Assembly: GCA_017883235.1 (NCBI GenBank)
Contig: JADGNY010000056.1
Span: forward strand, 1 to 39,932
Length of the DNA stretch: 39,932 nucleotides
DNA from: Thermoanaerobaculia bacterium
GTDB lineage: Bacteria; Acidobacteriota; Thermoanaerobaculia; Gp7-AA8
Reading direction: 5' to 3'
Below the pieces are notes generated by a model. It saw only the letters and a program-made list of their open reading frames with translations. It did not search any database and was not told the DNA's origin. Shown in pieces: positions 1 to 39,932 of the stretch. The first letter of the stretch is position 1, and each line of letters begins with the position of its first letter. A program made the translations under genes and the position numbers.

Positions 1-1014
1 GATGGTCAGCACCGGCATGGGGCGGAAGGAGACGCCGGCACCGTAGACGTCGGGGATATGGAACGTCGTATCGGCCGCTTTGACGAACTCGAAGTTGGTG
101 GCCTCGTTCGCGGCGAACGTCGGCGCCGCAAACTTCGCTCCCTGCTTGTAGACGCCGCCGAGCGAGAACTTGTCGGACGGCGCCCACTTGAAGCCACCGG
201 AGAAGGTGAGGTCAGTCTTGTCTTTGGCCACGTCGTTGTTGTTGCGGATGTCGCTCGTCGCCTGAACGGAGATGCTCGAGAAGTCTCCCGTCGGCGTGAC
301 ACGGAAGGTGAAGGCGGTCTCATTGAAGCGCTGTGACCGTGCCGTGGCACCGAAGGAGAAGTTGCCGACCTTGAAGGCCATCGCCAGGCCGAAGGTCCTC
401 TCCTGAATCTTCACCGAGCTGAGGAACGGCAGGATCGCGTACTCGATACAAGCGAACGGGTTGGTCTGGCGAAGCTGATTGCACGCCGCGGACGAGATCG
501 GCCCGCCGGTCGGGTTGCCGTTGGCATCGACCGGGAGAAAGAAGTTGGGGACGTCGGTCTTGATCTCCCCGGTGAAGCTGTTGCGCACGGGCACGACCTG
601 GCCCGTCCCTTCGTTGCGAAGCGGCTCGTGGTAATAGGCGCCGATGGTGAAGTACTTGGTAGGATAGACGACGCTGGCGAAAGTGGCGTCGATGCGCTGG
701 CTGTAGTGGCTGAAGGCGGTGCGTTGGAGGTCGGGGAAAGTGCCGCTGGTGGTGAAGACCTGCTGCTCCTGATAGTTGCGCCCTTCGACCGTGATCTCGG
801 GCTTCCTCAGGATCGTCAGTCCGGCCGGATTGGCCTCGGCTGCAGAGGCGTCGTCGGCCAGGCCAAGGAAGGCGCCGCCCATACCGAGCGATCGGGCGCC
901 GGGATTGCCGAAGTTGAACTGCAAGCCGGAGAGCGACTCGATGTCTGTGTTCTGCGCGGCCAGCGGGAGCGCGGCGAGCGTGCAAACCGCGGCAACGAAA
1001 AGGAATCTGCGCAT
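1..1014 (-). CDS. FadL/OMPP1-like outer-membrane beta-barrel protein (3' end outside window)
   Basis: The frame is open from the ATG at 1014 to the window edge (338 codons), so the gene is cut off. The N terminus MRRFLFVAAVCTLAALPLAA followed by QN is a clear Sec signal peptide. The mature start (about residues 28-60) reads FGNPGARSLGMGGAFLGLAD followed by DASAAEANPAGL, the typical opening of the FadL/OMPP1/TodX and PorV-like outer-membrane families. The rest alternates aromatic and polar residues (for example TKYFTIGAYYHEP), as in a beta barrel. A good ribosome site (GGAGGA, 6 nt before the ATG) fixes the start. The likely role is uptake of hydrophobic compounds across the outer membrane; the substrate cannot be read from the sequence. 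It is downstream of the lexA-XRE pair on the same strand but separated by a repeat. Confidence 0.82.
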   Translation of the reverse strand, partial: MRRFLFVAAVCTLAALPLAAQNTDIESLSGLQFNFGNPGARSLGMGGAFLGLADDASAAEANPAGLTILRKPEITVEGRNYQEQQVFTTSGTFPDLQRTAFSHYSQRIDATFASVVYPTKYFTIGAYYHEPLRNEGTGQVVPVRNSFTGEIKTDVPNFFLPVDANGNPTGGPISSAACNQLRQTNPFACIEYAILPFLSSVKIQERTFGLAMAFKVGNFSFGATARSQRFNETAFTFRVTPTGDFSSISVQATSDIRNNNDVAKDKTDLTFSGGFKWAPSDKFSLGGVYKQGAKFAAPTFAANEATNFEFVKAADTTFHIPDVYGAGVSFRPMPVLTI

Positions 1015-1058
1015 TGTCAGTCCTCCGAGATTGGATTGGCCCGAAGGATAACAGACGA

Positions 1059-1102
1059 GGTTGCGGATTGCGGTTGCGGGGTTGCGCGGTCTCGCGGTGT
1101 GG
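1059..1102. repeat. Family-1 intergenic repeat, single arm
   Basis: G-rich run built from GGTTGCGG and GGTCTCGCGGT units, filling much of the gap between the XRE gene and the outer-membrane protein gene. The same units recur near 4585, 7319, 9633, 23425, 25264 and 26536. Only one orientation (one arm) is obvious here. Confidence 0.7.
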
Positions 1103-1110
1103 AGTTGATT

Positions 1111-1533
1111 TCAGTTCCGCGAGGCGAGCATCTGCCAGTCGGGATCGTCGCGGAGATAACGGGGCCGCTTCTCTTTCGGTTGGTGAACCTCGGAAAGAGT
1201 CTCGATCATGAGCTGAAACTTCGCCAGGAGATTGCGTTGTGAATGCTTGGGAAGAGAGTGGAGCTCGTCGAGCAGGCGCGCCGTGGCGAACTCTTCCTGG
1301 TCCAGCTCCCAGGGAGCGATCTGTTTTTCCACGCCGCCGCCGAAGAAGTCGGCTTCGGTCATGTCGTAAACGGCCAGAAGCCGTTTCAGCTGGGAGAGCT
1401 TCATGGAGCCGACCCGCTCGCCCGTTTCGAACGAGCTGATCGTCTTTTCGCCGACACCCGAAAGGCGGGCAGCATCTTTCTGGCTCAGCCCTTTGATCCG
1501 GCGGATTTCACGAAGTTTGAGTACGAGATCCAT
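1111..1533 (-). CDS. XRE-family helix-turn-helix regulator
   Basis: 140-aa protein. Residues about 5-60 form an HTH_3/Cro-C1 domain: LREIRRIKGLSQKDAARLSG then GVGEKTISSFETGER, with the usual recognition-helix layout. The C-terminal half is charged, lacks a known sensor domain and may serve dimerisation. The gene starts 21 nt after the lexA stop on the same strand, so the two are probably co-transcribed and this regulator may share the lexA promoter and thus respond to DNA damage (inference). The target is unknown. No phage or toxin genes are adjacent, so a phage repressor is less likely than a chromosomal regulator. Confidence 0.85.
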   Translation of the reverse strand: MDLVLKLREIRRIKGLSQKDAARLSGVGEKTISSFETGERVGSMKLSQLKRLLAVYDMTEADFFGGGVEKQIAPWELDQEEFATARLLDELHSLPKHSQRNLLAKFQLMIETLSEVHQPKEKRPRYLRDDPDWQMLASRN

Positions 1534-1554
1534 GTTGAGTCCTCACTTTCGCGA

Positions 1555-2184
1555 TTAAAAACGGCGCATCAGACCGACAACCACTCCCTGCACGGCGACG
1601 TCGCGGGCAAAGGCGTAGATCGGATGCATCATCGAGTTTGCTGGCTGAAGACGGACTTTTTCGCCTTCTTTGTAGAGACGCTTCAGGGTCACTTCGCCGC
1701 TGACGTTGGCAACGACCATCTCGCCGTTCTCGGCGCGGTCGCGGCGCGCGATGATGACGTAGTCACCATCCATGATTCCGTCATCGATCATCGAGTCCCC
1801 GCGTACCTTGAGCACATAGTTTTCGCCACGGCTGGTGAGCCGCTCGGGTACCGTGATCGTCTCATCGGAGATTTCCACCGCCAGAGGCTGGCCGGCAGCG
1901 ATGTAGCCGAAGAGCGGCAGCTCGAGCACACCGGCCGGCGCAACGGCGCCTGGCCTCGCGTTCTGACCATTCTGCTCAATGACCTCTACCCCGCGCTTCT
2001 GGTTCCAGTCGCGCCGGATCAAGCCCTTCTTCTGGAGCAGTGAGAGGTGTTTGTAGACCGTCCCGTAGGACGAGAACCCGAAGTGGTCGCAAATCTCGCG
2101 GTGCGTCGGAGTGACCCCACGCTCTTTCTGAAAGTCGCGAATGAACTGCAGGATGTCGCGCTGGCGCTCGGTCAAATACGTCAT
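1555..2184 (-). CDS. lexA: LexA repressor (SOS response)
   Basis: 209-aa protein of standard LexA length. Residues 1-70 are the winged-helix DNA-binding domain (LTERQRDILQFIRDF, then FGFSSYGTVYKHLSLLQKKG). Residues about 88-205 are the S24 self-cleaving peptidase domain. The scissile bond is Ala97-Gly98 (YIAAGQP). The catalytic serine is Ser131 in GDSM and the catalytic lysine is Lys168 in VTLKRL, so autocleavage on RecA filaments is expected. Start: ATG with GAGG 5-6 nt upstream. A strong promoter overlapped by a palindrome lies just upstream (2193-2231), which suggests autorepression. The XRE gene downstream is probably in the same transcript. Confidence 0.97.
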   Translation of the reverse strand: MTYLTERQRDILQFIRDFQKERGVTPTHREICDHFGFSSYGTVYKHLSLLQKKGLIRRDWNQKRGVEVIEQNGQNARPGAVAPAGVLELPLFGYIAAGQPLAVEISDETITVPERLTSRGENYVLKVRGDSMIDDGIMDGDYVIIARRDRAENGEMVVANVSGEVTLKRLYKEGEKVRLQPANSMMHPIYAFARDVAVQGVVVGLMRRF

Positions 2185-2192
2185 TTCCGCCT

Positions 2193-2218
2193 CGTTAACG
2201 CCAATATAGGCGGTAACG
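2193..2218. promoter_or_regulatory. Candidate LexA operator (inverted repeat over the -10 box)
   Basis: CGTTAACGCC - 6 nt (AATATA) - GGCGGTAACG: 10-bp arms with 9 of 10 positions matching. It covers the lexA -10 box and ends 9 bp upstream of the start codon, the classic place for an autorepressor site. It does not match the E. coli (CTGT-N8-ACAG) or Bacillus (GAAC-N4-GTTC) LexA boxes, so it may be a lineage-specific box. That LexA binds it is inference. Confidence 0.6.
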
Positions 2219-2231
2219 AAGCGAAAGTCAA
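2203..2231 (-). promoter_or_regulatory. lexA sigma-70-type promoter
   Basis: Read on the minus strand: TTGACT at 2231-2226, a 17-nt spacer, and TATATT at 2208-2203. Both hexamers are one or two mismatches from consensus and the spacing is ideal. The -10 box is the exact centre of the inverted repeat at 2193-2218. Confidence 0.75.
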
Positions 2232-2310
2232 GCGTAAGTTAGCGGAAGATGCGAGAGAGTGTCGTGAAAGCTCATGCGGCGAGTAGCCGAAGTGGCGCTC
2301 AGGTCTCTCT

Positions 2311-2526
2311 CTACGAAATCTTCACTACATTCTTCGCCTGCAAGCCCTTTGGCCCTTCGATCACATCGAAAGAGACTCGGTCGCCTTCATTCAGAGTTCG
2401 GAATCCTTCGGCGATGATTGAGGCGTGATGGACGAAGACGTCGGGGCCCTGCTCGCGGACGATGAAACCGTAGCCTTTGGCCTCGTTGTACCACTTCACG
2501 ATTCCTTGTTCTGGCATGTACGTCAT
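2311..2526 (-). CDS. Cold-shock domain protein (CspA family)
   Basis: 71 aa, a single cold-shock (OB-fold) domain. RNP1 is YGFIVR (normally KGFGFI) and RNP2 is DVFVHHASI, both surface nucleic-acid-binding motifs; the C terminus LQAKNVVKI is also typical. It probably acts as an RNA chaperone. The ATG at 2526 overlaps the TGA of the upstream epimerase gene (ATGA, 2523-2526), indicating translational coupling. A second in-frame ATG at 2517 would give a length closer to other Csp proteins. Neither has a clear Shine-Dalgarno sequence, so the exact start is uncertain. Confidence 0.93.
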   Translation of the reverse strand: MTYMPEQGIVKWYNEAKGYGFIVREQGPDVFVHHASIIAEGFRTLNEGDRVSFDVIEGPKGLQAKNVVKIS

Positions 2527-3431
2527 TTTACACAGAGGGCGTGCCTCAGTGCTTCGTCCAGCTTTGGATAGGCAAACGCGAACCCCTCGGCGATTGCCCG
2601 ATTAGGCAGAACGCGTTGGCCGCCGAGGAGCATCTCGCCGGCCATCTCCGAGCCGAGTGCCAGGCGGAGGGCGAAAGCGGGTGTGGGGAGGATGGAAGGA
2701 CGGTGCAGGGCGCGTCCGAGGGCGTGAGCGAAGTCGCGGTTGGTCGCGGGGTTGGGGGCTGTGACGTTGTAGATGCCGCGGGCGGAACCGTGATCGATCG
2801 ACCATTCGATCATCCGGAGAACGTCCTCGCGTTCGATCCACGACATCCATTGGCGTCCGGTGCCCATGGGGCCGCCCGCGCCGAGCCGGAAGGGAAGGAG
2901 CAGTTTGGCGAGGGCACCACCGTTGGCGGCGAGGACGATGCCGAGGCGGAGGATGACCACGCGGGCGAACGGCTCGGCAGCGCGGGCCAGTTCCTCCCAC
3001 CGCCGCGTGACTTCTGTGAGAAAACCAGTTCCGGCATCAGCGCTCTCGTCGAGTTGTTCATCGCCCCGATTACCGTAAATGCCGATCGCAGACGCACTGA
3101 TGAACGTGCGGTGGTTGTCAGGTTTTTGTGACATCGCGGCGACGAGTGCGCGCGTGGCTCCCACGCGGCTCTCCATGACCCCTTTCTTTCGCGCCTCCGT
3201 CCAGCGACCACCTCCGACGTTCTCGCCGGCCAGGTTGATGACGACATCGGCGCCCGCAACTTCCTCAGTCCAGCGTTCCTCGTAAGGCGGATTCCAGAGC
3301 AAAGCCCGGCCTGCGTGGACATTCGATGGGTTGCGGGTCAGGACGGCGACCTCATCGCCACGCGACGTCAACCGACGAACCAACGGCTCACCAATGAATC
3401 CGCTACCGCCGGAGACGACGATCTTTTTCAT
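2523..3431 (-). CDS. SDR39U1/TIGR01777-type NAD(P)-dependent epimerase-like protein
   Basis: 302-aa atypical short-chain dehydrogenase. The N-terminal Rossmann motif is VVSGGSGFIGEPLVRRL (GGSGFIG, residues about 8-14); NLAGENVGGGRW near residue 66 and SASAIGIYGNRGD near 112 (YG of the active-site region) are hallmarks of the TIGR01777 (YfcH-like) family. A C-terminal DUF1731-like segment (PAFALRLALGSEMAGEMLL, then GQRVLPN) completes the full-length protein. The substrate is unknown for the family. It is the first gene of a two-gene unit with the cold-shock gene. A terminator for the preceding tsaD separates it from that gene. Confidence 0.92.
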   Translation of the reverse strand: MKKIVVSGGSGFIGEPLVRRLTSRGDEVAVLTRNPSNVHAGRALLWNPPYEERWTEEVAGADVVINLAGENVGGGRWTEARKKGVMESRVGATRALVAAMSQKPDNHRTFISASAIGIYGNRGDEQLDESADAGTGFLTEVTRRWEELARAAEPFARVVILRLGIVLAANGGALAKLLLPFRLGAGGPMGTGRQWMSWIEREDVLRMIEWSIDHGSARGIYNVTAPNPATNRDFAHALGRALHRPSILPTPAFALRLALGSEMAGEMLLGGQRVLPNRAIAEGFAFAYPKLDEALRHALCVK

Positions 3432-3448
3432 CCACCCATTGTGCTACC

Positions 3449-3487
3449 AAAAAAGGGTTCGCCCCGCCTGAGCGAGGGCGGGGCGAA
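3449..3487 (-). terminator. Rho-independent terminator of tsaD
   Basis: On the minus strand a perfect 11-bp stem (arms 3477-3487 and 3458-3468, TTCGCCCCGCC type) with an 8-nt loop is followed closely by six T (complement of A 3449-3454). It sits between the tsaD stop and the epimerase start. Confidence 0.85.
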
Positions 3488-3560
3488 TCGAGGAGAGGGG
3501 TAGGAGATCAGGGTTCGTGTCTGCGCTCACCAGGTTGGACGAAGCTGTCCAGGAAAGGTT

Positions 3561-4583
3561 TCACTGGACCCGTGAACGGGCGGAAACTCTCCTCGGATCC
3601 GTTGCTCCGTCAGGTTTCCGGGCAGCGGCGAAGGCGATCATGGCGGCGTTGTCGGTGCAGTATCGCTTCTCGGGGACGCGCACGATCACGCCATGCTGGC
3701 GGCCCCATCCGGCGATCCGATCGCGCAGGCTGCCGTTTGCGGCCACTCCGCCGGCCAGGGCAACCTCATCAGGCTTTTGTTCACCGAGCCGTGTCCAGAC
3801 CGCGTCGAGCCGGTCGAAGAGCTGATCGATAAGGGCATCCTGAAAGGTGGCGCAGAAATCCGCCAGCAGCCGGAGGTCGCCGGCAGCACTGATGCCGTGC
3901 TCGCGCGCCAGACGAATGGCTCCAGCCTTGATACCGGAGTAGGAGAAATCGATCGACCTGTCGTTGAACTGCGGCATCGGAAAGTGGAATCGCTTGCGAT
4001 CGGTGTGTCCCTGGTTCGCGTACTTCTCGATCTGCGGGCCGCCCGGATACGGCAGGCCGATGAACTTGGCGACCTTGTCGAAGGTCTCGCCGATGGCGTC
4101 GTCGCGCGTCCGGTTGAGCATGGTGATGACGCCATCGCGCACGTCGTAGATCGACGAATGGCCGCCTGAGATCACAAGACTGAGAAAACGCTTCGGCAGC
4201 GGTATCGCTGGACCTTCGCGCTGCAGGTACGCCGAGTAGATGTGACCTTCGAGGTGATTGACGGGGACGAGCGGAATGCCGAGGCCGTAGGCCAGTCCCT
4301 GCGCACCAGCGACACCGACGAGAAGTGCGCCGATGAGACCGGGCCCGGCTGTGACTGCGATGCGATCGATATCGCTCCAGTCGAGCTTCGCATCCTGAAG
4401 AGCACGGGTGATGAGTGGGAAGAGGTGCTGCAGATGTTCACGCGAGGCAATCTCGGGCACGACCCCGCCAAACGGCTGATGCCGATCGATCTGGGAGGCG
4501 ATGAGATTCACGCGCACGCTGCCGTCGGCGTCGAGAACGGCGACCGAGGTTTCGTCGCAGGAGGTTTCGATGGCGAGGATCAT
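3561..4583 (-). CDS. tsaD: tRNA N6-threonylcarbamoyladenosine transferase TsaD
   Basis: 340-aa enzyme (usual length) that, with TsaB/E, adds threonylcarbamoyl to A37 of ANN-decoding tRNAs. It opens with MILAIETSCDETSVAV, the family signature. The metal-binding HxxxH is His110/His114 (VNHLEGH), and the C-terminal LAGGVAANGSLR and CTDNAAMIA motifs are intact. The ATG at 4583 was chosen because it matches the family N terminus exactly; a longer open frame to 4652 would add residues coded by the repeat. There is no Shine-Dalgarno sequence; the family-1 repeat ends directly before the ATG. Divergent from valS. Confidence 0.96.
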   Translation of the reverse strand: MILAIETSCDETSVAVLDADGSVRVNLIASQIDRHQPFGGVVPEIASREHLQHLFPLITRALQDAKLDWSDIDRIAVTAGPGLIGALLVGVAGAQGLAYGLGIPLVPVNHLEGHIYSAYLQREGPAIPLPKRFLSLVISGGHSSIYDVRDGVITMLNRTRDDAIGETFDKVAKFIGLPYPGGPQIEKYANQGHTDRKRFHFPMPQFNDRSIDFSYSGIKAGAIRLAREHGISAAGDLRLLADFCATFQDALIDQLFDRLDAVWTRLGEQKPDEVALAGGVAANGSLRDRIAGWGRQHGVIVRVPEKRYCTDNAAMIAFAAARKPDGATDPRRVSARSRVQ

Positions 4584-4584
4584 T

Positions 4585-4667
4585 GCGGTCGCGGGGTCTC
4601 GCGGTTGTGTAGGCTCGCAGTGTTCTTGCTGCGTAACGGCGAGACCCAGCAACCTCGTGACCGCGCC
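4585..4667. repeat. Family-1 palindromic repeat between tsaD and valS
   Basis: Left arm GCGGTCGCGGGGTCTCGCGG and onward; right arm AACGGCGAGACCCAGCAACC and onward to GTGACCGCG. It is an imperfect large inverted repeat with a loop near 4610-4630. It fills the divergent promoter region almost completely. Confidence 0.75.
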
Positions 4668-4668
4668 T

Positions 4669-4674
4669 TATAAT
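4669..4674 (+). promoter_or_regulatory. -10 hexamer of valS (possible leaderless transcript)
   Basis: A perfect TATAAT ends 10 nt before the valS ATG (4685). With the usual 6-8 nt to the transcription start, the mRNA would begin at or within a few bases of the start codon. No recognisable -35 hexamer lies 17 nt upstream, where the repeat sits. Confidence 0.55.
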
Positions 4675-4684
4675 CCGCGCTCCG

Positions 4685-7318
4685 ATGGCGACGAACGAAG
4701 AGCTGAGCAAGCGGTACGAGCCGAAAGAAATCGAACAGCGGCTCTACGAATTCTGGGAGAAGGGTGAATTCTTCACTCCGCTGCTCGATGCCGAGCGGCC
4801 GAAGTTCTCCATTGTCATCCCGCCACCGAACGTCACCGGGCGGCTGCACATCGGCCATGCATTGGTGAACACGCTGCAGGACATCGTCGTCCGCTGGAAG
4901 CGGATGAGTGGGTTCAACACCCTCTGGCTTCCTGGAACCGATCACGCCGGCATTGCCACGCAGATGATCGTCGACCGCAAGCTTGCCAAAGAGGGCATCT
5001 CCCGTTTCGACCTCGGCCGCGAAAAGTTCGTGGAGCGCGTGTGGGAGTGGAAAGAGTCGTACGGACACCAGATCATCGATCAGCTCAAACGCCTCGGCGC
5101 ATCCGCCGACTGGACCCGGCTCCGTTTCACACTCGACGAGGGGCTCGCCCGCGCCGTCCGCACGGCCTTCGTAAAGCTCCACGACGACGGCCTGATCTAC
5201 CGCGGCATCGCCATGGTCAACTGGTGCCCGCACTGCCGCACGGCGATCTCCGACGTGGAGGTCGAGTACGAGGAGCGCGCCTCGAAGCTGTATCACATCG
5301 ACTACCCGGTCGCTGATTCCGGCCGCGTGCTGACGATTGCCACCACCCGCCCCGAGACGATGCTCGGCGATACCGCGCTAGCCGTCCATCCTGACGATGA
5401 GCGATACCAGGACGTCATCGGCCGCGAAGCGATTCTGCCGATCGCCAACCGGCGCATCCCTATCGTCGCCGATCCGATCCTCGTCGACCGCGAGTTCGGC
5501 ACCGGCGTCGTCAAAGTCACGCCGGCGCATGACAAGAACGACTACGAGGCCGGCAAGCGCAACAACCTCGTGCAGTTGCAGGTGATCGACGAGGGCGGCA
5601 GGATGACCGAGGCCGCGGGTGCGGAGTTCGCCGGGCTCGATCGCTTCGACGCGCGGAAGAAAGTCGTGGCGCTGTTGCGTGACTCTGGCGCCCTGGGCGA
5701 CGTCAAGGACTACACCCACTCGATCGGCATTCACGGCAAGTGCGAGACGGTGATCGAACCGATGATCTCGCGGCAGTGGTTCGTGAAGATCGAACCGCTG
5801 GCGAAGCCCGCGATCGACGCCGTGCGCAACGGCACCATCAAGATCCTCCCTCAGAGTTGGGAAGCGACGTACTTCAACTGGATGGAGAACATCCACGACT
5901 GGACGATCTCCCGGCAGCTCTGGTGGGGTCACCGCATCCCAGCCTTCTACTGCGCCAACGGGCACCTGACGGTTTCCGTTGACGATCCAACGACTTGCTC
6001 GCGGTGCGGATTGAACGAATTCACACAGGAGACCGACGTCCTCGACACCTGGTTCTCGTCCGGACTCTGGCCGTTCTCGACCATGGGATGGCCGGAAGAC
6101 ACCCAGGATCTGCGGATTTTCTATCCGACCGACGTCCTGATCACCGGATTCGACATCCTGTTCTTCTGGGTGGCGCGGATGATCATGTTCGGCCTGCGTT
6201 TCACCGGCAAGGCGCCCTTCAGCCAGGTGTTCCTCAACGGGCTCGTGCGGGACGAGAACGGCCAGAAGATGTCGAAGACGAAGGGAAATGTGATCGATCC
6301 GCTCGACGTGATCGACGAGTTCGGTGCCGACGCCGTTCGCTTCACGCTGGCGATCTTCGCTTCAGGCCGCGACATCCCGTTGGCGAAGTCGCGGATGCAG
6401 GGTTATGCGGCGTTCGCGAACAAGATCTGGAACGCGTCGCGCTTCGCGATGATGCATATCGACACAAAACTGTCGTCGGCGAAAGCGATCGAACGCGATG
6501 AGTTGAAGAGCATCGAGCGCTGGATTCTCTCGCGGCTCAACGAGACGACGAAGTCGGTCAACCGAGCGCTCTCCGACTACCGGTACGATGAAGCGTCGAA
6601 CGCGATCTATCAATTCTTCTGGCACGAGTTCTGTGACTGGTACATCGAGATGGCCAAGCCGGTGCTCCTCGGGAGGCACGGCTCCGAGGTCGACCAGCAG
6701 CGTGCCAAACGCATCCTTCTCGAAGTGCTCGACCGGTCGCTGCGGCTGCTCCATCCCTTCATGCCGTTCATCACCGAGGAGCTCTGGCAGAAGCTCGGCG
6801 GCGTCGAGCCGTCGATCATGGTCGCCCTCTATCCCGTGGCCGAGGAGATGTTCGAGGACACCGAGGCCGAGCGGATGGTGCGCGCGGTCCAGGCGATGAT
6901 CACCTCGGTGCGCAACGCCCGGGCGGAGCGGAGTTTTACTCCAAAGGATCGCTTCAAACTCTACGTTCGCTGCGAAGGACGCGATTCGGCGTTCTTCGCG
7001 GACTACGCCTACCTTTTGACCGATCTGGCCCGCCTGACGGAGGTCATCGTCAATGGCGACGCGCCGGCGGGAGCGCATCACGACGTTGTCGAAGGCTTTG
7101 CCATCGCCATCGAGTTTCCGGAGAAGGTGGTCACCAAAGAGCAGCAGGAGCGTGCACAGCGTGAGCTGGAAAAGAGCCGCAAGGAGCTCGAGTCGCTTGA
7201 CGCCAAGCTGGCCAATGAGCAGTTCATGAAGAACGCCCCGCCGGCCATCGTGGAGGGCGCGAAGGCGCGTCAGGCGGAACTGCGGACGAGGATTGAGAAG
7301 CTGTTGCAAAACGAGTGA
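4685..7318 (+). CDS. valS: Valyl-tRNA synthetase
   Basis: 877-aa class I aminoacyl-tRNA synthetase. HIGH motif at residues 55-58 (PPPNVTGRLHIGHAL), KMSKT at 528-532 (NGQKMSKTKGNVIDP), the editing CP1 domain in between (TTRPETMLGDTAL near 220), the anticodon-binding domain after 600, and a C-terminal arginine/lysine-rich coiled coil (last about 65 residues) that grips tRNA in ValRS. The length is standard. The start ATG has a perfect TATAAT 10 nt upstream and no ribosome site. birA follows after a 64-nt gap made of repeat. Confidence 0.98.
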   Translation: MATNEELSKRYEPKEIEQRLYEFWEKGEFFTPLLDAERPKFSIVIPPPNVTGRLHIGHALVNTLQDIVVRWKRMSGFNTLWLPGTDHAGIATQMIVDRKLAKEGISRFDLGREKFVERVWEWKESYGHQIIDQLKRLGASADWTRLRFTLDEGLARAVRTAFVKLHDDGLIYRGIAMVNWCPHCRTAISDVEVEYEERASKLYHIDYPVADSGRVLTIATTRPETMLGDTALAVHPDDERYQDVIGREAILPIANRRIPIVADPILVDREFGTGVVKVTPAHDKNDYEAGKRNNLVQLQVIDEGGRMTEAAGAEFAGLDRFDARKKVVALLRDSGALGDVKDYTHSIGIHGKCETVIEPMISRQWFVKIEPLAKPAIDAVRNGTIKILPQSWEATYFNWMENIHDWTISRQLWWGHRIPAFYCANGHLTVSVDDPTTCSRCGLNEFTQETDVLDTWFSSGLWPFSTMGWPEDTQDLRIFYPTDVLITGFDILFFWVARMIMFGLRFTGKAPFSQVFLNGLVRDENGQKMSKTKGNVIDPLDVIDEFGADAVRFTLAIFASGRDIPLAKSRMQGYAAFANKIWNASRFAMMHIDTKLSSAKAIERDELKSIERWILSRLNETTKSVNRALSDYRYDEASNAIYQFFWHEFCDWYIEMAKPVLLGRHGSEVDQQRAKRILLEVLDRSLRLLHPFMPFITEELWQKLGGVEPSIMVALYPVAEEMFEDTEAERMVRAVQAMITSVRNARAERSFTPKDRFKLYVRCEGRDSAFFADYAYLLTDLARLTEVIVNGDAPAGAHHDVVEGFAIAIEFPEKVVTKEQQERAQRELEKSRKELESLDAKLANEQFMKNAPPAIVEGAKARQAELRTRIEKLLQNE

Positions 7319-7382
7319 GGGTTGCGGAGTTGCTCGGCTACGAGGTCTCTCGGTTTCCGGCAACCCAGCAGCCCAGCAACCC
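7319..7382. repeat. Family-1 repeat between valS and birA
   Basis: GGGTTGCGGAGTTGCTCGG on the left and GGCAACCCAGCAGCCCAGCA followed by ACCC on the right form an imperfect hairpin that occupies the whole 64-nt gap and ends directly at the birA start codon. Confidence 0.65.
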
Positions 7383-8147
7383 ATGATCGACACCCGCCGC
7401 ATCGTCTCCCGCCTGACCACGCTCGAATCGATCGCGGTCATTCCTCGCGTGGCGTCGACGAATCTGGTGGCGCGGCGGATCGTGAATGAGTGCATCGACA
7501 ATGAGGAGTCGCTGCCGAAGGCCATGATCATCGCCGGCGAGCAGTTTGCCGGCCGAGGACGCAACGCGCGGCAATGGTCGTCGCCTGCAGGCAAGGGCAT
7601 TTACGCGACGACGCTTCTTCCCATACCGGCGAGCGAGCTGTCTCTGTTGCCGCTGCAGATGGCGAACATCGTGGCGTCGTACTTGCGCGAGGTCTTTGCC
7701 ATCGACGCGCGAGTCAAATGGCCGAACGACGTCCTTGCCGGCGGGCGGAAGATCGCCGGCATCCTGATCGAGGCACGGATGAACGAGGAACGCGCCTTCG
7801 TGCTCATCGGAACGGGTGTCAACGTCGAATCGGTACAGGACGATCTGCGGCCGAACGCGACCTCGATCGCCGACGTCTCACCGCGCGGTTTCCACGGGAT
7901 CGATGTGGCCACGGAGGCCTTCATCGAGCATGTCGATCAGCGGCTCGGGCGCAAGCTCGAACGCGATGCGGTGCTCGATGAGTGGCGCAGCTACTCGATA
8001 CACAAGGCCGGCGATCGCATCCAATGCGTCGTCGGAGAGCGGAATCTCGAGGGAACGTGGGAGGGCATCGACGAACACGGACACGCACTCCTTCGCAGCG
8101 GCGCCGAGACCATCGCCGTGAGCGCGGGCGACCTGATTCTCGTCTGA
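7383..8147 (+). CDS. birA: Biotin--[acetyl-CoA-carboxylase] ligase (monofunctional BirA)
   Basis: 254 aa. It activates biotin with ATP and attaches it to the carboxylase carrier protein. Biotin-loop motif GRGRNARQWSSPAG (about residue 56-69), KWPNDVLAGGRKIAGILIEA (about 111-130) and GTGVNVE are the diagnostic elements. A C-terminal SH3-like domain (GTWEGIDEHGHALLRS) is present. No N-terminal helix-turn-helix exists, so this is the class I enzyme without repressor function. The start at the first ATG after the repeat fits the family; upstream in-frame codons from 7293 lie in valS and repeat. No ribosome site. Confidence 0.94.
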   Translation: MIDTRRIVSRLTTLESIAVIPRVASTNLVARRIVNECIDNEESLPKAMIIAGEQFAGRGRNARQWSSPAGKGIYATTLLPIPASELSLLPLQMANIVASYLREVFAIDARVKWPNDVLAGGRKIAGILIEARMNEERAFVLIGTGVNVESVQDDLRPNATSIADVSPRGFHGIDVATEAFIEHVDQRLGRKLERDAVLDEWRSYSIHKAGDRIQCVVGERNLEGTWEGIDEHGHALLRSGAETIAVSAGDLILV

Positions 8148-8180
8148 GAAACGCAGATCCACGATTGGTAGAGAACCTCC

Positions 8181-8196
8181 CCTGACCGCGGTCAGG
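8181..8196. promoter_or_regulatory. 16-bp perfect palindrome upstream of the XRE gene
   Basis: CCTGACCGCGGTCAGG, perfectly symmetric, lies between the birA stop and the small XRE gene. No T tract follows, so a terminator is unlikely; a protein-binding site is possible but unproven. Confidence 0.35.
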
Positions 8197-8229
8197 CGAA
8201 CCGAGGACGCGCGCGCCTTATGGCAGTAG

Positions 8230-8271
8230 GTAACTGCGGTTACTGGACAAGAAGTCAGTAGCAATTGTTAC
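8230..8271. promoter_or_regulatory. Paired candidate operators for the XRE regulator
   Basis: Two 14-bp sites of the form GTA-N8-TAC: GTAACTGCGGTTAC at 8230-8243 (perfect arms) and GTAGCAATTGTTAC at 8258-8271 (one mismatch). Their centres are 28 bp apart. They immediately precede the XRE start, consistent with autoregulation by a dimeric HTH protein (inference). Confidence 0.5.
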
Positions 8272-8279
8272 TTCCCCGT

Positions 8280-8528
8280 GTGCCGAGAGCGCAAGAGGCA
8301 GCAATCTTCGGAGAGGTCGTCCGCCGTGTCCGCAAAGAGTACGCGTGGACGCAGGAGGATCTCGCCGAGCGATCCGGCCTGACGACGACCTACGTCGGTC
8401 AGGTCGAGCGCGGTGACAAGGTGCCGAGCCTGACGGTCGTCCTCAAGCTGGCGAGAGCGCTGAATGTCCTGCCAGCGCGGTTGATGGAATCGTTCGGGCA
8501 CGTTGTGATGCAAGGATTGTGGCGCTGA
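8280..8528 (+). CDS. Small XRE-family HTH regulator
   Basis: 82 aa, almost entirely one Cro/C1-type HTH domain: FGEVVRRVRKEYAWTQEDLA, then ERSGLTTTYVGQVERGDKVP and SLTVVLKLARAL. Such minimal XRE proteins usually dimerise and act as autorepressors. The GTG at 8280 was chosen because an alternative TTG at 8265 lies inside one of the two candidate operator palindromes; neither start has a Shine-Dalgarno sequence. Eighteen nucleotides separate it from ddl. No partner toxin is adjacent. Confidence 0.8.
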   Translation: MPRAQEAAIFGEVVRRVRKEYAWTQEDLAERSGLTTTYVGQVERGDKVPSLTVVLKLARALNVLPARLMESFGHVVMQGLWR

Positions 8529-8546
8529 CAGTTACACTCTCCCCCC

Positions 8547-9632
8547 ATGCCCATCCGCACCATTCTTCTCTTCGGCGGCCGGAGCGCGGAGCACGAGGTA
8601 TCGATCCTCTCCGCGCGATCGGTGGCCAATGCCGCGCCGAAGCCGAGCATTGAGATCGTCCCAGTCTGCATCGCGAAAGACGGCCGCTTCGTATCCCCTG
8701 AACGAAGCGCGCGGATTCTGAACGACAACGACAAGAGCGACCGCGGCGATGACGATTATTCGATGGAGTTGTGGGCGCGCGATGCCGGCATCGATTGTGT
8801 CTTTCCCTTGATCCATGGCACCGACGGCGAGGACGGGACGTTGCAGGGCTATCTCGAAATCCTCGGGCTTCCCTACGTTGGCAGCGGAGTCACCGCCTCG
8901 GCGATCGGCATGGACAAAGGACATATGAAACATGCCTTCGCCGCCGCCAAGCTGCCATTGGTCGACTTCGTTCAGGTGCAGGAGAACGACTGGCGCAACG
9001 AGCGCGAACGGATCATGCGCGCGGTCAACAACGCCCTGCGCCTTCCGTACTTCGTGAAGCCGGCGAATGGCGGCTCTTCGGTGGGCGTGACGAAAGTCAA
9101 GAGTGACGACGACCTCGCCGCCGCGATCGAGAAAGCGTTCCGTTTCGACGAAAAGGCGCTTGTGGAGCGCGGCATCGATGCCCGTGAGATCGAGGTGGCT
9201 GTCCTCGGCAATGACGATCCCAAAGCCAGCCTGCCGGGTGAGATCATCGCCGCCCGCGAGTTCTACGACTACGAGGACAAGTACGTCGACGACAAAACGC
9301 AGCTCGTCATCCCGGCGAAGCTGCCGAAGGAAAAGACCGACGAGTTCCGCCGGCTTGCCATCGCCGCGTTCAAGGCAATCGGCGCCGCCGGCTATGCACG
9401 CGTCGACTTTTTCCTCGAGCGCGGCAAGAACCGGTTGTACGTCAACGAGATCAACACCATCCCCGGCTTTACGAACATCTCCATGTACCCGAAGCTGTGG
9501 GAAGCGACGGAGCTCAAGTACCCGAGGTTGATCGAGAGATTGATCGAGCTGGGAATCGAACGTTCCCGTACCAGAGCGTCGCGGCAGGAGAGTGCGATGA
9601 CGTGGTTCGATGAGGTGAAGGGGATCGTGTAA
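8547..9632 (+). CDS. ddl: D-alanine--D-alanine ligase
   Basis: 361-aa ATP-grasp enzyme of peptidoglycan synthesis. N terminus LLFGGRSAEHEVSILSARS carries the conserved Glu of EHEVS. HGTDGEDGTLQGYLE and LPYVGSGVTASAIGMDK follow, and FVKPANGGSSVGV is the ATP-binding lid. DFFLERGKNRLYVNEINTIPGFT carries the Mg-binding Asp/Glu/Asn. The omega loop contains FYDYEDKY with tyrosine, as in D-Ala-D-Ala enzymes rather than the D-Ala-D-Lac (VanA-like) type. A TACACT box ends 8 nt before the ATG, so the mRNA may be nearly leaderless. The right side is bounded by a long repeat. Confidence 0.97.
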   Translation: MPIRTILLFGGRSAEHEVSILSARSVANAAPKPSIEIVPVCIAKDGRFVSPERSARILNDNDKSDRGDDDYSMELWARDAGIDCVFPLIHGTDGEDGTLQGYLEILGLPYVGSGVTASAIGMDKGHMKHAFAAAKLPLVDFVQVQENDWRNERERIMRAVNNALRLPYFVKPANGGSSVGVTKVKSDDDLAAAIEKAFRFDEKALVERGIDAREIEVAVLGNDDPKASLPGEIIAAREFYDYEDKYVDDKTQLVIPAKLPKEKTDEFRRLAIAAFKAIGAAGYARVDFFLERGKNRLYVNEINTIPGFTNISMYPKLWEATELKYPRLIERLIELGIERSRTRASRQESAMTWFDEVKGIV

Positions 9633-9787
9633 ACGGGTTGCGCGGTCGCGGGGTTGCGGGGTCTCGCGGTGGTTGGTTGCTCGGTTGCTGAGTTGCAGGG
9701 TTACTGATACGAATCTAAGCACCGCAACAAAACGCAGTAACCCACAACCGCGAGACCGCGTAACCACGCAACCGCAACAGCAACCGC
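9633..9787. repeat. Long family-1 palindrome between ddl and the ABC membrane protein
   Basis: Left arm (about 9637-9703) contains GGGTTGCGCGGTCGCGGGG, GGGGTCTCGCGGTGG and GGTTGCTCGGTTGC units. Right arm (about 9734-9787) contains CAGTAACCCACAACCGCGAG, ACCGCGTAACCACGC and AACCGCAACAGCAACCGC. The loop is near 9705-9733. The 155-nt element fills the entire gap and its right arm ends at the next ATG. Confidence 0.8.
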
Positions 9788-11455
9788 ATGTTCTGGCCCG
9801 TACGAGTCACCGCCTCCAAACTCCGCCCATTCAATGCGGCGACGATCACACGCGCGTCGATCGTCGTGGCGTTGTTTGCGTTGTTTCTCTACGGTGACTT
9901 TGCCCTCTTCCGGCGGCTCTTCGCCGCGATGGCGAAGGTTGAGGAGGCGTCGCCGTTTCTCGCGCTCGGGCTGTTGCGCAATCTCCTGGCGCTCGTCTTC
10001 CTGGCGGCCTTCGTCATGCTTTTCTCGTCAGCCATGACCGCGGCGATCGGCGCGTTCTTCAGCGATCTGGATCTCGACACGTATCACGCCGCGCCGCTGT
10101 CGAAGACGCGCCTCGTCATCGCGCGATGGGGGAAGACGTTCGCGCAGAGCGCCACGATGATCTACATCTTCATCGCGCCGATGTTCATCGCCTTCGCGCA
10201 GCGTTACCACACGCCGGCGCGGCTCTATCCGATCGCGCTCGTGAACCTGGCGTTGCTGCTGGCCATCCCGGTGACGCTCGGTGCGCTGGTCATCATCGTT
10301 CTCGTTCGCTACTTTCCGATTCAGCGCGTGAGCCAGATCGTGGCCACCATCGCCATCCTCGTTCTCACCGTCGCCGTCGTCGCCTTTCGCATGAGCCGCC
10401 CGGAACGGCTCTTCGCCAGCATCAACACCGACGACGTGACGCGCGTGCTCCGCTCGATCGAGCTCCCCTCGCTCGACCGCTATCCCGGCACGGCCCTGGC
10501 CGACGCGATGGTGGCGATGGCGGAGGGGCGTCAGGCATCCGTGCTGCCGCCGAAGATTGCCGTCACTGCTCTGGCGCTGTTCGCGATTTTCGTTCTCGTG
10601 GCGCGGCGCATCTATTTCACAGCGTTCGTCCGAGCCCGCGAAAGCATGGCTCCGGCCGCGCTCGGCGCGAGCGGTCTGACGCGCATCGCCGATCGTCTGC
10701 TCGTCCCCTTCTCCCCGCCGACGCGAGCGATGATCGGCAAGGAAGTACGAACGCTGACACGCGACGTCGCGCAGTGGTCGCAGTTGTTCTTGATGCTCGC
10801 GCTCGTTTTTCTTTACCTCTACAACATCCGCATGCTGCCTCTCGGCGGCGACGCCCGGGCCACGATCGTCGCCTACGCGAACCTCGGCATGGCCGGCTTC
10901 GTCGTGGCCGCGATCTGTCTGCGCTTTGCCTATCCGTCGATCTCATCGGAGGGGAAGGCGTTCTGGATATTGCAGAGCGCGCCGGTGTCCTACCGGCGGC
11001 TGCTCATCGTCAAAGTGCTCGTTTACGGCGCGCCGCTGACGGTCCTCTCGATTCTGCTCACGGTGTTTGCGGACGTGCTGCTCGATGCCAACCGCGTGGT
11101 CTGGACCTTCACGCTCCTCGGCGCGTCGATGCTCGGCGTGACGCTGGTGAGCATGGGGGTCGGGCTGGGAGCGCTGTCGCCGGACTTCGCGGCCGAGAAT
11201 CCGCTGCAGGTCGGCCTCTCGCTCGGCGGCTTTGCCTACATGGCTGCGGCGCTGGCGTACGTCGGCGGCGTGATGATGCTGATGACGAAGCCGGTCACCC
11301 GCTACTTCTTCTCGCGGTTCTTCGGACTGGAAAGCGAAGCGCTGGCCGCCGATCTCATCCCGTTGGTGATTGCGGTCACACTCTCGGTTGCCCTCTGCGT
11401 GTTTCCTCTCATGGCCGCCGAAAAACGTTTAACCGCGCTTGCGGAAAGTCGTTAG
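9788..11455 (+). CDS. Polytopic membrane protein, putative ABC exporter permease
   Basis: 555-aa integral membrane protein with roughly 12 hydrophobic segments (for example ASIVVALFALFLYGDFALF, LLAIPVTLGALVIIVLVRYF, IVATIAILVLTVAVVAF, SVALCVFPLMAAE). The soluble part FFSDLDLDTYHAAPLSKTRL resembles the loop found in large two-subunit ABC-2-like exporter permeases (PF16962-like, 'putative ABC exporter'), where the motif D-L-x-x-x-x-x-x-P-x-S is common. The second half begins after about residue 300 with KEVRTLTRDVAQWSQL, suggesting a duplicated layout. No ATPase gene is adjacent. The start ATG directly follows a repeat and has no ribosome site. Confidence 0.7.
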   Translation: MFWPVRVTASKLRPFNAATITRASIVVALFALFLYGDFALFRRLFAAMAKVEEASPFLALGLLRNLLALVFLAAFVMLFSSAMTAAIGAFFSDLDLDTYHAAPLSKTRLVIARWGKTFAQSATMIYIFIAPMFIAFAQRYHTPARLYPIALVNLALLLAIPVTLGALVIIVLVRYFPIQRVSQIVATIAILVLTVAVVAFRMSRPERLFASINTDDVTRVLRSIELPSLDRYPGTALADAMVAMAEGRQASVLPPKIAVTALALFAIFVLVARRIYFTAFVRARESMAPAALGASGLTRIADRLLVPFSPPTRAMIGKEVRTLTRDVAQWSQLFLMLALVFLYLYNIRMLPLGGDARATIVAYANLGMAGFVVAAICLRFAYPSISSEGKAFWILQSAPVSYRRLLIVKVLVYGAPLTVLSILLTVFADVLLDANRVVWTFTLLGASMLGVTLVSMGVGLGALSPDFAAENPLQVGLSLGGFAYMAAALAYVGGVMMLMTKPVTRYFFSRFFGLESEALAADLIPLVIAVTLSVALCVFPLMAAEKRLTALAESR

Positions 11456-11497
11456 AATCACGGCGAAACCAACAATTCGGTAACCAGAGGAGAAGCC

Positions 11498-11938
11498 ATG
11501 AGCGAGACACCAACTTCGTACACACCGCCTCCGCCCCCACCGCCTCCTCCTCCAGGGGGAAGTTACACACCGCCACCGCCGCCTCCTCCGGGTGGGGCCG
11601 CTCCGGGTGGAGACAGGACCATCATGGTCGTCCTGTCATACCTCGGTCCTCTGGCTTTGATTCCTCTGCTGACAAAGAAGGATGACGCTGACATTCAATG
11701 GCATGCAAAAAACGGCCTCTCGATCTTCGTCGCTGAATTCGCCGTGATCTTCGTCTGGGTCATACTCGAGATCCTGGTCTTGAGGCATCTTGGCTGCTTG
11801 AGCTGGTTGCTTGGTCGTGCGATGAATTGTGTCTTCGCCATTGGCTGTCTTGTCATTTTCGTCATGGCTATCATGAAGGCGCTTCGTGGCGAGCGGTTCC
11901 GTCTGCCAGTCATTAGCGACTTCGCAGAGAAGATGTAA
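11498..11938 (+). CDS. DUF4870/Tic20-like small membrane protein with polyproline head
   Basis: 146 aa. Residues about 8-30 contain two runs of 10 and 7 prolines with tyrosine/threonine/glycine linkers. From residue 42 the sequence MVVLSYLGPLALIPLLTKKD then ADIQWHAKNG matches the DUF4870 (Tic20-like) family pattern; three hydrophobic segments follow. The function is unknown in the family. A good ribosome site (AGAGGAG, 5 nt before ATG) is present. It is paired with the next gene, which has the same kind of head, 15 nt downstream. A TAGAAT box at 11453-11458 overlaps the preceding stop and could drive both. Confidence 0.82.
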   Translation: MSETPTSYTPPPPPPPPPPGGSYTPPPPPPPGGAAPGGDRTIMVVLSYLGPLALIPLLTKKDDADIQWHAKNGLSIFVAEFAVIFVWVILEILVLRHLGCLSWLLGRAMNCVFAIGCLVIFVMAIMKALRGERFRLPVISDFAEKM

Positions 11939-11953
11939 ACAAAGGAGATCTCG

Positions 11954-12316
11954 ATGGACACGCCAAGCGGTTCCGGTTCCTACACACCACCACCACCACC
12001 TCCACCGTCACCGGACGGCGGCACGCCAGCCGCGCCGGGTGGCCCCGTCATCATCTATCCCCAGCAGCCGCCGAAGGACCCGGTCCTCATCGCCGTTCTG
12101 AATCTCATCGTGGCCGGCTGTCTCGGCTACTTCATGATGGGACAGAAGATGAAGGGAATCGTGGCGGTCATCGCCTGGGTCCTGGGACTCGCCACCTGCG
12201 GCATCGTCTCCGGTCTCGTATCGATCGTCGCGGCGATCGACGGCTACCTCCAGGCGCAGAATCTCAAGAACGGTCTGCCGCTCGGGGAATGGACGTTCTT
12301 CGACAAGCACGCCTGA
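11954..12316 (+). CDS. TM2-like small membrane protein with polyproline head
   Basis: 120 aa. N-terminal residues 1-40 are Pro/Gly/Ser-rich (SGSYTPPPPPPPSPDGG), copying the style of the preceding protein. Two or three hydrophobic segments follow: LIAVLNLIVAGCLGYFMMGQ and GIVAVIAWVLGLATCGIVSG. The G-x-x-x-Y-F-x-x-G-Q pattern resembles TM2-domain proteins. Strong ribosome site AAAGGAG precedes the ATG by 7 nt. The short distance to the upstream gene and the shared head suggest the two act together, perhaps recruited by the same proline-binding partner (inference). A strong terminator follows. Confidence 0.78.
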   Translation: MDTPSGSGSYTPPPPPPPSPDGGTPAAPGGPVIIYPQQPPKDPVLIAVLNLIVAGCLGYFMMGQKMKGIVAVIAWVLGLATCGIVSGLVSIVAAIDGYLQAQNLKNGLPLGEWTFFDKHA

Positions 12317-12337
12317 GTCCATTGCATCGATAGAAAG

Positions 12338-12361
12338 GGCGCCGCACGTGCGGCGCCTTTT
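12338..12361 (+). terminator. Rho-independent terminator after the proline-rich membrane pair
   Basis: A 20-bp perfect palindrome GGCGCCGCACGTGCGGCGCC at 12338-12357 is preceded by AAAG and followed by TTTT. Confidence 0.9.
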
Positions 12362-12406
12362 CATTTCCAGGGGAAGACTCGTATCATTCAAATTCCAAGA
12401 CAAAAC

Positions 12407-13660
12407 GTGCCCGAAAAAGTCATCGCAGTTGCTCTGATTCTTCCTGACCTCACCCGCGGCGTCGCCGAAGAACACCTCGCCGAGCTGGAAAAGCTGATCG
12501 AGACCGCCGGCGGCCTCGTCGTCGACCGCGTCTTCGCGAAGCGGCCGCGCCCCGATCCCGCCACCTACGTCGGCAGCGGCAAGGCCGAACAGATCAAATC
12601 ACTGGTGGCGAAGACGGGCGCGACGCTGATCGTCTTCGATGACGACCTCTCACCGGCCCAGGCGCGCAACCTCGAGAAGATCACCGAGGTCAAGGTGATC
12701 GACCGGAGCGGACTCATTCTGGACATCTTTGCCGGACGTGCGCGCAGCCGCGAAGCGCGCACCCAGGTGGAGCTGGCGCAGCTCGAGTACATGCTGCCGC
12801 GCCTGACGCGGGCATGGACGCACCTCGAGCGTCAGGCAGGCGGAATCGGGACGCGCGGCGTCGGCGAAACGCAGCTCGAGCTCGACCGCCGCATCATCCG
12901 CAACCGCATCGCCCGGCTGAAAGAGGAGCTGACGAAAATCGAGCGGACGCGCGAGACGCAGCGCAAGTCGCGCAACGCCGTCTTTACCGTCGCCCTGGTC
13001 GGCTACACCAATGCCGGAAAGTCGACGCTCTTCAATCGCCTCACCAGCGGCTCGGCGGAAATGGCCGACAAACTGTTCGCCACGCTCGACGCCAAGTCGG
13101 CGCGCGCCGTCTTCGAGATGCCACGCGAGACCGTGGTTATCGATACGGTCGGTTTCATACGCAAGCTGCCCCACCACCTCGTTGCCTCCTTCCGCTCGAC
13201 GATGGAAGAGGCCGTAGCCGCCGATCTTGTTCTGCACGTCATCGACTCCAGCCACCCGCAGTTCGAAGACCAGCGAGCCGTCGGCGAGGATGTACTGCGC
13301 GACCTTGGCGTTCAATTGGATCGGGTGATCGAGGTGTACAACAAGGCGGATCTGACGGAAGAAGGGTCGCGGAGTCTCGCGAAAAACCGCGCGACCATTT
13401 CCGCGCTTACCGGCCGTAACATCGACCGCCTCATCGACATCATCCGGGAGCGGGAGCTCGAGAACGGAGAGGTCATCCAGCTCGAGATCCCGCACAACGA
13501 TGCGCGCGTGATCGCCAAGCTGCATGACGTTGCACAGGTTTACGAGCAACGCGTCACCGACCGGGCCATGCTGCTCACCGCCTGGATTCCGCGGGACGCC
13601 CTCCACCTGTTCGAAGCGTACGCGGTCACAGGGTTGTTGAAGCCGGCCAAGGTCAGTTGA
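12407..13660 (+). CDS. hflX: GTPase HflX (ribosome-splitting factor)
   Basis: 417 aa. The N-terminal HflX domain includes DPATYVGSGKAEQIKSL (a family signature), then FDDDLSPAQARNLEK, DRSGLILDIFAGRARSREA and GGIGTRGVGETQLELDRR. The G domain starts with G1 GYTNAGKS at residues 199-206; DTVGFIRKLPHHLVASFRST is G3 plus switch II, and NKAD is G4. HflX dissociates stalled or inactive 70S ribosomes and binds GTP/ATP. The start is GTG at 12407 (PEKVIAVAL follows); no other good start lies nearby. A TATCAT box at 12381-12386 could be its -10. Confidence 0.96.
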   Translation: MPEKVIAVALILPDLTRGVAEEHLAELEKLIETAGGLVVDRVFAKRPRPDPATYVGSGKAEQIKSLVAKTGATLIVFDDDLSPAQARNLEKITEVKVIDRSGLILDIFAGRARSREARTQVELAQLEYMLPRLTRAWTHLERQAGGIGTRGVGETQLELDRRIIRNRIARLKEELTKIERTRETQRKSRNAVFTVALVGYTNAGKSTLFNRLTSGSAEMADKLFATLDAKSARAVFEMPRETVVIDTVGFIRKLPHHLVASFRSTMEEAVAADLVLHVIDSSHPQFEDQRAVGEDVLRDLGVQLDRVIEVYNKADLTEEGSRSLAKNRATISALTGRNIDRLIDIIRERELENGEVIQLEIPHNDARVIAKLHDVAQVYEQRVTDRAMLLTAWIPRDALHLFEAYAVTGLLKPAKVS

Positions 13661-13911
13661 GGCCGGCACGGCCGGCTGCGCTGGTTGCCCAAGGCTCGGC
13701 CACCATCTTCGCTCCATCGTTCTGCCGCGCAGACTCCTAGGGCGCGATCGAAACCGTCGTGTGATCGACGACACATCGCGGCGTGACATCGCCAACGTCT
13801 CGTTTCGCGCCGTTTTCGTACTGTTTGCAATCGGAAACGGAACCAACTGTGAATCGCCGAGACCAAACCGAACGCGCTTATCATGTCGGCCACCGCCACA
13901 CGACAGCGCTC
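13661..13911. other. Intergenic region hflX-GNAT with no recognised feature
   Basis: About 250 nt. A weak GC-rich hairpin (GCCGG...CCGGC near 13662-13676) follows hflX without a T tract. Otherwise I see no gene, repeat family or convincing promoter. An upstream in-frame extension of the next gene starts at 13783 but does not look like protein of the family. Confidence 0.4.
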
Positions 13912-14406
13912 ATGAAAATCCGTCCTGCCGAACTGCGCGACCGACGGCGCATCCACGAGATCCTCGTCGCCACCGCGCGCTTCACGGAAGACGAAGTGCG
14001 CAGCGCGATGGATCTGGTCGATTCCGCCCAGGAACACCCCGAGAAGGGCGAGTACATCGTCCACGTCCTCGAGGACCCCGACAGCGGGCCGAAAAAGCTC
14101 GTGCAGGGCTACGTCTGCTACGGTCCCACGCCCCACACGGACGGGGTCTTCGACCTGTACTGGATCGCTGTCGATCCCAAGCAGCAGGGACAGGGGATCG
14201 GCCAACTGCTGCTCCGCTTCGTCGAGAATGAGGTCCGGCGGCAGCGCGGCCGCATGCTTCTGATCGAGACCTCGTCGAAGGAAAGCTATACGCCGACGCT
14301 GCGGTTCTACGAACGCAGTGGGTACGACGAGATCTCGCGCATCAAGGACTTTTACCGGATCGAAGACGATAAAGTCGTCTATTGCAAGAAGCTGACGCCG
14401 AGCTGA
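13912..14406 (+). CDS. GNAT-family N-acetyltransferase
   Basis: 164 aa. Begins MKIRPAELRDRRRIHEILV, the standard GNAT opening. Beta-4 and the acetyl-CoA pyrophosphate loop are LYWIAVDPKQQGQGIGQLLL (Q/R-x-x-G-x-G/A as QGQGIG, about residues 85-105), and the C-terminal strand is YERSGYDEISRIKDFYRIED. The acceptor is unknown. I chose the ATG at 13912 because it matches the family start; the frame is open to 13783 but the extra 43 residues are not conserved-looking. Its stop is one base before the hemX ATG, so it heads the haem operon. Confidence 0.88.
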   Translation: MKIRPAELRDRRRIHEILVATARFTEDEVRSAMDLVDSAQEHPEKGEYIVHVLEDPDSGPKKLVQGYVCYGPTPHTDGVFDLYWIAVDPKQQGQGIGQLLLRFVENEVRRQRGRMLLIETSSKESYTPTLRFYERSGYDEISRIKDFYRIEDDKVVYCKKLTPS

Positions 14407-14407
14407 C

Positions 14408-15199
14408 ATGAGCCCGAACCTCACTCTTTACGCCGCGCTCGTCCTCTACGCCGCCGGAACCATCGTGGCGCTGGCGACGCTTTTCACGCGCGAGAAGAGG
14501 CCCCAGCACATCGCGCTCGGCCTGATGATCGCCGGCTTCGTGGCGCACACGGTGTGGATCGGAACGATCTGCGTCCGGACGCACCATCCTCCGCTGACGA
14601 ACCTCCCGGAAGCGGCCGGTTTCATGGCCTGGACGATATTCGCGGTCGAGCTGGCGCTCTTCATCCGCTATCGGGTTCACGCGGCGTCGTTCTTCGTCTA
14701 CCCGCTGGTGTTGATGCTGCTGACGGTCTCGGCGGTCGTGCACGAGCCGTTCGTAAAGAGCCCGGCCGCCATCTCGCGCCTCTTCATCACGCACATCCTG
14801 CTGACGACCACCGGCGTGGCCGGATTGCTGATCGGCCTTGCTTTCGGCGGCCTTGCCTGGGCACAGGACCGGGCGCTGAAGTCGAAGCATCGCGGCGCGC
14901 TCTGGGATTGGATCCCCAGCCTCAACGTCTGCAAGATGGTCAGCTACCGGGCTCTCTCGATTGGATTCAGCGTCTACACGCTCGGCATCCTGGCCGGGAT
15001 TCTCTGGTCATACCGCACGTCGGCAGAGTTGATGGACCTCCGCGTCAAACAGGTCGGCGCCGTCGTGGCCTGGGTGCTGTTCGCCGTCGTGCTGCAGGCC
15101 TACGTGAACGACACCTACCGAACGCGGCGCACCGCCATCATCGGCGCCTGTGCCTTCATAGCCATCGTGGTGGCCATTCTGGGGATTCACCATGTGTGA
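14408..15199 (+). CDS. HemX/CcsA-like cytochrome c assembly membrane protein
   Basis: 263 aa with about eight transmembrane segments (LYAALVLYAAGTIVALATLF, IALGLMIAGFVAHTVWIG, LFITHILLTTTGVAGLLIG, VVAWVLFAVVLQAY and others). The histidine-containing HTVWIG and ITHILLTTT and the late GILAGILWSYRTS match the CytC_asm/HemX fold. The tryptophan-rich WWD haem motif of true CcsA/CcmC is not evident, so it is better seen as HemX, the membrane protein next to hemA in Bacillus-type operons that tunes HemA level. The ATG follows the GNAT stop by 1 nt; hemA follows after 15 nt. Confidence 0.85.
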   Translation: MSPNLTLYAALVLYAAGTIVALATLFTREKRPQHIALGLMIAGFVAHTVWIGTICVRTHHPPLTNLPEAAGFMAWTIFAVELALFIRYRVHAASFFVYPLVLMLLTVSAVVHEPFVKSPAAISRLFITHILLTTTGVAGLLIGLAFGGLAWAQDRALKSKHRGALWDWIPSLNVCKMVSYRALSIGFSVYTLGILAGILWSYRTSAELMDLRVKQVGAVVAWVLFAVVLQAYVNDTYRTRRTAIIGACAFIAIVVAILGIHHV

Positions 15200-15214
15200 G
15201 ACCCCGAGGTTCCC

Positions 15215-16474
15215 ATGCCTCTGATCGCTGTCGGCGTAAACCACCGTACCGCGCCGGTCGACGTGCGCGAGCGGCTCAGCGTGGCGCCGGCGAGGATGCC
15301 GGAGACGCTCGATGAGCTTCGCGCGCTCGATGGCGTCGACGGCGCTGCCGTCCTCTCCACCTGCAACCGCGTCGAGGCGATTGTTTCGGCCACCCGCGAA
15401 GATGTCATCGAGCCGATCGTCGACTGGCTGACGCAGCGCGCCGGCACGGCGCGGTCGGAGCTGGAGAAACACGTCTACATCCTTCGGCACGGCGACGTGC
15501 TCAAGCACCTCTTTCGCGTCGCTTCCGGCCTCGACTCGATGATCGTCGGCGAGCCGCAAATCGGCGGACAGGTGCGCGCCGCCTTCCTGGCCAGCCGCGA
15601 GTGCGGCACGCTCGATTCGCTCCTCTCGCAGGTCTTCGATCAGACCATGCGCGTCGCCAAACGCGTACGCACCGACACCGGCATCGGCGAGCACGCCGTC
15701 TCCGTGCCGTATGCCGCGGTCGAGCTGGCGAAGAAGATCTTCGGCGATCTCCACGGCCTGCAGGTCCTTCTCCTCGGCGCGGGCGAAATGGGCGAGCTGA
15801 CGGCCGAGCATCTGTCCGCCTTCGGCCTCGAACAGATTTTCGTCGCCAACCGCTCGTACGACCGCGCCATCGAGCTGGCGGAGCGTTTTCACGGACAGGC
15901 GGTGAAGTTCGAAGGGATCGAGCCGTACCTGGCCACGTGCGACATCGTCATCGCCTCGACCGCCGCGCCCCATTTCGTGGTTGAGAGCGAACATGTCCAC
16001 CGCGCCCTGGCCACGCGCAGACGGCGTAATCTCTTTCTCATCGATCTCTGCGTCCCACGCAACATCGAGCCGGCCATCGCGGACATCGATGGCGCCTATC
16101 TCTACAACATCGACGATCTCCAGCACGTCGCGGACACGAACCGCGAGCTGCGTTTGCAGAAAGCGGGAGAAGCCGAACAGATCGTCGATCGGGAGGTCGA
16201 TGCCTTCCGCCGACGTCTGACCGCGCAGGATGCCGTGCCGACGATCGTGGAGCTGCAAGCGCGGCTGGAGGCTATCCGCAGCGCAGAGCTGGAGAAATGC
16301 CTGCGTAAGATCGGGCCGATGAACGCCGATCAGCGCGCCGCCATCGAGCAGCTCACCACGCAGATGGTGAACAAGATCCTTCACTATCCGATCCTGCAGC
16401 TCAAAGAGGCCGAGGAGCCGGCCGAGCGCGAGACATTGCGCAAAACCATTCGGAAGATTTTCGGACTGCGATGA
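15215..16474 (+). CDS. hemA: Glutamyl-tRNA reductase
   Basis: 419-aa first committed enzyme of C5-pathway tetrapyrrole synthesis; reduces glutamyl-tRNA to glutamate-1-semialdehyde with NADPH. Opening GVNHRTAPVDVRERLSV; catalytic Cys50 in LSTCNRVEA; the substrate-binding VASGLDSMIVGEPQI then GGQVRAAF; NADPH-binding LLLGAGEMGELTAEHL; C-terminal dimerisation helix ending KTIRKIFGL. Full length with all motifs intact. Its TGA overlaps the hemC ATG (ATGA, 16471-16474). Confidence 0.97.
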   Translation: MPLIAVGVNHRTAPVDVRERLSVAPARMPETLDELRALDGVDGAAVLSTCNRVEAIVSATREDVIEPIVDWLTQRAGTARSELEKHVYILRHGDVLKHLFRVASGLDSMIVGEPQIGGQVRAAFLASRECGTLDSLLSQVFDQTMRVAKRVRTDTGIGEHAVSVPYAAVELAKKIFGDLHGLQVLLLGAGEMGELTAEHLSAFGLEQIFVANRSYDRAIELAERFHGQAVKFEGIEPYLATCDIVIASTAAPHFVVESEHVHRALATRRRRNLFLIDLCVPRNIEPAIADIDGAYLYNIDDLQHVADTNRELRLQKAGEAEQIVDREVDAFRRRLTAQDAVPTIVELQARLEAIRSAELEKCLRKIGPMNADQRAAIEQLTTQMVNKILHYPILQLKEAEEPAERETLRKTIRKIFGLR

Positions 16475-17373
16475 GTCGCCCCGTCCGCATCGGCACGCGC
16501 GGCAGCCAGCTCGCACTCTGGCAGGCCAACGAGGTCGCGAAACGTCTCGCCGAACACGGCTACCGGCCGGAGGTCGTCCCGTACAAAACGACCGCCGACA
16601 AGCGTCAGGACGTGCCGCTGGCATCGATCGGCGGAAAGGGTCTGTGGGTGAAGGAGCTGGAAGAAGCGCTCCTTCGCCGCGACATCGACGTGGCCGTTCA
16701 CAGCCTCAAGGATGTCCCCTCGATGATCCCCGATGAATTCGTCCTGGCCGCGTTTCTCGAGCGCGCCGATCCACGCGACGCGTGGGTGAGTCTCGAATCG
16801 AAGCCGATCGCATCACTCCCGGATGGCGCTGTCGTCGGCACGAGCGCGCCGCGCCGCCGCGCCCAACTCCGGGCTCTCTATCCGGCTCTTCGCATCGACG
16901 ACATCCGCGGCAATGTCGACACCCGAATCAACAAGCTTCGCGCCGGCCTCTACGACGGCGCCATCCTCGCCAGTGCCGGCCTGACCCGCCTCGGCCGCTC
17001 CAGCGAGATCACCTCTTACTTTTCGATCGCTGAGATGCTCCCCGCCTGCGGCCAGGGCATCGTCGCCATCGAGACGCTGCGCGACGGCGATACCCGCGTC
17101 ATCGCCGCATCGATCGACCACCCCCCGACCGCCCAAGCCGCCTATTGCGAGCGCGGGGTCCTGCAGAAGTTCGGCACACGCCTCGACTGCTACTCCGCCT
17201 GCGCCGTCCACGCCACGTTTGATGATGGCACGATCACCCTTCGCGCATTTTTTGGCGAGCTCGAAGGCGATCGCTCGATTCGCGTGAAGTTGAGCGAGAG
17301 AGACGCGGACGCGGTGATCGACGAGGTGTACGACGCTCTCCTGAGCGCCGGGGTGATGGAGTTGGTGTCATGA
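16471..17373 (+). CDS. hemC: Hydroxymethylbilane synthase (porphobilinogen deaminase)
   Basis: 300 aa. Polymerises four porphobilinogens to hydroxymethylbilane. Motifs: IGTRGSQLALWQA at the start, GGKGLWVKELEEALL, DVAVHSLKDVPS (catalytic Asp81 region), GTSAPRRRAQL, DIRGNVDTRI and PACGQGIVAIE. The cofactor-attachment cysteine is probably Cys240. Its surroundings read RLDCYSACAVHA where most family members have GGCQVPIGAYA, so the loop is unusual and has a second cysteine at 244. Overlaps hemA and cobA-hemD by 4 bp each. Confidence 0.96.
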   Translation: MSRPVRIGTRGSQLALWQANEVAKRLAEHGYRPEVVPYKTTADKRQDVPLASIGGKGLWVKELEEALLRRDIDVAVHSLKDVPSMIPDEFVLAAFLERADPRDAWVSLESKPIASLPDGAVVGTSAPRRRAQLRALYPALRIDDIRGNVDTRINKLRAGLYDGAILASAGLTRLGRSSEITSYFSIAEMLPACGQGIVAIETLRDGDTRVIAASIDHPPTAQAAYCERGVLQKFGTRLDCYSACAVHATFDDGTITLRAFFGELEGDRSIRVKLSERDADAVIDEVYDALLSAGVMELVS

Positions 17374-18884
17374 GCATTGGCAAAGTCTTCCTCGTCGGCG
17401 CCGGTCCCGGCGATCCCGGCCTTCTCACGCTCCGCGCCGCGGAGCTGATCGCGCACGCCGACTTCATCGCCATCGACGCCCTGGTCTCGGACGCAATCGC
17501 CGACCGCGTGCCTGCGACGGCCGAAGTCGTTTACGTCGGCAAGCGCGCCTCCAAACACGCTCTGCCGCAGGAGAAGATCAACCAACTCCTCATCGACGAA
17601 GCGAAGAAAGGGAAGACCGTCGTCCGGCTCAAAGGCGGCGATCCATTCGTCTTCGGACGCGGCGGCGAAGAGGCCGAGGAGCTCGTCGCCGCCGGCGTCG
17701 CCTTCGAGATCGTCCCCGGCATCTCGTCGTCGCTCGCCGGACCGGCCTATGCCGGCATCCCCGTCACACACCGCTCGTACGCCACCTCGCTCACGCTCGT
17801 CACCGGCCATGAGTCGGACGCGTCGACCGGCATCAAGTGGGAGGCGCTGGCCCAGCTCGACGGCACGATCGTCTTCCTGATGGGTTTCGCCAATCTGCCG
17901 ATGATCGCCCGGAAGCTCACGGAAAACGGTGTCTCGTCAGACCGCCCCGTTGCCGTGATCTCGAAAGCGACCACGCGCGATCAGCGAACGGTGATCGGAA
18001 CGCTTGCAACGATCGAGGCGAAGGTGTCCGAGGCCAGCCTGCCGACGCCGGCGCTGATCGTGGTCGGAGAAGTGGTGAGGCTGCACGACGTCATCAACTG
18101 GTTCGAGACCAAGCCGCTCTTCGGCAAACGCATCGTCGTCACGCGCGCCCGCGAGCAGGCTTCCGAGCTGAAGCGGCTCTTCGAAGAATCGGGTGCCAGC
18201 GTTGTTCAGTTCCCGACCATCGAGATCGCGCCTCCGGAATCGTACGAATCGCTCGACGCCGCCGTCGACGGCCGCTTCGACTGGCTGGTCTTCACCTCGG
18301 TCAACGGCGTGTCAGCCTTCTTCGAGCGCCTGTTCGCAAAAGGAAAGGACGTCCGTGCCCTCGCCGGCGCGCGCATCGCCTGCGTCGGCGAAACGACCGC
18401 GGCAGCCCTGCGCGCGCACGGACTCGTCCCCGACCTCGTGCCCGAGAAGTTCATGTCGACCGCGCTCATCCCGCGCTTCGACGCCGACCAGAAGGGCGTG
18501 CGCATTGCCGTCATCCGCGCCGCCGAGGGGCGCGACGAATTCATCGACGAAATGCGCCGCCGCGGTGCGGAGGTGCATCTGGCCGTTGCCTACCGCACGA
18601 TCCCGGTGGCCGCGAACGCCGAGGAGTTACACGACATCGACGTCGTCACCTTCACCAGCGCCTCCACCGTCGACAACTTCTTCGCTGCGACGAAGGTCGA
18701 TCTCAACGGCACCCTCCTCGCCTCGATCGGCCCCACCACCAGCGACGCCATCCGCAAGCACGGCCGTCAGCCCGACATCGAGTCGCCAACCGCCAGCATT
18801 CAGGCACTTCACGATGCGGTGGTTCACGCGGAGGCGCGGAGACGCGGAGGAAAGCTGCCGCCGCCTCTCTGCGGCTCCGCGTGA
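17370..18884 (+). CDS. cobA-hemD: Fused uroporphyrinogen-III C-methyltransferase / uroporphyrinogen-III synthase (CobA-HemD)
   Basis: 504 aa. Residues about 4-245 are the SAM-dependent methyltransferase that starts sirohaem/cobalamin synthesis: VFLVGAGPGDPGLLTLRA, VYVGKRASKHALPQ, VRLKGGDPFVFGRGGEE, VPGISSSLAGPAYAGIPVTH. Residues about 250-480 are HemD, which cyclises hydroxymethylbilane: LFGKRIVVTRAREQASEL, FDWLVFTSVNGVSAFF, ACVGETTAAALRAHG, VTFTSASTVDNFF. The fusion is known in several phyla. The last about 20 residues (AEARRRGGKLPPPLCGSA) are encoded by a palindromic repeat and are probably not part of the fold. ATGA overlap with hemC. Confidence 0.95.
   Translation: MSIGKVFLVGAGPGDPGLLTLRAAELIAHADFIAIDALVSDAIADRVPATAEVVYVGKRASKHALPQEKINQLLIDEAKKGKTVVRLKGGDPFVFGRGGEEAEELVAAGVAFEIVPGISSSLAGPAYAGIPVTHRSYATSLTLVTGHESDASTGIKWEALAQLDGTIVFLMGFANLPMIARKLTENGVSSDRPVAVISKATTRDQRTVIGTLATIEAKVSEASLPTPALIVVGEVVRLHDVINWFETKPLFGKRIVVTRAREQASELKRLFEESGASVVQFPTIEIAPPESYESLDAAVDGRFDWLVFTSVNGVSAFFERLFAKGKDVRALAGARIACVGETTAAALRAHGLVPDLVPEKFMSTALIPRFDADQKGVRIAVIRAAEGRDEFIDEMRRRGAEVHLAVAYRTIPVAANAEELHDIDVVTFTSASTVDNFFAATKVDLNGTLLASIGPTTSDAIRKHGRQPDIESPTASIQALHDAVVHAEARRRGGKLPPPLCGSA
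18825..18883. repeat. Palindromic CGCGGAGA-type short tandem repeat at the hemD 3' end
   Basis: Left arm CACGCGGAGGCGCGGAGACG and on to CGGAGG (units of CGCGGAG plus one base), a 13-nt loop, and right arm CCTCTCTGCGGCTCCGCGTG. The arms are complementary with a few mismatches. The element encodes the C-terminal tail and stop codon of the cobA-hemD gene. Confidence 0.7.
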
Positions 18885-18903
18885 GAGTACTTTCGAAACT
18901 ACA

Positions 18904-19164
18904 ATGCGAAAAGAGTACGACTTCTCACAAGGTACGCGTGGCGCGGTCGTTCAACCTGACCCAGGCAAGGTTCGAATCACGATCCGCCTGGACGAGGATG
19001 TGATCGAGTGGTTTCGCAACCAGGTGAACGCCGCCGGCGGTGGGAATTACCAGACCCTGATCAATAAGGCGCTTCGGGATTACATCGGAACGCGCGCCGA
19101 GCCGCTGGAGAAAACCCTTCGGCGTGTGATTCGCGAGGAACTGCGGAAGAAGGGTGCTGCGTAA
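18904..19164 (+). CDS. BrnA-like antitoxin (orphan)
   Basis: 86 aa. The core KVRITIRLDEDVIEWFRNQV, then NAAGGGNYQTLINKALRDYI, matches the BrnA_antitoxin/CopG-like ribbon-helix-helix pattern: one beta strand for DNA contact followed by two helices. A charged C-terminal helix follows (LEKTLRRVIREELRKKG). BrnA normally follows the ribonuclease toxin BrnT in one operon, but no BrnT-like frame exists upstream; the haem fusion gene ends 19 nt before it. It may be a stand-alone regulator. The ATG sits in ACTACAATGCG without a ribosome site. Its stop is 6 nt from the convergent VWA gene stop. Confidence 0.78.
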   Translation: MRKEYDFSQGTRGAVVQPDPGKVRITIRLDEDVIEWFRNQVNAAGGGNYQTLINKALRDYIGTRAEPLEKTLRRVIREELRKKGAA

Positions 19165-19170
19165 GTTCCC

Positions 19171-20550
19171 CTACGGAAAATACCCCCTCGGTATGCGCAA
19201 CTGCTGCCCCGCGCTCGAGGTGATCATCAGCGCGTGCCATTCGTCCGCCGCGGACGGGTCGGAGTTGAAGACGACCTGGTACTGGTTGCGCAGCTCTGAC
19301 GCCAGCTTGGCGTAGACGTCCGGCAACTCACGCTCCGCTTTGATGATGAAGTAGGTCGCGCCGGTGTCGCGGGCGACATTCGCCAGGCGCTTCGCTTCGA
19401 AGTAGCCGACGCCGAAGCGCATCCAGCGGGTCAGCAACTTGTTCTTGACGATCGGGTAGATCGGGACGCCGGCGTAGCGGGCGTAGTGGACGAGATGCTC
19501 GAGTTTGAAGTGGCTCCCCTGGTCGACGCCGTCGGTGAGGACGACCAGGGCGTGGCGGCCGGGCTGTTTCTGCAGTTCGTACAGCATCTCGATGGCCGTG
19601 TCGTAAAGGTGTGTCTCCCCGGACGGTTTGACGCGGTCGACGGACGCGGCGGCGGCGTTGAAGTCGTTCGTGAACGGTGTCAGCCAGAACTCCTTCTGAT
19701 TGAAGCCGACGACGGCGATGCGGTCCTGCGGACGCAGCAATCGTTGCGCGAACTGTTTGGCGGCGGCTTTGACCACCGGCAGCTCTTCCAGCATCGACTC
19801 CGAGTAGTCGATGAGGAGGATGACGTAGAGAGGCTGGTCGGATGCGGGCGTGAGCGCTTCGATCCGGCGCGGCGTACCGTTGTCGAGCAGCGTCAGCTCG
19901 GCAAGACTCGGTGCGCGGTTACCGCCGACGACGGATAGCGGTACCTGCTGGACGGAGACGTCGACCTGCTCGTTCGGGTTCGTGCCGAAAAAGAGGACAT
20001 CGTTCGCCTCGCTGCCGTCGCTCGCGTGCGCGACGACGCGTGCGTAGATGGCGTTCGGATACTTAGCGGCATCGAACGCGGCGGTGTACGGCGGCGCGGC
20101 AATGCCGGCGACTTTTTCTTCACCGATGAAGAAATCGACCGCCGTGATGGCGACCTGCTGCGGTTTGATCACGTTCGCCTCGAGCACGCTGTGATTGGCA
20201 TGCAGGCGGACGCGGAACGGCGGACGCGGATCGTTGACGACCATCTCGTCTTCACCGGCCACGTTTCCCTGCGCGTCGTAACCGACGGCGCGGATGCGCA
20301 GGCGGCGGATGTATTCGCCAACCTTGACCGGCAGCACGATGAACTTGCCGGCTCCCTCCGTGTACTTCACGCCGTTGATGAACAGCGCCACGCGCACGAC
20401 GGGATCGGCCGTCTGCACCGATACGGGCAGATCGCCATAGACCAGCGACGCCGGCTTCTGGGTGATCCGCACGCTCTGCGCGAGCGCCGCCGCGCTGATC
20501 GATGTCAGAAGGATGAAGGATGAAAAGTGAAGGATGAATCGTCGGATCAC
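19171..20550 (-). CDS. Secreted VWA-domain protein (VWFA-related, acidobacterial type)
   Basis: 459 aa starting at GTG. A signal peptide (residues 1-24, MIRRFILHFSSFILLTSISA then AALA-Q) targets it for export. Residues about 25-235 are predicted beta-rich; 243-430 form a von Willebrand A domain with an intact MIDAS: D248-Y-S250-E-S252, Thr in GETHLYD, and Asp in LTDGVDQG. This arrangement matches the TIGR03436 'VWFA-related Acidobacterial domain' family, of unknown function (likely metal-dependent protein binding in the periplasm). The codons for the hydrophobic core of the signal peptide are one arm of a palindromic heptamer array. Convergent with the BrnA gene. Confidence 0.88.
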   Translation of the reverse strand: MIRRFILHFSSFILLTSISAAALAQSVRITQKPASLVYGDLPVSVQTADPVVRVALFINGVKYTEGAGKFIVLPVKVGEYIRRLRIRAVGYDAQGNVAGEDEMVVNDPRPPFRVRLHANHSVLEANVIKPQQVAITAVDFFIGEEKVAGIAAPPYTAAFDAAKYPNAIYARVVAHASDGSEANDVLFFGTNPNEQVDVSVQQVPLSVVGGNRAPSLAELTLLDNGTPRRIEALTPASDQPLYVILLIDYSESMLEELPVVKAAAKQFAQRLLRPQDRIAVVGFNQKEFWLTPFTNDFNAAAASVDRVKPSGETHLYDTAIEMLYELQKQPGRHALVVLTDGVDQGSHFKLEHLVHYARYAGVPIYPIVKNKLLTRWMRFGVGYFEAKRLANVARDTGATYFIIKAERELPDVYAKLASELRNQYQVVFNSDPSAADEWHALMITSSAGQQLRIPRGYFP

Positions 20551-20585
20551 GCGCCGCTCAACGTGAAATCATCCTTCATCCTTCC
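20507..20585. repeat. Palindromic AAGGATG heptamer array over the VWA gene start
   Basis: Left array 20507-20538: AGAAGGATGAAGGATGA then AAAGTGAAGGATGA (heptamer AAGGATG three times). Right array 20569-20585: TCATCCTTCATCCTTCC, the reverse complement. The left array lies inside the VWA coding sequence (signal peptide); the right one is upstream. Confidence 0.8.
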
Positions 20586-20735
20586 GAAGGCAGAAGGCAG
20601 AAGGCAGAAGGCAGAAGTGACGAAGGCAGAAGTGACGAAGAGCGGAGCACTTTTGCAGAGGTCGGTCTTAGTCAGAAGGCAGAAGTGAAACGATGAGCGG
20701 AGCACTTCTGCCTTCTGCCTTCTGCCTTCTGCCCT
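20586..20735. repeat. Palindromic GAAGGCA heptamer array at the ligase 3' end
   Basis: About six GAAGGCA units at 20585-20632, a further copy near 20673, and about four complementary TGCCTTC units at 20705-20734. Two direct copies of GAGCGGAGCACTT (20640 and 20695) sit between. The array contains the last about 20 codons and the stop of the DNA ligase gene and abuts the AAGGATG array. Confidence 0.8.
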
Positions 20736-21786
20736 TTTCCACCACCTGATCCATCGTGCATTGCCTCGGCTCTTTCTCCGGCCGCCAGCGAAGAAACTTC
20801 GAGCCATGGCGGAAGCGGCCCTGTGAGTAGTAGTCATACTCGACCTCGCAGACCAGCTCGGGACGCACCGGCTGCCATTCACCGCTCTTTTCCGTTGCCC
20901 ACCGCGATGGTCCGCCCGGGACGCGCACCTCGAACGGGTTCTCGCCGGCCAGCGCTTCGAGTCTCTTCGTCAGCGCGGCACGATCGTCTTTCCGGATCGA
21001 CGACGAGTGACCGATGTGGACGAGGCGTCCTTCTTCGTCATAAAGGCCGAGCAGGAGCGAGCCGACCTCACGTGTCCCCTCGCCGTAGCGGAAACCGCCG
21101 ACGACGCAATCGGCGGTCTTGAGATGCTTGACCTTTACCATTCCTTCGCGGTCGCCGGAGTGGTACGGCTCGCCGAGGCGCTTGGCCATCACGCCATCGA
21201 GTCCGGCACTGCCGAATTTGTTGAACCAGTCGCCGGCCAGTTTGCGGTCGGTCGTCGCCGGCGAGAGCCGGATCAGCGAGCCTTCCGGCAGGCTGACACA
21301 GAATCGCTCGAGCTGGTCGCGGCGCGTTTCGATCGGCTTTTCCACGATCGATCTCCCATTGATCACGAGAAGATCGAAGGCGAAGTAGTGCGCGGGCGTC
21401 TCCGCGGCCAGTTTGCGAACGCGGGAGTCCGCCGGGTGAATGCGCTGCAGCAGGTGGTCGAACGAGAGCCGCCCTCCGACCGGGACCACGATCTCACCAT
21501 CGAGCACGAACTCTTTCTGCCACAGCTCGCGCATCGCTTCCACGACCTCGGGGAAGTAGCGTCCGAGCGGCTGGCCGGCCTTCGACTGCACTACCACGTC
21601 GTCGCCGCTGCGGAAGACGATCGCCCGGAACCCATCCCATTTCGGCTCGAACTGCCAGCCGTCGCCAGTGGGGATTTTGTCGACGCGTTTGGCCTCCATC
21701 GGCGGGTAGGGAGGGTTGATGGGAAGGTTTAGCTTCGGGAAGCTGGCGGATGTGATTGTGGGGGCGGTGCCTTTTCTTGTGCTCAT
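20668..21786 (-). CDS. ATP-dependent DNA ligase (LigD ligase module)
   Basis: 372 aa. Motif I is EPKWDGFRA with the adenylated lysine at residue 49; FVLDGEIVVP is motif III; YFAFDLLVINGRSI, GLDGVMAKR (motif IV) and MVKVKHLKTADCVVGG (motif V) complete the nucleotidyltransferase domain. The OB-fold domain follows (ELVCEVEYDYYSQGRFRHGS). It corresponds to the ligase part of LigD, here a separate protein. The ATG overlaps the stop of the polymerase gene (ATGA, 21783-21786). The C-terminal stretch GRRQKAEGRSAPLIVSLL plus PSD is coded by the GAAGGCA repeat and is unlikely to belong to the enzyme. Confidence 0.93.
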   Translation of the reverse strand: MSTRKGTAPTITSASFPKLNLPINPPYPPMEAKRVDKIPTGDGWQFEPKWDGFRAIVFRSGDDVVVQSKAGQPLGRYFPEVVEAMRELWQKEFVLDGEIVVPVGGRLSFDHLLQRIHPADSRVRKLAAETPAHYFAFDLLVINGRSIVEKPIETRRDQLERFCVSLPEGSLIRLSPATTDRKLAGDWFNKFGSAGLDGVMAKRLGEPYHSGDREGMVKVKHLKTADCVVGGFRYGEGTREVGSLLLGLYDEEGRLVHIGHSSSIRKDDRAALTKRLEALAGENPFEVRVPGGPSRWATEKSGEWQPVRPELVCEVEYDYYSQGRFRHGSKFLRWRPEKEPRQCTMDQVVEKGRRQKAEGRSAPLIVSLLPSD

Positions 21787-22835
21787 ACGGACTTCTTCTT
21801 GGATGTTTTCTTCTCCGGTGCCGCGAACACCTTCGCCAAATCGAACCTCTTCTTCCCCACCACCGGTTTCCACAGATCCCCCACCTCGGCGACGCGTTCG
21901 CGGACGTTGTCGATGCGGAAATCCTGGATGTCGACTCCTTCCTCGATCTCCTCCCACGTCACCGGCGTCGAGACGCCGGCGAATGGCGTCGGGCGGACGG
22001 AGTAGATCGACGCCAGCGTGCGCCCCCAGGCGTTCTGGTTGTAGTCGACGAGGACGCGCGCGTAGGGGCGCTTCACCTTGCGGTACTCGGCCGTGATGAT
22101 GTTGGGATGGCGCGACTCCAGCTCGACGGCGATGGCCTTGGCGAACGTCCAGACCTCTTTCTGGAGCGGGCCGCGGACGGTGGGGATGTAAACGTGGATC
22201 CCCTTCGAGCCGGTGGTCTTGGCGAAGACAGGCATGCCGAGGTGATCGAGGATGTCGCGCACGCGCAGGGCCACTTCGCGAATCATGGCGAAGCCGGCGC
22301 CGGGACCAGGATCGAGATCGAAGTGCAGAACGTCGGGGCGGTTGTAGTCGTCGCACTGCGCGTACCAGGGGTTGAGATCGATGCAGCCGAGGTTGATGAG
22401 CCAGAGCAGCGACGGCAGATCCTGCACGATCGGGAAATTGACCATGCCGGCGTCATGAGGGATCTGGCAGATGTCGATCCACTCCGGCCGCGGTTCCGGT
22501 GCACGTTTCATGTAAAAGAAGTCGCCCTCGGCGCCATTGGGGTAGCGCTTCATCACCATGGGCCGCCCGGCCAGATGGGGCAACAGATACGGTGAGATGT
22601 CGGCGTAGTACTGCAGCAAATCGCGTTTGGTGATCTTCAGGTTCTTCCAGAACAGCTTCGGAAGATTCGTCAGCCGCACCTCGCGCGTACCGAAGTTCAG
22701 CACGACATCGGTCTTGTCAGTGGGGATGACTAACTGCTTCCTGGCAGTCACAACGGTGAATTGTGCAGCCGTCAGGCCAGAGTCACCAACCCGCGGGGAT
22801 TTTTCCGTCGCCGGTGGTGCGGTGGCGCGGTGCAT
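21783..22835 (-). CDS. ligD: LigD-type primase-polymerase (NHEJ polymerase module)
   Basis: 350 aa, an archaeo-eukaryotic primase-like polymerase of the LigD PolDom family, which fills gaps at broken DNA ends. The catalytic pair is Asp173/Asp175 in HFDLDPGPG; SPYLLPHLAGRPMVMKRYPN, FFYMKRAPEPRPEW and TTGSKGIHVYIP are family motifs. The lysine-rich C terminus (EKKTSKKKSV) may replace the linker to the ligase. With the ligase overlapping by 4 bp, the two together equal a split LigD; the 3'-phosphoesterase module and Ku are not in the window. The ATG at 22835 lies 53 nt inside the upstream gene; a GTG at residue 29 is an alternative start. Confidence 0.92.
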   Translation of the reverse strand: MHRATAPPATEKSPRVGDSGLTAAQFTVVTARKQLVIPTDKTDVVLNFGTREVRLTNLPKLFWKNLKITKRDLLQYYADISPYLLPHLAGRPMVMKRYPNGAEGDFFYMKRAPEPRPEWIDICQIPHDAGMVNFPIVQDLPSLLWLINLGCIDLNPWYAQCDDYNRPDVLHFDLDPGPGAGFAMIREVALRVRDILDHLGMPVFAKTTGSKGIHVYIPTVRGPLQKEVWTFAKAIAVELESRHPNIITAEYRKVKRPYARVLVDYNQNAWGRTLASIYSVRPTPFAGVSTPVTWEEIEEGVDIQDFRIDNVRERVAEVGDLWKPVVGKKRFDLAKVFAAPEKKTSKKKSV

Positions 22836-23385
22836 CGAGCGTGCAGTATTCGAGCTCTCGATTGGCGCGGACGGCGCGCAGCATCAGGCCGCCGCGCGAC
22901 ATGTCGCCGAGGCCGGCGAAGGCGGCGGGGAAGCGAAGACGATGCTGAAAAACGGGCCAGAGGATGTCGACATACTTGCCGCTGGCGACGCTGCCGAGGA
23001 GGACGACCTGCGCATCGGGCGCGAGCGTTTCCTCGAGCGAACGCGCGTCGCGCTCGAGCGGCTGACGGTAATTGCGTTTGGCGACGTCGACCGGTGTGCG
23101 TGACATCACCTTCATCCTCTCCTCCGTAATACGCCAGTCCGGCGGCACGAGGCCGAAACCGGGAGCGATGATGTAGACGCCCGCTTCGGCGGCGAAATGG
23201 AGCGCGTAGCCGATTTTGCCGCGAAAGTAGAGAGAGCTCATGAACGCGAATGCCATCGCGATCGGCACCCCCTCCGGCGACCGGTACATCCGCGCCGCCT
23301 CGAAGCTCGCGTTCGGCGAGATGAACTGCTTCGCGCGGACGCCGGAGGTGTTGGCAGGGGAGAGCAAGAAGATCGTCGGAGGCAC
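22783..23385 (-). CDS. Conserved protein of unknown function, first gene of the split-ligD operon
   Basis: 200 aa from GTG at 23385 (PPTIFLLSPANTSGVRAKQF follows). I do not recognise a named family. The reading frame continues upstream only through repeat sequence, so the GTG is the likely start. Notable conserved-looking blocks: SPANTSGVRAKQF, FMSSLYFRGKIGYALHFA, VYIIAPGFGLVPPDWRIT (a little like the A-x-x-GL-x-P motif of DUF6884/YaaA proteins), VLLGSVASGKYVDILWPVFQ, and GLGDMSRGGLMLRAV. Its 3' end overlaps the polymerase gene by 53 nt, indicating one operon and a likely role with DNA end repair (inference). It is not Ku. Confidence 0.75.
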   Translation of the reverse strand: MPPTIFLLSPANTSGVRAKQFISPNASFEAARMYRSPEGVPIAMAFAFMSSLYFRGKIGYALHFAAEAGVYIIAPGFGLVPPDWRITEERMKVMSRTPVDVAKRNYRQPLERDARSLEETLAPDAQVVLLGSVASGKYVDILWPVFQHRLRFPAAFAGLGDMSRGGLMLRAVRANRELEYCTLDAPRHRTTGDGKIPAGW

Positions 23386-23424
23386 GGGCGGGGAACGTTT
23401 GCGGGAATTGTGTCCTTCCCGGCG

Positions 23425-23557
23425 TTGCGCGGTTGCGGGGTCTCGCGGTGTTCGGTTGGCAAGGTTGCTGGTTGCGAGGTTACAGAGTGCCGCTGATGCA
23501 CCCAGCAACCAAGCAACTTTGCAACCCAACAACCGCGAGACCGCGCAACCGCGTAAG
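23425..23557. repeat. Family-1 palindrome between the ligD operon and modB
   Basis: Left arm near 23425-23490 (GTTGCGCGGTTGCGGGGTCT then CGCGGTGTTCGG and AAGGTTGCTGG); right arm near 23508-23557 (CCCAGCAACCAAGC, CAACCGCGAGACCGCGCAAC, CGCG). It fills the divergent promoter region almost entirely. Confidence 0.8.
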
Positions 23558-23569
23558 CTACCCACTCCC

Positions 23570-24232
23570 ATGCCACACATCATCCTCTTCACACTAACCA
23601 TCGCTGCGATCAGCACGTTGTGCATCGCACCGATCGCGTTGGCGCTGGCGGCGTGGTCGTGGCGGGCGGGGGCGAAGGGGATGGTCGTCGATGCGCTCGG
23701 GGCGTTGCCCCTCGTCTTACCACCGACGGCGGTCGGCTTCGTGTTGCTGGAGATCCTTTCGCGGCGCAGCCCGATCGGAGGATTTCTCGAGCGGATCGGC
23801 GTCCAGATTCTTTTCACGCCGAAGGCGGTTGTGCTGGCGTGCGCGGTGATGTCGTTTCCACTGATGTTCACGGCCTTCCGCGTGGCCATCGAAACCTCGG
23901 ACCGTCGCTTTTTCGACGTGGCCCGTACCCTTGGCGCGTCGCCCGCGCGCGCGTTCATCCGCGTGACGCTGCCGCTGGCGTGGCGCGGTCTGCTCAGCGG
24001 GATGATTCTCTCCTTCTGCCGGGCCCTCGGCGAGTTCGGCGCGACGATCCTCATCGCCGGCAACATCCCCGGCCGCACGCAAACGCTGGCACTGGCGATC
24101 TACGACCGCGTCCAGAACGGCACCGAACACGAGGCTCTGGCGCTCGTGGCGTGGGTGGTCGGGATGGCCTGGGTGCTGGTGGCGATCAGCAGCGTGCTCA
24201 TCGCGCAGCAACGGAAACGGTTGGCGGCGTGA
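23570..24232 (+). CDS. modB: Molybdate ABC transporter permease
   Basis: 220 aa with about five transmembrane segments. The EAA loop for the ATPase is VARTLGASPARAFIRVTLPLA (about residues 120-140); FCRALGEFGATILIAGNIPG followed by RTQT is the ModB signature. The ATG at 23570 was chosen because it gives the standard ModB length; upstream in-frame codons are repeat. Its TGA overlaps the modC GTG by four bases (GTGA). No modA (periplasmic binding protein) gene lies beside it. Confidence 0.94.
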   Translation: MPHIILFTLTIAAISTLCIAPIALALAAWSWRAGAKGMVVDALGALPLVLPPTAVGFVLLEILSRRSPIGGFLERIGVQILFTPKAVVLACAVMSFPLMFTAFRVAIETSDRRFFDVARTLGASPARAFIRVTLPLAWRGLLSGMILSFCRALGEFGATILIAGNIPGRTQTLALAIYDRVQNGTEHEALALVAWVVGMAWVLVAISSVLIAQQRKRLAA

Positions 24233-25266
24233 TCGAGATCGATATCCGGTTGCCGCTCGCGCCGTTCCGGCTGGAGGTTCGCTGCTCGTTGACGGCGAAC
24301 GTCACGGCACTGGTCGGCCGCTCCGGCTCGGGAAAGACGTCGCTGGTCGAGTCGATCGCCGGCCTGCGCCGTGCGCTGGGACGGATCGTCATCGACGGCA
24401 CGGCTCTGCTCGATAGCGATCGCGGCATCGACCTTCCGCCCGAGCGCCGCGGTATCGGGTATGTGCCGCAGGATGCGGCGCTTTTTCCGCATTTGCGCGT
24501 CGCGGAGAACATCCGCTTCGGCGGCAGCGGCCGGGAGCGTTTCGACTCACTCATCGAAGCGCTGGAGTTGGCTCCGCTGCTCGATCGCGCGCCGGCGTCG
24601 CTCTCGGGTGGGGAGCGGCAGCGGGTGGCGTTGGCGCGGGCGCTGATGACGCATCCGCGGCTGTTGCTGCTCGATGAGCCGCTGGCATCGATCGATCAGC
24701 CGCTCCGCGAGCGCATCCTTCTCTACCTCCGCCGCGTACGCGACCTCGGCATTCCGATGATCTACGTTACGCATCAGCCGTTCGAAGCGCTGGCGCTCAG
24801 CAGTTGGTGTGTCGTTTTACGGGATGGCCGCGTCGCCGCCGATGGCCCGTCGCGCGCCGTGCTCGCCGATCCGGCAGTGTCTGGCAATGTCGAGAATGTC
24901 TTCGAGGTGTCGGACCCGCATCACGAGCCCGGCCTCGGCATTACGCGCGTGACGACAGGCGGTGGCCTTGCGCTGCTGCTGCCGTACGATCAGGTCGTAG
25001 AGGCTAGGTTTCCGCTGGTCGTCCGCATCAGCGCGGACGATGTCGTCGTGTTCGGTGAAAAGCCGTCCTCGATCTCGTCGCGTAATGTCTTCGAGGGGAC
25101 GGTGGCGTCACTGCGGGCGAGCGACGGTATCGTCGACCTGACCGTGACGACGCCCGAGCCGCTGAGCGTGCGGATCACCCGGGCAGCCGCGGAGGATCTG
25201 AGCCTGGTCGAAGGCGCAAGGGTCTGGCTGGCATTGCGAAGCCGGGCATTCAGGATCGTCGGATGA
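24229..25266 (+). CDS. modC: Molybdate ABC transporter ATPase
   Basis: 345 aa from GTG overlapping modB. Walker A GRSGSGKTS (near residue 30), Q-loop YVPQDAALFPHL, signature LSGGERQRVALARAL, Walker B LLLLDEPLASID, and H-loop VTHQPFEAL. The C-terminal about 100 residues are a regulatory half (NVFEGTVASLRASDG then VTVTTPEPLSVRITRA) with a TOBE/mop-like fold that can bind oxyanions. Together with modB it imports molybdate or tungstate for molybdenum cofactor; the binding protein must be encoded elsewhere. Confidence 0.94.
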   Translation: MIEIDIRLPLAPFRLEVRCSLTANVTALVGRSGSGKTSLVESIAGLRRALGRIVIDGTALLDSDRGIDLPPERRGIGYVPQDAALFPHLRVAENIRFGGSGRERFDSLIEALELAPLLDRAPASLSGGERQRVALARALMTHPRLLLLDEPLASIDQPLRERILLYLRRVRDLGIPMIYVTHQPFEALALSSWCVVLRDGRVAADGPSRAVLADPAVSGNVENVFEVSDPHHEPGLGITRVTTGGGLALLLPYDQVVEARFPLVVRISADDVVVFGEKPSSISSRNVFEGTVASLRASDGIVDLTVTTPEPLSVRITRAAAEDLSLVEGARVWLALRSRAFRIVG

Positions 25267-25301
25267 CGAGACCGCGTAACCGCGAGACCCCGCAACCGCG
25301 T
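25264..25301. repeat. Family-1 repeat, right arm only
   Basis: GACGAGACCGCGTAACCGCG then AGACCCCGCAACCGCG, identical in pattern to the right arms near 9750, 23530 and 26620. It begins at the modC stop and ends 15 nt before the next ATG, next to the TACAAT box. Confidence 0.7.
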
Positions 25302-25302
25302 T

Positions 25303-25308
25303 TACAAT
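25303..25308 (+). promoter_or_regulatory. -10-like TACAAT box directly before a start codon
   Basis: TACAAT ends 7 nt before the ATG at 25316, so transcription would begin at about the start codon. No -35 hexamer is visible in the repeat upstream. Confidence 0.45.
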
Positions 25309-25315
25309 ACACCGC

Positions 25316-25603
25316 ATGTTGATCAAAGGAATGACCGAGCAGGAGATCCGGGTCCTGCAGGAGTTTCGACGGATGGCCGTGGAGTCACTGCGGATCGCTG
25401 CGATCAAAGGGATCAAGCACCCGGCCGGTGGCGGGGAAACGCCGGCGTTTGCGCTGGTCGACAAGGGATTTCTGACGGCGGACGCGGCACGAGAGAACTT
25501 CGCCCTCACCGGGAAAGCGAAGGATTTCCTCTCGTACGACCCGAAGCCGGAGTTCGAGGAGACAGGCGCCGCGGGGGCGGTTTCGGCGGATGCCGCTGAA
25601 TGA
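25316..25603 (+). CDS. Small protein of unknown function
   Basis: 95 aa, not recognised. The first 70 residues are mixed helical and charged (MTEQEIRVLQEFRRMAVESL; GIKHPAGGGETPAFALVDKG; TADAARENFALTGKAKDFL), and the tail is Ala/Glu-rich. No signal peptide or membrane segment. The pattern 'FALVDKGFLTADAARENFALT' hints at a winged-helix wing-like segment, but this is weak. Third-position G/C use is like neighbouring genes, which supports real coding. It starts just after a repeat arm and a TACAAT box and is followed by an inverted repeat. Confidence 0.65.
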   Translation: MLIKGMTEQEIRVLQEFRRMAVESLRIAAIKGIKHPAGGGETPAFALVDKGFLTADAARENFALTGKAKDFLSYDPKPEFEETGAAGAVSADAAE

Positions 25604-25604
25604 A

Positions 25605-25624
25605 TTGCACATAAATTGGTGCAA
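25605..25624. promoter_or_regulatory. Inverted repeat upstream of the Doc-like module
   Basis: TTGCAC-N8-GTGCAA, perfect 6-bp arms in an AT-richer stretch (25605-25624). It lies about 140 nt before the toxin-antitoxin-like pair and could be an operator or part of a second promoter; no direct evidence. Confidence 0.35.
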
Positions 25625-25700
25625 TCTATAACCCACGCAAATTCAATCGTTTAGCTCGTGCGCGCGCGGCGTGCTTAGATGCCTGCACGCGTAAACACCG

Positions 25701-25729
25701 TTGACTCAGGAACTTAGCTGTCGTAGCAT
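25701..25729 (+). promoter_or_regulatory. Sigma-70-type promoter of the antitoxin-like/Doc-like pair
   Basis: TTGACT (25701-25706), a 17-nt spacer, TAGCAT (25724-25729). The expected transcription start is about 25736, leaving a short leader with the ribosome site GAGG (25738-25741) before the ATG at 25749. Confidence 0.55.
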
Positions 25730-25748
25730 GTGTCGCCGAGGATTGGAA

Positions 25749-26099
25749 ATGAAAGATGGCGACAAAGCAAAAGCCAAAGCAGCCAAAGCCAAAGCCTCAG
25801 GGAAAAAAGTCAGCAGCAAAAGCGCCGCAAAAGAAAAAGGCGGCAAAGCCGTCAAAGCCGGCAGCAAAAAAGAAAGCAGCCCCTCCGCCAAAGGCCAAGC
25901 CGAAAAAAAAAGCGGCAGCACGGGTAGCGTCAAAGCCGCTCCCAAAGCCGTCGCCAAAGCCCTCTCCATCCCCAAAAGCAACGGCAAATCCCCCCGCGCC
26001 GACGCCGAAGCCATCACCTTCACCAATCCAGCCATCGAGAGCGCCTTCAAGCGCGCCGTCAAGAAATATCCCAACGCTTTCCGCCGCCTTACCGATTGA
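25749..26099 (+). CDS. Lysine/alanine-rich protein, candidate antitoxin partner of the Doc-like gene
   Basis: 116 aa from ATG with GAGG 7 nt upstream. Residues 1-85 are a low-complexity basic tail (Lys, Ala, Ser, Gly; like histone H1 tails), suited to binding nucleic acid. Residues about 86-116, EAITFTNPAIESAFKRAVKK then YPNAFRRLTD, look like a short folded segment. This frame has almost only C at third codon positions, the genome habit, while the overlapping +1 frame (25756 onward, in frame with the Doc gene) is A/G-ending, so this frame is the real one. It stops 7 nt before the Doc-like ATG, the usual spacing of toxin-antitoxin pairs. Confidence 0.68.
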   Translation: MKDGDKAKAKAAKAKASGKKVSSKSAAKEKGGKAVKAGSKKESSPSAKGQAEKKSGSTGSVKAAPKAVAKALSIPKSNGKSPRADAEAITFTNPAIESAFKRAVKKYPNAFRRLTD

Positions 26100-26106
26100 C
26101 AGCGGG

Positions 26107-26535
26107 ATGCGGTATCTCAGCGTTCAGGACCTGGTAGAGCTGCATCGTGCGGTCAGCACGGAGTTCGGCGGCAATCAGGCCCATCCCGGCGTGGTCGATT
26201 CGCAGTTCGGTCTGCTGAACGCCGTGCAGCGGCCGCAGGTGACGATGCTCGGCCGCGAGGCATACTCCACATTTCCCGACAAAGTGGCGGCGTTCCTGTT
26301 CGCACTGCTCATCAACAGCCCGTTCCGCGGCGGCAATCGCCGCGTGGCGCTTGCGTCGCTCTTCGCGTTCTGCGAGCTCAATAGCCGGACCGTCGATTCC
26401 CGCATCCTCGACGAGAAAGCTGCCGAGGGTCTCTTCAAACGTGCCGCCGGCCATCGCGAGCTCGGTATCCCGCCGGAAAACGTTTTCCGGGAGATCCGCG
26501 AGATGATGGCGCGCGCGATCGTGCCGCTGTCGTAG
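26107..26535 (+). CDS. Doc/Fic-family protein with a degenerate active site
   Basis: 142 aa from ATG. The sequence follows the death-on-curing family: YLSVQDLVELHRAVSTEFGG, HPGVVDSQFGLLNAVQRPQV, and DKVAAFLFALLINSPFRGGN then RRVALASLFAF. Active Doc has HPFxDGNKR; here the line is SPFRGGNRR, with serine 71 in place of the catalytic histidine and glycine in place of the acidic residue. Kinase or AMP transfer activity is therefore doubtful. It is coupled to the basic partner gene upstream. The frame is also open upstream to 25756, but that part has the wrong codon pattern and overlaps the partner gene. Confidence 0.8.
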   Translation: MRYLSVQDLVELHRAVSTEFGGNQAHPGVVDSQFGLLNAVQRPQVTMLGREAYSTFPDKVAAFLFALLINSPFRGGNRRVALASLFAFCELNSRTVDSRILDEKAAEGLFKRAAGHRELGIPPENVFREIREMMARAIVPLS

Positions 26536-26655
26536 TGCGGTCTCGCAGTTGCGGGGTTGCACGGTCTCGCGGTGTGGTTTGATGAAATGTAGCGGTACGG
26601 CGAAAAATCGGGTTAAACGCACCGCGAGACCGCGTAACCGCGAGACCCGCAACCG
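26536..26655. repeat. Family-1 palindrome between two convergent genes
   Basis: Left arm GCGGTCTCGCAGTTGCGGGG then TTGCACGGTCTCGCGGTGTGG; right arm ACCGCGAGACCGCGTAACCG then CGAGACCCGCAACCGC, with a loop near 26580-26620. It fills the entire 120-nt gap between the stops of the Doc-like and zinc-ribbon genes and could act as a bidirectional terminator. Confidence 0.8.
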
Positions 26656-27102
26656 CTACTTCTTCTCCCTCTCCTCCCGCTCATGCATCGCCGCATTGAT
26701 CCTTCCCAGCAGGATGCGGGCGACGCGCAGATCGTGACCAGCGTCGATGAGCAGGATGGTGATGTCACCGCCAGCCCACAACAGGCCGGCCACGACGAAC
26801 AGCCGCACCGCTTCGACGAGGAGCGTCATGAGCGAGGCCAGACCGCTCGTGATCACGCCGGTGACCACTTCGCCAAGCAGGATGACCAGCAGCAGAAGTG
26901 CAAGGACCTTGAACAGCCGCGCGATGTAACGCAGCGCCACATACGGCTCGAGATCCTCCGTGCGCACTTCGCTGTCCCGCGCGCGCTTATCGTCCGCGCG
27001 TACCGGCGGCGCCCCGCAGGCCGGGCAGACCCGCGACGGATCGGAGCGCGCCGCGCTGCATTCGGGACAGGTTGTTGGAGTGTTCGCTACTGCTTCGACC
27101 AC
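26656..27102 (-). CDS. Zinc-ribbon membrane protein of unknown function
   Basis: 148 aa from GTG, chosen because a strong AGGAGG lies 4 nt upstream (27112-27107); an open frame to 27171 covers repeat sequence. Two CPxC pairs (Cys12/15 CPEC and Cys26/29 CPAC) form a zinc ribbon at the N terminus. Two hydrophobic segments follow (LFKVLALLLLVILLGEVVTG and LVEAVRLFVVAGLLWAGGD). The tail is charged (EREEREKK). Such zinc-ribbon/TM proteins are common and uncharacterised. Confidence 0.78.
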   Translation of the reverse strand: MVEAVANTPTTCPECSAARSDPSRVCPACGAPPVRADDKRARDSEVRTEDLEPYVALRYIARLFKVLALLLLVILLGEVVTGVITSGLASLMTLLVEAVRLFVVAGLLWAGGDITILLIDAGHDLRVARILLGRINAAMHEREEREKK

Positions 27103-27128
27103 GGTACCTCCTGGTGGGTCAGTCGATT

Positions 27129-27195
27129 GGTGGATTAGTAGATTAGGTGCCCGAAACTGCGTTCTAAACACTGATCTACTAATCTACTAATCTAC
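27129..27195. repeat. Palindromic ATTAGTAG array
   Basis: Left arm GGTGGATTAGTAGATTAGGT (27129-27148) and right arm GATCTACTAATCTACTAATC then TACC (27173-27195) are complementary, built from an 8-bp ATTAGTAG unit. It is AT-rich in an otherwise GC-rich genome. It lies between the zinc-ribbon gene start and the M15-like gene stop. Confidence 0.75.
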
Positions 27196-27200
27196 CGCTT

Positions 27201-28379
27201 CTACCCATTGCCCGTTCCGCGCCATCTGGCGCGAAAGCCGCGCACGTCGATGTGCGTGAACGGGCCATGGCCGCAACATGCGGAATAAACGCCAACTCCG
27301 CCGACCAGCGACGGATTCTTTCTCTCCACCCGCTCGACGGCCTGCAGGATCACTTCGGCATCGAGGGCGTCGACGCGGTGATCGCCGTTGAGGTCGTCCA
27401 TCGAACCGTTCCCGTCGTTGTCGATGAAGATGTCCGAGGCATCGCCGTACATGTGGCGGCTCAGGTTCGCCCGTCCTTCCGTGTTGCCGCCGCCGTGGTT
27501 GTACTCCGGCGTGCGGAAGCCGCTCATGATCTGCACGTGGCGGACGGGATGACCCATCGCCTCCAGCTCCTGAATCGTCAATTCGAGCTTGTCGAGCAGT
27601 TTCGGGTTCAACAGCAGGTACTTCGGCCAGACATTCGGCTGATCCTTCGTCAGGAAATTGCGCAGTTTGAAGTGCGCCGAGATCGGCGTATCGACGTTCT
27701 GCTGCGTCACCTCGATGAATCCCGAGGGGTTCGCGTAGGCCGGCGTCTTCGGCGTGCCGCCGTTCTCGAATGGCCAACTGCCGAGGTAATAGGTCCCGAT
27801 GTGACCGGCCTGTTTCTGGGAGAACGGAACGAGCGTGATGACGCTGAAGTTGTCGAGCTGGCGCACGGCCTGATCGATCTGGACGGCCAGCTTGTAAACG
27901 CCGGGCTGCGAGGGTGCCGTGAAGTCGGAGGCGACCTTCTCGGATGTGCCGCCCGTCATCACCGATTTCGCGCCGCTCGGAGCGCCGGACGCGATCGAAG
28001 ATCCCGGCGTGGCCGTGGTGAAGAACACCTCCCCGCTGCTGCCGCGCAACGGGTTGAGAAACCCGAGCATGGCGTCATTGATGTAAGCGGTGGTCGGTGC
28101 ATCCGGCTGCATGATCTGTGCGACGATCTGCTGCGACGGCATCGGCGGCGGAAGCGGTGGCGTCTTCACGCCGGCGGCCTTCGCCTCGCGTATCACCTCG
28201 CGCTGCTGCTCGAGCGCCGTATGAATCGCACCGATCCAGCCGGTGATGAACAACAGCACGACGACGACGGCGATCCATGTGAAGACATGCTCCTGCCGTT
28301 CATTGAGACCGCCGAAGATCCGATGCCGCTTCTGTGTGCGTGGGAACAGGCTCTCTGGCACGACTGTGTCAAGGTTCAC
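27201..28379 (-). CDS. DUF882/peptidase M15-like protein with a dockerin-like insert
   Basis: 392 aa from GTG. Residues 1-30 are cytoplasmic, then one membrane anchor (VFTWIAVVVVLLFITGWIGA), a Pro-rich linker, a beta-rich middle (about 85-260) and a C-terminal DUF882/M15_3 zinc peptidase-like domain. The zinc site is SRHMYGDASD (His309, Asp316) and THID (His376, Asp378). Between them is a Ca-binding-like insert DNDGNGSMDDLNGDHRVDA (about 321-342), of the EF-hand/dockerin style. The expected role is peptidoglycan trimming outside the membrane. Start uncertain: no ribosome site. Divergent from the next large gene. Confidence 0.85.
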   Translation of the reverse strand: MNLDTVVPESLFPRTQKRHRIFGGLNERQEHVFTWIAVVVVLLFITGWIGAIHTALEQQREVIREAKAAGVKTPPLPPPMPSQQIVAQIMQPDAPTTAYINDAMLGFLNPLRGSSGEVFFTTATPGSSIASGAPSGAKSVMTGGTSEKVASDFTAPSQPGVYKLAVQIDQAVRQLDNFSVITLVPFSQKQAGHIGTYYLGSWPFENGGTPKTPAYANPSGFIEVTQQNVDTPISAHFKLRNFLTKDQPNVWPKYLLLNPKLLDKLELTIQELEAMGHPVRHVQIMSGFRTPEYNHGGGNTEGRANLSRHMYGDASDIFIDNDGNGSMDDLNGDHRVDALDAEVILQAVERVERKNPSLVGGVGVYSACCGHGPFTHIDVRGFRARWRGTGNG

Positions 28380-28449
28380 GAGGCGTGCCGTAGGCGCATT
28401 GCGCTCCTTCCAGCGCTTCGCACCCCCCTCCCCCTATACTCCCGCCCAC

Positions 28450-31400
28450 GTGATCGAGCAGGAGCGAAGCGACCTCGCGGCCGGTGTCATCCGGTCGCTT
28501 CTCTGGCTGGCGGCCTTCTGTTTTGCGGCGGGGATCTTTCTCACGGCCACACTTCTGCTGCGTGGCGTTCCGCCGACGTCACACGTGGCGGTGGGGCGGG
28601 TCACGGTCGAGAATGCGTCGAAGCTGCGCGACTACCTCACGGCGCTGCTTTTCTTTCTCGTCGCGCCGGCCGCCACCATCCCGCTCTACCGGCTCGGGGC
28701 GCGTGAGAATGAGCGGCTCCGCGCGGCGGTGGCCGGCGACGGGATACGCAATCTCGTCTCCATCCTGTTCGTCACCCCATTCTTTCTCGCGCCGTTTCTC
28801 TACCTGACGACGTTCAAACCTGCCTGGCCGGTCCTGATCCCGGTCGCCGTTTCGCAGCTCCTGCCGCGCGCCGTCATCGCCTGGCAGCGCAGGCGGTGGG
28901 TGCGGCGGCTTTTCGAAAAAGAGATGGTCCCGCATCACGCGCTCATCTCCGTCGAAGCGCTGGCCTGGATACTCTTCCGCTACATCGCCGTCGGAAAACG
29001 GATCGCGCATATCCCGACGCTCTTTCTCGAGATCGCCTTCATCGCATTCTTCATCGCCCTGTTCTGGCTGGTCTTTCTGCTCGTTGCCCGGATCGCCGCC
29101 TTCACGTTCGATCTGACGACGGAAGCGGCATTGCAGCGAATCGGCATCGCCGCGCTACCGCTGGTCATCCTTCCAGCCCTGGCGCTCCTCTTCATTCCGG
29201 GAAACACAGCCATCACGATCGTCCTGGGCATGGTGCTGATCGCACTGCCTCTGGCTCTGCGAACGCGCACGCCAATCGATGGCCGCGCCGTCCGGAATCT
29301 CGTCGCCTACGCCATCCTCCCCTTTCTGCTGTTCTGCATCAGCTACGCATCGACGGCATCGCTGACGCAGTGGATCGACCTCTTCCACCGCGGCGAGTCG
29401 CTGGGGCCGGCATCGGATCTCCTTCGCGGCAAAGTGCCGTTCCGCGATGTCTTCGTGCTGCATGGGCTACTCGAAGACGGCCAGCTCGACACCTGGCTGA
29501 TGGAGTTCTTCGGACGGAGCGTGAATGTCGTCATCCTCCGCCCCGTGATCCTCGGCTCGGTCGCCGTGGCCATGCTCTGGTACCTCGGTATGATGATCTT
29601 CGACTCGATCCCGCTGGCGATGTTCTCGATCCTGCTCGGAGCGGTGACGACGGTCGACAACGAGCGAGCACTGCTCGAAATCCTCGCCATCGCTCTGCTC
29701 ATCGGCGCGTTGCGGCGAAACTCGCTGTGGCTGGCTTGCTTCAGTGGCCTCGCCGCGGGCGTCACGATCTTCTACAGCCTCGATATCGGCCTTTACACGG
29801 TTGGCGGCGGCGTGCTGGCGATTCTGGCTCTCACCCGCGGTTCGGCCCAGCGCCTCCGAACCCTGCTGACTTTCCTGCTGGGTGTGGGTCTCGGCATGGC
29901 GCCGTTTCTCGTCTACCTCGGCTTACGTGGTGCGATCGGCGCCTTCTTCGCGACATCGTTCGTGGCCATCCCGCGCATCATCGACGCGGTCTGGTCGCTG
30001 CCCTTCCCCGATCTGACGACCACGTTTCGCCGGAACCTCAATCTGCACACGCTGGCCGACTTCGTCCTCTTCGATCAGTTCCGCTTCATCCTCAACATCC
30101 TGGTCATCGGGATTTCGCTCATCGTGCTCGTGCAACGCAGGATTGCGCACCGTACCGGCTCGCTCGATCTCTCGCTGACCGTGCTCACCGCCTTCGCAAT
30201 CCTCACGCAACGGAGCGCCCTCGGCCGCGCCGATTTTCCGCATCAATACTTTTCGGCATTCCTCATCGGGCCGATGATCCTGATCCTGCTCGTTCTCCTC
30301 GGCCGCGCGGCGATCGACCTCTGGCAGGCACGCGACCGCGCCGTGCAGGCCTTCATCGTCCTGGCGATGGTGGCGACCGTGCCGATGCTGGCGGTGATTC
30401 TCTGGGTTCCCGATATCGCCAACATGCGTCTCGACGACATGACGCACTACCTCGGCCGCGTCAGCCGCATCGGCTGGATCGATCCCGCGGCGGAGGAGAT
30501 CCGGGGGCGTATCGAAGGGGTGAAAGCGGTCGTCGATGAGCTCAGCAAACCAGGCCAGCCGATTTTCGACTTCTCCAACCAGCCGGCACTCTACTTTTTC
30601 TGCGACCGCCCCAACCCGACGCGCTTCTACCAGGTTCCGATCCTCTCGCCACGCGAGTATCAGATCGAGACGATCCTCGCATTGGAGCGGGCCAGACCGC
30701 CGCTCGTCATCCGCCATTCGCCGCAGGAGTTCGACGTCTTCGACGGTATCGACAACTCCATCCGCGCGCAGGCCGTGGCCGGCTACATCGACGACCATTA
30801 CACCTATGCACGCTCGACGCGGGGCGTCGAGATCTGGCGCCGCCGTGCCGATTTGCCGCCGCTCGATCTCAACGGATATCTGCGCCGCATCCGCATCCCT
30901 TCGCTCGAAGAGCTCGGGATGATCGGCGAGCGCTCACGGGTGGTCTTCCCCTCGGTCGGCAGTCTTCCGGGCGCGAACGCGAGCTACTGGCGCAGCGATC
31001 TGACGTTGCACAACCCGTATACGGACCGGATGCCGCTTGGACTGCGCTACGTCTCCGGCGACGTTCGTATCGACCGCACCGTCACGATCCTTGGCGGGCA
31101 AAGCCTGCGATGGGAAGACGTCGTCCGCTCGCTCTTCGACGCACCCGAGGGGAGCGGCACGCTCTGGATCGAATACCGGGGACAGCACCCTCCGGTGGCG
31201 CGGCTCAAGACGTACGACTCGGCGCACAACGCACAAGGCTCGGTCGATCCGCCGCTCTCGATGCGCGATTCAGCCTCCCCGGGCGACAACGCTGACCTGA
31301 CCATCGTCGGCATCCCGGGCGGCACGCAGCGGCGCGTCAACATCGGCGTCGTCAACGTCGGAAAGATCCCGGCCACCTTCCGCATCACCATCCGCTCGCG

Positions 31401-31608
31401 CACCGGCCAGCAGATCGGAAAGACGTTCGAGGAAGGACTGGCCGAGGATGCGTCGCGGATGATCGCGGACATCGACAAGACCCTCGGTGTGCCGCTCGAC
31501 GAAACGACCGCCGTCCACATCACCATGATCGCCGGTACCGGCGTGGCGTACGCAAGCATCGTCGATGCGAACGGGGACTCGCAGTTCCTTGCCGCGGTCG
31601 CGCGGTAG
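28450..31608 (+). CDS. Large GT-C-type membrane protein with C-terminal extracytoplasmic beta domain
   Basis: 1052 aa from GTG (VIEQERSDLAAGVIRSLLW). The first about 720 residues have some 15-20 hydrophobic segments. After a membrane segment the loop LFHRGESLGPASDLLRGKVP then FRDVFVLHG (Glu316) matches the first catalytic loop of GT-C glycosyltransferases of the PMT_2/ArnT kind, which use lipid-linked sugars. A soluble region (about 730-820) follows. Residues about 830-1052 (VVFPSVGSLPGANASYWRSD, LTLHNPYTDRMPLGLRY, IVDANGDSQFLAAVA) resemble an extracytoplasmic beta-sandwich that is common in secreted acidobacterial proteins. The specific sugar or acceptor is unknown. Upstream in-frame codons to 28243 overlap the divergent gene. 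Confidence 0.75.
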   Translation: MIEQERSDLAAGVIRSLLWLAAFCFAAGIFLTATLLLRGVPPTSHVAVGRVTVENASKLRDYLTALLFFLVAPAATIPLYRLGARENERLRAAVAGDGIRNLVSILFVTPFFLAPFLYLTTFKPAWPVLIPVAVSQLLPRAVIAWQRRRWVRRLFEKEMVPHHALISVEALAWILFRYIAVGKRIAHIPTLFLEIAFIAFFIALFWLVFLLVARIAAFTFDLTTEAALQRIGIAALPLVILPALALLFIPGNTAITIVLGMVLIALPLALRTRTPIDGRAVRNLVAYAILPFLLFCISYASTASLTQWIDLFHRGESLGPASDLLRGKVPFRDVFVLHGLLEDGQLDTWLMEFFGRSVNVVILRPVILGSVAVAMLWYLGMMIFDSIPLAMFSILLGAVTTVDNERALLEILAIALLIGALRRNSLWLACFSGLAAGVTIFYSLDIGLYTVGGGVLAILALTRGSAQRLRTLLTFLLGVGLGMAPFLVYLGLRGAIGAFFATSFVAIPRIIDAVWSLPFPDLTTTFRRNLNLHTLADFVLFDQFRFILNILVIGISLIVLVQRRIAHRTGSLDLSLTVLTAFAILTQRSALGRADFPHQYFSAFLIGPMILILLVLLGRAAIDLWQARDRAVQAFIVLAMVATVPMLAVILWVPDIANMRLDDMTHYLGRVSRIGWIDPAAEEIRGRIEGVKAVVDELSKPGQPIFDFSNQPALYFFCDRPNPTRFYQVPILSPREYQIETILALERARPPLVIRHSPQEFDVFDGIDNSIRAQAVAGYIDDHYTYARSTRGVEIWRRRADLPPLDLNGYLRRIRIPSLEELGMIGERSRVVFPSVGSLPGANASYWRSDLTLHNPYTDRMPLGLRYVSGDVRIDRTVTILGGQSLRWEDVVRSLFDAPEGSGTLWIEYRGQHPPVARLKTYDSAHNAQGSVDPPLSMRDSASPGDNADLTIVGIPGGTQRRVNIGVVNVGKIPATFRITIRSRTGQQIGKTFEEGLAEDASRMIADIDKTLGVPLDETTAVHITMIAGTGVAYASIVDANGDSQFLAAVAR

Positions 31609-31611
31609 CCC

Positions 31612-31690
31612 CCTGGGACCGCGGGCGTCTCGCCCGCGCGTCGGGCAGGATGTTGCGAAGAACCGCGGTCGAGACGCCCGCGCTCCCAGG
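31612..31690. repeat. Long inverted repeat between convergent genes (terminator-like)
   Basis: 21-bp arms CCTGGGACCGCGGGCGTCTC-G at 31612-31632 and its complement at 31670-31690, one mismatch; inner GCGGGCGTCTCGCCCGCG forms a second small hairpin. It fills the gap between the GT-C gene stop and the TPR-like gene stop. No T tract. Confidence 0.75.
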
Positions 31691-31692
31691 TG

Positions 31693-32544
31693 TCACCCGC
31701 CCCACTGCTGCAGCAGAACCTTCGCATCCTCCTGCGCCTTCGCGTCCTCGACCTCGTAGTTGGGGTCGTTGGGCGAGTTGATCACCTCACGCAGGATGCG
31801 GATGGCTTCCGGGCCGTTCTTGCTGTCGTCCGAGACCATGGCATCGGCCAGGAAGACGCGGGTGATCTTGTTGGCCGGATCGATCTTGTACGACTCCTTG
31901 AGAAAACGCACCGCTTCCTTGCTTGAAGCCCATCCGGTCATGAATGGGACGCGCGGCGTCTCGTCGTGCAATCGGCCGAGGACGCGCTGCGGACCGCCGC
32001 CCTCCATCTTCGGATCGACCAGCATGGCGATGGTGGCTTCCCGACGGATGCGGTCGGCGGCCCCTTCCCGTACCGCGGCCATCTTGCCGTAGGCAAGCGC
32101 CCACTCGCCCCAGTTCACCGAATCCCAGAAGAACACTTGGCCCGCGCCGGCGATCGCGCGCGCGGCATTGGCGACGTCTTTTTCCGGTGCGTTCGCCTTG
32201 ATGCCTTTCGCTGACAGTTCGCGATTGACGATGGCGATCGCAGCGTCGCCTTCCGTCTTGCCGGCAGCGTAGGTGTGCTTCTTCTCATCGCTCGTCGAGG
32301 CGACGTAGGCGCCTTTGAAGCGGATGGCGCGAAGCAGTTTCCAGCGCGCCTCGAGGTTGTTTGGTTCCTTCGCGGCCGCCTTCTGATACGCGCTGATGGC
32401 GGCATCGATCTGCGCCGCTTTGGCCCGGCCACCCTGGTGGCCCTCGGCGCGTGCATTCCAATGCTGGTCGCCTTCGCTCAACTGAGCCGAAGCGGCCACA
32501 ACGATTGCCATGATTACAGAGGCGAGGAGCAGTGTTTTGCGCAT
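31693..32544 (-). CDS. Exported TPR-like protein
   Basis: 283 aa with a signal peptide (MRKTLLLASVIMAIVVAASA, then Q). The rest is alpha-helical with TPR-like helix pairs: AISAYQKAAAKEPNNLEARW (about 50-70) and EAVRFLKESYKIDPANKITR (about 210-230) are typical repeats with conserved aromatic/Ala/Pro positions. It resembles the TatT-type periplasmic TPR proteins that assist TRAP transporters, but no TRAP gene is nearby, so a specific role cannot be claimed. A TAGAAT box (32556-32551) ends 6 nt before the ATG, so the mRNA may be leaderless. Divergent from the lipoprotein gene. Confidence 0.8.
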   Translation of the reverse strand: MRKTLLLASVIMAIVVAASAQLSEGDQHWNARAEGHQGGRAKAAQIDAAISAYQKAAAKEPNNLEARWKLLRAIRFKGAYVASTSDEKKHTYAAGKTEGDAAIAIVNRELSAKGIKANAPEKDVANAARAIAGAGQVFFWDSVNWGEWALAYGKMAAVREGAADRIRREATIAMLVDPKMEGGGPQRVLGRLHDETPRVPFMTGWASSKEAVRFLKESYKIDPANKITRVFLADAMVSDDSKNGPEAIRILREVINSPNDPNYEVEDAKAQEDAKVLLQQWGG

Positions 32545-32550
32545 GTTCCG

Positions 32551-32556
32551 ATTCTA
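32551..32556 (-). promoter_or_regulatory. -10-like TAGAAT box of the TPR-like gene
   Basis: TAGAAT on the minus strand, 6 nt from the ATG at 32544; no ribosome site between. Suggests a leaderless transcript. Confidence 0.45.
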
Positions 32557-32586
32557 TGGCACATCGCTTGAACCTCATCTGTAGCA

Positions 32587-32871
32587 ATGCGAATCACGAT
32601 GCTTGCCGCAACCCTGCTACTCCTTGGCGCCTGTCGCGGCGAAAAGGTGCCGCGCGATTACCAGAACGCTCCGCCGGCGATGAGACACCCGCCGACGTCA
32701 TCAGCCCAGACGCCGTCCGCCAACGGCATGCGCGGCGCGGCGCCGGAGCCGAGCAAAGGCGCCGAGGGGATTAACGTCACGCGTCAACCAACATCGGCAA
32801 CCGCTCCGACGGAGACGCTTGGGAATCAGGCACCGGTGACGACGACCGCGGCGACGGCGACGCATACGTGA
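32587..32871 (+). CDS. Small lipoprotein
   Basis: 94 aa. Signal peptide MRITMLAATLLLLGAC with a lipobox LGAC; Cys16 would be lipidated. The mature part is low-complexity (Pro, Ala, Thr, Ser) with no fold I recognise (APTETLGNQAPVTTTAATAT). It is likely a small envelope lipoprotein. The base composition and third-position use fit the genome. A palindromic repeat follows directly after the stop. Confidence 0.68.
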   Translation: MRITMLAATLLLLGACRGEKVPRDYQNAPPAMRHPPTSSAQTPSANGMRGAAPEPSKGAEGINVTRQPTSATAPTETLGNQAPVTTTAATATHT

Positions 32872-32876
32872 GAATC

Positions 32877-32946
32877 GGGAGTCGGGGGTCGGGGGTCGCA
32901 GTGTCCGCAAGACATCAATCCCTACGACCCCGACTCCCGACTCCCG
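32877..32946. repeat. Palindromic GGGAGTC/GGGGGTC array before fmt
   Basis: Left arm GGGAGTCGGGGGTCGGGGGT then CG (32877-32898), right arm CGACCCCGACTCCCGACTCC then CG (32925-32946). It is made of 7-bp units. It shares the 10-mer GGGGGTCGCA with the array at the right window end. Located just before the fmt promoter box. Confidence 0.75.
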
Positions 32947-32955
32947 TCATCCACA

Positions 32956-32961
32956 TACAAT
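32956..32961 (+). promoter_or_regulatory. -10-like TACAAT box of fmt
   Basis: TACAAT ends 9 nt before the TTG start at 32971; no -35 hexamer and no ribosome site are visible, so initiation may be leaderless. Confidence 0.45.
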
Positions 32962-32970
32962 CCGGCCACC

Positions 32971-33885
32971 TTGCGACTGATCTTCTTCGGCACTCCCGAG
33001 TTCGCGGTTCCCACACTCGAAGCACTGGCGCTCGACCACGACATCGCCCTCGTCGTAGCGCAACCGGGCAAACCTGCCGGCCGCGGGATGAAGATGCACG
33101 CGCCGGCGGTGGCGGTGAAGGCGCGTCAGCTTGGATTGCCGTTGGCGCAACCGGCGAAGATTCGCAACCCTGAGTTTCTCGAATCGATTTCCGCGCTGCA
33201 GGCAGACGCCGGCATCGTCGTCGCGTACGGAAAGATCCTGCCGGCGAGTCTGCTGTCGATTCCGCCGCGAGGGTTCCTGAACGTGCACGCCTCGATCCTG
33301 CCGAAGTATCGGGGCGCGGCGCCGATCCAGCGCGCCATCGAACATGGCGAGACCACCACCGGCGTGACGATCATGCGCATCGACGAGGAGGTCGATCACG
33401 GTCCGATGCTGGCGGTCGAGACGACGGAGATCGGTCCCGATGAACGGACGCCGTCGCTTGCGGCGCGCCTCTCGCGGCTTGGCGCGGAGGCGCTGGCAGG
33501 GGTGCTCGCGTCGCCGCCGTCCGAAACGCCACAGGATCACGCCGCAGCAACCTACGCACCGAAGATCGAAAAGAGCGAAGGAGCGATCCGCTGGACCGAG
33601 ACGACCGCGGCGATCTACAACAAGTTCCGCGCCTTCGATCCCTGGCCGGGCGTCTTCTCGGGGGATCTGAAGCTCATCGACATCGCACCTGCTTCGGGTC
33701 ACGGTGAGCCCGGAACGATTCTCTCGACCAGCAGCGACGGCGTGATCGTCGCGACTGGTGACGGGGCGCTGCGGTTGATTACGGTTCAGCGGCCTGGAAA
33801 AGGGCCGGTTAGCGCAGAGTCCATAAAGTCAATCCTGACGGTGAGCGGAGCGAGCCCGTCAGGATCTCCGGTGATATTGCGCTGA
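32971..33885 (+). CDS. fmt: Methionyl-tRNA formyltransferase
   Basis: 304 aa from TTG. Formylates initiator Met-tRNA using 10-formyl-THF. N-terminal catalytic domain: LIFFGTPEFAVPTLEAL, GKPAGRGMKM, DAGIVVAYGKILPASLL (the catalytic Asn-x-His region follows: NVHASILPKYRGAAPIQRAI) and GVTIMRIDEEVDHGPML. The C-terminal OB fold spans about 205-295 (KIEKSEGAIRWTETTAAIYN; FDPWPGVFS). The last about 18 residues (IKSILTVSGASPSGSPVILR) are encoded by the BIME-like repeat and are probably added by its insertion. rsmB follows after that repeat. Confidence 0.95.
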   Translation: MRLIFFGTPEFAVPTLEALALDHDIALVVAQPGKPAGRGMKMHAPAVAVKARQLGLPLAQPAKIRNPEFLESISALQADAGIVVAYGKILPASLLSIPPRGFLNVHASILPKYRGAAPIQRAIEHGETTTGVTIMRIDEEVDHGPMLAVETTEIGPDERTPSLAARLSRLGAEALAGVLASPPSETPQDHAAATYAPKIEKSEGAIRWTETTAAIYNKFRAFDPWPGVFSGDLKLIDIAPASGHGEPGTILSTSSDGVIVATGDGALRLITVQRPGKGPVSAESIKSILTVSGASPSGSPVILR

Positions 33886-34080
33886 ACCAGCCACATGCGC
33901 AAAAAGCATCGACCGCGCGGTATAACCGGATGTCTCAAAGTCCTATCCTGACGGTGAGCGGAGCGAGCCTGTCAGGATCTCCGGTGATATGGCGCTGAAT
34001 TAACCCACATACGCAAAAGGCATCGACCGCGCGGTATAACCGGAGATCCTGCCTAGGTTCGCTTCGCTCACCGGCAGGAT
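33832..34080. repeat. BIME/MITE-like element, two tandem copies (fmt-rsmB gap)
   Basis: Copy 1 (33832-33929) and copy 2 (33945-34080) both start ATCCTGACGGTGAGCGGAGC and share the internal stretches CTCCGGTGATAT, GCATCGACCGCGCGGTATAA and CCGG. Copy 2 ends with the inverted terminus (GAGATCCTGC...CACCGGCAGGAT). Each end is itself a hairpin (ATCCTGACGG...CGTCAGGAT). Copy 1 lacks its right terminus. Confidence 0.85.
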
Positions 34081-34085
34081 AGGCA

Positions 34086-35234
34086 TTGACTACTACAGAT
34101 CGCCAGCGAGCCCTCCAACTCCTCCGCCGCATCGAGCGCGAGTCAGCCTTTGCGTCCCTCCTTCTGGCGAACGACACCGGCTTCGTCCGCACCCTCGTCC
34201 TTGGCGTGCTCCGGTGGCGCTCGCGGCTCGATTTCGTGATCGATGCCTTTGCGAAGGGGGCCATCGAGCCAGAGATCCGCGACATCCTTCGTCTCGGCGC
34301 ACTGCAATTGTTGTTCATGCATGTCGCACCGCACGCCGCTGTCGGCGAGACGGTGCAGCTCGCACCGCTGCGGGCACGGGGATTCGTGAACGCCATTCTC
34401 CGACGGATTTCAAAGAACGCCCCGGAGCCGGCGGATGTGGCCACCCGAACGGCGCACCCGCGATGGCTCATCGATCGCTGGGGCCGGACATACGGCGCCG
34501 AGCGCGCAGCGAAGATCGCCGAGGCGAATCAGGAGCTGTCGTTTCCTGACGTCATGACCGACTCGCCGCCGCCCGGCGCCACCGCCTCGGCGCTCGTCCC
34601 CGGCATGTGGAAACTGACCGGATCGAGTGCGGATGTCGAGGGGGTCGTGCTCGATGAAGGGAGCGCCGTCATCGCCGGCATCGCCGCCGCGGCTGGCGAC
34701 GATGTTCTCGATCTCGCCGCCGCGCCCGGAGGGAAGTCGCTGGTGATGCGCGCGCGGGGCGCAGGCGTAATCAGCAACGACATCTCCATCGCCCGCCTGC
34801 GCCCACTCATCGGCCGGTCGGACGCGCTCGTGGTCAGTGATGGCCGGCGTCCGCCGTTTGCGCGGCAGTTCCGTGTCGTCCTGCTCGACGCCCCATGCAG
34901 CGCCACCGGCACGATCCGCAAGAATCCGGAGCTCAAGTGGCGGCTCGCCGAGGCTGATCTGGCGTCGTTCGCGGCCCTCCAACGTGAACTGCTCGCCTCC
35001 GCGCTCGATCTGGCATCGGAGACGGTCATCTATTCGACCTGCTCGCTGGAACCGGAAGAGAACGACGCGGTCGTCGATGACGTCCTTCGCAGGGGAAACG
35101 ACTTCGTCCGCGGCGATGTAGCGAAGTTTGTGAACGCCAACGTGGCGCGGTGGGTGGAGGGCGGCGTGCTTCGTCTGACGCCGGAGGCGGGGACGGACGG
35201 GTTTACGGCGCAGGTGCTTTTCAGGTCATCCTGA
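34086..35234 (+). CDS. rsmB: 16S rRNA m5C967-type methyltransferase RsmB
   Basis: 382 aa from TTG. The N-terminal NusB-like RNA-binding domain (about 1-125: RQRALQLLRRIERESAFAS, LRLGALQLLFMH, AVGETVQLA, GFVNAILRRI) is followed by the methyltransferase domain. SAM-binding: DVLDLAAAPGGKSLVM; catalytic cysteines in LLDAPCSATGTIRKNPELKW and VIYSTCSLEPEEN. The C-terminal TDGFTAQVLF is typical for the family. The last codons and stop (TCC TGA) come from the start of the next BIME-like element. fmt and rsmB are neighbours in many bacteria. Confidence 0.94.
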   Translation: MTTTDRQRALQLLRRIERESAFASLLLANDTGFVRTLVLGVLRWRSRLDFVIDAFAKGAIEPEIRDILRLGALQLLFMHVAPHAAVGETVQLAPLRARGFVNAILRRISKNAPEPADVATRTAHPRWLIDRWGRTYGAERAAKIAEANQELSFPDVMTDSPPPGATASALVPGMWKLTGSSADVEGVVLDEGSAVIAGIAAAAGDDVLDLAAAPGGKSLVMRARGAGVISNDISIARLRPLIGRSDALVVSDGRRPPFARQFRVVLLDAPCSATGTIRKNPELKWRLAEADLASFAALQRELLASALDLASETVIYSTCSLEPEENDAVVDDVLRRGNDFVRGDVAKFVNANVARWVEGGVLRLTPEAGTDGFTAQVLFRSS

Positions 35235-35428
35235 CGGCGAGCGCAGCGAGCCTGTCAGGATCTCCGGTTATCCCGCGATGATTGAACCTGCGTCCCCGAG
35301 GTATCTCCGGTTGTCCCGCGATGAGTGAGCCTACGGCCGCGCGGTATCGCCGGAGATCCTGACGGGCTCGCTGGCGCTCACCGTCAGGATAAACTTCACA
35401 CAGGTTCGCTGGCGCTCACCGTCAGGAT
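35228..35428. repeat. BIME/MITE-like element plus an extra terminus (rsmB-GH15 gap)
   Basis: Starts ATCCTGACGGCGAGCGCAGC in the last codons of rsmB and ends with CCGGAGATCCTGACGGGCTC ... CACCGTCAGGAT at 35390; a further half terminus (GGTTCGCTGGCGCTCACCGT CAGGAT) runs to 35428. Two internal copies of TCTCCGGTT(A/G)TCCCGCGATGA are present. It fills the complete gap. Confidence 0.85.
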
Positions 35429-35439
35429 AGACTGAGGTA

Positions 35440-37479
35440 TTGGCTCGCGACCTACTCATCGGCAACGGATCACTCGTCATCGGCTTCGACGCCGCTTACC
35501 GGATCGCAGACGTCTACTTTCCGCATGTCGGCCTCGAGAATCATGCCGGCGAGCGTTTCCGGTTCGGCGTCTCCGCGGACGGCGCGTTTTCCTGGGTGGA
35601 GAGCGATCAATGGCAGCGGACTCTCACCTATCTGCGCGAGACCAACGTCACCGATGTCAACTGCGTGAACGAAGACCTCGGCATTCGTCTTCGCTGCTAC
35701 GACGTGGTCGACTCCGAGACCAATGTCTATGTGCGGAAGATCGTCGTCCGCAATCTGCGGAGCGAGCCCCGGCGGGTGAAGCTTTTCTTCCACCACGGTT
35801 TCGAGCTGTACGGCAGTCCGAACGCCGATACGGCGATGTTCGATCCCGATTCGGCCAGCATCATCCACTACAAAGCCAAGCGGTACTTTCTCGTCAGTGG
35901 CGCGACTGATGCCGGTTCCGGCGTCAGCGAGTATTCGTGCGGGCGCGCCGGCATCGATGACAGCGAAGGGACGTGGCGCGACGCCGAAGACGGCGTGCTG
36001 TCGATGAATGCAATCCAGCAGGGAGCCGTCGATTCGACGATCGCGTTTCCTGTCGACCTCGAGCCGCTCGGCAGCCAGACGGCGTTCTACTGGATTTGCG
36101 CCGGCGCGCGCTACGGCGAGGTGCGGAAGCTCGATCAATACGTGCGCGAGGAGACGCCGGCACGGATCATCGCCCGCACCGCCTCGCTCTGGTACACGTG
36201 GGTCAAAAAATCCGCCGAGGACCTCAGCGACCTCCCCGAGGAGATTCTGGATCTGTATCGGCGATCGCTGCTGGTCGTGCAGACGCATTGTGACCACGCG
36301 GGAGGGATCGTGGCCGCGGCCGATTCCGACATCGAGGTCGGCCACAACGACCACTACGCCTACGTCTGGCCGCGCGACGGATCCTTCGTCGCCGACGCCA
36401 TGGACCGGGCCGGATTTCATCACATCGCGCGCCGATTCCTGCAGTTCGCGCACGGCACGATCAGTAACGATGGTTACTTTCTCCACAAGTACGCCCCGGA
36501 TGGTTCGGTGGCGTCGTCGTGGAATCCGTGGGTACGCGATGGGAAGAAGCAGTTGCCGATTCAGGAGGACGGGACCGCGCTGGTGGTCTGGCTTCTGGCG
36601 CGGCACTGGGACAGGACGCGCGATCTCGAATTCATCCGCGGCGTCTACCGGCGGCTGGTCGTTCAGCCGGCCGACTTCATGGCGCGGTTCCGCGATCCGG
36701 AGACGCATCTCCCCCTGCCGTCGTTCGATATGTGGGAGGAGCGGCAGGGTGTCTTCACCTTTACGTCGTCAGCGGTTTGCGCGGCGCTGCAGGCGGCGGC
36801 TGATCTGGCGAATCTGTTCAACGAGCAGGATCGCCGCACGCATTACCTGCAGGTTGCCGCGGAGATCCGCGAGGCGATGGTGCGGCATCTCTGGCTCGAG
36901 GATGAGGGGCGCTTCGCGCGTGGGTTGACGTTGCACGGCGATGCGCTGGAGCTCGACCGTACCGTCGATGCCTCGACCTTCGCCACCTTTTTTCTCGGCG
37001 TGTTCGCACCCGACACGGCCATGGTGGAAGGGACGATGCGCGCAATCCGCGAGACGCTTTGGGTGCAGACCGAGATCGGCGGCGTTGCGCGCTACGCGAA
37101 CGACCGCTACCAGAGCAAGGTGGCGAACGACGATCCGGTGCCGGGAAACCCGTGGCTGATCTGCACGCTCTGGCTTGCCGAGCACGCCGTGGCCCGGGCC
37201 ACATCGATCGCCGAACTGCAGTCGGCGCTCGACCTTCTGCGCTGGGTCCGCGCGAAGGCGCGTCCGTCGCTTGTGCTTCCCGAGCAGGTTCATCCACATA
37301 CCGGTGCGTCGCTGTCGGTTTCCCCGTTTTCGTGGAGCCACGCGCAGGTCGTTTCGGTCGTCCGCGGATATCTCGACAGACTTCATTTTCTACGCCGGAA
37401 TGGCGCTGAAAATGCGTCGCGTGCACAAGCGAAAAATGTCGCCGGTAACTCCGTTGACAAACCATCTTCGTTCTCATAG
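35440..37479 (+). CDS. Glycoside hydrolase family 15 (glucoamylase-like)
   Basis: 679 aa from TTG. Full-length bacterial GH15: residues 1-270 are the N-terminal beta-sandwich (RDLLIGNGSLVIGFDAAYRI, DVYFPHVGLENHAGERFRF), and 290-650 the (alpha/alpha)6 barrel. Active-site motifs: HYAYVWPRDGSFVADAM, LPSFDMWEERQGVFT (acid Glu433/434) and LVLPEQVHPHTG (base Glu615) with PFSWSHAQVV. It likely cleaves alpha-glucosidic bonds of starch, isomaltose or trehalose. No signal peptide, so cytoplasmic; a role in storage-sugar use is inference. A TAGACT box 6 nt before the TTG could make it leaderless. The HU promoter lies in its last codons. Confidence 0.9.
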   Translation: MARDLLIGNGSLVIGFDAAYRIADVYFPHVGLENHAGERFRFGVSADGAFSWVESDQWQRTLTYLRETNVTDVNCVNEDLGIRLRCYDVVDSETNVYVRKIVVRNLRSEPRRVKLFFHHGFELYGSPNADTAMFDPDSASIIHYKAKRYFLVSGATDAGSGVSEYSCGRAGIDDSEGTWRDAEDGVLSMNAIQQGAVDSTIAFPVDLEPLGSQTAFYWICAGARYGEVRKLDQYVREETPARIIARTASLWYTWVKKSAEDLSDLPEEILDLYRRSLLVVQTHCDHAGGIVAAADSDIEVGHNDHYAYVWPRDGSFVADAMDRAGFHHIARRFLQFAHGTISNDGYFLHKYAPDGSVASSWNPWVRDGKKQLPIQEDGTALVVWLLARHWDRTRDLEFIRGVYRRLVVQPADFMARFRDPETHLPLPSFDMWEERQGVFTFTSSAVCAALQAAADLANLFNEQDRRTHYLQVAAEIREAMVRHLWLEDEGRFARGLTLHGDALELDRTVDASTFATFFLGVFAPDTAMVEGTMRAIRETLWVQTEIGGVARYANDRYQSKVANDDPVPGNPWLICTLWLAEHAVARATSIAELQSALDLLRWVRAKARPSLVLPEQVHPHTGASLSVSPFSWSHAQVVSVVRGYLDRLHFLRRNGAENASRAQAKNVAGNSVDKPSSFS

Positions 37480-37482
37480 ATT
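37454..37482 (+). promoter_or_regulatory. Strong sigma-70-type promoter of the HU gene
   Basis: Perfect TTGACA (37454-37459), 17-nt spacer, TAGATT (37477-37482). It overlaps the final codons and stop of the GH15 gene. The leader to the HU ATG at 37537 is about 45 nt and includes the ribosome site AAGAGGAG. Confidence 0.8.
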
Positions 37483-37536
37483 GCGAAAAACCTAGGAAAC
37501 ATCCCGGTTTTACCCATCGGTAAGAGGAGATCGTCT

Positions 37537-37833
37537 ATGGCAGGCAAGGGTGACGTCATCAATGAAATCGCCGAACAGGCGGGCATTTCGAAGAAGGAAG
37601 CCGCGGCCGCGTTCGACGCGTTCGTAGGCTACATTTCCAGCACGTGTCAGAGCGGTGAGCGCTGCGCCATTCCGGGGCTCGGCAGCTTTGCCGTATCGCA
37701 GCGAAAAGCGCGCGAAGGCCGCAATCCCCGCACGAACGAAAAGATCACGATTCCCGCATCGAAGAACGTCCGCTTCAAGGCAGGCAAAGACTTGCGCGAG
37801 GCGGTGAATACGAAGCGCGCCAAGAAGCGGTAA
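37537..37833 (+). CDS. HU-family DNA-binding protein
   Basis: 98 aa. Standard HU/IHF fold: helices KGDVINEIAEQAGISKKEAA and AAFDAFVGYIS, the beta-saddle GERCAIPGLGSFAVSQRKAR, and the arm EGRNPRTNEKITIPASK (the RNP-T-x-E-x-I/V-x-I-P tip). Basic C terminus (KRAKKR). It bends and packages DNA as a dimer. A strong promoter (37454-37482), a good ribosome site (AAGAGGAG) and a terminator at 37858 make a well-expressed single-gene unit. Confidence 0.96.
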   Translation: MAGKGDVINEIAEQAGISKKEAAAAFDAFVGYISSTCQSGERCAIPGLGSFAVSQRKAREGRNPRTNEKITIPASKNVRFKAGKDLREAVNTKRAKKR

Positions 37834-37857
37834 TCGCAAATCGCGCATCGGTCGAAG

Positions 37858-37879
37858 CGCCCCGCCGGCGGGGCGTTTT
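37858..37879 (+). terminator. Rho-independent terminator of the HU gene
   Basis: An 18-bp perfect palindrome CGCCCCGCCGGCGGGGCG (37858-37875) is followed by TTTT. Confidence 0.9.
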
Positions 37880-37902
37880 CATTTTGCGACGTATTCCTTG
37901 TC

Positions 37903-38069
37903 ATCCTGACGGTGAGCGAAGCGAGCCTGTCAGGATCTCCGGTGGCACCGCGAGGTCGTTGCCAGGAGCAGGGATGGAGCGAAACTGCCAGAGATCCTCG
38001 CCAACAGGGAAATTAAGCGCGGTCTCACCGGAGATCCTGACGGGTGTCGCTGCGCGACACCATCAGGAT
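37903..38069. repeat. BIME/MITE-like element (HU-HAD gap)
   Basis: 167 bp. Starts ATCCTGACGGTGAGCGAAGC, then GAGCCTGTCAGGATCTCCGG; ends CCGGAGATCCTGACGGGTGT then CGCTGCGCGACACCATCAGGAT. Terminal inverted repeats of about 40 bp. The right end encodes the C terminus and stop of the HAD gene on the minus strand. Confidence 0.85.
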
Positions 38070-38705
38070 GACAGAGATGTCATGCAGCGACCGGCACACG
38101 CGTACTGCCATCGCCGCGATTTCCTCCGATGGCTCGATCAGATCGGGGACGATGACCACATCCATCCCCGCGGCGCGCGCGGCGCGGACGCCGGCTTCCG
38201 AGTCTTCGAGCACTAAGCACTCCTCCGGCGCGATGCCGATGCGTTGCGCTGTCAATAGGAAGAGGTCGGGCGCCGGCTTCGAGTGCTCGACTTCGTCGCC
38301 GCAAGCGATGGCGTCAAATCGCGCGGCGAGCTCGCCGAGACAGCGAAGGGCGATCGCGCGCGGAGTCGACGTCGCCAGCGCTTTCGGAATGGCCAGCGCA
38401 TCGAGAAGGTCGAGCAATTCGGCCGCTCCCGGCTTGTGTGGGAGCGGTGCACGTGCCAGGCGTTCGTCCCAGTCGCGGCGCCAACGCACGCGAAACTCAT
38501 CGAGCGGGAAGGCGTCGCTGAAGCGCTCGCGCAGCAGACGCTCTGATTCGTCGTTGCCGCGGCCGACGAATTGCGTGTAGAACTCGTCGTCGATCGGACA
38601 GCCCAGTTCCGCGGCCGCGGTCTGCCACGTCACGCGGTAGAGCGGCTCGCTGTCGAGCAGCAGGCCGTCCATGTCGAAGATGACGGCGCGCGGCTTCAAA
38701 CCCAT
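38025..38705 (-). CDS. HAD-superfamily phosphatase/phosphoglucomutase-like
   Basis: 226 aa. Motif I is FDMDGLLLDSE (Asp11 nucleophile, Asp13), motif II LATSTPRAI, motif III the lysine HSKPAPDLFL, motif IV VLEDSEAGVRAARAAG. The helical cap of subclass I (about 20-85) suggests the beta-PGM/phosphoglycolate-like group. The substrate is unclear; beta-phosphoglucomutase or a sugar phosphatase would fit the nearby GH15 (inference). The ATG at 38705 is 10 nt inside the dGTPase gene, so they are one operon. The last about 15 residues (VILMVSRSDTRQDLR) are encoded by the BIME-like repeat. Confidence 0.9.
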   Translation of the reverse strand: MGLKPRAVIFDMDGLLLDSEPLYRVTWQTAAAELGCPIDDEFYTQFVGRGNDESERLLRERFSDAFPLDEFRVRWRRDWDERLARAPLPHKPGAAELLDLLDALAIPKALATSTPRAIALRCLGELAARFDAIACGDEVEHSKPAPDLFLLTAQRIGIAPEECLVLEDSEAGVRAARAAGMDVVIVPDLIEPSEEIAAMAVRVCRSLHDISVILMVSRSDTRQDLR

Positions 38706-39724
38706 GCCTTCGGGACGAAGAGCCGCTCGTACAGGTTGATGGCGTAACGGTCGGTCATTCCGGCGATGAAGTCGATGGCCAGCCGCTCCACCGGTTCGCC
38801 GGCGCCCGTATGGAGAAACGTTTCCGGATGCGCTACGACGTGCTCGAACAGCGCCGTCAACGTCCTCTGTGCCTTCACGAATTCGTCGCGCACGGCCGGC
38901 GTCAGATACATGTTCTGAAACATGTACGTGCGCAGCTCTTCGAGCGCATTGAGCACCTCGGCGGACATCGAGATCGATTCGTAATCGCACGCCAGCGTGG
39001 CCTCGATGACGTCGCGCACCATCCGGTCGATACGCTGTCCGGCCTTGTTCCCGAGTGTCTTTCGAATCTCCTTCGGAATGTCGTTCTCGGTCAGCACGCC
39101 GGCGCGAATGCCGTCGTCGATGTCGTGATTCACGTAGGCGATGATGTCGGAGATGCGGACGATGTCGCCTTCCAGCGTGAGTGCGCGCGCCTTCGGGCGG
39201 CGCCGCAGCAGTTCTCCTTTCTCGCCTTTTGAATGTTTGAGGATCCCGTCACGCACTTCGATGGTGAGGTTCAGGCCGCGGCCGTCGTTCTCCAGCACCT
39301 CGACGACGCGCACCGATTGCCGGTAGTGGTCGAAGCCGCCTTTGACGAGCTTGTTCAGCGCCGCCTCGCCGGCGTGGCCGAATGCGGAGTGGCCGAGGTC
39401 GTGACCGAGCCCGATGGCCTCGGTGAGGACTTCGTTCAGCCGCAACGATTTCGCGATCGTGCGGGCGATCTGCGTGACTTCGAGCACATGGGTGAGCCGC
39501 GTCCGGTAATGGTCGCCCTCGGGGGCGAGAAAGACCTGCGTCTTGTGCTTCAGCCGCCGGAAGGCCTTGCAGTGGATGATGCGGTCGCGGTCTCGCTGGT
39601 AGGAGGGACGAAGGTCGTCTTCCGCCTCTTCTCGGTCCCGGCCGCGCGTCTCCGCGCTCCGCGCCGCCCGCGCGACCATCGTGTCGCGCTCGATGTTCTC
39701 GAGCATCTCGCGGATGGTGGTCAT
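38696..39724 (-). CDS. dgt: dGTPase-like HD-domain triphosphohydrolase
   Basis: 342 aa. The deoxyguanosinetriphosphate triphosphohydrolase-like family (shorter bacterial type) hydrolyses dNTPs to nucleoside and triphosphate. HD metal site: His79 (RLTHVLEV), His108-Asp109 (GLGHDLGHSAFGH) and a late Asp (RISDIIAYVNHDIDD). SYQRDRDRIIHCKAFRRLKH then KTQVF is the family N-terminal signature. Full length. It overlaps the HAD gene by 10 nt. The upstream region carries a GATAAA box 6 nt from the ATG and then the tandem array to the window end. Confidence 0.93.
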   Translation of the reverse strand: MTTIREMLENIERDTMVARAARSAETRGRDREEAEDDLRPSYQRDRDRIIHCKAFRRLKHKTQVFLAPEGDHYRTRLTHVLEVTQIARTIAKSLRLNEVLTEAIGLGHDLGHSAFGHAGEAALNKLVKGGFDHYRQSVRVVEVLENDGRGLNLTIEVRDGILKHSKGEKGELLRRRPKARALTLEGDIVRISDIIAYVNHDIDDGIRAGVLTENDIPKEIRKTLGNKAGQRIDRMVRDVIEATLACDYESISMSAEVLNALEELRTYMFQNMYLTPAVRDEFVKAQRTLTALFEHVVAHPETFLHTGAGEPVERLAIDFIAGMTDRYAINLYERLFVPKAWV

Positions 39725-39768
39725 GCGCGCACTTTATCGCGAGCCTCCTCCTTCGAGAGGCTTCGAAG

Positions 39769-39932
39769 TCGCATGCAAGGGACTCGGAGTCGCAAAATGA
39801 GACTCGGGGGTCGCATGCAAGGGACTCAAGGGTCGCAAAATGAGACTCGGGGGTCGCATGCAAGGGACTCGGAGTCGCAAAATGAGACTCGGGGGTCGCA
39901 TGCAAGGGACTCAAGGGTCGCAAAATGAGACT
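39769..39932. repeat. Higher-order tandem repeat array running off the window
   Basis: Alternating half-units TCGCATGCAAGGGACTCGGA-G (21 bp) or ...ACTCAAGGG (22 bp) and TCGCAAAATGAGACTCGGGG-G (21 bp). The pattern 21+21+22+21 makes an 85-bp higher-order unit; almost two copies are visible, near identical. No unique spacers, so not a CRISPR array. It starts 45 nt upstream of the dGTPase start. Confidence 0.9.

What the first reader, a model, noticed from the sequence alone, without database searches (positions are those of the whole stretch)
25749..26535. Toxin-antitoxin-like pair with a catalytically altered Doc and a histone-tail-like partner
The Doc-like protein keeps the fold motifs but has SPFRGGNRR in place of HPFxDGNKR, losing the catalytic histidine. 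Its partner has a long Lys/Ala tail and a short C-terminal domain, unlike Phd. A promoter (TTGACT-N17-TAGCAT) precedes the pair. It may be a repurposed DNA-binding regulator rather than a toxin.
Basis: partly seen in the sequence, partly recalled or inferred. Interest (0 to 1): 0.65.

Follow-up and report, generated by a model that had tools for sequence, protein, structure and literature searches.

The report
Dead toxin pair sharing overlapping frames
In a group of soil bacteria an old toxin-antitoxin gene pair appears to have lost its poison and to have turned into two proteins with long, positively charged tails, and the two tails are written in the same stretch of DNA read in two different frames, an arrangement that is rarely described in bacteria.

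Summary
The Fic/Doc domain (26107-26535) passes Pfam Fic, but none of 19 genomes with it, this one included, keeps both catalytic residues (His position: S 8, R 9, Q 1, H 1; the H row lacks the Asp). It is vertical: 18 of 18 genomes of its family plus the one sister-family genome.

The partner (A, 25749-26099) is an antitoxin derivative: its last 24 residues match, ungapped, the C-termini of MazE/AbrB-type Doc antitoxins of the same class; the DNA-binding domain is replaced by a Lys/Ala/Ser tail.

Both ATGs and both open frames are kept in 18 of 18 rows with a complete tail; 16 of the 18 have no start codon at the Doc domain. Codon choice avoids stops in both frames.

Best reading: a MazE/AbrB-Doc pair turned into a non-catalytic complex of two polycationic tails, made from two competing AUGs, as in Thermus rnpA-rpmH. 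Dual coding is well supported by sequence; nucleic-acid binding is inferred; nothing is shown by experiment.

The parts
25701..25729 (+). Promoter-like site: -35 TTGACT (25701-25706), spacer 17, -10 TAGCAT (25724-25729)
   Evidence: One search finds it; by eye TTGAC and a -10-like box stand at the same place in 16 of 16 f1 rows with upstream sequence and in the f2 row
25738..25741 (+). Shine-Dalgarno-like GAGG, 7 nt before ATG(A) and 14 nt before ATG(0)
   Evidence: GAGG in 14 of 17 f1 rows, GGGG in the other 3 (L005, L016, L017)
25749..26099 (+). Gene A (116 aa): antitoxin-derived; basic Lys/Ala/Ser tail plus C-peptide
   Evidence: Open in 18 of 18 rows with a full tail (17 f1 with the window, 1 f2); profile search finds it in 18 of 18 f1 genomes, missing the f2 copy that one search shows
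26025..26096 (+). Last 24 codons of A: antitoxin-type C-peptide (NPAIESAFKRAVKKYPNAFRRLTD)
   Evidence: Matches C-termini of 6 MazE/AbrB-type Doc antitoxins; 43 of 55 changes in the last 26 codons, over 5 close pairs, are at A's third codon position; predicted helices 94-106 and 108-115, pLDDT about 90 for residues 91-110
25756..26535 (+). Gene 0 (259 aa): K/P/A-rich basic tail (117 aa) fused in frame to the Doc-like domain
   Evidence: ATG 7 nt after ATG(A) in 17 of 17 f1 rows, 4 nt after it in f2; no stop from ATG(0) through the overlap in 18 of 18; no ATG/GTG/TTG at the domain's first codon in 16 of 18
25756..26099 (+). Dual-coded stretch (344 nt; gene 0 in the +1 frame relative to A)
   Evidence: No NTG among 143 Val/Leu codons of A; T-ending frame-0 codons 0 of 374 before AA/AG/GA; TG dinucleotides 0, 0 and 46 by A codon phase 1, 2, 3
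26107..26535 (+). Doc-like (Fic fold) domain
   Evidence: Pfam PF02661, PHROG 577 Doc-like toxin E 3.1e-12; best structural rows P1 Doc, Z 9.1
26317..26343 (+). Degenerate Fic motif SPFRGGNRR in place of HxFx(D/N)(A/G)NKR

Best explanation
The locus is a derivative of a MazE/AbrB-antitoxin and Doc-toxin pair in Acidobacteriota (Thermoanaerobaculia, Gp7 group). One mRNA from a conserved promoter carries two AUGs 7 nt apart (4 nt in the sister family). Ribosomes starting at the first make A: a long basic disordered tail ending in the old antitoxin's toxin-binding-type peptide. Ribosomes starting at the second read the same 344 nt in the +1 frame as another basic tail and run on into the Doc-like domain, which has lost its catalytic residues. 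Supported by sequence: the antitoxin origin of A's C-terminus, the loss of the catalytic residues, and the conservation of both starts and both frames. Inferred: that both proteins are made, that A's C-peptide still docks on the Doc-like fold, and that the resulting two-tailed polycation binds DNA, RNA or polyphosphate as a histone-H1-like structural or nucleoid protein, not as a toxin.
For: Both ATGs in 17 of 17 f1 rows with a full tail (window included) and in the f2 row, where the spacing changed from 7 to 4 nt but both frames were kept. A and frame 0 have no stop in 18 of 18 rows; the third frame has stops in 13 of 18. A uses 0 NTG among 143 Val/Leu codons (0 of 71 before an A, 0 of 72 elsewhere), against 144 of 323 and 506 of 1456 in 21 long ORFs of the window and 40 of 95 and 146 of 407 in the Doc domains. 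Frame 0 uses 0 T-ending codons in 374 places where T would stop A, against 142 of 1072 elsewhere in the same tails and 131 of 1554 in the long ORFs. The domain's first codon is ATG or GTG in 2 of 18 rows, and L002 has no in-frame ATG/GTG/TTG between ATG(0) and domain residue 12. A's C-peptide scores 13.7 to 29.2 against six antitoxin C-termini; 0, 3, 1 and 0 of 20,000 shuffles reach it in the four rows tested, and 0 of 619 other C-termini do. No row of 19 has both His and Asp/Asn. Tails are net +14 to +53 (A) and +17 to +62 (frame 0) in the 18 rows.
Against: No transcript, ribosome or protein data. A's tail residues are poorly conserved, so its tail may be only tolerated coding. The 18 rows are related, so the counts are not independent. 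With codons redrawn from the window's usage, frame 0 stays open by chance at about 0.13 per sequence and A at 0.12 (geometric means), and the third frame is open in 5 of 17 f1 rows where that model gives under 5% each, so low-complexity composition alone lowers stop frequency. 17 of 18 rows have some other in-frame ATG/GTG/TTG in the tail or at the domain, at positions that are not shared, so a shorter Doc product is possible. ATG(0) sits 13-14 nt from the SD, not optimal. The six antitoxins were chosen after I saw the likeness: against the eight other upstream antitoxin-like ORFs A scores -15.8 to -7.4 and 2843 of 20,000 shuffles reach L001's value; against all fourteen, 0 of 20,000 do. The AF2 model of the domain is of modest confidence.
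Confidence: 0.62

Rival explanations
1. Only A and a separate short Doc are made: A is translated from 25749 and Doc starts at 26107, or at some start inside the tail, by translational coupling; the open frame 0 over the tail is a by-product of a Lys/Ala-rich sequence.
For: In the window itself an ATG follows A's stop by 7 nt behind AGCGGG, L013 has GTG there, other antitoxin-Doc pairs of the class have this layout, and 17 of 18 rows have some in-frame start codon other than ATG(0). The domain begins where P1 Doc begins.
Against: 16 of 18 rows have no ATG/GTG/TTG at the domain's first codon and L002 has none anywhere between ATG(0) and domain residue 12. ATG(0) is kept in 18 of 18, and A avoids all NTG codons, which this reading does not explain.
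Confidence: 0.1
2. Only frame 0 is a gene (a basic-tailed Doc-like protein); A is not translated.
For: In the tail the closest pair (L001/L002) differs most at frame 0's wobble position (24 of 42 changes), and over five pairs that position leads too (124 of 301).
Against: A's last 26 codons change mostly at A's third position (43 of 55), have lower amino-acid entropy than frame 0 (0.76 against 1.25, 17 f1 rows), and resemble antitoxin C-termini. Frame 0 avoids T before AA/AG/GA (0 of 374). A's ATG has the better-placed SD.
Confidence: 0.06
3. Programmed +1 frameshifting joins A to Doc near A's stop, so that the fused product carries A's own tail.
For: A's stop is followed by C as TGAC in 12 of 18 rows, a weak context as recalled, and frame 0 is +1 of A.
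Against: The stop varies (TGA, TAA, TAG), I saw no conserved slippery site by eye (printed before that script stopped), and the conserved ATG(0) and stop avoidance over the whole tail would be unexplained.
Confidence: 0.05
4. Still a working toxin-antitoxin pair: the Doc-like domain keeps an activity that does not need the motif His, neutralised by A.
For: Pair, gene order and C-peptide are kept; Asn and the last Arg of the motif are kept in all 19 rows; AvrB is a Fido protein that lacks several motif residues (PMC2686095, passages).
Against: One copy of this type per genome in all 19 genomes, with conserved neighbours in f1, unlike what I recall of mobile TA loci; the His position varies among S, R, Q, H.
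Confidence: 0.17

Closest known systems
TasAB-type composite mazE-doc (MazE/AbrB antitoxin with Doc toxin) toxin-antitoxin pairs
   Same: Antitoxin gene directly upstream of a Doc gene; the antitoxins' C-termini (such as YAGAFRRLAE) match A's (YPNAFRRLTD) without gaps. PMC1626090 (passages) reports a well conserved TasA C-terminus and an N-terminal GNS motif, which L021, L022, L024, L030 and L044 carry; Pfam MazE_antitoxin hits the six antitoxins, over its cut-off in L030 and L045 and below it (E 8e-4 to 0.04) in the other four.
   Different: No MazE/AbrB domain found in A; Doc catalytic motif lost; Doc's start lies inside the antitoxin gene.
P1 Phd-Doc
   Same: Doc fold; the antitoxin C-terminus as a bent helix in the Doc concave surface is the known binding mode (PMC13034048, passages); A's C-terminus is predicted as two short helices.
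   Different: No Phd domain found in A; HxFx(D/N)(A/G)NKR not kept.
Thermus rnpA-rpmH ambiguous start site
   Same: Two AUGs a few nt apart behind one SD, opening two overlapping frames: AUGGAUG there, AUGAAUGG (starts 4 nt apart) in the f2 row, AUGAAGCAUGG (7 nt) in most f1 rows. [quoted passage not shown] coli examples.
   Different: [quoted passage not shown] here an antitoxin derivative overlaps the tail of its own partner. Expression was shown there, not here.
Bacterial histone H1-like Lys/Ala/Pro-rich proteins
   Same: Composition and charge of both tails; the resemblance is recalled.
   Different: No Pfam or NCBIfam match to either tail above a curated cut-off; DNA binding untested.

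Membership tests
Fic/Doc superfamily (PF02661) | Sequence profile over Pfam's cut-off | tested here: met
   34.3 bits, cut-off 24
Fic/Doc superfamily (PF02661) | Doc/Fic fold | tested here: inconclusive
   AF2 domain of modest confidence, ten-residue means about 44-84; top rows are P1 Doc, Z 9.1, rmsd 3.5, 122 aligned; Foldseek best E 0.028, none at 0.001; unrelated helical TetR proteins appear at Z 5.5
Doc toxins (TIGR01550) | NCBIfam score over cut-off | tested here: not met
   21 bits, cut-off 38.65
Doc toxins (TIGR01550) | Catalytic motif HxFx(D/N)(A/G)NKR | tested here: not met
   0 of 19 genomes keep both His and Asp/Asn; of 16 other Doc homologues of the class, 14 print HPFxDGNKR, L045 has HPYVDGNKR, L040 is interrupted
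Doc toxins (TIGR01550) | Toxicity, EF-Tu phosphorylation | not testable with these tools
   needs experiment
MazE/AbrB-Doc (TasAB) toxin-antitoxin | Antitoxin gene immediately upstream of doc | tested here: met
   A's stop codon begins 7 to 16 nt before the first matched Doc codon in f1, 22 nt before it in f2
MazE/AbrB-Doc (TasAB) toxin-antitoxin | Conserved antitoxin C-terminus | tested here: met
   (strong against the six MazE/AbrB-type antitoxins, not against the eight of other types); binding itself not tested
MazE/AbrB-Doc (TasAB) toxin-antitoxin | N-terminal MazE/AbrB DNA-binding domain | tested here: not met
   No Pfam or NCBIfam hit to the window's A at E 10, although Pfam at E 0.1 sees MazE in all six reference antitoxins; tail low-complexity and predicted disordered
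Ambiguous-start overlapping gene pair (rnpA-rpmH type) | Two adjacent AUGs, both frames long and conserved | tested here: met
Ambiguous-start overlapping gene pair (rnpA-rpmH type) | Both proteins expressed from one initiation region | not testable with these tools
   needs ribosome profiling, reporters or mass spectrometry
Histone H1-like nucleoid protein | Binds or compacts DNA | not testable with these tools
   only composition and charge computed

The most novel reading that the evidence does not exclude
A toxin-antitoxin pair has been exapted, in the ancestor of an acidobacterial order, into a non-catalytic two-chain polycation whose two tails are encoded by one DNA stretch in two frames and kept in step by two competing AUGs. 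The old antitoxin peptide and the old toxin fold serve only as the clasp that joins the two histone-like tails.
Probability: 0.42. Interest if true: 0.85.

Novelty: new variant of a known kind. Interest (0 to 1): 0.72.

Why it matters
Two overlapping frames opened by neighbouring AUGs are hardly described in bacteria: a 2022 paper names Thermus rnpA-rpmH as the only earlier case (PMC9841429, passages), and the abstract of another says that standard annotation programs disallow long overlaps (PMC8665328, listing). Such a pair would lose one frame in annotation. The locus also outlines a route from an addiction module to a fixed, presumably structural, gene: catalysis lost, antitoxin peptide kept, DNA-binding domain exchanged for a basic tail, and the toxin's start moved into its antitoxin. 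It makes testable how one initiation region is shared between two frames and whether the ratio of the two proteins is set that way.

Tried and rejected
Point mutation in one genome: rejected, the loss is group-wide. Recent mobile TA: rejected, 18 of 18 family genomes, conserved neighbours (orf95 in 16 of 18 f1 loci, the other two start at contig ends; zinc-ribbon gene in 14 of 18). A as a gene new in f1 only: I first thought so because the A2 profile search missed G018; reading the frames of L019 showed A there too, so rejected. That search also gave one marginal hit outside the order (G067, E 0.0068) and a second, partial match in G001 at a contig end; neither was followed up.

Mended on the way: a first stop count counted the TGA inside ATGA, before ATG(0), as a frame-0 stop, so its P(frame 0 open) column is void; redone. 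A first substitution count used DNA alignments with gaps not divisible by three; redone on protein alignments. One search stopped on the contig-truncated row L009, which I then left out of the tail tests. L023 stands for G007 in the tail tests; G007 (L018/L023) was left out of the tree, as was L040. The first codon printed for L002, L005, L008, L015 and L019 is residue 2 or 3; one search gives the codons before it. One search used 6 of the 14 upstream antitoxin-like ORFs; one search adds the other 8.

No result: RNA families; PDB search with A. PADLOC: weak hits of the Doc domain to candidate systems (best PDC-S23, E 1.4e-5). Foldseek gave no match at E 0.001 or less.

Not in print, as far as the held library goes: the searches list no paper on such a pair by title or abstract; subscription papers are mostly not held (the Thermus paper itself).

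Full report
What is there. The window lies in a 6.9 Mb, 246-contig genome; named records with close relatives of the domain are Acidobacteriota MAGs, among them Thermoanaerobaculia and Gp7. Two ORFs follow a promoter-like TTGACT-N17-TAGCAT. A runs 25749-26099 and ends in FTNPAIESAFKRAVKKYPNAFRRLTD. A Doc-like domain runs 26107-26535 with SPFRGGNRR in the motif place. Pfam Fic matches at 34.3 bits, cut-off 24; NCBIfam's Doc model only at 21 bits, cut-off 38.65.

How widespread. With the Doc domain as query, 18 of 18 genomes of the family (12 genera; f1 in the tool's labels) and the one genome of the sister family f2 have it, among 148 genomes of the class searched; the other 8 genomes with a hit at E 1e-9 or better hold more distant Doc homologues. 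A profile search of 396 genomes spread over the phylum finds only f1 and f2 genomes (7) at E 1e-20. 18 rows (17 f1, 1 f2) form one clade, 100/100, against 15 other Doc homologues of the class, across a long branch. In f1 the upstream 95-aa ORF is a neighbour in 16 of 18 loci (two start at contig ends) and the zinc-ribbon gene in 14 of 18; neither was found in 20 kb of f2. This looks like a fixed, vertically inherited gene pair.

Loss of catalysis. At the His position 19 genomes have S 8, R 9, Q 1, H 1. The single H (L010) has Gly at the Asp position; two rows (L016, L017) have the Asp but Arg for His. None has both. L010 groups with L009 (Arg) at 96/85, so its His may be secondary. The window's genome has five other Fic domains over the cut-off.

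What A is. Other Doc genes of the class have antitoxin-like ORFs just upstream (14 of 16 examined). Six of them are of the MazE/AbrB type: Pfam MazE_antitoxin over its cut-off in two, below it (E 8e-4 to 0.04) in four. Their C-termini read, for example, VAKLKRGLDRMHKRYAGAFRRLAQ, RRRLRKAVDEIHELYAGAFRRLAE and QKKFEKALDKVNRKYGRALKRLAE. Aligned without gaps from the last residue, the 24-residue C-termini of 18 A proteins score 13.7 to 29.2 against these six. Shuffles of the four rows tested average -16 to -19 (SD about 8), with 0, 3, 1 and 0 of 20,000 reaching the observed value, and none of 619 other long-ORF C-termini reaches the lowest A. The six were picked after the likeness was seen; against the eight other upstream ORFs alone there is no signal (2843 of 20,000 shuffles reach L001), against all fourteen 0 of 20,000 do. 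So A most likely keeps the C-peptide of a MazE/AbrB-type antitoxin. In Phd-Doc complexes the antitoxin's C-terminus is the part that inserts into Doc (PMC13034048, passages). The rest of A is a low-complexity basic tail; the window's A has no Pfam, NCBIfam, PADLOC or PHROG match.

Two frames in one stretch. The Doc frame is open upstream to an ATG at 25756, 7 nt after A's ATG. All 17 f1 rows with a full tail, the window included, have both ATGs. The f2 row has ATGAATGG, spacing 4, and still both frames open: frame 0 a 158-aa H1-like tail before the domain, A 152 aa ending in GFQKVVKKYAGVLGKLRE. The 18 rows have no stop in either frame over the overlap; the third frame has stops in 13 of 18. 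The domain's first codon is ATG in the window and GTG in L013; the other 16 full-tail rows, and L009, have neither ATG, GTG nor TTG there. L002 has no in-frame start between ATG(0) and domain residue 12; the other 17 rows have at least one, at places that are not shared, so internal starts are not excluded for them.

Codon evidence. A uses no NTG codon among 143 Val and Leu codons: 71 before an A, where NTG would make a frame-0 stop, and 72 elsewhere. Twenty-one long, non-overlapping ORFs of the window (not curated) use it in 144 of 323 and 506 of 1456 places, the Doc domains of the same loci in 40 of 95 and 146 of 407. Conversely, frame 0 never ends a codon in T before AA, AG or GA, which would stop A: 0 of 374, against 142 of 1072 elsewhere in the same tails and 131 of 1554 in the long ORFs. 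TG dinucleotides in the 17 f1 tails fall 46 times in the phase that makes no TGN codon in either frame and never in the other two. Over five close pairs, changes in the tail spread over A's codon positions 1, 2, 3 as 124, 103, 74 when aligned on frame 0, and 102, 93, 81 when aligned on A: a modest lead of frame 0's wobble position and no lead of A's. In A's last 26 codons 43 of 55 changes are at A's third position. So both frames seem to hold each other in the tail, with frame 0 somewhat dominant, and over the C-peptide A dominates and frame 0 (a linker) yields. These counts are not corrected for relatedness. Against a strong reading: redrawing codons from the window's usage leaves frame 0 open by chance in about 13% and A in 12% of trials per sequence, and the third frame is open more often than that model allows (5 of 17 f1 rows), so composition itself helps.

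Structure. AF2 (8 sequences) leaves the frame-0 tail disordered and gives the domain moderate confidence; the best structural rows are P1 Doc chains (Z 9.1, 8.5, 8.0). For A (9 sequences) only the C-terminal helices are confident. Both tails are strongly basic in all 18 rows.

How it most likely works. A short-leader mRNA is likely from the promoter's place; GAGG is 7 nt from AUG(A) and 14 nt from AUG(0); some ribosomes would take the first, some the second. PMC9841429 (passages) describes such ambiguous starts for Thermus rnpA-rpmH and, in its own work, pqiA and tamA. A's C-peptide probably still clasps the Doc-like fold, giving a dimer of two basic tails. That it binds nucleic acid or polyphosphate is inferred from charge alone. 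A residual toxin-antitoxin function without the motif His is the main rival.

Membership. It descends, most likely, from MazE/AbrB-Doc (TasAB-type) pairs but fails two of their defining features (antitoxin DNA-binding domain, catalytic motif), so I do not file it as a member; it is a derivative. As an overlapping pair it has the layout of rnpA-rpmH; expression is untested.

Noticed in passing
L018/L023 (G007, contig 312): In this one MAG the Doc-like domain lies in two frames, in two pieces; assembly error or real decay cannot be told apart. Its A frame and tail frame are open.
   Followed up: partly
L030:1498-1767 (+): An antitoxin-Doc pair with an intact motif (HPFLDGNKR) in a relative has no ATG, GTG or TTG in the Doc frame between the upstream stop and the first matched residue; the antitoxin's stop lies 5 nt before that residue.
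   Followed up: no
25316-25603 (+): A 95-aa ORF without a Pfam, NCBIfam, PADLOC or PHROG match, conserved upstream of the pair in 16 of 18 f1 loci.
   Followed up: partly
26656-27171 (-): A Cys-motif (zinc-ribbon-like by eye) protein with hydrophobic stretches, convergent with the pair and conserved beside it in 14 of 18 f1 loci.
   Followed up: partly
1070-1102, 9634-9674, 23421-23461, 26537-26577 and 33832-37957: Interspersed repeats: a GCGGTTGCGGGGTTGCGCGGTCTCGCGG type (7 copies, some overlapping) and a 55-nt ATCCTGACGGTGAGCG type (4 copies here and a weak fifth at 5388).
   Followed up: no
39757-39926: Two tandem copies of an 85-nt unit with internal TCGCATGCAAGGGACTC repetition at the window's end.
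   Followed up: no
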